From positions 8,060,001-8,124,000 of the forward strand of contig JAGUCH010000004.1 of NCBI GenBank assembly GCA_019096065.1: a stretch of DNA of 64,000 bases, written 5' to 3'. The translations under genes and the position numbers were made by a program. Under the pieces are notes generated by a model. It was given only the letters and a program-made list of their open reading frames with translations, was not told the DNA's origin and searched no databases. This DNA is from Paracyclopina nana (Eukaryota; Arthropoda; Copepoda; Cyclopoida; Cyclopettidae). Shown here piece by piece: positions 1 through 64,000 of the stretch (the stretch's first letter is position 1; each line of letters opens with the position of its first letter).

Positions 1-1775
1 AGATCCCTTGGACTTCAGCATTCCTCAAAAATACTTTCTAAAAAACACCAGCTGGACACTTTGGAATAATTTAAAGCCTCATTTGTGTTCATATATCTGC
101 AATCTTTTGAGATTTGGTGTAATTTTTGTTACCCATACATATGGCTTTTTATTGGTATATTTGCCTGTTTTTGATCAAGTAAGGCCAATTCCAGCTTAAA
201 AGTATAATAATGTGACATTTTTCTGGCTAAGGAATGAGTTTCATACGATTTGGAATAAGATTTATCAAGGTTATGGGAATTTTTACCAGTTTTGAAGTTA
301 CGCTGCATTTTCGCGTATCTTTCGATGATGCGACTTTCTTATTAGGAATGACCCTAGTGTGCATTGTTGACAATTGTACCATTTTTGACAATTGTACCAT
401 TGTTATTATTTGTACCATTAAACTAATTTCATCTTATTTTGCCCCATTTCTGAAAGTTTGTCCCATTTTCAGGAACTTCATCCTTTTTAGCCTTGTTCTA
501 TTGGCAATTTCGCCCATTTTAAAAGACCCTTTATAAATACAAATAGCTTTTGCACTGCCTCAAATTTTAAAATGTTTAATGGGGTATTTTCCTCTCTCTT
601 TCTTTTCAGTAAGGTTGTACATGTAGAATTTCAATTTGGTTCGCATGTGTCGTCAAGGTCTATTTAACAACAGCATTATTAATAATTGAAGCTAATTATA
701 GCCGAAAATTGAAATCATTAGCACTGAAATGGAAACATCATCATTATTATGTACAAATACTGATTTAGGCTCAAATGTCTACATTAGTTGCTAAAGGAAG
801 TCCAAATTTTACTTGTTCAGCCAAAATTCCGCGGAATTGCCATAGGTCACTATATGAAAAATTTGGAGCGTGCGCGCGTAGCCCGAGCCCGCCCCCCACA
901 ATAACAACGCCTATTTTTCTTCCATTTCAGGTAAGCCCAAAACCAAATTTAATTCATCTACTTTTTAAATAAGTCAACTTGAATATGTTTTTCATGCAGT
1001 TTTTAAAAGGCTAAATATGGCTTTTTTTAAAAAGTTTTATTTTTTGGTTGGCAATGTGGAAATAGTCGTGTGTATTGTTCAAGTGGACAGTTTCACAGTG
1101 TTATGGTGAAAGATGGGATGAAGTCTGGTGCCAAAACTTGGGTAATTTATTCAGTGTTTCAAAATCATAATTCAGCTTCTGCTCCAAATGAAGAACTCAT
1201 CTTCTTCACACTGCCATTTCATGCCATTTAATTTCAACTTTGAAGAAAGTGCATTGAAACCTGAAAATCAATTTTTTTTTCAAATCTCAATTCAAAAATC
1301 CAAATTGTCAGCTGATGAGCAATGCTCTGTGTTGTGTGAAATGAAATTCGGCTTAGGCCGATTTTTCAATTAGGCAATCATTGCACATCATGGCAAATGC
1401 ACTTGAAAATGGTGGGAGAAAAATGTGTTTTTGCAGAGAAAAAGCTGATCTTGGATTATGATTGCATCATGTAACGATAAAATGGTCATAGCTGATCGAG
1501 CGGAAATCGCCTTTTTCATCAGCTGTCAAGCTCAATTTCCCTTTTATAAGAAATTTCAATGCCAGCAAAAATAGGGAAATTATTCACCGCACTGAAAAAG
1601 TCGTCAAAATTAGTAGGTTAGTGTCAGCTGATGGCGAGATGAGTCAGCGTTTTTTATTTTGTACATTAATTACCTGCGTTTTGTGCAAGTCATGCTATGA
1701 GCAGCGTAGTCGTCAGCTGATTATTCCATATTGCCCATGTGACACGCAATGAAAAACCTTGTTGAGTTCCATTCT
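1..1775. other. Non-coding upstream region
   Basis: AT-rich sequence with no ORF that looks like a gene. The longest open frames are 60-100 codons without recognisable domains. At about 357-418 there are three close copies of a word like ttgtaccatt. I see nothing else I can support. Confidence 0.5.
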
Positions 1776-2096
1776 ATTTTTCGAGCGGAGCGAACTTACC
1801 TCACCATGGAGGCGGCGAGGCCGAGCGAAGCTTTTAACATTGAAAAATGCTAGAACTGTGCATCTATGCTCTTCATTGGATATTTCCTACTTTTTGCCCC
1901 GAAATCCCCCGCTGTGCTCAGCAAAAGCTTATTTGTCGAGCTCCGCTCAAATAATCCGCGTCTGTATAGCAGCGCTTCCCGCCTTGGACGTCTATCAAAA
2001 TTAAAATTGCCTTTTAAAAAAACAAAACAAAGATTTCCTTGGCAAGAGTGCTCCGCTCAAATGATCCGAGTCGGGGAAGCGACGCCTTGGACGCCT
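1776..2096. repeat. CG-rich duplicated fragment, possible old transposon piece
   Basis: This block is richer in CG than its surroundings. It carries two direct copies of a roughly 45-50 bp segment, at about 1941-1992 and 2051-2094. Both copies begin ctccgctcaaat, continue with atccg, and end with gccttggacg. A word of the form gagcggagcgaa lies at about 1783. The same style of word (cggagcgaa) occurs in the terminal inverted repeat of the foldback element at 50.56 kb, but the match is short. No coding capacity is seen. Confidence 0.4.
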
Positions 2097-2499
2097 AATT
2101 AGGCTGTTACATTACCTCTATTGTGGTGGTCGAGTTGTATCAAAAAGAATTTTTTAAGATATCTAATCTCCAGTTTTGACATGAATGGACGTATGATTTT
2201 TTGTATTTGACTTGGGTTTTTTCAATCTGATTTTCGTATTATGACGAGTCCGTTTTTTTATATATTTGGACTTTCAATAATGTCTCAAAGAATCTAGGAA
2301 AATATCTATTGACTTGACATGTAAGATTTAAGTGGGACTTGACCCAAAAAAGATTTGGCCCATCAAACATTGGACTTGACCCAAAGGTGTGTGGATGTGT
2401 CTTAAGTTTATTGGACTTGACCTACAACATTTTGGACTCGACTTAAGTTTATTGGTTTTGATCCACATTGCACTCAACTTAATAATTTAGATGACTTAT

Positions 2500-3165
2500 G
2501 TTGATGACCTATGCTTGTGTGCGTGTACTACGCTTATGTTTGTACACTTGAGTGAAGTTTGTGGACTTAAATGATGTTCGGGAACTGAGTAAAGATTGTG
2601 GACTTGTCTGATGTTTGTGGACTTGACTAATGTTTGTGGACTTGAGTGATGTTTGTAGACTTGACCTGTTAATTTTGGGCTTGTGTCTCAAGTTTGTGGA
2701 CTTGAAAGAAGTTTGCAGACTTGACCCGTTAATTTTGGACTTGATTAAAAATAATTGAACTTGAACCAAAAGTTTGTGGACTTGAACTATAAGTTTGTGG
2801 ACTTGAACCAAAAGTTTGTGGAATTGAACTATAAGTTTGTGGACTTGAACCAAAAGTTTGTGGAATTGAACCAAAAGTTTGTGGACTTGAACCAAAAGTT
2901 TGTGGACTTGAACCAAAAGTTTGTGGACTTATACCAAAAGTTTGTGAACTTGAACCAAAAGTTTGTGGACTTGCCATAAGTTTGAAGCCTTGACATAAGT
3001 TTGTGGACTTGCCGTAAGTTTGTGAGGCTGGCTTAAGTTTGTGGACTTTATTTCAGTTGGCGGACTGTATTTCAGTTCATGAACTTTATTCAGTTTGTGA
3101 ACTTTATTTCAGTTTGTGAACTTTGTTTCAGTTTGTGAACTTTGTTTCAGTTTGTAGACTAATAA
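2500..3165. repeat. 21-bp minisatellite array
   Basis: Tandem array with a unit of about 21 bp, consensus near aaaagtttgtggacttgaac. It is tightest at 2755-2975 and more degenerate on both sides (roughly 2290-3165). Because the unit is a multiple of three, frames stay open on both strands and give 7-residue repeat proteins such as NQKFVDL. I regard these as artefacts of the array. Confidence 0.9.
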
Positions 3166-3418
3166 TCACAAGCTTGGCTCTAAAGTGGACTAGTCCCACT
3201 TGAATCATTAAAAGGCAGGCCTTTTTAATAGGCTGGACCTAATCATGACTAAACAGCCTTATGTGACCTTTGCAGTCAACTTCTTCCAAAATTGATTCTA
3301 GACTCGATGTTCAAAGTCTGACCTAATATCTGACGCAAAATCAAGTGCACCAAAATCCACTACAAGCAAAATTCATGGGTATATGTATTTTTTAATTAAA
3401 AAATCGTGAAGAGAAAAA

Positions 3419-3607
3419 TTGCCCCACCGCGGATCGTACCCACAAATTGATGCATCATTAATCTTAAAAAGAAGAAGAAGATGGCCGCCGCTGCGTCCGA
3501 ATGCGTCAAAATGCGTCAGCCGACCACGTGGTGCGTCAATTGACGCGACGCTCAGACGACGACGCGTCAGTGTGGAATCGACTCTTGCTCGATGTGGGGC
3601 CCTAAAA
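3419..3607 (+). promoter_or_regulatory. CpG-rich promoter/5'UTR-like block before NOX5 exon 1
   Basis: A short CpG-rich island-like stretch in otherwise AT-rich DNA. It holds several tgcgtca or tgacgc half-sites (bZIP/CRE-like) between about 3500 and 3573, and a CACGTG E-box at about 3524. It also holds a small upstream ORF, described separately. The position just before the first in-frame ATG of the NOX5 reading frame suggests core promoter and 5'UTR. The start of transcription is not resolved. Confidence 0.5.
3481..3543 (+). CDS. Upstream ORF (20 codons) in the NOX5 leader
   Basis: The ATG at 3481 has a strong context (aag before, G after). It opens a 20-codon frame, MAAAASECVKMRQPTTWCVN, closed by TGA at 3541-3543. 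It lies 64 bases before the NOX5 start at 3608, whose own context (aaaATGt) is weaker at +4. If transcription starts upstream of 3481, this uORF would be met first by scanning ribosomes. This is an inference; no transcript end is known. Confidence 0.35.
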   Translation: MAAAASECVKMRQPTTWCVN

Positions 3608-3909
3608 ATGTTTAACCAGTTCCAAGACAGTTTCTACTACTACCAACAAGAGGTCGGAAATTGGCCCGAGTTTCACCACCAGAGGAATCGCCGGAAATTC
3701 GGGCCCTATTTAGTGCCAAGTGATCCACATTTGTACCAAGTGCCAAACAAGTCGCGTGATCGGCCTCATTTTGTGAACCATCATCATAGAAATTATCATC
3801 ACCCATTCCAGACTAATTATCATCCGCATTATTCACCGCCACAATTTTACTATTTGCCCAATCCTGGAATTGCCAGGAGGCAACAACTAAATCAGCATTA
3901 CTATCAAGG
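3608..3909 (+). CDS. Nox5: NOX5 predicted first coding exon (His/Tyr-rich)
   Basis: 100 codons plus two bases, ending at the donor agg|gtaaga. The peptide is rich in H, Y, N, P and F, with runs such as HHHRNYHHPF, and has no recognisable domain. It is linked to the exon at 7775 for two reasons. The phase-2 ending fits the acceptor ttttgttgcag|c at 7774. Also, the 7775 exon has no in-frame ATG until about 8182, so it needs an upstream start. No ATG lies further upstream in this frame. The peptide alone is not diagnostic of NOX5. Confidence 0.55.
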
Positions 3910-6900
3910 GTAAGATTCTCCAATTGCCATTTTTTGTGTGTACTTTTGCTGAGAAAAGGTATTTTTGCAAGGCTTGTGAAGAGGGTATTTTGATTCTGAA
4001 AAGGTTTTTGCTTTTGAAGTGACTTTTTTTTCTATTGATTGAGTTTGAGCTTAAAATAGCTAGTTTGTGCTCAAAATAGCTAGTTTTTGCTGAAAAAGAT
4101 AGTTTGTGTTCAAATAATTAAATTGTGCATAAATATAAAGTATGTTCTCATAATAGCTTTTATATGCTCAAAATAGCTATTTTGTGCTCAAAATGGATAC
4201 TTTGTGCTCAAATTGTTATTTTGCTAAAAATGGCTAATTTTCGCTCATAATCAGCATTTTTTATGAATTAGCTATGTTGTGCTCAATATATTAAGTTTGT
4301 GCTCAAAATAGCTAGTTTGTGCTCAAAATAGCTAGTTTGTGCTCAAAATAGCTAGTTTGTGCTCAAAATTCGCAAGTTGTGCTTAAAATAGCTAGTTTGT
4401 GCTCAAAATTCGCAAGTTGTGCTTAAAATAGCTTGTTTGTGCTCAAAAAAACTAGTTTGTGCCGAGACAGCTAGTTTGTTTTATAAACAGCTATTTAGTG
4501 TTTTGTTCAGACTATTAGTGCTCAAATTAGACTCAATCCTCAATTTTTAGCATATAAGCTCAATTTTAAAGTAGTATGCGTACTTGGTTTATATCCCGTT
4601 CATGTGCCAAGTTGCTTTTCGGAAAGTAAAAAATTGTCATAAGGCAAAGGAGTTTTGCTATCAAACCACTTAAGAAGGGCTTCTCAACTAGTTGAACCAG
4701 GAAACGAGTTAACAAATTTAGGGCAAAATTCAGAAAAACTTTGATTATTTCAGCTGTATCTTACATGTAATAACTCTGCAATTTTTGAGTTGATTCATAT
4801 GAATTTGTGTGAGACATATTGATTCAGAAGTAACCAGTTTGGCACTGAAATTGAAATAAGCTTTGTGAGTGTTTACTTTTCAATAGTCTTAAAATTGACC
4901 CGTTTTTTTCCAAAGTGTTAGCATCAGCAGAAGTTTACTTTTGTGTTTGTCATAAGACAATTTTTCTCCTTTCGGTAAGGCGTTCGGCGTGCATTATCGT
5001 AAGGAATTTGGGGGCACATGAACGGGATATTAGACTATTTGTGCTCAATTCATAGAATTATTTCCTAGTTTAGTGCATTAGTGCTTATTTTAGTGGATTA
5101 ATGCTTAGTTTAAAGCATTTGCGGCCAATTTTAACAATTTGTGCTCAATTGTGCTTTTGAGCTGATTTGAATATTGTTTTGTGCGCGTGTGCTCAAATGT
5201 GCTCATTTTCAGCTGATTGTCGCTCAAATGACATATTTTTAACATGTATTTAATACATTTACTCCTTTTTGTGAATTTTGGTCTTGCAAACAATTTAAAG
5301 TGGTTCTTTTCGTCAGCATTGTTACGTAAAAGTTGGAATCATTAGTGTTTTTTGTGACACAATCCGCCGAGCACAAAAAGGCGATATTTGAATGATTTGT
5401 CCTTAAGCAAGCAAAAAAAAGTTCGGGCGTGGCTTTCAGCCATGCTTATTTATTGCCTGTGTTTACATTCTAATTTCGGCCAAAATTGCGCCAATTAGGG
5501 GTAGAATTGTAGTGGTTGACGTCTGCAAATCAGGGTTACACAAACGTTTCCTCATTTGACACTTTTTTTTCCTATGCCTGCAATCCATGAAGCACACTGG
5601 CCAAAATATTATTTACATTCTATTATTTTTTCAAAATTCGTGGAATCATTTATGCTCCCTTTTTTCTATTTTTTACTAAAGTGAAATTTTTGTACAATAT
5701 GTACTTTTGTACAATATGTACTTTTGTACAATATGTACTTTTGTACAATATGTACTTTTGTACAATATGTACTTTTGAACAATATGTACTTTATGTACAC
5801 TATGTACTTTATGTACAATATTTACTTTTGTACAATATGTACTTTTGTACGTACAATTTTCACTTTTGTACACTATGTACTTTTGTACACTATATAAAAT
5901 TGTACACTATGTACTTTTGTACACTATGTACTTTTGTACAATATGTACTTACCTTTGTGAAATGTCTACTCATTAACAAAATGTAATTCAGTAAAATATG
6001 TTCATACTTTTGCACAATAAGTACTTTTGTACGATGTGTACTCTTTAACACTATATAATTTATTACAATATGTACTTCTTTTGCACAATGAGTACTTTTG
6101 TACAATGCATGTGTACTCATTAACGAAATGTAATTTAGCACAATATGTATTTTTGCACTATGAGTACTTTTGTACAATGTGTACTCATTAGCAAAATGTA
6201 ATTTTGAACAGTATGTAATTTGGGCCAAGATGATCTATAATATAAGGTGACATACTAGCTGAGCTTCACTTCTATGAGCTGTCGGACTATACTGTGGTAC
6301 CCCGTCTGACGAAAAAAATTGAACACTGTGAATTTTATCAATATCAACAATTTCATTTTTTGCCATAGTTTCACAGAAAACGCCAAAATAGAGAGCTTTT
6401 GAGAAGTAAAAAAAATCTGGCAACACTGACTTCAAAACAAAATAGTTTCAGCAAAAATTAGCCACATTGGATTTAAAGGAGTAGATGAGAAAAGTAGCAA
6501 AGATGCTGATAGTAGCACTTCCTGTTTTTAAAGCCTGGGCTGGAAAATTCAATGTCATTGAAGTTTAAGTTGATTATGTTACAAATTGATAATTCATAGC
6601 CAAGCTAAAAATGCATTTCAAAATGAAAAATTCTTAGGGAATAATATTAGAAATCATTAGCTCCAGCATCTGCATTACTTTCTACTTTAGTTCCCTCTTT
6701 TAGCGGTAGCAGCGCCGCCGCAGTTATGACGAACAGATTTCGTGATTTTATGTCTTTTTGTTCCGTCAAGAATAGCCTTACGAGATGGGGCTGATTTGGG
6801 CAATATGCATTTGAGTATATTGATAACAACGAGTTCAACAGTAAAAAATGTATTTTTTGTCCATGATTCAATTTGAGTCTTATGTTATATAGTATTTTAT

Positions 6901-9900
6901 TTTGCGCTTTTTTTGCTTTATTAAAAATTAATTATATTAGTCATCGTTTTTAGGCTTTTGTAATTCATCAAATTTTTAGTTATTGCGGTGCATTTTATGA
7001 ATGCCTTAGCCCAGTGTGCTTACTTTGGGTGTCAGCTGCAAAGGTCAATGCAAGCAAAGCAAGAATGGTGTGATAGCATCAGAAAACTTTTGAGCTGATG
7101 ATCGAAGAAGAAAAATGAGAAAAAACCTCTTTGACAATTCCATTAATCATTCCTCCCAAATGTCCTTCATTTCAACCCTAAACTCTGTTTGTTGTTTTGT
7201 TCCCTTCCATGTGTAGTAATATTACATAATGGCTCTGAACTTGAACTGATACTGATTGAGAGCCTTTTACACTTGTAAAATCAAGCTTATTACAATGCAC
7301 TTCAACTTTTGTGAATTGCCTCAAAATGAGCTGCATAATGTTCTACATCAATAATTTTGAAGAAATGTGCTTACATTTTGAACTAGTACTCATTTATTGG
7401 GTTCTTAACTACTTGTAGTACTGGTACTCAAAAAATGTGTACTTGCAATTTTATGTGGTACTCATCAATTGTGTACTCAACTTTTTCTTGGTACTCAACT
7501 TTATTTTCTTGGTTCGTGTACTTGCCTTGAAATGGTTCAAACTGAGGCTTTTACTTGTAACTGTGAACTAGTTCACAAGCATTGGGGACTAGTACAAGAA
7601 AGTACTAGTACACATTTATCAAGTTCTTGAACGTGTGTGTACAAGTACATTTTCCTCGCCATTCTGCTCAATTTATGCACAAATGTTTAGACAATGACTC
7701 AGCACTTTTGTATTCTCAGCAAAAGTACACAACTTTTCAGCTGCTTCGCTTCGGTTTAACCAGTTTTGTTGCAGCAGCCATCATCATGGTACGTCACCAT
7801 GGTCTCAGCATTTGTACAGCGGTGTACAAGTACCTCAAAGTCGCCATGCCACCTATTCAGAACTGGTTACTCAGCCGCTCAACGCTTCAATCATCGCGAA
7901 GAAGGCGAAGAAGGCGCCGCCGCCGCTGCCGCAGCATAAACAACAACAAACACAACCAGTCGCGGAGCTACCAGACGGGCCGTCCAGTTTACAGTCAGAC
8001 AGTGTCAAAAACCACCAGTATCGCGTGGTGCAGCGGCTGCTGCCAGACGTCTCTCTGGCAAGGCATATTGTGAACAGTGATGACCATGCCTTCGCCAGTT
8101 TGGACGAGTGTTGCCACGATTTAAATAACAACAACAACAACAACAAATTGTCAGCTGAAAGGCGGCGCGACCATTTGCACCTGATGCGCAGGCGCAAATC
8201 GCGCGCGCGCCTCCTGACACCTGAAGAGTTGCTCAAGTTGGCGCACTTTCGCAAGTTTATGCAGCGCGCCGGCGTCGGGCCGAGCGCGCTCGTACACAAA
8301 GTACTCGAGGTGCGCAGGCTCGACCGCCTTCAAGCTTATGACGAGAACGGAATTCCCGCCGCCAAAGACAATGTCAGGTAGGCCAATTTGTACACTCAAC
8401 TGTGACCGAAGTTCACATTTGACTTAACTAAGTTCATACTTGATTTGTACACTTCTTGAGTATGCAGGTGTTTGAATTTAGTAGCCCGTACACAGGTACA
8501 AGAAGTACAGAAACACTTGACTTTGTACACAGGTACATAAATACATGATTTTGTGTACAAGTACATATGTACTTGATTTTGCGAACACATAGTACACAAA
8601 TACTTGACTTTGCGTAAAAGTACATAAATCCTTGACTTTGCGTGCACAAGTACATATGTACTTGGCTGAATTCAATAGCCCAAATGCAATTGGTGCACTT
8701 AACTTTGCACACAGTAGTATTTATGTACTGGACATGTGCACAAGCATATACTTTGTGCACATAATTGAGGGTGAAGGTTTGTACTTTGTTGGCAAGTACA
8801 AACTTCAAATTGTGCCCTAGGGTACTCATGAGCTTCTTGACTTTGTACACAAGTGCAAAGGTACTTGAATGTGTGTGCGAGTACGTTTGTACTTGATTTT
8901 GCGTACTCGTACACATGTAATTGACTTTGTGTACAAGAACATAAATACTTGACTTTGCGTACAAGTAGAAAAATACTTGACTTTGCGTGCAAGTACATGA
9001 ATACTTGACTTTGTGTACATTGGTACTTGGCTTTGTTCAGAAGTTCCCAGGCCTTGTACACAAATACAAAAATAGGTCCTTGAGTTTGTCCACTAATACA
9101 TGGAAACTTGGCGCATAGCTTTGTTCACTTGTTCATATGCATAAGTACTTGACTATAGGTTGTACAAAAGTACACATACCCTTGGTGTTGTGCAACAAAA
9201 TGTCCCTTACTGAGTACATCAGTTCATGTGTACTTGACTTTGTGCACAAGTACATATAGCCCAAATGCATTGGTGCACTTGACTTTGTACACAGAAGTAC
9301 TTATGTACTTGACTTGTGCATATAATTGAGGTTGTAGGCAAGTACTTACTTGAAATTGAGTACTCATGCAACTTGACTTTGGACGCAAGTACACAAGTAC
9401 CTTCGTACTCGATTGTGTACAAGCACAACAGAGGTCAAACCTACAACTTTAACAACTGCAAAAAGTGCATTATTTCAATCACTTGGAAATTACTCAACTT
9501 TAGTGCTTGCTTGGGTGCAAGTGCACTTAAAAACGCTTGCCATTGTGCTGAAAAAGAAGGCTGGTGAAGTAGTACACTTTTATGGAATGGCTAAACTGCG
9601 TCAATAATGGCTTGTTTTGCGGTTAATTAAGGGGCATTTCACACAGGACAAAATGTGTAGCATAAATTATATACACTGCACTGTCATGTCCTCGAGGAGT
9701 CTCGGTCGAGTAATCCAAGGCAAAATGGCCGCTGTCTGTGGACGCCTATCCCCTTTTTGACATGCTGCTCATCTTCGCCTTGTTGTCATTCCTCAATTTG
9801 TTTCTTCTTCAGAAAAATGTTGCGGAACTCAATGCTCATTATTTTGTGTTTTTGTGAGCACCTACAATTATGTTGTGATGATGAATCCTCTGCAGCAGCC

Positions 9901-12900
9901 ATTTTGACGAAATTACCGATTTCCATCTCTTTTTTCGTTCCTTGTTGCTTTTTATACATTTTTTCCTTACAATTTCTGCTTCTTTTCGTTGCTATATTGA
10001 AGCCTGTGAAAAAGCCTTGATTTCACATAAATGGAAAAAATTTCATCCTTTGATGTGAAATTAGCTGCCATTTTGAATTTTTTCTGGGAACTTGCTTCAA
10101 TTCAGTTTGGCAAAGAAAAAAAAAGGAGGAAATGCTCAAAAACAAAGTCAGGTCTTTACTACTAATTTTTCACAACAGCGAAAGATGTCAAGGATGAAGG
10201 CCCGGTCCTTCGCAGGTTTTCTCATCATTAGCTGGTGACGGGTATTTAAATACCCTATGTAGTATAAAGGTACTTAAATAGCAGCTACTTAAATACTTTT
10301 TTACTACATAGGGTATTTAAATACCCGTCACCAGCTAATGATGAGAAAACCTGCTTAGGACCGGGCCGAAAAGGGGGGAAAAATGCACACACTAAAAATT
10401 TTATGGCTTCATTTCTGCCTTGGTTTCTGCCAAAAACACTCTCACAAGGCAAAACACAAACTTGACATTCATCCCAATTTTCACATTTTTGACTTATTTC
10501 TTATTCTTTTTTCTGCTTTCTTTTCACTTTTTCCTTTTCTTTTTTTTTTTTGGTTCATTCTTTTTTCACTTTTTTAATGCTCTAATAACAAACATTATTT
10601 CCTCGCATTTAATGATGACTTTCTTAATGATATTAATAATGTCTGTGGTGTAATTACAGCCGAACTTTTCAATTACCTCATTTCTTTTTTAATGATCTGA
10701 ATCCAACTACTTTTTTATGACTCTGTCAGTCCTAATAGAGAGCGTCGTAAATTAGCAGGCAAAATATTACTACTATTTCTCGTCAAATCGCATGGGTTGA
10801 ATTTCAAATAGCGAAAAATGCCATAAATTGTTTGTCAAAACTGCTCAGCCGATGACAAAGGTCAGGCAAACTTTTTTGCATGTTCATTATTGATACAGCA
10901 TGAAATTGTTGTAGCTGAAATTGGCCATTTTTTGCACAAAATGGCCATTTCATGACAGTGACAATTATCATTCCCACGTGTGCATTGTCCATCAAAATTA
11001 TGTGACCTCTTGAGATTTGAGCTACGAAAATGAAGCCAATTTAAATAGCTCAAAGGGAGAAAATTATTTATAATAGCTTCTTCGCATAAAACTCAGTAAG
11101 CAAAGCAAGGCACTTTGGAAGCTCATAACTCAGTACTGAGCCGATTGGAACCAAATTTGGAAGCATTCATTTGAGCATATCGAAGAATGTCCATGCAAAA
11201 TTTCGTCCGGATCAGAGGTTCCGAAGATTTTTTGCCTCACTTTCAATTTGAGTCATTTTGCCTTGAATTGAGTCATTTTGCCTTAATTTGAGTCATTTTA
11301 CCTCAATTTGAGTCATTGTGCCTCAATTTGAGTCATTGTGCCTCAATTTGAGTCATTGTGCCTCAATATGAGTCATTGTGCCTCAATTTAAGTCATTTTA
11401 CCTCAATTTGACTCATTTTGCCTCCATTTGAATCATTTTACCTCAATTTGAGTCATTTTGCCTCAATTTGAGTCATTTTGCCTCAATTTGAGTCATTTTA
11501 ACTCAATTTGAGTCATTTTAACTCAATTCGAGTCTTTGAGTCATTTTGCCTCAAGTTGGGTCATTTTGCCTCAATTGAGTCATTTTGTCTCAAATTGAAT
11601 CATTTTGTCTCAATTTGAATCATTTTGCCTCAAGGTTGAGCCATTTTGCCTCACTTTGAATCATTTTACCTCAATTTGAGTCATTTTACCTCAATTTGAG
11701 TCATTTTACCTCAATAGAAACTGTTGTCTCAATAAATTAATTTTGACAAATATTCTATTAGTTGTTTTGAAACCTACTTTTTAGTCTAATCTGCCTCACG
11801 TTGTTTTTGACATTTTCAATGACAGTGACAGGACTGTTGTTGATAATTTTGTTTCAATGGCGCCTTTTTGCCATTCACAAGAAGAGATCATGATGACTTG
11901 CATAAATGACTGACTAACTTGACTAAGCAGACTCAATTGCGGCCCTGCAAAAAGCCCATCATCATCATCGTAATTGGAATGATCGAATTCTAGCCCGAGC
12001 ACCGGCTCAAGTTCTAATTGAAAAGATGAAAGTGCAATAATTGGCCCTATTTTTTGCGACTCGACACCCCGCACACTGGTTAAAACGAAATTTGCAATTA
12101 AGCTGGCTTCAAACGTTCGACTTTTTTCCGCGTAGCAAAAATCTCGCCAAATTGCAACAGGGCATCAGCTGGCATCAAAACAAACGCACGTGCGCACGCG
12201 CGCGCGCGTTTCAAGCGTTTTCGCGGAAAATCTTAACCTTGCAGATGAATTATTTCATGTGCAATTATTGCATCCCAAAACAAAATATTTGTTGCAAAAA
12301 GGAAGCATGAAATGGAGAAAATTCCATGAATTGCACATTCCGTCCCATTTTTGGCCATTATTACGTTTAATGCCAAATCCACATGAAATTGGATAAAGTT
12401 CGTCAAAGCGTCTGGGTTGTTGGTTGTGGAGGAGATATTTACATTTGGCGGAGAATATTCAAATCGGAAAATGATCACTTGTTGATTGCCAGCTACAACC
12501 TGAGGAGAAGATGGATTGTTGCCATTTGAGCGCCTCAAATGGCTGCTGCTGCTGCTGCACTTTTGGTGCATGCATCATCAAAAACTGCCAGGATATCAAG
12601 CACTATCACCAAACTCTGCGAGGGTGCATTTGAGGCACCAACAATATTGAATAGATGAGCATGACCTTCGCTGCTAAAATTCAACCCATCAAAAGCTGCA
12701 GTGTTGCCCGAATTTGTCACTATCACTCAAAACGGCTCAGAAGGACTCTTTTTCTCAAAATGGCACGATTGAGTAAAAAAATTGGCACAAAATGGCTCTT
12801 ATCAGTCAAGATGAATCATTTGGGTCACAATTGCCCTTTTTAGCAAATGTGACTCTTTTGGCTCAAAAATGACTCATTTGGCTCAAAAATGAATCAATCG

Positions 12901-15900
12901 GCTCAAATAAGGCTCATTTGGCTCACAATTGCTCATTTAGCTCAAAAATGACTCATTTGGCTCACAATTGACTCATTTGGCTCACAATTGCTCATTTAGC
13001 TCAAAAACGACTCATTTGGCTCACAATTGACTCATTCAGCCCAAAAAGACTCATATGGCTCAAAAATGACTCATATGGCTCAAAAATGACTCATTTGGCT
13101 CAAAATGCCTCATTTGGCTCAAAATGCCTCATTTGGCTCAAAATGGCTCATTTGGCTCAAAATGCCTCATTTGGCTCAAAATGCCTCATTTGGCTCAAAA
13201 TGCCTCATTTGGCTCAAAATGCCTCATTTGGCTCAAAATGCCTCATTTGGCTCAAAATGCCTCATTTGGCTCATAATTGATCATGTGGCTCAATTTGTCA
13301 TGCCTGTTTCCTCAAAATATCTCACCTTGGCGCAAAATGCCTCTCGTAGCTCAGACTGAGTCACGTTGCCTCAAATTATCAAAAGTGTTTTCATCAAGGC
13401 TGATCCTGAATGAATTGGCAAACACCTTTTTTTAATTTTTAGCATAATAGACCATTGTTGTCATTTTTCCCCCTTGGTCATTGAACAATGGAAGAAGATG
13501 AGAGGCCTATACATGAGCGCCGCAAAAAAGTCGTGAATTAGTTGTTAGTATAATTCATAGGCACTAATTATGGGCCTAATACATGTATGTGCACATGCTC
13601 AACGAGTGACCTTTAAAAATAGGCAATTTTCTGCCTTGAGTATCTTTTTTTGAGGCAAATTAGAGGAAAACTGTTTTTTAAATAATATCTTTTAAAAAAG
13701 CACATGTTATGTGGCAAAATTAAAATTTATTTAGTGTATTTGAACAAGTAATTTTAAAGCACTATTTTCCCCTGTCCGAATCTGTGTGAAGAGTTATGTG
13801 CACCATTTTTTGAGCAAATTGGAAGCCAAAGGAGCAATAATTTACCTGTTGTTCCTTTTTCCGTCAAATTAAAGGGAGGCATGCGCGCCGTCGCTGTCTG
13901 TTTTTCAATTTCGCGGAAAAATAACGATTAACCTTTTTTGACACTAATAACGCCTCTGATAATTCCCCTGAAACTAAAAAACAACTACAAAGTGGTTTTT
14001 TTTGTGGAGTGCATGTCGCTTTTTTGGATGAGTTTTTTTCAAGTGAAATTCCGAGTGTGATCACCATTGCTAATTGATTGGGCCTTGAATTGGCAGAGAC
14101 CAATAAGCTTTGCGGTGATTTTATTATTATCAGCAATAAAATGCCCAATTTCGAAAATATTTCGGCTATTTCGCTTTTTTAATTTTTCATTTTGAACACG
14201 AATCATAATTTATCATATTTGTACCTACTGTGAGGCGTTTTGAGACAATTGAGATTATTTTTAGACAAATAAGTTATTTTGAGGCAAATGAGCATTTTTT
14301 GTTAAAATAATAATTTTGAGGCACATGAACCATTTTGAGCCAAATGAGCCACAATATCGCTTTTTTTTCAAAGAAATAATACATTTTGAGGCACATGAGC
14401 CATTTTGAGGCATATGAGCCATTTTGAGGCAAATGGGCAAAAACCATCGATTTTGAGCCGAAGTAGCCATTTTTTGTCAAAATGGTTTGAGTCAAATGAC
14501 TGAAATGAGTCCACTATGACTCAATGAATTTTTGCTTTGCACAGAATATTATCAATATCAATTTTAGGCAAAATTAACAAATTCGTTTTCGATTAATGTA
14601 AAATAAAAAAGCTTTTTTTTACATTTTGTTGTAAAGCAACATTAAGGCTAAGACAGGCGATCATTTTATTTTACAATAATCTTCAAATTGTAATTTATGA
14701 CTCAATCAGCAAAAGTCAAGGAGCTTTTTTTGCCCATTTTAATTTTTAGTTCTTCAAGTTGTCGCTATACTTAGCTGGCGCTTCTGTTCGCGTTAATAAC
14801 GACGCGAGCGCCATCTCGCGGCCAGATTGTGCATTTTCTCTCAACCTTGCCATTTTTGCAATACATTAGCGCAACACAAGTAGAACATTAGTTTTTTAAA
14901 TGATGACTCGGCATAATTATGAATTGCATATGCTGATTTGACGGAATTCCCAGACTAATCGAATTAACATATAATAATTGACCTTTCACAAGTTTCTTGG
15001 CATCTTTTCAATCACAAGATGTAAATAGCAAAACAAGATGGTTATTTCTGCTGACTCATCTCCTATGAATGCGTGTGTGGGACTTTAGTCTAATACTTTT
15101 TTGCTGAATTTGTTGATACTGAAAAACTTCATCATTTTCGGGCAAACAGAAATGTAGGTCTTAAACTAGAAATAGGTCTTGAAAATCGAAAGTCTTGAAC
15201 ATCAATCAAGGTCTACTAGATTAATGAAGGTCCATAAAAAGAAATCTTAACTTATAAAGTTATATCTAAATATAAATCTAAGAAAGTTGGTATAAAGGAT
15301 AAAATTAGGTCTAAATGATAAAAATAGGTCTTTATTGTAAAAGTAGGTCTTATTCATAAAAGTAGTTCTTAAATATAAAAGTTGGTCTAAATGATGAAAG
15401 TAGGCCAAAAAGGAGATATTTTAACGTAGGTCTGAAAAGTAAACCAGGTCCAAAAAACATGCAGTTCTTTTAGTTGAAATAGGTCTAAATATTACATTTT
15501 TCAAGAGTAGATTGAATGGAACTTCGGTTTTGAAATTCGAGCAAGTTATGTAAAAACCGAATTGAGTCGGCATTTTCCGCACTCGTGAAGAATTTTGAAC
15601 GGCGAATGGCGGCGTCATCGACCGTTCGGAATTTAAGTCGCGCGCAGCAATAAAAGTGCTGAAAAAGCTTCAGTTTTCATTCAGTTTGCAGCGAGTGACA
15701 AAGTGCCAAGAAATCCAAGTGAAATTCCACAAAAATCTTAACAAGGTAAAGAAGACAATTTTCACTGTTTAAACTATAAAAACTATAAAATGAAGATTTG
15801 CTATATAATATGTTATTTTTCAATAGTGCATCTTTTAGCTGAAACTGTTATTTTTTAGTAGTATTTTGGATCAATTGGGTCCTTTTTTGCTGGGTTAATC

Positions 15901-18900
15901 TGGATAATTGTGGCTTTATCATGGTAATTTTGGCTGAATCTGGCCAATTTTGGCTGAAAAAGCTTTAAAAAACTCTATTCCATTTGAATTATTATGATTA
16001 TGGCATTTTAGGTCCATATTTGGCTACTTTTTCAGTTTTCATTTCAGCTGGATTTTCTTGCTTTCCTTATAAAAGCCTACAATTGATCTTTTAGCTTTGT
16101 TTGTAAAAAGCGCTACCAGATTGAATTTTTTGTTTTTCAACTCTCTTATTTGACGACTTATAAAAGCTTCTCAAGGATTTTCTTAATTACAATAAAATGT
16201 GTGTCAAATACTGGATAAATGACCACAGAGTTACTGAGAAGTGAAAAATAACATACAAACAATTTGGATGTTTGTTAATTTTGTGGACTCAACCAAAAAA
16301 AAGGATCACAAATAAGTGTGAAAAACTGTCAATTAAGAAGACATGTGGCCAAAAGGTGTCAAAATAAGTCAAAAACATATTAGTGAGCCAAAAATATCAA
16401 AATAAATGGATGCTTATTCGGAATAGTGTCAAAATATCAAAAATGGCCTTATTATCGGAAAAATAGTGCAAAATGGCTGATTGTGGCTCAAAATAGGCTA
16501 TTTCAGCTAAAAATTCGTGATTTTAGCCTAAATTGCTAATTTGAGCCAAAAATTGGCTATATCAGCCAAAATCTTCTGAATTGAGCCAAAATTTCGAACT
16601 CAGTGCTGAAATAGGATTTTCTGCCATGAATTGCTGAGTAGAGCCAAAATTGCTAAATTGAGCCCAATATTGGCTTTTTTGCCAAAAAATTCTGATTTTA
16701 ACCAGATGTGCCAAAATTGCTTATTTATGGCAAAAGGATATTGATTTCACCCAAAAATTGCTAATTAGAGCCAAAATTGCTTATTAGAGTATGAATTACT
16801 GATTTCAGCCAAAAATGGCCAATTTCAGCCCAAAAATTACCAACTTTAGCCATAAGAATCAAGCCAATTTCTCGCTCTAGGAAGATAGTTTGAAAATGTC
16901 TGGTAGCCCTGACCTGGAATAAAACCAGATATTTTGGGCACTGCCAGCATAAAAAAGGTTTTAAGTGTATGCAAATATTTGCTCGCTGCCAACTGGCATT
17001 AGACGGAAAATAATGGCCCAACATTTGATTAAATAAATATTTAGCGTCAATCAAAAGCAAGGATTTTTACGTTGGCTTGACTTACAAATCCGAGCCGTCA
17101 TTGTTGTTGTTGCCAAAAATTTGGCATTGTAGTCTGACATGATTCATGGCTATTATGCAAAAATTATTATTATTGCTGTAGAACTATTGCTGGCTAATTA
17201 GCGATTTCCGGAATTTTGCAGCCATAAAAATAACGAGTTCAGACGAAATTGACATTTTCTCATTTGTTGAAGGATATCAAATTAACATGCGCATGAATCA
17301 TTGCACATCAATTTGGCAAATTTTCATTTTTAGTCATTCATACTTTTCATGCTTTTTTCCTTTGAGTAATTTGCAGCTCAGCTTCTTTTGTGAGCTTTTA
17401 AGTTTTTTATGAGGAGACGTTACTCGTTCTCCTAGTGGCTCAGTTCATCTCAGTAGCTCAGTTGATCTTATTAGCTCAAGTTCTTCTCAGTAACTCGGTG
17501 AATCTCAGTAGCTCAGTTAATCTCAGTAGTTCAGTTGATCTTATTAGATCAAGCTCATCTCATTTGCTCAGTTAATCTCAGTAGCTTGGTCAATCTCAGT
17601 AGCTTGGACCATCTCAGTAGCTCAGTTTATCTCAAAAGCTCAGTTCATCTCAGTAGGTCAGTTGATCTTATTAGCACGAGTTCATCTCATTGGCTCATTT
17701 CATCTCAGTTAGTCGGTCAATCTCAGTAGCTCAGTTAATCTCAAGAGCTCAGTCAATCTCAAGAGCTCATTTCATCTCAGTAGTTGGGTTAATCTCAGTT
17801 GCTCAATGTGTCCCAGGAGTTCAGCAGCGTAGGTTAGCTAAGGTTTTCTGAGTTGATCAACTTATCTCAGCAACTCAGCCAAACCAGATTCATAAACAAT
17901 TGGAAATATCAGCTTATCTCAGCAGCTCATCTTAGCTCAGTTGCTCATCCTATCTCAGGAGCTCAGCTATTCAAAATCAGATGCAAAACTTATTTCATTA
18001 GCTCAGTGGCTCATCTCCACACAGTATCTCAGCTACTTAGTCTTCTCATTTGCTCAGCTAAATGCAGCTCCCAAGACAATCTCGTCTCAGTGGCTCAGCT
18101 TATCTCAGTAACTCAGCTCATCTCATAAACTCAGCGTAACTCATCCTTTCTCAGTATCTTAATCCCAGTTGCTCAGCTCATTATCTCAGCTGTTCATGGT
18201 AACTTGACCAATCTCAGCTCATCTCAGTTGTTCAGCTTATCTCAGGTACTCAGTTAATCTCAGTTGCTCAGTTTATCTCAGTTGCTCAGCTTATATCAGT
18301 TGCTCAGCTAATCTCAGTAGCTCAGCTTATCTCAGCTGCTCAGCCAACAATTCAACTTTTCAACGATTTCAAGCATATCTCAGTTTCTGGTTCAATCTTG
18401 TAGCCTCAGTGAGGCTCAGCACTCTTCTCAGCTGCAGCTCAGCAGTCATATAAAAAGGATTGGGATTTTCTTTGTCAGAGCTTTAGTGTGTTGTGATGGA
18501 GGTTTGCATGACCCTGCAATGCGCATGTGTTTTTCCATCAAAGTTTCAAATTTCATACTATCCAGCTTCTGTGATTACATAGCGTGAATTCCAAGATTCG
18601 GCCAAAAAAGAAATGTAGGAAAAATTGACCTTTCATGACGTGAGGAGCAAGAAATTAGGGGAAAAAATCATTATTTCACTTCTTAACTTTAATAGAGTAG
18701 TTCCTCTTTTTTTAATTGCCAATTTTTTTTCTTGCAACTTGATGAGAAATTTCATATTTTCCGGTTGCTCATCTTTTTTTAATGTCTTCCCTTTTCTTGC
18801 TATTTTTCGCGAAAGGTTGAATTTCCGACAAGTTTGGAATTCTTTTATGGTCACACATCCATTTGATTTGAAAAACAATTTTCACAGCGTGAACTGGCCA

Positions 18901-21900
18901 AATATGGCTTTAATTTTGCCACATCAATTTTTGTTCTCCTGCCAAACGTCGATTTGGGCCTAATATGGCTGATTTAGTCCTAATTTCAATCAGAAAAAGG
19001 TCAATTTTCCAACCTTTGTCCCATTTTTTTATTATTTGCTTTTTTATGATGAATACTGCGTAAAATGGACCATTTTGTTCTAATAAGGTCAATTTTGGCC
19101 TAATATGGTCTATTTTGTTCTAATATGGTCTATTTTGTAATGATATGGTCTATTTTTTCCTTATATGGTTTAATTTTGCAATTATAATCAATATTGCAAA
19201 TTAATAGTCTACTTTACAATTATATGATCTATTTTGTTCTAATATGATCTATTTTGCAAAAATATCGTCTATTTTGTCCAATTATGATCTATTTTGCATT
19301 TATACAAACTATGTCTAATTTTTCTAATATGCTCTATTTTGATCTAATATGCTCTATTTTGATCTAATATGGGCTATTTTGTCCTCATATGGTTTAATTT
19401 TGCAATTATAATCAATATTGCAAATTAATAGTCTATTTTACAATTATATGATCTATTTTGCAAAAATATCGTCTGTATATTTTTATAATATGGTCTATTT
19501 TGATCTAATATGGCCTATTTCATTGGATGTTGACAACTATACTCTAATTTGTAAATGCTGAAACTATTTCTGCAGTTTACTTGATTTGGTGATGATTTCT
19601 TTTGGCCCAGTTTTGGTGTTTTGCTCCACATTCTTTAGTTGGCATTTTTTTAGCAGAAAATTATGGAGTGATGACAAATTTGGCCTCAACACTTTACAAT
19701 TTTTTCTTCCTTGCCATTTTTGGAGGTGTGGGTCATAACTTTTTTGCTCCCATTGTAACTTTTGTCAATGGTAAAGCTGGAAGCAGCAGTGATTTCAACG
19801 CCTGCCACAACAAATTGGGTGGTCCATACATTCCACTGGGGCTGCATTTGTATGCAAAGGCTTTTTTGTAATGAAAATCCTTGGCCTTGGCACCAGAGAA
19901 AAGCGCCCCAAAATGTCTTGTCTAACAGTTCACAAGCCTTTGGACACCTAGACTGCAATTGATCTGAATTGAGAGAGATTGATATGTAGCCTGCAGGTGG
20001 CAGTTGCAAAAATCCACCCAGAAAAGAAGTGAGCTGCTGCTACTACAACCATGACTGCGAAAAGTGACCATGGTAATTCTTTACCGTCGAACAACGACCT
20101 GAAAATTACAGGTCTCATGGCAGAGCCCTTTCTATTGAGATTAGGGGAAATGCTCTGAAGCAAAAGTTGCTTTAAATGAGACAGGAAGGAAAATTTATTA
20201 TGGCCAAACTTGCATTGGACTGCAGGTTTGAAAGATCTGAGGCAGGGGCTGAAAAACAGAACGCGTCAAATAATAATGCAGCAACCAATTCCTGGGCAAC
20301 TATTAGTTACACTCTTGATAGTCTTTAACAAAAGGTGCTAGAAATGCAATTTGGACCATCTCTTATTACACCACCTTTCTTGGTTTGTCATTCACAGCTG
20401 ATTTGCGATAATGGGCAAAATTGCACTTTTGTTCCAGCATGTAACCCAATCTCTGATTGGTCATACAGCTCACCTAATAAAATAAGAAATGCTAGGCATG
20501 GAGGTTTGAGCAATTTGTATTAGCAATACTTTTGCCTATCACTGATAGTGACCAAGTTTGAAAAAAAGGCCAAAAAACAACGCTTCGCAATTGATGAGGG
20601 ATCTAGACTGAGCCTAGGATTAGTCACAGAGCCAAAGCCATTTAACAAAAGGTGCTGGAAATGCAGTTTGGAGCATCTTTTATTAGTACAACTTCAATTT
20701 ATCTCTGGCCAGTGTTGAGTTGTGAAAAATGGCCACGACATTCAACAAGGTCATGCGTAAATCAAGCACCGATTAGTCCTACGGCTTTACCAAAAGGTAT
20801 GTTTGTTTTAATGAGTCTTTTCCACCAAAAAGTGATCAATTGCATGTCAAGAAGGCAAAAAATCAATTCCTCCACTACTACCACCACCAAAAGGAGCGAT
20901 TGAGGAAGCCACAGACATTTTTTTGCATGCGCCTCCATTGCACAGTGGGCCACGGAGACCCTTATTTCTCCATTTCAGCTAAATTATGAAATCCAGTTTC
21001 AAACACTTTTTTATCTTATAATAGTTCCTATGGGTTCTTGGTGATCAGAAATGGCCATTTAAAAGGCTCTAAATTCAATTTGATTTGTGAAATGAAGATC
21101 ATTTTTGAGAAGCAACCCGAATTTGCTAAAAAAAATCTAAGAAAAAAGAAATGTCAAAAAGTGGCTACAAGCTTCAACTGTTCCATTAGAACTATAATTT
21201 TTTTTGGTTGAAGCCTTTAATTAGAGTTAGTTTAAGTATTTTAGGCCTCAAGAGAACAGGATTTCATTTAAAATAAGTGTCAAAATTGACCCAAAAAGAT
21301 GACTCTTCTATTTGCATGTAAAACTAAACCAAATATTAGCAGAACTTTTTATGTCCAAGGTTGTCCAACCTATAACACTGTCAAATTAGAGAAAAAGTAA
21401 TATGAACAGGGTTGAATTGCAAAAAAAGTGCGTGGATGTGCGTAAGACTTTGCTAGAAAGAGTTAAAAGTTCGAGTTTTACAGTCATTTAGGGGCTTTGC
21501 TAATGCACTGCCGATTTGACGAAAAATCAGAAATGGAGGAAAATGCTTCAACGGGACCCACTGTGGCATTGCCATTTTATTATGGGTACACTGAATGAAA
21601 CAAGGCAGTTTTCCTGCTGTTGTTTGGAGCTGACTCTGGCGGCCATTTTTGTATTAGTGCACTTTTTTTAAACTGGAATATCGTGACTGCATTATATGAA
21701 ATCTAGATCACACCGCTCTGGTTGAGGAGGGTGACAATTTGGCATTTTTAGGGCCCAAAGTCGTGACATCACTGACCTACTGTACCAAAGTTATTCAAAA
21801 TGATGGGAAACCATTAAGCTAATCCAAAACCTTTGCAAAGCCCAACACCAAATAAAACTGGAGCTGAAAAAGCCTAATAATGTTTGCTCATCTGATCAAA

Positions 21901-24900
21901 AATGGGTAATTTTTCTTGTGAAACTGCCCCTCAAAAGCCCTTTTTAACACACTAATTGAATTTCTTTAGCCCTCACGTGCCCTTTGAACAAGTCCATATT
22001 TCCTCAATTGTGCCCAAACTGACCCTTTGAACCCACAAAATCGTATTTCAGCCCAGAATTGATGCAATGAGCCCAAATATTCCTAGATAAAAAACCCACA
22101 AATTTCCATTTAAGCCTTCATCTGCCCATTTAAGCCTTCATCTGCCCATTTAAGCCCACATCTGCCCATTTAAACCTTGAACTACCTATTGTATGCAATA
22201 AAAACATGTTTTAGCCCACTTATGCCCTTTTCAGCCCTCAAATTATCAATTGCCCATTTCAGCCCTTCTTACACAATATTTGCCCATTTTAGCCCCTTGA
22301 AGATTATTTCTTCCAAATTCACTTATAATGGCCTATTACATATCCATTTTAAATTATGCCCTTCGAATTTTGCCCAAACGAGCTGAATTTCACAATTTTT
22401 GCTGATGAATGGACCGAGCAGAGCAATTTGAGGCTGATGTTGAATGGTCAATGTGTGTGTATATTGTTATGCTAATTATATTTTAGCATGGAAATTCGCC
22501 ATCTTTTTTCACCCCCACAGGGCGGCGGAGGAATTTTCAAGGCCATAATTATTGCTGGTCTTTTTTCTTCTTTCCCTCTTTTTTGTGAAATGAATCATCA
22601 TCACAATAATAATAATAACACCCGCAATTAAAACTGGTAGAAAAAAGCCAATTTAAGATCTGAATTTAAGCCTGGAAAAAAGCAAATTGGCTCATGATAA
22701 TTATAATCCACTTGACTATGGCAAAAAGTGTCGATCTGGTAGCCCCTTTTGGGCTGGAGAATGGCTACCAGACGCCAAGTTAATTTATGGTCAAAAAGTG
22801 CCAATTTGCTGGGGCCAATAAACAAAAGTGCATCGGATGATAAAGTTGTAAAAAATGCACAAAAGAGGAGAGATTTTCCAAGGTTTTCCATTGCTCAAAG
22901 GGTCAAAAAACAAACGAGGAGGATCCGGGTTCCAATACCTCTTTCGGAGCCAAAAAATGCCCAGAAACGCCACGAAGTGCCCATAAATACCGAGCCATGC
23001 CTCGAACTGCCAAAAAATGGCCAAAAGTGCCCTAAAAAGCCAAATTACCTAGAAAAATGCCAAGAACGACCATAAGTGTCAAATATGCAAAAATTGACTT
23101 GTTTTTTTAAAAATAATTATAGAAATATTATTTTAATATCAAAAGTAGCCAAAAGTGCTTCAAAACGCCAATTTTGACTTGGATTTTCATAATAAAAAGT
23201 ATAAAATTGCTGAGAAAGGCCAAATTATCATTTTAGTGTCAATAATCCAATCTAAATAATGTAAAGGGAAAAATTAAGATTGAAAAGCCAGGGTAAAAAA
23301 AGCTTTGGAAACTACTTCCGGTCACGTGGTTTCAGGCCACGTGGCGCGCGTCAGCTGATTGTTATTATGTAATGCATCCATTTTGATCCTATGAGACATA
23401 AAAAGAGCACTTTGATAAGATGCCTCCTTTTTATGACCTATAATATGCAAATGCATGTCTTTTTGGCACTTTTACACGCTTTTCGGCCATAAAACAAGCT
23501 ATCATCAACTGGTATTAACTTTGTGCACTCATCACCTCCATAAAAATGCTTTTAGCATTTGAATTTTCCGCCCCTTGCAATAATGCTTTGCAGATAAGTG
23601 CATTGCTATTTTTGTATCATCTCATTATTTTCATCAAAGCTCAGCTTTTTATATTATTAATGCTGATTTTTGCTTGCTTTCAAAGCTGAGCTTTTGTTTA
23701 CATTCAAAGCTGAACTTTTTATTTGCATACTCTGCTGAACTTATGTTAACATTCAAAGCTGAGCTTTTGTTTACATTCAAAGCTGAGCTTTTTGTTTACA
23801 TTCAAAACTGAGCTTTTTATTCACATTCAAAACTGAGCTTTTTGTTTACATCCTTTGCTGAACTTTTGTTAAAATTCAAAGCTGAGCTTTTTGTTTTCAT
23901 TCAAAACTGAGCTTTTGTTTACATTCAAAGCTGATTTTTCGTTCAAAGCTGAGCTTTTTGTTTTCATTCAAAACTGAGCTTTTGTTTACATTCAAAGCTG
24001 ATTTTTCGTTCAAAGCTGAGGTTTTGTTGCATTAAAAGCCGAGTTTTTGTTTACATTCAAAGCTGAGGTTTTGTTTTCGTCCACAGCTGAGCTTTGTTCA
24101 CATTTAAATCTGAGCTTTATACGTCTATTATCAAAGCTTCATTTGTTTTTTCTTCAGATTTGTTTACAGCCATGTTTGCGCTGAGTCAGGGCTTGCTATG
24201 GCCACTTTCTCAGCAGAATTCAGTTTTTATGGAGATAAGGACTTCGACCTATATTAGGCATGCACTTTTAAGCATGGCAAAATTGGTGTCACGACAAATG
24301 ATGATCAGAATCGTGAAAAAAACGCCAGAAATTTGCCACAAGCTACTCACACATCCACTCACTTTTTATCAATGGTGCACATCAAAAATGCATTTTGTGG
24401 CCTAAAACCCTCAAAAACTAACCACTTGCCATTTGACGGAAATTGTTTTGCTTGCATTTATCTAATGTCAAAAACAGCTGACGTGACCCGTATGCCGAGC
24501 TAAAGTGACAAAAGTTTACAGAGTGACGTAAAAAGTTTTTTGGCCGATTTTCCACTGTGGCAAAATAGTCCTCGTCCCTTTAAAATAGTCGAATGCGTGA
24601 AAATAATCCACTGTGGCATGAATTTCCATTGTGGCAAAATATGGGAAATATTCCACTGTGGCATGACATTCAATTGCGACATGAGAGTCCACATGTACAA
24701 AAAATCCACTGTGGCTTGCCTACTCATTTGAGCTCACCATTTGCACAGTGGACTATTCACTTTTTTGGCGCGCATATTTTTTTCAATTTTGTCCCGCAAA
24801 ATCAAATTGAGCGCAGACTTTTTATGGGTGAGTGTGGCTGAAAAGTCCACTGTGCATTTGGTTGGTTTTTTTGGCGGGGAAAAAAGGCAATTGCGAGTTG

Positions 24901-27900
24901 AAGGCAAGAAAAAATACCACCACGTTTTGTTAATGGTCTCCTACTCTGCTGCATTTAATTGCTGCCAGCTACCCTCTTATTGGCGGAATTTTCTGCTGAA
25001 AAATGCATCTCTCAACTCACCAACAGCCTTGATTTCACCAAATAAAATTTAATTGGTCTGAACATCTCTCTTTCACTCTGGAATTCCGCGGATTTTCAGT
25101 CTTTTCATCTATTTTTTACAATTTACATTTTTGGACTTCTTTTGGTGTTTTTTTAAAACATAATTTTGGGGCTTTTTGGTCTGGTTTTTAAAGTGGGCAT
25201 TTTTAACTTTTTGTTACTTTGCTTAATTAAATGAATAATTCTGGCTAATTTTTTGCCGCCACCTTGAAAATGAAGGCATTATTTTGACTGATGGCTTTTT
25301 TAATAGGCTCACATTAGTTTTTATTAATCATAAAAGAAGCTATAGAGTACACACACCTCAAATTTGCGCAACAGCTAATAAAAAATGTCAACAGCAATAT
25401 TGGCGGGAAAATTCAAATTTTGGAAATTATCATTATGATTTCCCATTGCACAAATGAAAAGTAGAAGATAATTTACGTTTTTGGCCTCGAGGTGGATTTA
25501 TGTCATAAAATGACATGTGCAGCAGATGACGAGGGCCGCAGTCTCTTAAAATGACTTTGAATGGCCAGATCATCTACCACACATATGCATGGAATAATAA
25601 ATGGCTTTTATGATTTATTGATTGAAACAAAGCCATAAAGTTGCTCTATGACCCCAATAATTTTCCATCATCACACAAAAATAAATATTGTTGGGAAAAT
25701 CACTTTTTCCTCGCATAAATCAATTATTAGCATTTTTTGTGCTTTGTGGGCGGAGCTACCAGACACAAAAATGGATTTCTATTCAAATTGAAAAGGGCCA
25801 GTTTGAATATTTTGCAGTTTTAATTATTTTAGTTAGAGCAGCCATTATGTACATAATGCAAAGCTTTTTTTGAATGTTATTTTTTTCAAAGAGATTCAAA
25901 TGTGCACACTTACATAAACTGAATTTTTTTTAAATTCTTATATGTTTTATGCGGGACAGAAGAGAAAAATATTCCACTGTGCGGGTTTTTTGCTGCTGCT
26001 GCAGGAGAAGAAAACCACAAAACCATTTTTCTGCAGCTAATTTATGTATAACCACCCCCTTTTCGCGCACTGAAAAAAAGCATGAATGATTTGAAAAATA
26101 TTCATTTGCTATTATCGGAAAATATTTGAAATGAGAGCTTGGTGTGCAAAAGATGACATCTTTAAAGCTCGGCGATAACCATAAAATTGCTTTAACAGAT
26201 TACAATCGAAAATTCATGGCATTGTCATTACACTTTACAATACTTATTCATATTTCATACTTTTCGCGAACAAAATCAGCTGACGAGATATTTTGAGCAC
26301 GACTTACTCGAATTCTTTGGTTTCCCGCCATTTTTTAAACTTCAATTCAATTCAAATTTGAATTTCCCGCCATTATTCAAACTTCAATTGAGCGCCTCTT
26401 CCTTTTTTTTAATTTTTCAATTTCCCTCCATTTTTTAGTTGGGAATTGTGAATTTGAATTTCGCGCCTTTTTTCAGTGGGCTACTTCAAATTTGAATTTC
26501 CCGCCATTTTTCATTTTTATAGCGGGAATTTGAGTTTGGTTTTTGAATTTGGCGCCAATTTCCAGCTAGTTTACATAATTCTGAAAGTTATTACCAGAGA
26601 TCTTGTTAAAATGTGGTTTTTTATAGCCATAATGCAATTTTTATGGCTTTTTATGGGAAAAACGGCAAAATATAAAAATAGCTTTTAAAAAAGGTTTGCC
26701 AACAATTTTTTGTGTCTATGCAATAAAAAAGGACTTTTATCCTGCCCTTGAAAGGATCCATCACAATTATTAGGAAAAAAAGGAATTTTTCATACATTGA
26801 TATATGCAAAATCATGCCACTTTAAATTCTGCTGAGTCATCTCATGGTCATAATTGCCTTCTTCCTTTTTTGATCCACTACTTGAAAAAATTGGGAAAAA
26901 AGGCATTTCATATCTGTTGCTGCCTCACATACAAAGGCTCACTCACTTCCTCATCCAAATGTTATAAGTACCTCCATACCTCCAAACACCTCAAACATTC
27001 ACAGAGAAAGTAACAAGGGGTTCAAAAACAGCAGCAAAGTTTTAACACCTCTCTTAGCACTTTCTCATGCCTTGACAGCTTGATACCTCAGAAGACTTAC
27101 TAAACCCCCTATGCCTCACAAAGTATTTGCTATTTGAACCTTGGCTCATTGCTTGGGCTTCAATATCTCAAGTGTAACTAATCCCCATGCCTCATTTAAA
27201 AATCCCTCACTTTTACCTCAGTGCTTTACTAAATCCTACATCATACCTCCAATGCCTCTCCAAATCCAACATTATAACTCCCAATGCCTCAATCAATATC
27301 CCTCACTTTTACCCCACTGCTTCACTAAATCCTTCATAATAACCTCCAATGCCTCTCCAAGTCCTAATCAATATTTACATTAAAGCCCCCCATGCCTCAA
27401 TTAATGATACCACACTTTTACCCACTAAATCCTGCATTATAACCCCCAATGCCTCTCCAAATCCAACTCAATAACAACCCCCAATACCTCACCCAATCCA
27501 GCATAATACCCATGATACCCCAATGCCTCACCAAAATTCAACATGATACCCCAATGCCTCACCAAAATTCAACATGATACCCCAAAAAATGTGCAAAATA
27601 CCTCACAAATCCTTAAAATCCTTTAAAGTTTACTAGGACATACCCCATTTCAAATCATGTAAAGAATTACCTTAATACCTCATATTTATTTGGGAATTTC
27701 TAATTTGTTGGTTATGAAATAAATGACATACCCCACTGGGGATTTTCAATCTTTTAAAAGGAGGAGTTTAAAGGGCCCATTTTGAGGCAGAAGCCGTAAA
27801 TTGTGGGCTGATGAATGATTTGTGTGGTGCGTAAGGATGAATTGTAATTCCGTGAAGTGTGAGGAAAATAAATGATGGCCGTTGTAGTAGTAAATTTTCC

Positions 27901-30900
27901 AATAGATCTGAGCTTGAGATCCATTTGCCATGGAATCTCTTTAAAGCACAGGTGCACAGCGGGGGAATTATGAGCAGAAAATGTACCATTATTGTTATCA
28001 TTATCAAACTAGCCTTCGCGGAGCCCACAAAGAGTAATTTGTTGTAGATAAGCCATTAAAACCGATCCGACTCTGGCAATTATCAGCCAACAAAAGGACT
28101 GGCAAAATCCCCACAAAAGGGGTGTCGAACCACACAATTTATGGCTCAATTTGAAACTCTTTCCCCATTTTCGTTTTGTTTAAATCTATGTGCTCTAATC
28201 TGGAATTTTCAATATGAAGCATCATTTCCTTGTGAGAATTATTTTTGTGGAACATATCCATTTGTGAATGATATTTTGGTCATTTTTTGGTGAAATTTTT
28301 GTGAGATGCTCATTTTTCAGAAAATTCCACTTTTTGTGAAATTCCCATTTTTTTGTGAAATTCCCATTTTTTGTGAAATTCCCATTTTTTGTGAAATTCC
28401 CATTTTTTGCGAAATTCCCATTTTTTGTGAAATTCCCATTTCTTGTGAAATTCCCATTTTTTGTTAAATTATGATTATTGTGAAATTTGGAATTTTGTGA
28501 AACTCAGATTTTTGTGATCAATTTTTAGCAAAATTCTATTTTTTGAGTGAAAAATAGATTTTGAAGATTTCTGAAACTATCATTTTGTCAAGTCATGTAA
28601 AGGTTTATTTTTAATTATATCACTTATTTTGCAGGGCTGAGGACGAGGCTGAATTCCGCGAGTTTCTGGAAACTGTGGCTGTGGTATTGTGCTCCGATAT
28701 TGAAATTTCCTCTGATACCTTCCACAGAGCTGCCAAAGGACATGGGGTAAGTCAGAATTAGCAGTACGGTATAATTTTGCAATTGAGGGTGGAAATAATG
28801 CTCGGTGAAGGATCGATTCTATTCACCCTTATACATTTTGAAAAGACGCGTTCAGCTGCATTTTGTCAAAATAATTATTTTTTGAAAAACCAGTCAAAAT
28901 TGCTTGAAAGTGAAGATTATTTATTTGCTCCCTCCTGGTTAGGCTAATTTAGGCCGAAAAATGTGAACAAATCAATTGAATTTGCTTTTTCAGCGTTCAA
29001 TAACAAGCTGAATTGCTTGATATTATGGAGCAGATGAACGGGGCCTAGTGCATTTCTCAAAATGGCATGACTAATTCGCGACACGCTTTCAATTTATTGA
29101 GCGGAATTTTCGCACTTTGAACTATGTTCTTTTAGTTATGCTTTGAAAATTGGAGCGTGCCCCATATATTTTAAAATACTTTTCATACCTAAAATCAATA
29201 CGAAATTATCCCCATTCATTATGATTAAAAAGCAAAAGTAAGCCATCTTCTATCGATTGTTTCACATTTTCTTGCCTAAATTGGCCTAACCATAAAGCAA
29301 CAAATAAATAAAAGTCGCCTTCAAGCAATTTTGAATTATTTTCAAAAGCGACATTTTTACAAAATATGTACCATGAAATGCAGGTGAACGCGGCCTTAAA
29401 TTCATTTGTGGAAAACTAATTTCCCAAGGTGGACTTGAACCATGGGCATGATTTGGTGATTTCTTCGGTAGTAGTTTCCCTTGGCCACGCCCACTGAGCC
29501 ATACTTTGTAATTAGTAGCAACCACAAGAAGTAGGAAGAGTGCACAGTGGGAATGTCATGAAACATTTTCGAGGTTAGCAAAGGTCAAGCTTTGATCTTG
29601 ATTTGCTCAAGAAATCGTGATTTGGGCTTTTGATCTCTCGAAAATGATATTAAGGCTGTGTTCAGCTGCATGTAATGGTCGAAATTTTGGCAAATATCCA
29701 CTGTGGAAAATAATTCAAAATTGCTTGCAAGTGAATTTTATTTATTTGTTAAAACATGGTTAGGCTATTTTTAGCTGGAAAATGTGAACAAATCTTTAGG
29801 AATTAGCTCGAATTTGCTTTTTTGAGCCAAAATGTCACTTTATCTCAATCAGGTGAGCTGGGCCTAAATTTCATTTTCAAATATCATCTTCAGTTAAAAA
29901 AAACCACTTTTTTTCCAATTTCACGCCTTTTTGCCTCAAAGCGGAGGATTGTTTGCCAATTGAAGAAACCATGTGCAAAATTGTTTTAAAAAGTTCATAA
30001 TGCAAATGTCAGCTGACGCGCCGCCGATTTGACGAGAAAACTCAGACTTATCAAATACAGCAAGAAATGTTTCAAATTTTGGCAATTTTCAAATCCATCA
30101 AAAAGCAAATGAGCCGTGAGAATGTTTGGAAAAAAATTGGCAACATATGGAATCTCGCACACACAGACCACTGTGGGAAAATCATCTCTTCAAAACAAAT
30201 GAAGAAATGGGCGTTTTCTGACATTTTTTGGCTCCAAAAAATGCTCTTGAAATTTCCAACAAGTGTAACGAGCCAGATGTTTTCATAGTTGATTTTGGCT
30301 GTTTTATGCACACTTTTGGCCAGTGTGCAGCTTTGTTAGATCCTTGATGGATTTCTAAAATGGACAAGTAAATTAGAGGCCTTATTATTATTACTATTAG
30401 ATTGCTTTTGGCTCAATTGTGATTCTTCCTTTGTTTTTTCTGCATTCTCATTTTTACATGGAATCATGTGAGAACCAAATGCAATTTAACTTAGTATTTT
30501 GGCTGCATAATAAATTTGAACTTTTCTTTTGAAATTGAGCACATTTTGAGAACTGAAATCGTTTAACTCGAAAACTAGATTTCTGAATTTGAGCACTCTT
30601 CTATCTATGAGCGCAACTTTATGGAAGCGCAACTATGTGAGCACAGCTCACTGAGCATAATTGTGTGAGCACTGATTCGTACACAGTACCAAGAGAATTC
30701 TGCTAAGAGTGTTTTGCTATGACCATTATGATCATCAGGGAGTTGCCCACATGGGCTCAATATCATCACCTGTCTTTGATCGCAGCATCGGTTCTTATTT
30801 ACTGACATGGTTGCGATGTCAGGAAATAAGAAGTGATTACTACAGCAAACATGCTATGATCAAAGACGCAGAAGATAATGAGCCATGGAATGGCACTCAA

Positions 30901-33900
30901 TGAGCTGCGATCAAAGAGAGTGAGTGTGCTCAGTGAGTTACGCTCTTAAAACTGTCCTGAGCTTTACTTTCTGAGCACAACTCTCTGAGCACAACTCTCT
31001 GAGCACAACTCTCTGAGCACAACTCTCTGAGCACAACTCTCTGAGCACAACTCTCTGAGCACAACTCTCTGAGCACAACTCTCTGAGCACAACTCTCTGA
31101 GCACAACTCTCTGAGCACAACTCTCTGAGCACAACTCTCTGAGCACAACTCTCTGAGCACAACTCTCTGAGCACAACTCTCTGAGCACAACTCTCTGAGC
31201 AGAACCTATATGAGCAGAACTCTCTGATTACAACTATCTGAGCACAATAATCTGAGCACAACTCTCTGAGCACAATTTCAGAGCACAACTCTCTGAGCAC
31301 GATTTCTGGGCACAACTCTCTGAGCACAACTCTTAAAGCACAACTCTTAAAGCACAACTCTCTGAGCACACCTCTCTGAGCACACCTCTCTGAGCACAAT
31401 TTCTGAGCACTCTCTGAGCTCTCTTAGCTTAATCATCTATCTTCACCTTTCGGAGAGCAACTCTCTGAGCTTAGATCTTTTGGGTGCACTTCTGTGAGTA
31501 CTAATTTCATAGCTCAACTTTCCTTCTGCAACTCTTGAGCACATTTTTTTAGCACTAATCTCTGAGCACAAATCTCAAAGTCTTCTTTTCCTTACAGGTT
31601 CCTGAGCGACTGTATCAGCTTGTAGACCGATCAACGGACGGCTTAGTGACAGCTGACCAAGTGATGGAGTTTATAGCTGGCCTGCAAGCCATAAGGTAAA
31701 CAAGATCTAATTGCACTTTATGAGGTTCTTAGCCACCCATAAATAGCTTCTGATTACTATTTATTCAAAAGATGACTACATGTGATAAGCACCCTGCCAG
31801 ATCCGGCCCACAACAAATGCCCCACAATTTGGGGGCTTTTCATGGCATGTTTGACCAGTGTGGCATTTTTTATCATGGCTCCACATCTGTGGCCTGAAAA
31901 ATTGCGGCACCGTTCATCATCACACATCCCTTTTTATGCTAATGGACGTGAATTAAGATCGATCTTAATTACCCTAGCTTATCTCCCAAAATCTTGGAAA
32001 TTCCAGAGTTTCCATTTTACATCTGGCAATAAAAAGTCAATTCTGGTAGCTCTTTCATGATGAGGCTCTGAAAAATCAATCGGTCATATTTACTACAAAA
32101 TGGATTTCTGATATTTTAGATATCTGGAACATAAATGCTCAGCTATGATAATTCAATTTTATTTGTCATGGAATCTTAATTGGAGCATCAATTTTTTGTG
32201 TGGAACTTCAAATGATTAGTTGAACCACACTAAAGATCAATGGAACCAAAATTTTTGACTTGCGGAACCACATTTTATTAATGGAGCACCAATTTTTATT
32301 TTTGGAACACCTAATTATATTTGTGGAACACCTATTTATAATTGTGGAACACAATTTTTCGTATGTGGAACCACAATTTTCATTAAGGAACCTCAATTTT
32401 TATTTCTGAAAACACAATTTTTTTGTGGAGCCACAATTTTTATTGGTGTAACCACAAAAATTTATTTGTGTAACCACAATTTTATTTGTGTAACCACAAT
32501 TTTATTTGTGTAACCACAATTTGTATAGAGACCTAAATCATAACAATAACATTGACATAGAGTCTTCCACGCGATCTTTATGGGCAAAATTGGTGTGCAG
32601 CCGGAAAAGAAGTAATCATTACCAGAAAGTTCCATTCAGAACTTGTTTGTCTATGGCTTGGCTTTTTCTGTCAGAAATTGTATTTTTGCATAAGATACCA
32701 AAAAATAACACTTTCCTGAGTCAGAATGAGGTACTACTGCAAGCGGATCGTCTGGGGTACAATCTTTTTTTAATTTCGATATTTTCGCTAAATCTTTAAT
32801 TTTTAGCTAGGAGTTAACATCAATTAATATGACCATTCATACCTCTTCTTGTATTTTTTGTTAACTTTGATTTTTCTTAAGAAAAACCAGAATTATGTCT
32901 GCTTTTTTAAGGGTTGTGCACCTGAAAAAAATTGCTCCATTTTGTCAACAAAAAAGTTGTCGCATCCCTTTTCAAACCAGTATTTCCCATATTTTCACAC
33001 TAGATAGCGACAAAATGTTATGATTTGGGTCTCTATAAGTGAAACCATAATTTTTATTTGTGAAACCACAATTTTCATTTGTGTATCCTCAATAGTTGTT
33101 TAAGGAACCACAATTTTTATGGGTGAAACAAGATTTTTTATTTGTCGAACATCAATTTTTATTTGTGGAACCTCATCAAAATTTGTTAAATGAGCCATAA
33201 TTATTGCTTGTGAAACCTCAATTTCTATGTGTGTGACCATAATTTTATTGATGTGAAGCCTTAATTTTCATAGATAATTTTCATAACCATAACTATTCTT
33301 TTGATCCTTTTTCAGTCCTCGCACAGAAATGACAGAAGAAAACCTAAAATGGCTGGAAAACGTGTTCCGCCGCACAGTGGGCGAAAATGGCGAAATCCGG
33401 CTGCAAGACTTTAAAAACATTGTGCATTCCAAAAATGTAAGAAGATCATTATATCAAATAGTTGCCTTAATTCAAGCCTTTTTTTCCTCAGCCATTTTTT
33501 GTTGAACGGGTATTTCACATTTTCGACAAAGATGACAATGGGTCCATTTCATTGCAAGAATTCATCGATGCCATGCACCAATTTGCTGGTCAAAGTCCAG
33601 ATGACAAAATCAAATTTCTGTTCAAAGTTTACGACATTGACGGTAAGCTGGAATTTGTTTCATATTTGCACACTGCAAAGTGATTAACCCGCGCATAATT
33701 CAGTTTTCTATCCACTGCTTGGTTCCACCAGTACAGGGTTGTAAAGTAGTCTCTAACCTGTAAAATGATTTCCCCCTTTTAGGTTATTTTTCGCTTTCTT
33801 CTTTTTGAAAAGCAGCTTTATGTCACATTGGGTAATTTAAGTCACTTTACATCCCTCTGAAAACTTTATAGGACATGAAAATATTTGTTACTTTTCAGCT

Positions 33901-36900
33901 GCTTCCTAGCTTTACTACAGTGCAAAGGGTACATAAACCCACTTTACATCCCTCTGAAATCTTCAGAGTAATAGCAATTACTAATAATTATACTATTTTA
34001 AAAATTGTTCTTTGTTGTGAATGAAGTTAGCATTTATATATATATTGTTGTATCATTTTACAGATCTCGCTTGCTCGGTCACAAAAATTTTATTCGTACT
34101 TGGTTTTATCCTAGTCCTCTTTTTCTTTTGCTTTTCTGCATAAAAATAGATTTATTTTTTTGGTTGGGGGGTCCCATTTTTGTCAATTTTGTTGATTACA
34201 TCAACCTCAAAACCTCAAATTGGCATTATTGTTTGAGTTTCCCATTATTCTCTTTCATCACCGCAAAAAGTCATGTCAACAAAATTAGAAATTATTTTGT
34301 CTTCTCATCATAAAAAGATTAAGAAATGGCCAACCACGTGTTTTTTCCCCCTGCTTTTGTTTACATTTTTAGAGGCATTAAGCAAACATAATCACGTGAT
34401 GAAGAGCCATAACAATTTAAAATATTTGGTTCATTAAATTAAAAAGTCATGGAGCATGGGATATTTAGGACGCTAAAAGTAGCTAGAGAAGAGCTATTGT
34501 GAGAAAATGCCAAAAAGAAAATTTTGTCAAACTTTTAGCTCTGAAATCCAGCTTTGAACAATGTCTAGGTCAAAACAGTAAAATTGGGGCTTTTTACTAC
34601 TAGAAAATGAATTTAATATATATGTTTGTTGGTCAAAATAGCAAAGAAAATCAGGTAGCACCCAACTCAAATTTTCTTTATCTGCATTTCAATCTGGTAG
34701 CCCTTTTACTGGTTACCCCATTTAACTCTGAGAGTCACCAGACAAACAGTACTTTTATAATAGCTCAGCAAAAATTCCATCTGCTCTTTCATCAGGGTTA
34801 CCAGATTGTGTTTTAGGAGAGCTTGTTAAAAATGCCAAAAATAAATCCTTAACTTAACTTTTTTCAAACTGCGAAACAGTGTTACCAGATGTCCCTTTAA
34901 AGCCTGAAACTTTAGAGGTCATGTCAATTGTTAACAGGGCTACCAGATATATGTTAGGCCCAAAATGGTAATAATTAGTAATTGTTTTTGTTGATGAATT
35001 CCGCTGTCCTTGCTCTTACCATTATAAATACAATTACATAGCAATTAATTATTTTGGGAAATGACACTAATTTTGTGACACATTTAATTGGCAGCTCTGG
35101 TTCCCTGTAATGGTTTTCTTTTTCATCATGCCACGAAAAAGTAACAATATCAAATTATGTCTCTGCAGCGTTACCAGAAGATTTTTTACTGCTCTCAGCA
35201 GCTTGTGGTGCAAAATTGAAATGTAGGTTAAATAGATTTTTTTCTCTCTCTTTTTGGCTGACCAAAGTAATGGCTTTTTTATCTATTAATAAACTTCCTC
35301 CCACTGAGTGCAAAAAAATGTGGTCGAATTTTTATGGCTTTTGAAGGTACTGTCAATTCTGAGAGTGAAACCAATAAAAAACCCTTTTTTGCACACAACG
35401 CAAAAAGATTTATGACTTTCCTATAATGGAGCAATTTTCAAGATTGAGCTCCACCCCAAATTGAATTTGGCCCCTTTAAACTCAAAAATCTGTGGATGGA
35501 AGCAATTTCGAAAAAAGCCTCAATTTATGTTCATTTTGCAGGGGATGGGTTAATCCAGGAGAAGGAGTTGCAGCATGTGATGAGAGCCTGCATGGATGAG
35601 AATGGCATGAAGTTTGACGAGGGTGAAGTGGACGAGTTGACCAGAGCATTGTTCCATGATGCCACTGTGGTGTGCAGCACCAGTCCCAACTCCTGTGGCA
35701 TCACCTTCGAGGCCCTCAAGGCTCAGCTGACCAAGCATGATGGCCTGCTCCAGAACCTGTCCATCTCCATCGACAGATGGCTGGTGCCACCCAAGCCCAA
35801 GAAGCCAGCCACTCTGGTGGAGTCTGTGATGTCAAAGGTGCCACATCAATTCTCAGTTCCATACATGAGGAACAACATGGAGTTCATCAGCTTCAGTGTC
35901 TTCTTCATCCTCCTCAACGTGGGACTCTTCGTCTCCAGATTCTACACCTTTTGGCACTTTAAGAACTATGATGGATCCCGCAACTGGTGGATCATCCTGG
36001 CCAGGGCTGGCGGCCAGGCCTTGAACTTCACCTCGATGTTCATCCTGGTGCTCATGCTGAGGCATTGCATTACAAAGCTGCGTGAGCTGGGCCTGTCCGT
36101 GTTCCTGCCCTTGGACAGGCACATCTACTTCCACAAGATCACGGGCAGGCTGATCGTCGTCTACAGCCTCATCCATACGGGAGCGCATCTGGGCAATCTG
36201 TGTAAGTTTGGCACATTTTGAACAGTTTTAGGCAGCCATGTGCAGTGATGTGCAGTACTGTTAAGTATTTATGTAGCAAACTCCAACTGCACATGGCTGC
36301 ATGCGACTGCTCAAAACTGCATCAACTGTTTCTTCCAGATCAAAATGCTCTCTACAACCCGGTGGAGTTTCTGCTTGCTAATGGCATTCAACCTAACCAG
36401 GAGGTCATGTCAAACAACTTTACGGCATTTGATTGGCTTCTAACCGATGGGCCGAAATACTTTGGATTAATTCCGGGATGGGCCAATCCTACAGGTGTTG
36501 TGCTCCTCATTGTCCTTTTGGTCATGTTCATCTGCTCCATGCATTGGGTGCGCAAGGACGGCTACTTTGAGGTAATGGAACAGCGTAACCATTAATCCAT
36601 GCCAACATAACATAGCATAACATGGCTCACCATTGAATCCGGGCATCGGAACATGGCTAGTCTTTAGTACTTAATGATACAGCCATGTTCTATTACAAGT
36701 CACCTATGTTGGGAAATGATGAAAGATGATCAACTAACATGGATCTATGCTAAATATTGCAGATTTTCTACTGGACTCATCTCCTCTTCATTTTCTATTG
36801 GGTGCTGCTAATCCTGCACGCTCCCAACTTTTGGAAGTGGTTTGTCGCCCCCTGCACAATATTCCTAATGGAGAAGGTGTTCAGGTTCTACCGAAGCCTC

Positions 36901-38999
36901 AGCCAAGAGGGCAAAACCTTTGTCACCATGGGCGTGGTGTTGCCATCCAAAGTGGTCAGCTTGGTCATCCGGAGACCGCCTCACTTCACGTTCAAGCCTG
37001 GCGACTACATCTTTGTCAACATCCCTGCCATTGCCACCTTTGAATGGCACCCCTTCACCATCAGCTCAGCACCAGAGCAATCGGATGTCATCAGCCTGCA
37101 TATCAGAGTGGTGGGACATTGGACTGGCAAGCTGTATGAGTACTTTGAAGCGGAGCAGAAGCGACTCCAATGCACTCTCCAAGGCGTCAACTGCTCTGAA
37201 CCAGAGTCCAAATACGAGTCCTTCCATAGGACCATGATGGCAGCCAGGGAAAGGGCCAGGAAGACTTCAAGGACTCTGATGAGACACCAGGATTCAAGGA
37301 AGTCCTCAGCTGAGAACAACAACCAAGGGTATGTCAACTATGGAGGTGATCCGGATTTGGCATCAATGACCGAGACTGAAATGAGTCTTCGCCTAAGGAT
37401 GAGCAAGAAGGCATCCCTGATGAGGTAGCACTTGTCTTCATTATTATTTCCAAGGTATATATGCAACAAGTCCATTTCAGGCAAAGAGAGGCTGGAGCTG
37501 AAAATGAAGATGGTGAGGATGCCAGCATTGTCAGGAACTTTCGATACATGCGAAGAAAGCCCACCATCATCTCATACCAGTTACCAGGTAAAAATCATGA
37601 AAAACCTTAAAACTTGGATTAATATCCTGTTTTCAAGCAGATACATTTGAAGAAGCCACCACTGAAGACTTGTCTGAAGTGGTGTCCAACTCTGATTCTG
37701 ACCACATGATCCTGGATAGGCTAAATGCTGAAGCACTCAGCAGCCAAAGCCAAGCTAGCATGATTGAAGTGATCAGGGTTGAAGACTCTGAAGATCAGTC
37801 CATGGAAGCCAAATTGACCAAGCCTTTGGTGGTGTACATTGATGGGCCTTTTGGAGCACCAACCTCTCAAATCTTCAGGGCTCAACATGCTGTCCTCATT
37901 GGCACTGGCATAGGAGTCACACCATTTGCCTCCATATTGCAGTCAATCATGCACAGATATTGGCAAGCAAGGAACACTTGTCCCAAGTGCCAGTACAAGT
38001 GGACCAGTGACCTCTCTGCTTCAGTTGGACTGAATCTGCGAAAAGTAAGCGCTGACTCATTTACTTAACTATATCTCATGTTGGAGTCACTTTAGAGCAA
38101 GATGTCATTTCAAAGAGGTATCTTGAAATCAAATTTTCTATATTTGATATTTTATGCTGCAACTCAGTTAAAGCACTATTAAAAAAGTTAGGTAAGGTAC
38201 AGTGTCTTAGTAGTGTGATACAGTGACTTCTTTTCCCATATATATCTCAAGAAGTACTGATTTTAGAGCAATGTGTCATTTCAAAGAGGTATCTTGAAAT
38301 CAAATTTTCTATATTTGATATTTTATGCTGCAACTCAGTTAAAGCACTATTAAAAAAGTTAGGTAAGGTTCAGTATGATAGCATTGCGAAACAATGACTT
38401 CTTTTCCCAGACATATCTCAAGAAGTACTGATTTTAGAGCAAAGTGTCACTTCATTGACCCCACTTTGAATAAGAAATTAAGAAAAAGTTATTCATTGCA
38501 AGATTGCTGCAAATGCATGATTTGACTGTCTTTCAGGTTGACTTTTTCTGGATCAATCGAGATCAGCGGTCTTTTGAGTGGTTTGTCAACCTTTTGTCCC
38601 AGCTTGAAATTGAACAGGCTGAGCAAGGTGGGGCCATGGAGAGGTTCTTAGACATGCACATGTACATCACTTCAGCCTTGCAAAAGACAGATATGAAGGC
38701 TGTTGGCCTCCAATTAGCCTTGGATTTGCTTCACAAAAAGGTAACTAACTAACATGCAAACTATTCATAAGAAACTGAATCATGGCTTACTTGTATTGCA
38801 GTCAAAAAGGGACTTGATCACTGGTCTCAAAACCAGGACCAATGCTGGACGTCCCAATTGGGACAAAGTGTTCAAGGAGTTGCAAGGGCAAAAGAAGGGC
38901 AAGATCACAGTGTTCTTTTGTGGATCTCCTCAACTGGGCAAAATCCTCAAGATGAAATGTGATGAATTTGGCTTTGATTATCGCAAGGAGAACTTCTAA
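3608..38999 (+). CDS. Nox5: NADPH oxidase 5-type (calcium-regulated Nox), 13 coding exons
   Basis: Transmembrane flavocytochrome that passes electrons from NADPH through FAD and two hemes to oxygen, making superoxide; EF-hands give calcium control. Predicted exons: 3608-3909, 7775-8377, 28635-28746, 31598-31695, 33316-33436, 33492-33642, 35542-36201, 36339-36571, 36763-37424, 37481-37587, 37641-38044, 38537-38740, 38802-38999. All junctions are GT-AG, phases match, total 3,855 nt, 1,284 aa. EF-loops lie at about 349-360, 392-403 (degenerate), 424-435 and 460-471. Heme histidine pairs are H660/H674 (14 apart) and H766/H779 (13 apart). The FAD motif HPFT is at 856, the NADPH glycine loop GTGIGVTP at 1104, a CPKC pair lies just downstream, and the protein ends in Phe. 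There is no peroxidase domain, so it is not a DUOX. An AATAAA lies at 39059. Exons 3-13 are very secure; exon 1 less so. Confidence 0.92.
4020..4530. repeat. 20-bp minisatellite in NOX5 intron 1
   Basis: Tandem array with consensus gctagtttgtgctcaaaata. It is nearly perfect at about 4300-4380 and degenerate elsewhere. It resumes as scattered gtgctcaatt words at about 5036-5220, on the far side of an inserted element at 4594-5027. Confidence 0.85.
4594..5027. mobile_element. Short-TIR MITE, Tc1/mariner-like insertion
   Basis: Perfect inverted ends: atatcccgttcatgtgcc at 4591-4608 and its exact reverse complement at 5013-5030. Taking TCCCG...CGGGA as the ends leaves TA on each side, as Tc1/mariner insertions do; ATAT on both sides is the alternative. 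Imperfect inverted similarity continues inward (cggaaagtaaaaaattgtcataa on the left against a matching stretch near 4950-4980). It is about 434 bp with no transposase ORF, so it is non-autonomous. It interrupts the gctcaaa repeat array, which continues on both sides. Confidence 0.7.
5036..5690. other. NOX5 intron 1, no gene seen
   Basis: Holds the degenerate continuation of the gtgctcaa array (to about 5220) and then ordinary AT-rich intron sequence. I see no exon or RNA gene. Confidence 0.5.
5690..6225. repeat. 17-bp GTAC-containing minisatellite
   Basis: Tandem array with unit gtacaatatgtactttt. It is nearly perfect at 5690-5790 and degenerate to about 6225. The palindromic GTAC core makes each unit partly self-complementary. 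Open frames on both strands (YMYFCTICTF, YCTKVHIVQK types) are artefacts. Confidence 0.9.
6226..7370. other. NOX5 intron 1, no gene seen
   Basis: AT-rich sequence. The minus-strand open frames here (63-75 codons) lack domain character and splice support. I find nothing to annotate. Confidence 0.45.
7371..7660. repeat. Degenerate GTACTTG/GTACAAGTAC repeat, left of NOX5 exon 2
   Basis: Many words of the type actagtac, gtactcaac and acaagtac in irregular tandem. The same family resumes immediately after exon 2, at 8385, so exon 2 lies inside the array. Confidence 0.7.
7775..8377 (+). CDS. Nox5: NOX5 second coding exon (N-terminal regulatory region)
   Basis: 200 full codons ending at cag|gtaggc in phase 2. 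The next exon (28635) starts with the single base needed to complete the Arg codon and reads on in the same frame as AEDEAEFREFLETV. The first half is low complexity: Pro- and Gln-rich stretches and an Asn run encoded by aac repeats near 8127. The second half is basic and ordered-looking, with LLTPEELLKLAHFRKF followed by a helix rich in Arg/Leu. This agrees with a helical segment ahead of the first EF-hand. A highly Arg-rich frame (7627-8073) is a shadow. Confidence 0.75.
8385..9445. repeat. GTACAAGTAC-type minisatellite, right of NOX5 exon 2
   Basis: About 1 kb of irregular repeats, roughly 20-30 bp per unit, built on acttgactttgtgtacaa with an internal palindrome gtacaagtac or a variant. 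Long minus-strand open frames with CTSTQNQVQ-like repeats are by-products. Confidence 0.85.
9446..10198. other. NOX5 intron 2, no gene seen
   Basis: Contains a short CG-bearing stretch at about 9690-9750, with tcctcgaggagtctcggtcg and then ggacgcctatcc. Its ending resembles the 2.0-kb fragment (ggacgcctaat). The rest is T-rich intron. No exon is seen. Confidence 0.4.
10199..10367. mobile_element. Palindromic MITE, copy 1
   Basis: 169-bp near-perfect foldback. The left arm starts ggcccggtccttcgcaggtt, and the right arm is its complement, ending in aggaccgggcc. Each arm is about 65 bp and includes a gtatttaaatac palindrome; the centre reads atagcagctacttaaatac. The direct flanks are GAA on both sides, a 3-bp target duplication. 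Ends and centre closely resemble the element at 52395-52562, so both belong to one family. There is no coding capacity. GG-type ends with 3-bp duplications fit PIF/Harbinger-like non-autonomous elements, but the superfamily is only inferred. Confidence 0.85.
10368..11225. other. NOX5 intron 2, no gene seen
   Basis: T-rich then mixed intron sequence with a polypyrimidine run near 10500-10575. No exon or RNA gene found. Confidence 0.45.
11226..11725. repeat. 20-bp minisatellite
   Basis: Tandem array with unit gagtcattttgcctcaattt, about 24 copies, mostly 80-95 percent alike by eye. Confidence 0.92.
11726..12735. other. NOX5 intron 2, no gene seen
   Basis: Mixed sequence. At 12184-12212 there is an alternating purine-pyrimidine run (cgcacgtgcgcacgcgcgcg and on), a potential Z-DNA segment. 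A gctgctgctgctgc run lies near 12543. No convincing exon. Confidence 0.4.
12736..13370. repeat. 19-bp minisatellite
   Basis: Tandem array with unit tcatttggctcaaaatgcc. It is almost perfect at 13090-13270 (about ten copies) and degenerate before. Open frames on the + strand with a 19-residue period (LAQNASFGSKCLIWLKMPH) are artefacts of three 19-bp units per 57 bases. Confidence 0.92.
13371..14225. other. NOX5 intron 2, no gene seen
   Basis: AT-rich sequence. The minus-strand frame at 13864-14148 shows no domain. Nothing to annotate. Confidence 0.4.
14226..14515. repeat. 19-bp minisatellite, inverted relative of the 12.7-13.4 kb array
   Basis: Unit near cattttgaggcacatgagc, in about 12 imperfect copies. 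Its reverse complement (gctcatgtgcctcaaaatg) closely matches the unit of the array at 12736-13370, so the two arrays face each other across about 0.86 kb. Confidence 0.75.
14516..15160. other. NOX5 intron 2 with a possible CTCF-like site
   Basis: Mostly AT-rich. At 14790-14825 there is a compact CG-rich patch containing GCGCCATCTCGCGG (14808-14821), which resembles the GCGCC(A/C)(C/T)CT core known for CTCF. No exon seen. Confidence 0.35.
15161..15490. repeat. Degenerate taggtct/aaaagtagg repeat
   Basis: Irregular copies of aaaagtaggtctt and taggtctaaatgat over about 320 bp. Lower identity than the other arrays. Confidence 0.6.
15640..15745 (+). promoter_or_regulatory. Candidate intronic promoter with non-coding first exon
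   Basis: A TATA-like aataaaag (15649-15656) lies about 30 bases before two arthropod-type initiators TCAGT (15670 and 15681). A GC-rich leader follows and ends at a good donor, aacaag|gtaaag (exon end 15745). No ATG lies in the 63-base leader. If used, it would start a shorter NOX5 transcript or a nested non-coding RNA. This rests on motif layout only. Confidence 0.35.
15746..16435. other. NOX5 intron 2, no gene seen
   Basis: AT-rich, with scattered ttttggctgaat words near 15910-15965. No exon found. Confidence 0.4.
16436..16860. repeat. Degenerate gagccaaaattgct repeat
   Basis: Irregular units of about 20-30 bp built on tttgagccaaaattgcta and tttcagccaaaaat. Clearly tandem in style but poorly conserved. 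Confidence 0.65.
16861..17424. other. NOX5 intron 2, no gene seen
   Basis: Ordinary AT-rich sequence; no exon or RNA gene found. Confidence 0.4.
17425..18435. repeat. 18-bp CTCAG minisatellite, about 1 kb
   Basis: Tandem array with consensus ctcagtagctcagttaat and many variants. Almost every unit contains two CTCAG words. Coding-like frames with HLSSVDL or SSLVNLSSL patterns are artefacts. Confidence 0.9.
18436..19065. other. NOX5 intron 2, no gene seen
   Basis: Open frames exist on both strands (18625-18963 +, 18633-18878 -) but are T/A-rich, overlap each other and lack domains. Nothing supported. Confidence 0.4.
19066..19535. repeat. 20-bp minisatellite
   Basis: Tandem array with units such as tctattttgttctaatatgg and a variant (tctattttgcaattatatga). 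A block of about 100 bp containing gcaattataatcaatattgc occurs twice (about 19173 and 19402), a higher-order duplication. Confidence 0.85.
19536..22075. other. NOX5 intron 2, no gene seen; one old duplication
   Basis: About 2.5 kb without a convincing exon. At about 20326-20640 and 20640-20955 there are two diverged direct copies of a ~314-bp segment. The best-kept part reads aacaaaaggtgct, gaaatgca, tttgga in both. A second conserved part is gattggtcatac against gattagtcctac. Confidence 0.45.
22076..22385. repeat. Short tcatctgcccatttaagcc repeat
   Basis: Three near-perfect copies of a 20-bp unit (cccatttaagccttcatctg) at about 22105-22175, with looser gcccattt and agccc words to about 22385. 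Confidence 0.65.
22386..23635. other. NOX5 intron 2 with an ETS/E-box motif patch
   Basis: Contains loose aaatgcc and agtgcc word repeats at 22940-23075. At 23310-23355 there is a compact patch with ACTTCCGG, CACGTGG twice, then gcgcgc and a cagctg. No exon seen. Confidence 0.4.
23636..24120. repeat. 24-bp minisatellite
   Basis: Tandem units of about 24 bp, made of gagcttttgtttac followed by attcaaagct, in about 18 imperfect copies. Confidence 0.88.
24550..24860. repeat. Clustered CCACTGTGG words
   Basis: At least seven copies of the palindromic word ccactgtgg or cacagtgg in about 300 bp (24552, 24609, 24634, 24655, 24708, 24746, 24848). Spacing is irregular and each is embedded in different sequence. 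Confidence 0.6.
24861..26305. other. NOX5 intron 2, no gene seen
   Basis: AT-rich; no exon or RNA gene found. One further ccactgtgcggg lies near 25974. Confidence 0.4.
26306..26565. repeat. Degenerate aatttcccgccattttt repeat
   Basis: Five to six spaced copies of tttcccgccattttt or similar (26320, 26362, 26420, 26497), alternating with the palindromic-looking aattcaaatttgaatt. Confidence 0.6.
26566..27035. other. NOX5 intron 2, no gene seen
   Basis: AT-rich; nothing supported. Confidence 0.4.
27036..27600. repeat. Degenerate ccaatgcctc repeat
   Basis: Irregular units of 25-60 bp sharing aatgcctca and aaatcc. The last two copies (gatacc, ccaatgcctcaccaaaattc, aacat) at about 27512-27580 are nearly identical. 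Confidence 0.65.
27601..28305. other. NOX5 intron 2, no gene seen
   Basis: No convincing exon. Minus-strand frames at 27746-28028 overlap one another in three frames and lack domains. Confidence 0.4.
28306..28520. repeat. 19-bp minisatellite just before NOX5 exon 3
   Basis: About eight copies of tgtgaaattcccatttttt, nearly perfect at 28334-28460. The array ends about 115-180 bases before the acceptor of exon 3 at 28634. Confidence 0.9.
28747..30535. other. NOX5 intron 3, first part
   Basis: No exon seen. It contains one tRNA-like promoter segment on the minus strand (described separately). Two loosely similar stretches, at about 28850-28990 and 29650-29830 (ttcagctgcatt, caaaattgcttg, aagtgaa, gttaggctatttt), look like an old ~800-bp spaced duplication. 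Confidence 0.45.
29405..29515 (-). repeat. tRNA-like Pol III promoter segment, possible SINE
   Basis: Read on the minus strand there is an A-box-like TGGCTCAGTGG (29501-29491) and a B-box GGTTCAAGTCC (29441-29431), with starts 60 bases apart. A tRNA cloverleaf does not close well: the acceptor ends do not pair and the T-stem is weak. I therefore read it as a tRNA-derived relic or SINE head rather than a tRNA gene. Confidence 0.35.
30540..31590. repeat. 14-bp GAGCACAACTCTCT satellite with a perfect core
   Basis: The unit gagcacaactctct is repeated exactly 16 times at 30973-31196 (224 bp without a mismatch that I can see). Degenerate flanks run from about 30540 to 31590, ending right before the acceptor of NOX5 exon 4 at 31597. 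Since 14 is not a multiple of three, three units (42 bases) give a 14-residue peptide period. The minus strand stays open in more than one frame (RELCSESCAQRVVL), which is an artefact. Confidence 0.95.
31696..32160. other. NOX5 intron 4, no gene seen
   Basis: Unique AT-rich sequence; no exon found. Confidence 0.4.
32161..32525. repeat. 20-bp ggaaccacaattttta repeat, left part
   Basis: Imperfect units of about 20-22 bp (tttgtgtaaccacaatttta and relatives) in NOX5 intron 4. Nearly perfect at 32460-32525. Confidence 0.8.
32526..33025. other. Unique segment inside the intron-4 repeat array
   Basis: About 500 bp without repeats, flanked on both sides by the same aaccacaattttta array. This looks like an insertion. 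I could not find clear inverted ends or a target duplication. Confidence 0.35.
33026..33295. repeat. 20-bp ggaaccacaattttta repeat, right part
   Basis: Continuation of the array at 32161-32525 with more divergence (tgaaaccacaatttt, ggaaccacaattttta, tgaaacctcaattt). Confidence 0.7.
33643..35541. other. NOX5 intron 6 with recurrent GTTACCAGAT words
   Basis: 1.9-kb intron. Between 34685 and 35185 the word ggttaccagat or a variant occurs about six times in both orientations (34686, 34725, 34796, 34882, 34937, 35170). No exon seen; the 34005-34313 frame is a T-rich shadow. Confidence 0.45.
36223..36319. repeat. Intronic hairpin in NOX5 intron 7
   Basis: gcagccatgtgcagt (36232-36246) and its exact complement actgcacatggctgc (36286-36300) form a 15-bp stem with a 39-base loop. 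An outer cagtttt/aaaactg pair extends it, with a large asymmetric bulge. The whole intron is only 137 bp. Confidence 0.6.
38070..38450. repeat. 171-bp tandem duplication in NOX5 intron 11
   Basis: Two almost identical units start at gagcaa (38095 and 38266), and a third partial unit starts at 38437; both spacings are 171 bases. The shared text includes tcatttcaaagaggtatctt and aaagcactattaaaaaagtt. Little divergence suggests a recent duplication. Confidence 0.9.
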
Positions 39000-39058
39000 A
39001 AAACCATTGTGTACCATATTTAATTATTATTTATATAACTTGTAAATAGCTCTCTCTG

Positions 39059-39064
39059 AATAAA
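39059..39064 (+). terminator. Poly(A) signal of NOX5
   Basis: AATAAA, 60 bases after the stop codon at 38997-38999. The convergent CCCH gene ends at 39252, so the two 3' ends are within about 250 bp. Confidence 0.7.
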
Positions 39065-39251
39065 GGATGCCATGCATTTTTACCTGATCTTTCCAATTGA
39101 AAATCGCCAAGAACTTTTTAAGAGCCACATAACATTGTTTTGTCCCATTAGCAAGAAGTGAGACAGATTTGTACCATGTCATGAATCAGTAGGTATATTC
39201 TGTTACATAATAGTAAATTATCTAAATTCTCACAGCCATTAGAAAGCACAC

Positions 39252-42200
39252 TTAAATGGCCAATTGGTCTTCTTCGCTTCCAATGAACTCAGCATGGAGG
39301 TGAGCAATCAAGGACTGAGCATCAATTGGCACCAAAACAGTCCTCAGAGTCCCAGGATTTTTTCTGCAAACGTCGTCTACTTTGACAGGCGGTTGCAGTC
39401 GACTCATCACTTGAAATACTCGCTGAGAAGCCTGAAAAAAAAACATTGGTCAATTTATATTTATTTTTTAATTTAAAAAAATTATTTTTAAAAATTATGT
39501 AAAAATCATATTTTTACCTGATCAACAGTTGTCAAGTTGAAAATGTCCAAAAATCTAAGTTTGGTATCGCTAAGTTTGTCATGCTTCTCAACTCTTATCT
39601 TGAAGTTGATCGGAGCAAGGAGATCCGGATCATCGTCCATGTTCAAGCACAAGCTCCGGATTTCAGTCTCGGTCAGCTTCCTCACAATTTGCTTGAAGGC
39701 CTCATTCATCAGCACTTGAATCTCGTACGGAGAGTAATGTGAGTATACCAGGATTTCTTGCTTGTTGCCGTCCAGGATCAAGTCTCCAGGATAGATGCCA
39801 GCATTGACGCCCCGCTGGAAAAACTCCAAGGCCATGAGATTTTCCTTCATGTGAAGCACATGGACTAGTCCTCGGATGACAGCCTCGGTCAAAGGGCAAG
39901 TCTGGTAGAAGTTGAGTACAAAAGGTAGGACAAGTGTGATTTGTTCGTCCTGAGCATTGGTGAGCGTCAACAAGGACAACGCTTCCATGATCACTCGGTT
40001 GAGCAGCTCACACTTGATCTCCTTTAGAACATTATTGTCATGATTGATGTGAATGGTCATGGGATAAATGTTGTCCTTGAACATCCTCATCAAGATGATC
40101 ATCTTCTCCATCTTCAGTTGGTCAATGACAGGAGTGTCGATCATCTTGTCAAGTAGTTGGCGGGCTAAAGCGTAAAATTCCAGAGGCGTCCATATGCTGT
40201 TGGCAACAGCTTCCCAAGGATTATGTGTGTCAAAGATGTCACAAAAGGCCACAAAAATGAATTCTGGCTTGGTCAAGAGAGCCAGGATGCAAATTTTGAG
40301 CACCTTGAACTTGTCGTGTCGAACCTTGATCGCAATGGACTCCGCGTCAGGATTGAAAAAAGTGCAACTTTTCCAAGGGTGCAGTCCAATTTTCCGGGCT
40401 TGGACCACAGTGGGCAAAACGCGTTTCAAGTCTTGGCCCATGTGGATGACCAGAGTGGCTGCCAATTGACTTAGGATTGTGACGTGCATAGGTAAGAGTC
40501 GATCCTGGAATCGTGCCAAGAGCTCGGAAGTGAATTGCTCCAGAGCTTGATCGGCCAAAGAGTTGCCCTCACTGTCCACCTCTTCAGTGACGATTTCAGC
40601 CAGCTTCTGGACTAGGTACACCTTGTCATGATATTTGGTGTTGGAAATCACAAGGAACATGTCCACAATCATGGACCACTTGCGGGCGGTGACAAGACCC
40701 AACAATTGATTTTCCAGGGTGACATCCTTGAATCCTGGTTCCAAGGGGAGTACCATGATCATCAACTTATCCAGACTCAGTAAAAGCCTTGGGAAAATAA
40801 ACTGTCATGCATGAGTGAAACAATTTTCATAAATGTACCTTTCAATGAACTCTCTAACAGGAGATTTTGGCTCTGTTTGGCTAATGAGTCGGCAAGTGTT
40901 GGCCAAGATTTGGAGCAGTGCCTTTTCCCTCGGATTGGCTAGAAATGCCAAGTCCAGGCTCATCAAGGTTGGACCCATGATTTTCAACACACTGATTTTC
41001 TGCGGATTCTTCACCTCTGGATTCTGGAGGATGACATCGAAAGTCTTCCATATCTTGTCATGAAATCCTTGATTCCAAACAAAGTCCGGCCTTTCGCAAG
41101 CGTAATTGGCCACATAGGGTAAGCGCACAATGTAAGAGGTCTGGATGAGGACCTCCCATATGGAAAAGACCACATAAGGCTGCAAGGCCAATCCTCGCTG
41201 AAGCCAATAGGAGAACACTGAATAAGCCAAATCTCCGGCGATATTCCTATGCGAAACCTGGATCTTGACAGCGATCTGGACGAGCTTTTCCAATGCGAGC
41301 GTCAAATTTTGCAACTCATCCTTGGTGATCTTGAACAGGTAGTTACGCAGAAACTCGTCCTCGGGTTCGTACATGTCGTCCAAGTCCGCATAAAAAGTCT
41401 TGCAAATGTGGAAAAAGTTCTTCTCGTCACTGCGAACCAGGACGTGAATGTCATCCAGGATGTAGTGCAAAAGCTGGAAATATTTGTTATCACATTTTTG
41501 CCTCATGAATTCCTTTTGGCTTTGGTAAATGCTTAAAAGTCGATTGATCTTTGACAGGCCTTCCTTTTTGAATGCTGGTGGCAGCAAATGGTCTTTGGGA
41601 TCACGAATGATGTCATAAAAGGCGATGACATCATCCGGGGTGAGTTCGTGCAAAAATGGACAATTGATGGGTTCAGCACATTTCTCAAACTCAATTGCGT
41701 GCAAGCACACTTGTCCATTGATCAGACGTGAAATTTCGTTAGATCTAGGATGACAATCCTTGAATCCAATTTCCTCCCTTGTTAAAACAGGAACAACTTC
41801 TGGTTCGGGATTTTGCTTTGAAGGTTCTGCTGCTGTAGACTCATTGATACTGATAGGTTCAGGGATGTCTTTGTCTATATTGTCATCATCAGAAGACTCG
41901 AATTCTTCATCGTTGCCCAGGTTGAGGATGTCTTCATCGACCTCAGCTGCTGATTTTGCATCTTTTTCAGGAGGTTGATCAGTGGACTCCATAAGGTCAT
42001 CTTGACATCTCAGTGATAAGAGTCCAGGCATGGGAGAGACCTCAGAATACACAGTGTCATCCTTGTCAGCTTGAGCATTAGCGACTTTTGGAGGATTTGG
42101 TGATGGCTCAGTTGACTCCACAAGCAAATCTTGGCACCTCACATTGGTCATGCAGCCACCAGGCATTGGTGAGATTTCAGAGTACACTGAATGCTCATGG

Positions 42201-43800
42201 TCCTCCTTTTTTCTCGACCCCTTTTCAAAAAGTGGCAGATTGATCACCAATCGCGAAGAAGTCGAACTTGAACTACTCGAAGATGATGATCTTGGCCTCT
42301 TGGCAATTTTCCTCCTCCTGGATCGTCTTGATCTTCTGGATCTAGACCTTGAACTTGAACTGGAAGAGCTTGAAAATCTCCTTGAGTGGACTTTTTTCTG
42401 CGGGTCTTTCGTAGAGGAATCTGGACTCATCCGCTTTTGCACCAAGTTGACGATTGAGATGTCTTCGTCAGACTCTGGAACTTCACCCTCCTCCAAGACA
42501 TCATCATTGCCATTGTTTTCCATCTCAGAGTCTTCTTCCGGCTTGGAGTCTTTGGCTTGCCCATCAATTTGTGGAACAGGTGAGAGCAATTCAGGCCTTG
42601 ACCTTCTGGAGAGCCCGAAATCCTTGGAGCTGCCTTGGCTTGAGCACAATGAGGGCAAAGTCAGCTTTTGGCTCAGCTTGCTCATGATTGCTGATCCAGG
42701 ACCTTGATTGCCATTCTCAGGCAATTCCGCCATTTCAGTCAGTTGACTTTTGGCATTGGTGACATCCAGAGGCTCCTCTTCAATGATGGGCATATTTCTG
42801 CACTTGTCACCTTGATCCTCGGTGGTGACATTGCCATTGACGTTGTTCGATCCTGAAACGGATGCATTGTTTAGAATTACTCCTGATAAGGTGGAAAATG
42901 GAACAGAATCAAGTCAAGCTTGCCAATTTTACCTCGCAAAATATCCATTAAGGAAGTCATTTTTTCCTTGATCATGTCAGCCTCGGATTTTTGAAAGAAT
43001 GCCGAAAATGGAGCTCCAGAGGCTGGCACATGGGACAAGATCCCAGTTTGCTTCTCTACTGGAGTCAACCTTCGAAATTCCACATTCAACTTTGCCTATT
43101 CATATGAAAAGATGATTAACTAGTTAATTAAATGAAAAGCAAATTACGTCAAATTCACGATCAGTGGCTGCCAACAAGTGCATAAAGGCCTTGGTGCGTT
43201 CAGTGAGCCTTTGAGGATGCTCCCTCAGAAATTTGTGCATGATTGGCTTTCTCACCCATTGGGGACAATCAATGTCGTCTGGTCTCAAGTAGGCCGAAAT
43301 GGGCATTTGCCGCCCAACAACCCTGAATTTGGGCACGATTTTAACGATATTCTTCTTTGGGCCTTTGCTCTCATTGTCGAGATCTGTTTTGGCCTTCATT
43401 TTCAGTCTGGTCAGGTTGACTCGACATTCGCGGAAATTCAGCAGCCTTTTGGACCTCGGTGACGGCGACACAAACTGATGCAGAGGACTTTTTTGGCTTT
43501 TCACCGGAGACGCGAAACTTTCTGCCTCCAGGCTCGAGTCAAGAAAGGATAAATCTGAAAAGTGAATCAATGATGTAAATGTCGCGATATTTCAGTATGA
43601 ATTTCCTTACTTTTTTTGGTGAGCATCGATCTTTTCGATCGGCGCAACGAATCGCTTTCAGAAGAGCTGTCAAAGACTTTTGGAGGGCTCATAACTTTTC
43701 GTGGGCGTAATTGGTACCGATCATTGGGACTTTCCGCTTCCGAGCTAGAATCCTGCTTTTCTTGCGGCAAAAAGGCCTTCGGACCGAGAACTCTGGCCAT
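39252..43800 (-). CDS. Large SR-rich CCCH zinc-finger protein, 6 exons
   Basis: Exons (minus strand): 43800-43611, 43554-43148, 43095-42933, 42852-40839, 40787-39518, 39431-39252. All GT-AG, phases match, 4,224 nt, 1,407 aa. The N-terminus is basic and Ser-rich, with RSKR-type patches that could act as nuclear signals. An SR-like tract (SSSSRSRSRRSRRSRRR) lies at about 406-447. An imperfect internal duplication (VYSEISPMPG...RCQD and VYSEVSPMPG...RCQD) lies at about 470-545. A CCCH finger has spacing C-x8-C-x5-C-x3-H at residues 636, 645, 651 and 655. The remaining ~750 residues are helical and repeat-like without a motif I can name. The architecture suggests an RNA-binding regulator. A relation to vertebrate TOPAZ1 (germ-cell protein) is possible but I cannot verify it, so no symbol is given. 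Confidence 0.85.
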
Positions 43801-44292
43801 TTTCCTATTTTCGCCGTTAAAACAGCTTTCCAGTTTTGACCGATGCGATTTGACGGAATTTTTAAATCGCGGTTTAAAAAGCTCAATTGTTCAGTGTAGC
43901 AGCTTGATTATTTTAGAAATTCGGCTACGAGAACCAAAAAGCGCCAAAATAAAAGAGGACAACAAAGAAAAAAGCCACAAGGATAACGCTGTCTCAACTT
44001 TCAAGTATAAACGTGTCGAATTCAGCTAAATAAGCTGACCCTTACTCTACAACCAGAAATCGGCCAAAAAACTCCAAGAAAAGCCAGTTTAGCCAAAAAA
44101 AGGTACCTAACCTGTAGACAATTGGTTTTTTCAAGAAAATAATGGCCATCATGAAGTAAACAAACCGTGATAGGCCAAAGAAAGTGAAAGCCGGTAAAAT
44201 TAGATCAATATTTGTGATATCTGTTTGATCAATCCTCAATTGTTCTCTAGCAAAATACTGAAAATACAGGCATAAAAGTAAAATACATAAGA
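43801..44292. promoter_or_regulatory. Divergent promoter region between the CCCH gene and DRC2
   Basis: Only 492 bases separate the two start codons, which face away from each other. The stretch is non-coding and contains ttttcgccgttaaaa close to the CCCH start. I found no clear TATA box and no good RFX X-box, although ciliary genes often have one. A minus-strand hydrophobic frame (44042-44359) runs back over the DRC2 start and is a shadow. Confidence 0.5.
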
Positions 44293-45907
44293 ATGGCGCC
44301 GAAGAAGAAGGGAGGCGAGAAGGGTGGAGGTGGCGGGAAAAAGGCCGGAAAGGCCTCAAAGTTGGCCAAGATGAACGAGCAGGAGCGGGTCAAGTATTTG
44401 GAGCGAAAAATGGCCGAAGAGGAGGAAATCAAGCGGCGAAAAGAGGACATGGTCAGCGCTTTTCTCAAAATGAAGCTGTCCCGCGAGGAGCAGAAATCCG
44501 GATTGAACAGCTCCAAGCTGATTGATTTCTGGCGAGGATCCAGAAGGGAGACCAAGACCAAAGACCTCCAAATCGACGTCACCACTCTCAAGGAAGCCTT
44601 TGACCGGGCCTTGCTCAAGAAGAACAGGCTGATTGAGCTGCTGCTCCAGGACCTGGACGAGGCTGAGGAGCAGTACAACATGGTATTCCGGTCCCAAGTG
44701 GACGTCATGAACGAGATCCTGGAGATCCACAATTCCAGGCTGACTGACTTGGTGAGCGGGCATGAAAAGGAGAGGAACACTTTGCTCAGGAGGAGCACCA
44801 AAACCAGGAAAGCCATGGAGAAGAGGCAGGAGGAGGTGGAGACATATTTGGATGATGTTGTCATTGCCCTCAACCAAAGGCATGCCACTCTGGAGATTGA
44901 AATCAAGTCTGAATATGCTGGTGTCAAGGAGGACATCCGCAACAAAGTAACCTCCTAAAATGTAGGGAAATTAATGAAAAAAGTAATTTTGATTTTCCTA
45001 TCAGAATTTGGAGGAGAAGCAAGCCTTGCAGCTGCTACTGGAGGAGACCATGGACAACATGTGGAGGAAGCTCCAGAATATGGTTGTGGACTACAAAAGT
45101 GGCACCGAGGAGAAAAGGAGGCATTACAATGAACTCTTGGCCAAGGACAAGAAGGGAGTGGCTGAAGTGGCTGAAAACAACAAGAAAATCCTAAGGCTCA
45201 TGGTACCTTAATAACATTAAAAATTGAAATTGATAAATCATACTTAGATCTTTTCATAGGAAGATGTTGGAAAGTTGAAGGAGACTCTGTCAGAGCTTGG
45301 AGATATAGAGGACAAAAGGTTGTCTGGACTGAGGAGCGAAAGGGATGACTTGAACAAGGAACTGCATGCAACTCGAAGATCCGTCTCGATTGATTTTCGC
45401 AATCGTGAGCAGAAGAAGATGCAAAAGCTGGCAGTTCTCACCGATCACCTCCAACAAAGTGTGGATGAGATCCTCTTCCACCAGGATCAAATGATCAAGC
45501 TCAGCCAAAATTGCATCAAACTGGAACAAGATCATCAAGATAACAGTATGCTTGATCAGGGCTTTGATCAAGCAGATCTCACCGATGAGGAGAAAGCCCT
45601 CATTCGGAAGGTGGACAAATCCAATCCGATGTTCAAGAATCTCGAGGTCATCCTGGACAAACAGAATGGAGCTTCTGTACAAATTGCCCTGTTGAAAAAC
45701 CAACATAAGCTCTTGGTCCAAGACAATCTGGAGCTCAAGACTTTGCTCAGAGAGGTGTTCCACACCTTGGCCACTTCCTCGGATCTGGCAGGTGATGGAT
45801 TGCTCCAAATCAGCAGTAGACATGGCTTGGCCAAAAGCAAGGCCAAAGCTGGCAGCAGAAAAAGGCCAAAATCCTGCCATAATGTCATCCTTGAGAGAAC
45901 TAGATAG
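44293..45907 (+). CDS. DRC2: Dynein regulatory complex subunit 2 (DRC2/CCDC65)
   Basis: Coiled-coil subunit of the nexin-dynein regulatory complex. It links neighbouring axonemal doublets and, with DRC1, anchors the complex that controls ciliary and flagellar beating. Exons 44293-44946, 45005-45202 and 45260-45907, GT-AG, all phase 0, 499 aa, close to the usual length (about 480-500). After a Lys/Gly-rich start comes the acidic-basic helix with ERKMAEEEEIKRRKEDM. Then SREEQKSGLNSSKLIDFWRG, a family signature, and later NLEEKQALQ...MWRKLQNMV, which matches the vertebrate NLEEK...LWRKFQ region. Most of the protein is predicted coiled coil. The basic C-terminus (KSKAKAGSRKRPKS) is less conserved. 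An AATAAA lies at about 46320. The start ATG (agaATGg) has a good context. Presence implies motile axonemes. Confidence 0.95.
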
Positions 45908-46772
45908 GAGTTTTGCACTTTCCAGTAAGTACCTGCACATTTTGTGTTATTTTTGTAAATTATCTACTATCAATCATCTAGACATTAAATTATTTTTGAA
46001 TTAATAACATTTATTATTACAAGTAGAAAAATAGGTCCCTATTTTTTATTTATCATTTATTCCGTTATTCTTGCTTTGTAATTATGTAAAAATTGAATTA
46101 TTTGTTTTTATCTAGAATATCTTAATTTTATTATTTTTTAATTTATTAATTACTACTATGAACTGAAATCAAGTCCTTTAGCTCTTTATTTCGATTTGGT
46201 ATAAATGCTCACTTTTTGTATATTGAGGCAACAAATGGAATTCAAGGGGATTTTTGTTCCATCATGGATGTTGTGAGTTTTTCTTCGTTTGGATAATGTA
46301 ACAGTTTTAAGAAAAATGAAATAAACTTGTATGATTGTCATTACACTGAGTAAAATTAAGGTTCTACGTGCGTAATTAAGTTGAGTGAAACGTAAAACTT
46401 AATTTGCCTTAAAAAAGAAGCTCAGGTAGCACATTTTATTCAAGGATCATGACTAAGTCACTTCAGAAGATTTCAGAAGAATCTTGAGATTATTCTATTG
46501 AAGAATGATGCAATTGCAAAAAAATGCCAGGGTAAAATATAGATAAACTTTGAAATGCTACTGTAAGTGTTAGGTATTTTACAAACAAAAGGAAACTCAC
46601 CATAGATGTAACAAATATTTGCCTCAAAATGTGTGGCTCGCTACCGAACAAAAGTATTGTTTGAGCTTCTCAAGTTTCCTTAGTTGTTATTCAGCTGTGG
46701 TGAAGTAAAATCCTAGGGAGGTATACAAGACTCCCTAAATACAGATTACAAAGTGAAAATGTAAGCAAAGCC
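45908..46772. other. Intergenic, DRC2 3' end to TMEM130-like gene
   Basis: AT-rich, with an AATAAA near 46320 that could serve DRC2. No further gene seen. The minus-strand frame 46691-46924 is a shadow of the next gene's first exon. Confidence 0.5.
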
Positions 46773-48270
46773 ATGGCAGGCTGGTCAGTCAAGCAAACAC
46801 CATTCTTTTGTCTGCTTCTGGTCTTCAATGTGGCCTTGGCTGATGATGACCCATTTCTTAAGTTGACCTCTGATGGCCCAGTTGTCCTCGATGCCATGAT
46901 AACATTCAAGGCCGAACTACACAATGTCCAAGATTATTATCCACCATTCTACTTTGCTTGGAGTAAGTACATTTTTGGCCTCTATTCTTAGGCCTTTTTT
47001 CAAGCTTAACTTTTCCAGATGACGATGCCAGCCCAGGTCATTGGAATGAGCAGGAAATCAGTTCTACTATCTCACTCTGGAATGTGACTTATTCATCCTT
47101 ATTCAAGTATGAAGAACGTCAATATAAAATGACTGTTCGTGTCTTCTATCAAGGCATCTTTGGCCGAGACAAAATTGCTGAATCCTCAGTGCTGTACACG
47201 GTCACAAAAAATCTTAATGGTCAAGTTGCAATTAGCCAGAACAAAGTAGACATTACTGGTCAGCTGATCAATACCAATGAAGAAACTGAGCTTAGTGTCA
47301 AATTTCATGATCCTTCGGGTATGTAAAGCTTACTTGATGCCATTGATGAAAAGTTACAAAGCTTCTCTCTGCAGGATATTTAACCAATGCAGCCATCCAG
47401 TACTTTTGGTTTATCAATGGCACCAATTATGGTCCCTCAGAAAACAACTCATTCCGATACTCCTTTTCCAATCCTGGAAAATACACCATTGAAACAATTG
47501 TCATAGCACAAGTTGCTGTCCCATCTGAGGCTGGTCCATCAATGATATCCCTGTCAACCAATGACAATTTGTGGTCCTTGTCATCTTTAGAGCTTCAGAA
47601 GAAAGTGCCACCTCACTTGAAAACAGGAGTCTTTCAAGCCTCTTGTGAATCAAGAACTCCCATGACAAAGTTCAATTTCACAAACAAGGATGACCTCATT
47701 GTTCGATCTGGGAAGCTCCTGGAAGTGACAATGGACTGTGATGGTTCCGGTCCATGGAAAGCTTGCTGGCAAGTCTTGCCACAACCCTATAATGCAACAG
47801 GCAATGAGACTTGTGGAGTCGATACATTTCTCCTATCAGACAATTGTTCATTCCCAATCATGTGGTACTTTAGAGATCCTGGCACTCATGAAATTTTGAC
47901 AATTGTTGACAATGGGATCTCTAAACGTGTCTTGGTCCTTGATGCCTTCATTTATGATGTTGTCATTGTTCCTAGCATTATAATTGTGATAGTTCCTGTG
48001 ATCTCCTGCTTGATGGGCATTGTTGTGATTGCACTTGGATGGATGATGGTCTACTACTACCGAACCAACTTGTCAGTTGAGACTGCAGACTTTGACTTCA
48101 ACAGTCCCGAAGAGCAATTGGAATACAAATCCTTTTGGGAACGCTTGAGAGAATCCATGATGATTGCCTTTGGTCAAAATTCAAATGATGATGTCTCTCA
48201 TGTGTCTTCAGTGTCTTCTAGAAGCATTCAGCACCCTATCACAAGCATCCACTATGGAAGCATCTCGTGA
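46773..48270 (+). CDS. TMEM130-like PKD-domain type I membrane protein
   Basis: Three exons: 46773-46962, 47019-47318, 47375-48270 (GT-AG, phases match, 461 aa). It starts with a hydrophobic signal peptide (TPFFCLLLVFNVALA) followed by DDDPFLKLTSDGPVVLDA. That opening is typical of the PMEL/GPNMB/TMEM130 group. A PKD-type beta-sandwich lies at about 170-210 (YFWFINGTNYG and FSNPGKYTIETIV). Several N-glycosylation sites (NVT, NGT, NNS, NAT, NET, NCS) and a Cys-rich stretch precede one membrane helix at about 362-390. The cytoplasmic tail is acidic then Ser-rich, with ADFDFNSPEEQLEYKSFWERL. It is expected in the plasma membrane or endo-lysosomal membranes; the molecular role of this family is poorly known. 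GPNMB would be the alternative, but the length favours TMEM130. Confidence 0.78.
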
Positions 48271-48543
48271 TGAAGAAAGAAGATTCACATCACTAAATAG
48301 TTGTCTTCCAAACTCTTGTAGAGCACTAGATGTCTTTTTGCATATTCAGTGTGCTTCCATTCAAAAAAGAAGAACTTACTTACAAATAATGTCAGACAAT
48401 AGCTGCTCTTAATATGTTTCCCATATGTCATTTGGTAGATATCATGTCCCGCTCTTTTCTCAGCTATTTGCTGTATCCTCTTGCTATGTTCTGTAATTGG
48501 CTTTAATACATGACCAAAGAAGTCATAAAATGGTATACTAGGG

Positions 48544-48550
48544 TATAAAA
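48544..48550 (+). promoter_or_regulatory. TATA box candidate of ADAT3
   Basis: TATAAAA lies 45-51 bases before the ADAT3 ATG at 48595, which would give a leader of only about 20 bases. A cttccttatag at 48569-48580 could alternatively be the acceptor of a 5'UTR intron. Confidence 0.4.
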
Positions 48551-48594
48551 ATGATGAAGTTTAATTTACCTTCCTTATAGGCCTCTCAATTATT

Positions 48595-49488
48595 ATGGCA
48601 GGATGCCAACCTTCAAAAAAGATCAAATTGGATTTGAGGCAACATTGGAACATTACAGCCATCCTTGATGAAAGCTATAGCCAAGAAGAAATCCCTTTGA
48701 TTGAGGCCCAAGTTGCTTTTGTTGCTGAGAAAAGGAACATTTCAAAGGCTGTCAAGTTCTTGTGTGAAAATTGGCCTTTACACCCAAAATACCTGTTTCT
48801 GAAGAGAGTTAAGGCTGTGGATTCTGGTGCTGAAATAATAATTTCAATTGGGGAATCTCACATAAGTTGGTGTCCACCAGAGACTATTGGCCTTTCTTTG
48901 ACACTATGCTGCCAGAAATTACCTTCAAGGCCTCCTCTATCAAGGACACAATTCCATGAAGCACAGAGCCTTTGGCCTTGCCATTTTCATGAAAATCAGC
49001 GATTAGAAGCCATTTTAGCTCAAACACTTCCAGAGATATGGAGTTGGGAATCATTCCAGCTTCACTCCATTCGAATGCAAGTATTGCTGCAAAAAGCCAC
49101 ATCAATGGCCTTTGGAGTGGTCTTTAATGCTATAGGGGTTAAAGTGGCCGAGGCATTTGAGACAAAAAGCTTGCATCCATTACAACATTGTGCTATGAAC
49201 TTGATTGATAGTGTGGCTCATTCCCATGGAGGTGGAGCTTGGCCTTCAAATGAGGCCTCTAAAGTGGAGAGGCCAGACTATGAGGCCTATTTGCTGACTG
49301 GGTGTGACGTTTACCTCAGCAATGAGCCTTGCATTATGTGCTCAATGGCCTTAGTTCACTCGCGTGTGGGAAGAGTCTTTTTTTCCAAGGCCAATCATAC
49401 TAAAGGTGGACTCTGTAGCCTTGCCAATTTGCAAGCTGTGAAAGGACTCAACCATTCATTTGAAGTGTACTCAATAACCAGAAAATGA
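48595..49488 (+). CDS. ADAT3: tRNA-specific adenosine deaminase subunit ADAT3
   Basis: Non-catalytic partner of ADAT2. The heterodimer converts A34 to inosine in the anticodon wobble position of several tRNAs. Intronless, 297 aa, shorter than the human protein (about 350 aa). The N-terminal half carries the ADAT3-specific domain (ENWPLHPKYLFLKRVKAV). The C-terminal half is a cytidine/deoxycytidylate deaminase fold. It has a zinc-binding His at 198 in HPLQHCAMNLID and PCIMC at 245-249 within SNEPCIMCSMALVHSRVGRV. The catalytic Glu expected in HxE is replaced by Ala (H-C-A), consistent with the pseudo-catalytic role known for ADAT3. The start ATG follows a TATA box by about 50 bases, and AATAAA lies at about 49864. 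Identification is secure. Confidence 0.95.
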   Translation: MAGCQPSKKIKLDLRQHWNITAILDESYSQEEIPLIEAQVAFVAEKRNISKAVKFLCENWPLHPKYLFLKRVKAVDSGAEIIISIGESHISWCPPETIGLSLTLCCQKLPSRPPLSRTQFHEAQSLWPCHFHENQRLEAILAQTLPEIWSWESFQLHSIRMQVLLQKATSMAFGVVFNAIGVKVAEAFETKSLHPLQHCAMNLIDSVAHSHGGGAWPSNEASKVERPDYEAYLLTGCDVYLSNEPCIMCSMALVHSRVGRVFFSKANHTKGGLCSLANLQAVKGLNHSFEVYSITRK

Positions 49489-50562
49489 AAATAATTTTTT
49501 TCTTTGAACAATCATAACTAGTCCTATTTGAGTATGTAATAGTTGTACTTTAAGATTTACTAAGTAGGAAGGTTACTTAAATTTTTAACGTATTTACAGA
49601 AGGGAAATTATGATGAGATATATGTCAAGAAAATTTTCATAATTAAATGCCATTTTAAGGCTCATTTTAACCAACTTATTGAATGACTGACTTTGTTTTA
49701 GGATTTCAAGTTATTACAAAACCTTGATTTGTAAAGTAATGATCATCAGGCTTTTTTCAAGGGTTAGACTTGCGTCAACGAGATCTTGGTTGTAAAATGG
49801 ACAATACATAGGAAACATCCAAATACTTACTTAGAGTAATGATGAGGCAACAATCATTTCAATCAATAAATTAAAACCATAAAGTGAGGCAATAATCACA
49901 ATAACTTGAAAACCATATTATCAGATGACATACTTAATTGTAGTGTTTTGAATGGCTCCTGTTCACTTTCAAGTAATGTACTTATCAGTTGAATTGTTAA
50001 GAAGCCTTAAAAATTACATTTACTATACAACTGGCGACCGTAAGCGGCCTTAACAGCTAAAAATGAGCCATAATGTTTATATTTTTTAAGGATTGGGACC
50101 TAGTTGAATATAATGCTTTTTCTTGTATGAATAAGTTTTGATTTTATAGCAAAATGTCGTACTTTCACTGTTAGGAAGATATATTGAAAAATGATGTCAG
50201 TTAAGTTTCTAATTAAGCTATTAGTTTCAATTGTGTGAACGCTGCTCAGAAAGTCTTTGCAAGGCTGCCAAATCACAATAATGCCATCTATGAAGGTTTT
50301 TATAAACTAAGAACTGTAAACTTTCTTAAAAGTCCATTTTACTATGATTTGTACTTGGCCTGTTTTTCTGATGGTAAATCTGTAAGATGAATGTTAAAAA
50401 TAGGCCTTTAGGGAAAATATACAGTAAAACATGTTATCAATCATCGCATTTACTTTGGAGCCTTTTAGCAGCAGCTTGAAAAGAGAAAGCTGAGAAAGCC
50501 CCAAAACTAAAGTCATGTGCAAGCCCAAGCAAACTTTTTCTAAACTTATGAAGCCTTAATTT
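49489..50562. other. Intergenic after ADAT3
   Basis: AT-rich. AATAAA at 49864-49869 can end ADAT3. A 19-base word, gagaaagctgagaaagccc (50483-50501), recurs exactly at 58290-58308 on the other side of the foldback element. No gene seen. Confidence 0.5.
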
Positions 50563-50692
50563 GGGGATGACTCGCGAGTGCGAGCACGGAGCGAAAAAAG
50601 TACCACATATACATACGGACTAAAACGGCCGTAACTTTGCCGTTACATAACATATCCGCGATTCAAGCACATATTTGGAATCGGGTCAGCGC
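50563..50692. repeat. Left terminal inverted repeat (block A)
   Basis: CG-rich terminal block with gagtgcgagcacggagcgaa, aaaaagtaccacatatacat, acggactaaaacggc and gttacataac. It pairs with 56975-57107. The match is very close for the outer ~65 bases and weaker inward. Confidence 0.88.
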
Positions 50693-51190
50693 GCCCTTTT
50701 ATTTGAGCCCAAAAAAGTCGTCAAAATGCGGCGTATAAGAAAGTTGCAATTTTCTCCGTCGTCCTTGGGCCTAGAGCAAAACCAAAGACAGTTTTGGAAA
50801 TCCCAGCCCGAGCTCTACAAATATTATTTTATGAACATTTTCAAAAAAATCCATTCTAGTGCCTCAAAATCGCCATTTTCGTGTTTATTAGAGAACAGCT
50901 CCATTAATTGAGGTCAAATTAGTAAATTATTCATAGCTCAATGTAGGAACATCAATAAAATGTAATTTTTGCACCATTGCAACCACCTCAACATGCCATT
51001 TAATTTGAGCCCAAAAAAGTCGTCAAAATGCAGTGTACAAGAAAGTTGCTTGTATCTCAGTTGTCCTTTGGCTTTAAGCAAAACCAAAGACAGTTTTGGA
51101 AATCCCAGCCCGAGCTCTACAAATGTTATTTTATGAACTTTTTCAAAAAAGTCCATTCTAGTGCCTCAAAATCACCATTTTCGTGTTGAT
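50693..51190. repeat. Left arm block B, two direct copies
   Basis: Copies at about 50700-50890 and 50998-51185. Both contain agcccaaaaaagtcgtcaaa, ccaaagacagttttggaaat and agtgcctcaaaatc. Open frames across them on either strand (for example 50675-50911 +) are repeat-derived. Confidence 0.85.
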
Positions 51191-51722
51191 TAGGGGCATA
51201 CAAGTCTCAGCAGTCTATTAAGAAAACATGCTAGCTCCAGCGCTGAGCCCTAAGTAGCCTGAGGTGAAAAATCTTCATAAAAAAGTCATATCCTGAAACT
51301 GCATATAAAACTGAGCCACTTTGTGCTTTAGAGCCAACTCAGCATTCTGACTCTAGACAGGAGAAAAAACCAGCGCAAACTTGGACTGAGCTCAAATTGT
51401 AATGCCAATATCTCAGCGCTGAGTTGTCAGATTTGAAAACAATTTACTGTTTTGGAATAAGGATGAGATTAGCTAACTTTCATTACTTCATAGTAATTTT
51501 GCTAGCTCAGCATTTTGTTTCCCCTGTCTCAGCAGTCTATTAAGTAAACATGCTAGCTCCGGTGCTGAGCCCTGAGCAGCCTGAGGTGAAAAATCTTGTC
51601 ATATCCTGAAACTGCATATAAAACTGAGCCACTTTGCAATTTTGCTTGCTCAGTTATTTAATTCACAGTCCATTAAGTAAACATGCTAGCTCCAGTGCTG
51701 AGCCCTGAGCAGCCTGAGGTGA
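51191..51722. repeat. Left arm block C (313-bp-type unit, one full plus part)
   Basis: Contains agctccagcgctgagccct, agcctgaggtgaaaaatct and atctcagcgctgagttgtc. It is the reverse complement of the unit amplified at 53995-56440. Here there is about one full unit and partial copies at 51526 and 51676. Confidence 0.85.
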
Positions 51723-51897
51723 AAATTCTGGTCACTTTTGCCCATTGAGACTTTTGCCCTTGAGACTTTTGCCCATGGACACTTTTGCTCTAAGATACAT
51801 TTGCCCTTAGGAAGTTTGTCCTTGAGGACTTTTGACCCTCAGACTTTTCCCTTCAGACTTTTGCCCTTGAGGAATTTTGCCCTTGGAGAATTTTGCG
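51723..51897. repeat. Left arm block D (tttgcccttgagg repeats)
   Basis: Short units of about 15-17 bp, cttttgcccttgagga and variants, about ten imperfect copies. Confidence 0.8.
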
Positions 51898-52145
51898 GGT
51901 GAGCACAATAACGTCGACTTTAGAGTTGTTTTTACGTCGAATGAATTAGTAGTATTAGCGTCGACATCGGGCATTCACTTATGACGACACTTTTGTCATA
52001 GTTGTTTTAATATCGACACCCGGGTTTACAATTAAGTCGACAGATTTGCTCATGTTCTTTTAATGTCGACACCAGGCGTTTTAGTGTCGACAAAAGATAT
52101 TTCAATGTAGACACAAGATGTTTTTATGTCGACACACACCAGCTA
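51898..52145. repeat. Left arm block E (GTCGAC repeats)
   Basis: Spaced copies of gtcgac or one-base variants every 20-40 bases, typically tttta(a/g)tgtcgacac. Mirror partner at 52795-53025. Confidence 0.8.
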
Positions 52146-52394
52146 CCGCGTATTTGCCTCTCGAGAAGTAGTTCGAAGTAAGGACCAAATCAAATAAATG
52201 TTCTCATTTTTTTAAAGGATTACTTGATGAGGGTTAAATTGAGTGGTTTTAAATCTAGAATAAACATAAGACACTTAGGGCCTAACCTAAAATTATAACA
52301 CAAAACGACAGCTTAAAAAAGTTAAAAATTAAATGGTTTTATCATGAATTGCCTAATAAGGCCGATTGTGGCTATACAAAAATGGAACAATAGT
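52146..52394. other. Inner segment of the foldback element
   Basis: About 250 bp of AT-rich sequence without coding potential, leading into the nested MITE. Confidence 0.5.
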
Positions 52395-52562
52395 GGCTTA
52401 GTCTTTCGCAAGTTTTGCATAGTCACGCTATTTAAATAGCTCATAGCATAAAATGTATTTAAATAGCCTCGGGATGTATTAAAATAGCTGCTATTTAAAT
52501 ACGTTTTATGTTATGAGCTATTTAAATAGCGTGACTATGCAAAACTTGCAAAAGACTAAGCC
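52395..52562. mobile_element. Palindromic MITE, copy 2, nested in the foldback element
   Basis: 168-bp near-perfect foldback. The left end is ggcttagtctttcgcaagtt; the right end is its near complement, aacttgcaaaagactaagcc. There are several tatttaaata palindromes, and the centre is aaatagctgctatttaaat. AGT lies directly on both sides as a 3-bp duplication. Ends and centre match the MITE at 10199-10367 (shared pattern GGC, GTC, TTCGCA, GTTTT). Confidence 0.85.
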
Positions 52563-52794
52563 AGTGTAAAAATGCGTAAATTGGCCAATTTTTAGTAATA
52601 TTTGGCCGTAATATTGCCAATAATTAACTGACCAGGTGAACAGGGCCTTATTATCAAGATGTTAGAGTCATGTACTACACATAAGAAAAAAACCAAAAAA
52701 CATGATTTTAGTTTATTACATTTTAAAATACCTAAGCTAGCCCTTGATCAAGCCAAGGTGAACACTAAAAATGGCAGCAAATTCTGTCTACGCA
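52563..52794. other. Inner segment of the foldback element, right of the MITE
   Basis: AT-rich, non-coding. The 66-codon frame 52659-52859 runs into GTCGAC repeats and is not a gene. Confidence 0.5.
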
Positions 52795-53025
52795 AAAGCA
52801 TTATTTGTCGACATAAAAACATCAAGCGTCGACATAAAAACATGAGGTGTCGACATTAAAGCATGATGTGTCTACGCTAATGTTATATTGATGTGTCGAC
52901 ACAAAAGCAACTCTTGCAAAAGTGTCGACGTAAAGATATCATGGAGCCAAAAAAAATTCGACATTAAAATACCTCTCGCAAAAGTGTCGACACAACTGCA
53001 ACTCTCGCACAAGTGTCGTCGTTAT
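52795..53025. repeat. Right arm block E (GTCGAC repeats)
   Basis: tgtcgacataaaaacatgag-type units, the inverted counterpart of 51898-52145. Confidence 0.8.
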
Positions 53026-53265
53026 TGATGGCGCCCAATTTTGCCCTTGGTGTCTTTTGCCCTTGGGGTCTTTCTCCCTTCGGGACATTTACCCTTAGGG
53101 ACATTTGCCCTTGGTGACATTTGCCCTTGGGGACATTTGCCCTTGGGGACTTTTGTCCCTTAGGACTTATGCCCTTGAAGGCTTTTGGCTTTGGGGACTT
53201 GTGTCCTTGTGGACATTTTCATTTGGGGACAATTGCCCTTGGGGACCTTTGCTCTTTTATGACTT
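53026..53265. repeat. Block D repeats, same orientation as left arm
   Basis: cttttgcccttggggacatt-type units of about 17 bp. They run in the same direction as the left-arm D block, not inverted. Confidence 0.8.
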
Positions 53266-53399
53266 TTTTGAAGTTCTGATAGTTTGCTTTTAACCTTTGA
53301 TTAGTTAAATGAAAGATAAATCTGAATTTTGTCTGGTGTACGTGTACAAGGCCCTTTGATCAACAGGACATAGTAAAAGCAACCATAAGAAGAGTTCCT

Positions 53400-53860
53400 A
53401 TGGGCATCAGTCCCCTTGGGCAGTAGTCCCCACAGCCATAAGTCCCCAAAGCCAAAAGTCCTAAAGGGCAAATCTCTCAAAGTTTGCGGGGGCAAAAGTT
53501 TCCTAGGGCAGAAGTCTAAAGGGCTAAAGTCCCCAAGGGGAAATGTCCCCAAGGGCAAAAGTCCCCAAGGGCAAAAGTCTGAAGGGAAAAAGTCCCCAAG
53601 GGCAAAAGTCTGAAGGGAAAAAGTCCCTAGGGGCAAAAGTCTCCAAGGGCAAAAGTCCCCAAAGGCAAAAGTCCCTAAGGGCAAAAGTCCCCATGGGCAA
53701 GAGTCTCTAGGGTAAAAGTCCCCATGGGCAAAGGTCTCTAGAGCAAATATCCCGCATGCATAAGTTCTCATGGGCTAAAGTCTCATGGCAAATGACTCCA
53801 TGGGCAAACGATCAAGGGCAAAAAGACCAAGGGCTAACAGCAAAGGGCAAAAGTCCTGAG
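53400..53860. repeat. Block D repeats, inverted
   Basis: Reverse-complement units aagtccccaagggcaa, about 25 imperfect copies. With 53026-53265 they make a second, local inverted repeat separated by about 135 bp. The minus-strand frame 53301-53771 (LLPLGTFAFGDFCPW pattern) is a repeat artefact. Confidence 0.85.
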
Positions 53861-53994
53861 ATCATTATTGTACGACTATTAATTGTCTACAAATTGTCTA
53901 TACATGCCAACATGATCTGCTTAGATCTGCTGAGTCAGGCAAAGTGGCAATAGACTGCTGTGAGAAGGAAAGCAAATATCTTAATAATTATTTT

Positions 53995-56440
53995 TTACCT
54001 CAGACTGCTCAAAGCTCAGCACTGGGCTTTCTTGTTTACTTAATTGGCTGCTGAAACATAGGAAACAAATTGCTGAGCCAGCAAAATTGCTTTAAAGCAA
54101 TGAAAATTAGCTGAGTTGGATATGAAGTACATAGTGGCTCAGTTTAATATGCAGTTTCAGGATATGACCAGATTTTTTACCTCAGGCTGCTCAGGGCTCA
54201 GCACTGCACTGGAGGTAGCATGTTTACTTAAAAGACGCTGAGACAGGGGAAACTAATCAATGAGCTAGCAAAATGGCTATGAAACAATGAAAGTTAGCTA
54301 ATCTTACGCCATTTCCAAAACAGTAAATTGTTTTCAAATCTGACAACTCAGCGCTGAGATATTGGCGTTACAATTTGAGCTCAGTCCAAGTTTGCACTGG
54401 TTTTTCTCCTGCCTAGAGTCAGAATGCTGAGTTGGCTCTGAAGCACAAAGTGGCTCAGTTTTATGTGTGGTTTCAGGATATGACCAGATTTTTTACCTCA
54501 GGCTGCTCAGGGCTTAGCACTGGAGGTAGCATGTTTACTTAATAGACTGCTGAGACAGGGGAAACTTATCACTGAGCTATCAAAATGGCTATTAAGTAAT
54601 GAAAGTTAGCTAATCTCATCCTTATTCCAAAACAGTAAAATGTTTTCAAATCGGTCAACTCAGCGCTGAGATATTGGCGTTACAATTTGAGCTCAGTCCA
54701 AGTTTGTACTGGTTTTTTCTCCTGTCTAGAGTCAGAATGCTGAGTTGGCTATCAAGCACAAAGTGGCTCAGTTTTATGTGTAGTTTAAGGATATGATCGG
54801 ATTTTTCACCTCAGGCTGCTCAGGGCTCAGCGTCGGAGCTAGAATGTTTACTTTATAGACTGCTGAGACAGGGGAAACTTATCACTGAGCTAGCAAAATT
54901 GCTATGAAGCAATGAAAGTTAGCTAATCTTACGCCATTTCCAAAACAGTAAATTGTTTTCAAATCTGACAACTCAGCGCTGAGATATTGGCGTTACAATT
55001 TGAGCTCAGTCCAAGTTTGCACTGGTTTTTCTCCTGCCTAGAGTCAGAATGCTGAGTTGGCTCTGAAGCACAAAGTAGCTCAGTTTTTCATGTAGTTTCA
55101 GGATAAGACAAGAATTTTCACCTCAGGCTGCTCAGGGCTCAGCAATGGAGCTAGCATGATTACTTAATAGACTGCTGAGACAGGGGAAACTTATCACTGA
55201 GCTAGCAAAATGGCTATGAAGTAATAAAAGTTAGCTAATCTTATGCCATTTCCAAAACAGTAAATTGTTTTCAAATCGGACAATTCAGCGCTGAGATATT
55301 GGTGTTACAATTTGAGCCTGGTCAGAGTTTGCGCTGGTTTTTTCACATGCCTAGTGCCAGAATACTGAGTTGGCTCTGAAGCACAAAGTGGCTCAGTTTT
55401 TCATGTAGTTTCAGGGTATGACCTGATTTTTTACCTCAGGCTGCTCAGGGCTCAGCACCGGAGCTGGCAGGTTTACTTAATAGGCTGCTGAGACAGGGTA
55501 AGCTAATCACTGAGCTAGCAAAATGACTATGAAGTAATGAAAGTTAGCTAGTCTCATGCCATTTCCAAAACAGTAAATTGTTTTCAAATCGGTCAACTCA
55601 GCGCTGAGATATTGGCGTTACAATTTGAGCCTGGTCAGAGTTTGCCATGGTTTTTTCACCTGCCTAGTGCCAGAATACTGAGTTGGCTCTAAAGCACAAA
55701 GTGGCTCAGTTTTATGTGTAGTTTCAGGATATGACCTGATTTTTCACCCCAGGCTGCTCAGAGCTCAGCACCGGAGCTGGCATGTTTACTTAATAGGCTG
55801 CTGAGACAGGGTAAGCTAATCACTGAGCTAGCAAAATGACTATGAAGTAATGAAAGTTAGCTAGTCTCATGCCATTTCCAAAACAGTAAATTGTTTTCAA
55901 ATCGGTCAACTCAGCGCTGAGATATTGGCATTACAATTTGAGCCTGGTCAGAGTTTGCGATGGTTTTTTCACCTGCCTAGTGCCAGAATACTGAGTTGGC
56001 TCTGAAGCACAAAGTGGCTCAGTTTTATGTGTAGTTTCAGGATATGACCTGATTTTTTACCTCAGGCTGCTCAGAGCTCAGCACCGCAGCTGGCATGTTT
56101 ACTTAATAGGCTGCTGAGACAGGGTAAGCTAATCACTGAGCTAGCAAAATGGCTATGAAGTAATGAAAGTTAGCTAGTCTCATGCCATTTCCAAAACAGT
56201 AAACTGTTTTCAAATCAGACAACTCAGCGCTGAGAAATCTCAGTTACAATTTGAGTCTGGTCAGAGTTTGCGATGGTTTTTTCACCTGCCTAGTGCCAGA
56301 ATACTGAGTTGGCTCTGAAGCACAAAGTGGCTCAGTTTTTCATGTAGTTTCAGGATATGACCTGATTTTTTACCTCAGGCTGCTCAGGGCTCAGCACCGG
56401 AACTGGCATGTTTACTTTATAGACTGCTGAGACAGGGGAA
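53995..56440. repeat. Right arm block C, 313-bp tandem satellite
   Basis: Units start with acctcaggctgctcagggct at about 54182, 54496, 54809, 55121, 55433, 55747, 56059 and 56372. That is about seven full units plus a truncated one at about 54000. Period is about 313 bp. Each unit carries ttacaatttgagc, actcagcgctgaga, a palindromic-looking cagcgctg, and tttccaaaacagtaaa. Units are highly alike, indicating recent amplification or homogenisation. Confidence 0.92.
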
Positions 56441-56974
56441 ACCAAAATAAACACGAAAATGGCAATTTTGAGGCATAATACTGGAATTTTTTGAAAAAGT
56501 TGATAAAATAACATTTGTAGAGCTCGGGCTGGGATTTCCAAAACTGTCTCCATGTGATGTATCTCACCAGAGTTGGAGCACTGAGGTTTTGCTTAAAACC
56601 AAAGGACAACTGAGATAAAGGCAACTTTCTTGTACGCTGCATTTTGACGACTTTTTTGGGCTCAAATTAAATGGCATGTTGAGGCAGTTGCAATGGTGCC
56701 AATATTACATTTTATTAAGGTTCCTACAATGAGCTATGGCTAATTCAACAATTGGACCTCAATTACTGGGGCTGCTCCCTAATAAACACGAAAATGGCGA
56801 TTTTGAGGCACTAGAATGGACTTTTTTGAAAAAGTTCATAAAATATCATTTGTAGAGCTCGGGCTGGGATTTCCAAAACTGTCTTTGGTTTTGCTCTAGG
56901 CCCAAGGACGACGGAGAAAATTGCAACTTTCTTATGCGCCGCATTTTGACGACTTTTTTGGGCTCAAATTAAAG
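56441..56974. repeat. Right arm block B, two inverted copies
   Basis: Copies at about 56448-56672 and 56780-56968, containing atttgtagagctcgggctgg and tttgacgacttttttgggct. Mirror partners of 50693-51190. Minus-strand frames here are shadows. Confidence 0.85.
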
Positions 56975-57107
56975 GGCGCGCTGCCCCGATCCCAAATATG
57001 CGCTTACATCGCGGAAAAGTTACGTAACGGCAAAGTTACCGCCATTTTAGTCCGTATGTATATGTGGTACTTTTTTCGCTCCGTGCTCGCACTCACGAGT
57101 CATCCCC
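56975..57107. repeat. Right terminal inverted repeat (block A)
   Basis: Ends ttcgctccgtgctcgcactc, acgagtcatcccc. Complement of 50563-50692. Confidence 0.88.
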
Positions 57108-59600
57108 TTTTGCAGGATATTGTTTAGAATAATCGAATTTGTTTTGGAATTAATAGTAACATATATATTTTTACTCTCTTTTGCTTTCACCTAGTTGAAG
57201 AGACCTGCTTTCTTTTTATTGAAGAAAGGCCTTCAAAGATGGCGCTGATTCCAAAGTGCTTTAGAATTGCAATCAAGATTAACAGGCTAGTGGCATAAAA
57301 TATATGAATGACTTTAAAAAACCTGGTAATTGACGTTTTGTGTATGCATTTTCTAATCTGTTTTGCCTCCGGCTTGCACTCTTTAAAAAATTATTGTTAT
57401 TTACCGTACCCGCGCTAATTTAGGTCCATTCGAAATTAAGGCTCAGTTCACCTGAATTGGAGCTGAATCTGTATCATAATTTTTTTTTACAAAAAAAAGT
57501 GTAAACTGATGGATTTTTTGCCTTGCCTGAAATTATGACTTAACTTTACTTCTAGCATATAATTTCAGACTAAAATGTCACCTAAGCTGCGACTTCAAAT
57601 TGGCAAATATCGTAATTTTTGCTCCAAATTAGGCCGCGAATTTTTTTGTAATTTTTTAGGCAACTACTTTTTCATTACTAAAGCCTATTTGCATACCATC
57701 AACACCAGTTTTTTCCTGACTAGTGACTACTGACTACTTGCATCTGCTGCTGTTAAACTAGAAGCTTCTCAATTTGTCGAGTTAAGTATTGAACTTATCA
57801 TGATTTCGAGAAGCCTAATAAAGAAGAGTATTAAAAAGTCTCTATACACATTGGCGATCCTAGGCACTGCGTGAAGCGTGAAAACCTTTGTGTTTTGAGA
57901 CACATTGAACTCTTGCTTTAAAATACTCATAGAATCAGCTCTTTCTTGCTTATTAAAACCAATTTTTTAGCTAGCTTTTTGCAGGACTTGAGTTAGGGTG
58001 AACCTATTTGCTGCCAATCATCATTAAATTAAAGGCCTCCAAAAGCGAATAAATGATAACTTTGCCTTTTTTTCAACACAAGTTCACATCAGCGCCATCT
58101 ATGTTGCCATTTGGGCATTAAAAGTAGTGAGCTTTTGTAACAAGCTCAAAATGTTTTTTGCGAATAAATGTCTTCATCTGCGTTTTCTTATGAGGCTTTT
58201 AAGAAATAAGACACTAAAATATATGACAAAATTCCTTATTAACCTTATATATAATAGCAGCTTGGTGAGTTGAAGCATCTGGTTTCAACGAGAAAGCTGA
58301 GAAAGCCCATTTATTCAAGGGTTTCTATTTTAATTGTTACAAGCTATAAAAAGCACTGCTTTGCTGATTATTTCCCAATTTTGTTAAGAAAAACTTTATT
58401 TTGAGAAAATCATTTTCTTCAAAGCAAGTTTGATTATTCAATCTTTCGAATTTTGGGCTGACATTGTCCCTCTGGTGACCTTTTGCTTAAACTAAAAAGG
58501 GAAAGCTGTGTATGCCCTACTCCTTTTAAGAAAAGGCCTTTCACTTATTTGTGTCAATTTGTTTGTGCCAATTTTTTGTGAATATGCTTTTTATGATTGA
58601 ATCAGTAACAAGCTACATTTAAAGAATATTGATTTGATTAAAGTTTTGTGGCTTAAAAATTGTTAATTTTTGCATCAATTGCACCATAAAAATGTGTGAA
58701 CTTGACAAGGGGATTTCTAATCACATAATTTCACATAGTGTACATAAAGTACAATTGTCTGTAGTTTTACTTTGAAAAATATAAAGCCATGCTGTCAGTT
58801 CGTTAGCAATCTGCAAGACAGGTCCAGAATGACTAAATATACTCATTTTGCCAGACTTAATTGATCACTAATTGTAGCATTATGAACCTTTATAATAGCC
58901 GAAAGTTCTCATTGCTAAATTTACTTACATGTTGTTCACCAGATCTGAAAGCTCCTTAAAATTAAATAAGCTCAGGAAAGAAAAATATTTTAGAATTTTC
59001 CCAAAATGGGAAAGTGGCCCTACAAAATCTTATTTGTTGGGAGAGCTAAATATCTGGAAATAATGTTAAAGTTAATTCTGACTTTTTTGTTTACTAGAAT
59101 GTGAAATTAGCATAAGCAAAAAGAGTTTGAGCAAGTCCAGAAGCTTTGCTGAATTCCTGCACTTTTTCACCTGCCTCAATTCAGACTGGAGGTGTTCTCA
59201 CATCAAAGGCAAGAAAAAAGGATTGCTTTCAGCAGGAAGTCTTGCCAAATGTAAGCACGCTTGCAATAGGTTCCAATTTGTGGCTATGGTAAAGATATTT
59301 TCTGCATGAAGCTGCTGAGTGACTGAGGCAGATTTCAAAAAGTGTGTCAACTTCTGCGCTGACTTGCTTTTAATCAGTAACTCATTAATTGGCTGTCGTA
59401 ATGCTATGCGCTACATTTTTGCATTAAAGATGTTATCAAGCTACACTTTATAATTGGCATTTCAGCTGATGTTTCACATCTTCCACAGCCAAATATATTA
59501 GAAGTACTTTTAAAATATCTTAATTCGACATTGCAACCTTTGGGCTCATAAAAATTGCTTTATCAAAGATTTGGTTTGGATTAAACATATCTGATGCACC
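57108..59600. other. Non-coding region right of the foldback element
   Basis: No convincing exon. agatggcgctgat (57238-57250) and its exact complement atcagcgccatct (58089-58101) form an isolated 13-bp inverted pair about 0.85 kb apart, which could bound a small element. The 60-codon frame at 59127 lacks any domain. Confidence 0.45.
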
Positions 59601-59649
59601 CATGCTTTGAAAACCATTGGCTATCTTTGTTTGTGTGTTGTATTTTTGA

Positions 59650-59763
59650 GCTACTCCTTTTCCCCACTGTGGCTATTTGCTCAGAGGAAGTTTAGTTGAT
59701 AGTGAGCCACTGAGAGAGTAAGAGTGTTTTCTTCTATGAGTGAGCCTTGACAAGCTTTGCTAG
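59650..59763 (+). other. Candidate non-coding 5' exon of the 62.7-kb gene
   Basis: The stretch ends in a consensus donor, ttgctag|gtaagt (exon end 59763), with no ATG-initiated long frame before it. The coding exon at 62734 begins at an acceptor just 4 bases before its ATG, so a non-coding upstream exon is needed; this is one candidate. The start is unresolved. Confidence 0.25.
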
Positions 59764-62733
59764 GTAAGTCCACCCAAAAAAATGCCTTTTCTTTGTTTCC
59801 ATTTGCAGTTACCATAATGCAAGACTCAAGGAGAATTTATGAGTGTATTCTTTTTATTTTCTAGTAGTAGCACATTTCTCCTTGTTAGGAGCTCCAGCTT
59901 TGATCTGACATTCCCCAGACTGACTAGGGGGAAATAAAGTCTCTTTTTTAGCTGCTATCTATTATTGGCTACTGCTAGTGGCATGACTCAGCCTTTTCGA
60001 GCTGATAACATGCCATTTCTTAATAAGGTAGGCCTCAAAAAGACAATCATGAATCAGAGATTATGAATGGTCATCAAAGCATGGGTTTCCTTCCTATATT
60101 TTCGTCAATTCAAATCTTCACAAGAGTATTTTTTATGACTGGCAAGGTTATTCTTATCGCTAAATTATGCTCAACAAAAGTTACTGCTTTCTCATATTTT
60201 TAAGCTATATATTTTTTATTTACAACCTCATAAAACTAAATAAATCATAGCTTTTTAAGAAGCATCGTGCCTTTACTTTCTGTAAGACGCCGATTGCAAA
60301 GTCACAAGTTAAAAACAAGTCTAGACAAAAGTTTTCATCCCTTGGGAATCTGCAGAAGCAATCTAACTTTAATAAGCAGTTAACTTCGCTACCACTGTTG
60401 ATGGTTGTAATTATATACTTCGCAGTATATGCTCTAAAACTGCAGCAAAGTGGATTTTGCAGCTAGCTTATTGCAAAAGGGGGCTTTGTGTGGTTCAATT
60501 CAAAACAACAACTACAAAAGCTGAATGCTGTTATTGTGTGTGGCTTTATTCATGCTCTGCTAACTTTCATTATAAAACAATTAAGAAAGTTGACCTGGGG
60601 GTTTCTGGCATTAAGACAATGGCACCATGCTGCTGTTGTTGTCCATTTGATGCAAAATCAGCTGTGCAGTGGCACTACTTGGTCTTTGAGCAAACTTCAT
60701 TTTGTCAAAGTGGCCTCTTGAGAAATGATGAACAGCAATTTCAGCCATCTGCAGATAAAAAACAACAGCAAGAAAAGGAAGGAATTTGTGTAATTGCTTT
60801 CTCCTTTCATCCTTCAAAGTACTACTTTTTCACCATCTCTGCTATTTTGTGCTGTTGAAAGTAGACTTATTTCATGTGGCTTTTTATTGAATGTAGCCAT
60901 AGAGCTAGGTAATTCATTTTTATGGCGAAAATATTTGCCTTCTCCTCCTGTGCAAATAAGGGAAAGCCTTGCTTCTACTTTGCCTTACGATTTTTAACAT
61001 AGTTTCCAAAAAAGCCAAAATTGGCTTTCCTGACATCTAAGGATGCATTTTTGTTTTATTATCATAGTTCTTTAGGTGGAAATGTTTCTTATAATCAATT
61101 TGTAAAGGGAAAGGCAATTTTCAATGAAATAAAACTTTAGCTTTCTTAGTACTTTTCAAAGCTATAAATAGACCTTAGCTTGCCTTTGCTAAAGAATGTG
61201 AGACCAAGCTGAGCTTGGTATTTTGGTGGGGAAGAAAAGCAATAAGTTCGTGACCTAGTACAAAGTTAAGTAAGGTCAACACAGTGGGGGAAAATAATGG
61301 CATTACCTCTCTCAACTCTTGAATCTATGTAACTTTTCCCATTGAATTGGGACCACTGTGCATGCCATGTGCAAAAAAAGAGTTAACCCACTTACACTCT
61401 TGACCAGTGTGTTTCCCAATGAGAGCAAAAAGAGAAACACTCTTTTTAAAAATGGAGAATAATGTGATGAAAAAGCCAAAAGTTCTCAATTTCCCCTGGG
61501 AAACTGATTGACTGCAGTAGTAACAGATCGAAAAAGTTATGGCTATAGGGATTATTGGGGGAATTTTTCCCCTCTGTGGAAGTGAATTATTGGAAGCCTC
61601 TTTTTATGTCAGGGGGTTACCAGATTGGCTTTTCTTGTCTATAAGAAAGCCACTACTTTCAGATAAGTTGTTTTATTTTTAAGCTATTATTTCATGATGT
61701 TTTGAAAAATTATCTTATACACAGCATTTTGCCACTATTTTGGTGTAAAATCTGCTAGTTAATTTGGCATTTTTGGTCAATTTTTGATTTGGAGACTAAA
61801 AACGGATTTAAGTGTTGAATTGGACTTAAGGTACAAATAATACTTTAATTTGGCACTTTTTGCAAGTATTTGGCTTGTATGGAAGCAAAGTTGTCCTAAT
61901 GGTTGATCCACTCCATAAAAAGCAAAGATTTGTGCATAAAAAGAGGAACTGACATTCACTGTGTTTTTTTTGTATCCAAAAGGAAAAGAAAGTTGCATTG
62001 AGGAAAAGCAGTAATACTATCTGCTTGAGTACTTGTCAAATAAGGGAAACCTCACTGCACCAGAAAGATATAGAGGCAAAAAATGAAAGGAGAAAATGGG
62101 AAAACTATTATCCCATCACATTCACACACACCTTTGCTCATACCAAAAGTGGGCCAAGCAACCATCAGAATACAGATACAATTGTGGGTCATAAATATGG
62201 ACCTAGCCCTAAAAATGAGGCTGAAACTATTTCTGCATGGAGTAATCAGTTTATTTACTTCAACAACTAAAAAAGGAGCCAAACATCAAGTGTAGCTCAG
62301 AAGTTTGACTACAATTGACAAAAATTTTCATCAATGGACTAAATAAGGTCTGAATTGACCAAATGGCCAAATTTGAAAGCCATGGGTCAAAATAGCCATT
62401 TATAGGAATGACTACTTCAGGCCAAAATGAAGATAATACATAGCAAAAACTAGCATAAGTAATGTCTTTTATGGCATTAAAATGTATGTTAGAATATATT
62501 TAGAAAATTTGGAGCAAGCACAGTTAGGTCTTGAAATATGTAGAACTTTTAGGTCAAAAGAGGCCAGCATGTTTGAGAAATGCACCAGAGTGAGATGCAG
62601 TGCATCATTAGTGAAACTATATATTCATGGAAAGCTGTTGTGGTGGTGTGTGTGACACCCTTATGACATTATGACTCCCTTGGGACTCTGGCAACACCAA
62701 CCAAGATATCCACTTAGAGTAATTATTTTGCAG
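59764..62733. other. Probable intron or intergenic stretch
   Basis: Open frames at 60457-60858 (Cys-rich, CCCCCPFDAKS) and 62083-62295 have no recognisable domain or splice support. Another ggttaccagat word lies at 61616. Nothing else supported. Confidence 0.4.
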
Positions 62734-62737
62734 AACC

Positions 62738-63031
62738 ATGGCAGTGGACTTGAGTGTGACCCCCTTTCTCAGGTGGAAAAAGGCCAGAAGGTTCAGCAGC
62801 TCCCTTGGCCCTTTGCCTGGCCTTTTTGCCTCACCAGCCAGCCATAAATCCCTTGGGGAATTCGTGAGGCCTCGAAAGCTTGACCTGGTGCTCCAGGTTT
62901 ACCCTGAGGACATGCCCTTGGCCACATTCTGCCACATTGACCCCAATCACATAGCCATTGAGGATGAGGCCTTGAGGGAAAAGGTCATTGTGGCCTTGCA
63001 TGCAGCCAGAGCCTCCTGTTGCTTAGATCAG
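62738..63031 (+). CDS. First coding exon of an unrecognised gene (continues beyond)
   Basis: The exon opens at acceptor ttattttgcag|aacc (62733/62734). The ATG is at 62738 (aaccATGGC, strong context), followed by 98 codons to the donor gatcag|gtaatt (63031, phase 0). Codon use is more GC-rich than the surroundings. The peptide is basic and Ser-rich at first (RWKKARRFSSSLG), then more ordered (LDLVLQVYPEDMPLATFCHI and EDEALREKVIVALHAARASC), suggesting a folded segment with a final helix. I do not recognise the family. No good continuation exon was found before the window end. Confidence 0.5.
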
Positions 63032-64000
63032 GTAATTGTCACTGCAGGCCGACAGATGGCTCTCTTACTTACTAAGTAAAATTAGAAAGCCCTCTATCAC
63101 TCAAGTGTTGAACTTCTAGAGTCTTTTTTTTACATTAGACCTCATGAATATTTAGATTGGAAAGGCTGCTTTTTTCCCTTTCATAAGATGTTGAAGTGAT
63201 GATATGAAATGAGCCACTTCCGGTTCACCCACGTGGTTTTTTGTTTACACTTTTTCAATATGCAAATGGTGGTCTCAAGAGGTTTTTCCTTTCAACCTTC
63301 TGATTTATGGATAAGCTTTTGAAATTTTGCCTTTAGCTATATATTTGTGTGTGGCCTTGTGACCTTTCTGCTCTTGCATAAGCCTTCCATTTCCTGTGAG
63401 AGAGCAAGGCTAATTAAAAGTTCAATATTTGGCTCGTTATTACTGCGTCACGTCTTTGTCAATGTACCATTTCATGCGAACATCCATACTGGAAAGTACA
63501 TAACCTATCAGTTGAGTACTTTCCTTTTTTGGGTTCATGGCCTATCAGATGGCTCAATATGTGATCATATGAGAGAGAAACCCATAGCAGGAAAAAGCAC
63601 GAGGTTAAAAGACTTTTGCTTTGGTTTTTTTTTTGATATCAACCACACTAGCTGTGATGTCAAATCACGTAAAAATTGGCATTGCTTTTGTTCTTTTGCA
63701 AGGCTTATGCAAGCTTCTGCTTAAGGACCGACATTTATGTTGACGTTACCTGTTACATGGTTGGTAAATATGTCTAAAGCTGCTTGCTCATTACAACAGT
63801 TAACACATCATGATTGGGAAACGTCTCAAATTTGAACATTATGCTATTAATTGGTTCCACTTGTGTATCATTATAAGACCTAATGATCGAAATCTAAAAT
63901 TGGGTGAGCTCAAGTCATCGTTTACTACTGTGTAAAGAAATCAATATCTGATTTCACCCATGATTATACCTGTTTATCATGGCCAAAATGGCATGGCAGA
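63032..64000. other. Probable intron after the 62.7-kb exon
   Basis: Contains an ACTTCCGG (63218) close to CCACGTGG (63230), like the patch at 23.3 kb. The frame 63347-63724 lacks domain features. No further exon is assigned. Confidence 0.4.

Follow-up and report, generated by a model that had tools for sequence, protein, structure and literature searches.

The window analysed here, a 64-kb stretch of DNA (C4:8060001-8124000) from the 92-Mb, 10-contig genome of Paracyclopina nana, contains a non-autonomous foldback-type element of 6,545 bp (50563..57107, + strand), delimited as a whole by the paired ends recognised in 17 two-ended copies. The element starts with GGGGATGACTCGCGAG and its right terminus is an inverted copy of the left one, as the first-pass annotation had claimed. 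The borders of this claim proved exact, with an identity between the arms of 92.7% over the outer 523 bp and of 85.5% over the adjoining inner ~550 bp. Frames located to the left of the element resemble NADPH oxidase 5, ADAT3 and a sperm-tail protein.

Both arms of the window copy present the blocks A, B, C and D in mirror order. Block A is the terminal inverted repeat of 130 bp (left, 50563..50692, +; right, 56978..57107, -). Block B has a unit of ~300 bp, present in ~1.7 units per arm (left, 50693..51193, +; right, 56446..56977, -), and block C is a 313-bp tandem repeat whose count is very unequal between the arms, with ~1.7 units on the left (51204..51734, -) and 7.4 on the right (54111..56442, +). 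Block D, a 16-bp minisatellite, occupies 53425..53856 (+) in the right arm and is broken by an insertion into two parts in the left arm (51727..51896 and 53037..53256, both -). The central spacer (core3; 53257..53424, +) is found in 16 of 17 copies, being absent from copy L024. The sole frame of at least 110 codons inside the element is a 157-codon minisatellite frame, in agreement with the earlier remark that no transposase lies within.

The insertion in the left D array is a nested and independent element of 1,140 bp, E, with arms of GTCGAC repeats (51897..53036, +), recognised from the starts of its matches, its flanks and the phase of the array. It is bordered by the two copies of an 8-bp target-site duplication, AATTTTGC (51889..51896 and 53037..53044, both +), and a 170-bp palindrome near its centre (52393..52562, no strand assigned) folds as one hairpin. 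In a search with positions 51880-52392 as query, in which the best 40 of 165 candidates were scored, there are 26 matches outside the foldback copies that extend into the first 50 bases of the query, and 22 of these begin at query base 17 or 18 (51896/51897), the others beginning at 12, 13, 20 and 41. One E copy, at C4:413231, has other flanks. Also, once E and one of the two 8-bp copies are taken out, the D array is back in its 16-bp phase, the D match across the junction being 81% at offset 8 and at most 44% at 16 other offsets. The GTCGAC pair had been taken as a further block of the mirror-ordered arms; this part of the series was rejected because E was inserted with an 8-bp duplication and occurs elsewhere, and the mirror order of A, B, C and D was retained.

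In order to describe the distribution of the element, its first 158 bp were compared with the genome, where they match at least 40 places at 91-100% identity (40 scored of 66 candidates), eight of the 40 scored matches being 100% identical. Six of these end matches are unpaired, and the other 34 make up 17 pairs in convergent orientation, which correspond to the window copy and 16 others (L009-L024). The 17 copies measure 3.8-9.1 kb and are spread over six contigs, with flanks that differ and borders that are alike, and in all of them A, B and C are found in both arms in mirror order. The foldback ends, GGGGATSACYCG, are inverted copies of the form GGGG...CCCC and occur as two main types, GGGGATGACTCG and GGGGATCACCCG. 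The longest frame does not exceed 164 codons in 17 of the 18 two-ended copies (the 17 pairs plus L058), the exception being L024 (9.1 kb), which holds a nested retrotransposon. The first-pass annotation would have been contradicted had A and B never occurred together as ends elsewhere; they were found at both ends in every one of the pairs, and because of this the structure is to be regarded as a large non-autonomous element and not as a misassembly or a chance neighbourhood of satellites. The element belongs to a mobile family.

Junctions with the host DNA were compared in a set of 17 copies from which L023, with AAA on its left but no right terminus, was left out and to which L058, with a divergent right end, was added. 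The left flank ends with AAA in 14 of the 17 and the right flank starts with TTT in 16, both being the case in 14, with a binomial P of ~1e-16 for AAA on the left relative to the AAA frequency in the window. The exceptions are L012 (TAA/TTT), L058 (ATT/TTA) and the window copy, which by flank comparison departs from AAA with TTT at its left junction (50560..50562, +) and shares TTT with the majority at its right one (57108..57110, +). The pattern AAAGGGGATSAYYCG was counted 36 times versus 0 for the reversed pattern, and the 20-mer end, allowing up to 3 mismatches, 49 times versus 2 for its reverse. Target-site duplications of 4-10 bp were found in none of the 17 copies at the five end offsets tried. 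Flank matches of 2-3 bp occur in at most 3 of the 17, and one of 3 bp at offset 0 occurs in a single copy, that of the window (TTT).

Joined flanks were then used as queries (best 40 of 104 and best 40 of 523 candidates scored), and empty sites were found for three copies, L017, L024 and L022, with nothing duplicated or lost at the site; other copies may have empty sites among the remaining candidates. The flanking duplications expected by the first-pass annotation are thus missing from the copies, at 4-10 bp, as well as from the empty sites. The joined flanks of L017 have at least 16 matches (96% identity, 142 bases, no difference in length), and those of L024 match repeats, with a 2-base alignment gap away from the junction, itself intact. 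The sequence AAATTT is uninterrupted in two examples of the empty site for each of these two copies. The flanks of L022 are the two halves of an exon of serine palmitoyltransferase 1 (SPT1). A paralogue of this exon without the insertion lies at C4:2140096, with 99% identity over 112 residues and no gap at the junction, where it has CAGATTT against CAAATTT in the joined site. Also, joining the flanks of L016 and of L019 yields open C2H2 zinc-finger frames.

These features argue for a recently active, Spy-like DNA transposon that is non-autonomous, moves by cut and paste and is built as a foldback, a reading to which a probability of roughly 0.7 can be given. According to the extracts of PMC4482050 and PMC11304231 drawn on here, Spy elements insert within AAATTT without target-site duplication, and the foldback family resembles them in its AAA/TTT insertion (14 of 17 copies), its lack of a duplication, the restoration of the empty target and its terminal inverted repeats. 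Published intact Spy elements, in the same extract of PMC11304231, measure 1.2-5.9 kb, with a single ORF and inverted repeats 5-691 bp long, whereas the foldback family has no transposase frame, copies of 3.1-9.1 kb and an inverted arm of more than 1 kb made of tandem blocks. Among the open-licence PMC papers surveyed no report of a foldback Spy element was found. Points against this reading are the failure to find a Spy transposase by the routes tried, the departure of the window copy, L012 and L058 from AAA/TTT, and the paralogous SPT1 site, which is CAGATTT and not AAATTT.

The copies share a common plan, A-B-C(n)-D-spacer-D-C(n)-B-A, on the ends of which a DDE transposase of Spy type (PHIS superfamily) presumably acts in trans. 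The tandem blocks may give this enzyme extra binding sites, a role proposed for Galileo in the extract of PMC3688188 considered here.

An autonomous partner, which the first-pass annotation had suggested looking for between such ends, was searched for with DDE_Tnp_4 (PF13359), HTH_Tnp_4 (PF13613), an ISL2EU-type protein query and end patterns, and none with foldback ends was found by these routes. No Spy transposase was found among the 25 DDE_Tnp_4 matches, which are ISL2EU-like, Harbinger-like or unassigned. In the sequence examined for this set the foldback ends occur only as a fragment within Harbinger-like L054/L055; the matches near foldback ends at C1:1905k and C6:3725k were rejected, each being part of a Harbinger-like element that has ends of its own and contains the foldback end as a fragment, and L054-L056 have ends of another kind. 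Loci L029-L035 are ISL2EU-like, L030 with THAP, HTH and DDE and L033 with HTH and DDE, the other members being classed by alignment and by eye, and the foldback ends are not in the ~3.5 kb examined for each. Frames named by eye as YqaJ-like adjoin L029-L034. Unrelated sequences come closest to the 16-bp end in L029 (4 mismatches) and in L053/L057 (3), in no case after AAA at the right place.

The HTH_Tnp_4 and ISL2EU-type protein searches gave no candidate carrying foldback ends. Two loci, L071 and L072, show weak HTH_Tnp_4 and zinc-finger matches and, by eye, introns and a DDE-like stretch, and may represent a remote transposase relative; foldback ends are absent from the 3-4 kb around them. 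A weak match at C4:7382526 (L057) and L074 were discarded as ISL2EU-like frames without foldback ends, and so was L024 as an autonomous copy, its long frames being the reverse transcriptase, RNase H and integrase of the nested retrotransposon. The divergent end at C2:6690016 has no partner end and no frame of more than 107 codons within 7 kb, none of the frames of the one-ended L025 and L026 was recognised as a transposase on inspection by eye, and viral contigs contain no exact copy of the 30-bp end pattern. The partner may have been lost or missed by the assembly, or it may have gone unrecognised. Since none was found, it is the insertion signature that links the family to Spy: what is observed is a foldback-like build with Spy-like insertion, and membership in Spy would take a transposase to prove.

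The outcome of these searches also fits a movement of the family by a different, undescribed enzyme with an independent, duplication-free insertion into AAATTT. The family would then be a foldback class with duplication-free insertion whose enzyme belongs to none of the superfamilies described so far; its AAA|TTT rule would be convergent with that of Spy and its tandem blocks a renewable transposase-binding array, with other foldback-like elements as passengers. DDE_Tnp_4, HTH_Tnp_4 and ISL2EU-type searches returned no Spy transposase, and the likeness to Spy is one of insertion habit. However, the unusual target and the missing duplication are a pairing that Spy already explains, and elements resembling ISL2EU, the sister clade of Spy in the PHIS superfamily (extract of PMC11304231), occur in this genome, so that both the separate enzyme and the separate class appear unlikely. 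ISL2EU itself, although sharing an AT-rich target with the foldback family and represented here by resident frames, makes an AT duplication in A|AT|T (extract of PMC4482050), which is not what is seen at junctions with AAA on the left and TTT on the right (14 of 17), and its resident copies lack foldback ends in the sequence examined. The TWA duplication of PIF/Harbinger is not seen either.

Considerably less probable is that a MULE or P-type transposase moves the family, which would make it a Mutator/FB foldback like FB, Tetris and Tm1 or a foldback of P/Galileo type. This reading would account for the gross plan, with an outer domain, tandem repeats further in, a middle that varies and no coding capacity. 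FB is an element of the foldback plan, and the long inverted arms with tandem repeats of FB, Tetris and Tm1 are found here as well. As far as the extracts on these elements go, Tetris, a foldback of Drosophila virilis, has no ORF, and its arms consist of an outer domain, tandem repeats of ~220 bp in variable number and an inner domain, around a middle that also varies; Tm1, a Mutator/Foldback element of root-knot nematodes, has composite and variable inverted repeats; and Galileo, of the P superfamily, has long arms that in some cases contain tandem repeats, and many of its copies lack a transposase. Their target-site duplications, in contrast, are of 8-10 bp (Tetris), 9 bp (Tm1) and 7-8 bp (Galileo), while none of the 17 copies has any of 4-10 bp and the empty sites show none; moreover, some Tm1 members encode a Phantom-like transposase and Galileo a P-type one. 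The proposal of the first-pass annotation that this may be an undescribed class of large non-autonomous element survives as to size and lack of autonomy, but the element is not wholly undescribed, its plan being known from FB, Tetris, Tm1 and Galileo and its insertion habit from Spy.

Helitrons cause no duplication and insert between A and T, in common with the junctions described above, yet their ends are TC...CTRR and not inverted copies; with foldback ends that are long inverted copies, GGGG...CCCC, and a target preference covering three bases per side, a Helitron-like origin is very improbable. Unrelated satellites adjacent by chance or an assembly artefact, an alternative named by the first-pass annotation as a refuting condition and in line with the dense tandem repeats elsewhere in the window, is contradicted by the 17 pairs ending in A and B, on six contigs with differing flanks and the same borders, and by the empty sites, and can be set aside with near certainty.

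Arm comparisons bear on the history of the Spy-like foldback family. Of the 34 arms, 33 are closest to an arm of a different copy (95.2-100%) and less close to their own partner (93.5-97.9%; ~340 columns), the exception being one arm of L024, a pattern that would suit a recent spread from founders whose arms already differed. The 123 full C units fall into 49 types at 97% identity. Eight copies have unit 'a' in one arm, and their other array begins with 'b' in seven and ends with 'h' in eight. Unit types hold their order despite changes inside the arrays (in L012, for example, one unit is present six times, and in L011 the d-e pair is repeated), indicating that arrays change within single arms; slippage or unequal exchange may have altered the C arrays and made the tandem blocks grow. 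Element E, whole or in part, is present in 8 of the 17 foldback copies (absent from L014 and L017-L024) and lies at one same site in the six in which both borders were found (window copy, L009-L013). It probably entered once and then spread as a passenger of the foldback element, one lineage carrying it along at that fixed site.

Foldback architecture has been described in the Mutator and P superfamilies. Apparently new here is the joining of a Spy-like, duplication-free AAA/TTT insertion to a foldback design, each half being already known separately, and this combination suggests an independent origin of tandem-repeat arms in unrelated transposase systems. Copies that are nearly identical but differ in C number constitute a natural series for the growth and shrinkage of arms, and nested E illustrates how an insertion can create an apparent extra arm block. 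Finally, the insertions in reading frames (the SPT1 exon duplicate and two C2H2 zinc-finger frames) point to a recent mutagenic effect of the family.

Serine palmitoyltransferase 1 exons occur at two places in the P. nana genome, C7:77605-83114 (locus L022) and C4:2140096-2140431 (L063); the exon on contig C7 is split by a two-ended copy of the foldback element, whereas that on contig C4 is unsplit. By eye, different foldback copies appear to be flanked by identical host repeats, entered at roughly one position, when L068 is compared with the two-ended copy L017 and L067 with the two-ended copy L024, suggesting that one target has been used repeatedly. Copy L024 itself harbors a nested retrotransposon (L024:3129-8359) with two long frames, one of which encodes reverse transcriptase, RNase H and integrase domains.

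Units of block C, the 313-bp tandem repeat of the foldback arms, are also found at C5:3501769-3504049, C9:919558-920729, C2:10327861-10328170 and C5:7249357-7250226, four loci at which end searches detected no foldback ends.

Numerous distinct minisatellite arrays, with units mostly of 14-28 bp, lie within window positions 362-33268 (for example 11243-11715, 12850-13293, 23634-24118 and 30966-31410). A 169-bp palindrome at 10199-10367 recurs in a Harbinger-like locus (L056:620-788) with 98% identity between both places, and represents a MITE-like hairpin family. The internal palindrome of the E element, which is nested in the D array of the foldback element, bears a distant likeness to it.

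A foldback end fragment comprising block A (the 130-bp terminus) and part of block B is contained in a Harbinger-like element (L054:1437-1774, L055:1425-1762), and was copied along with this surrounding element. In L065, one end matches the foldback terminus over approximately its first 20 bp only and is followed by different repeats, with a block A devoid of its first 10 bases lying further inward, a structure that may reflect module-wise swapping of ends.
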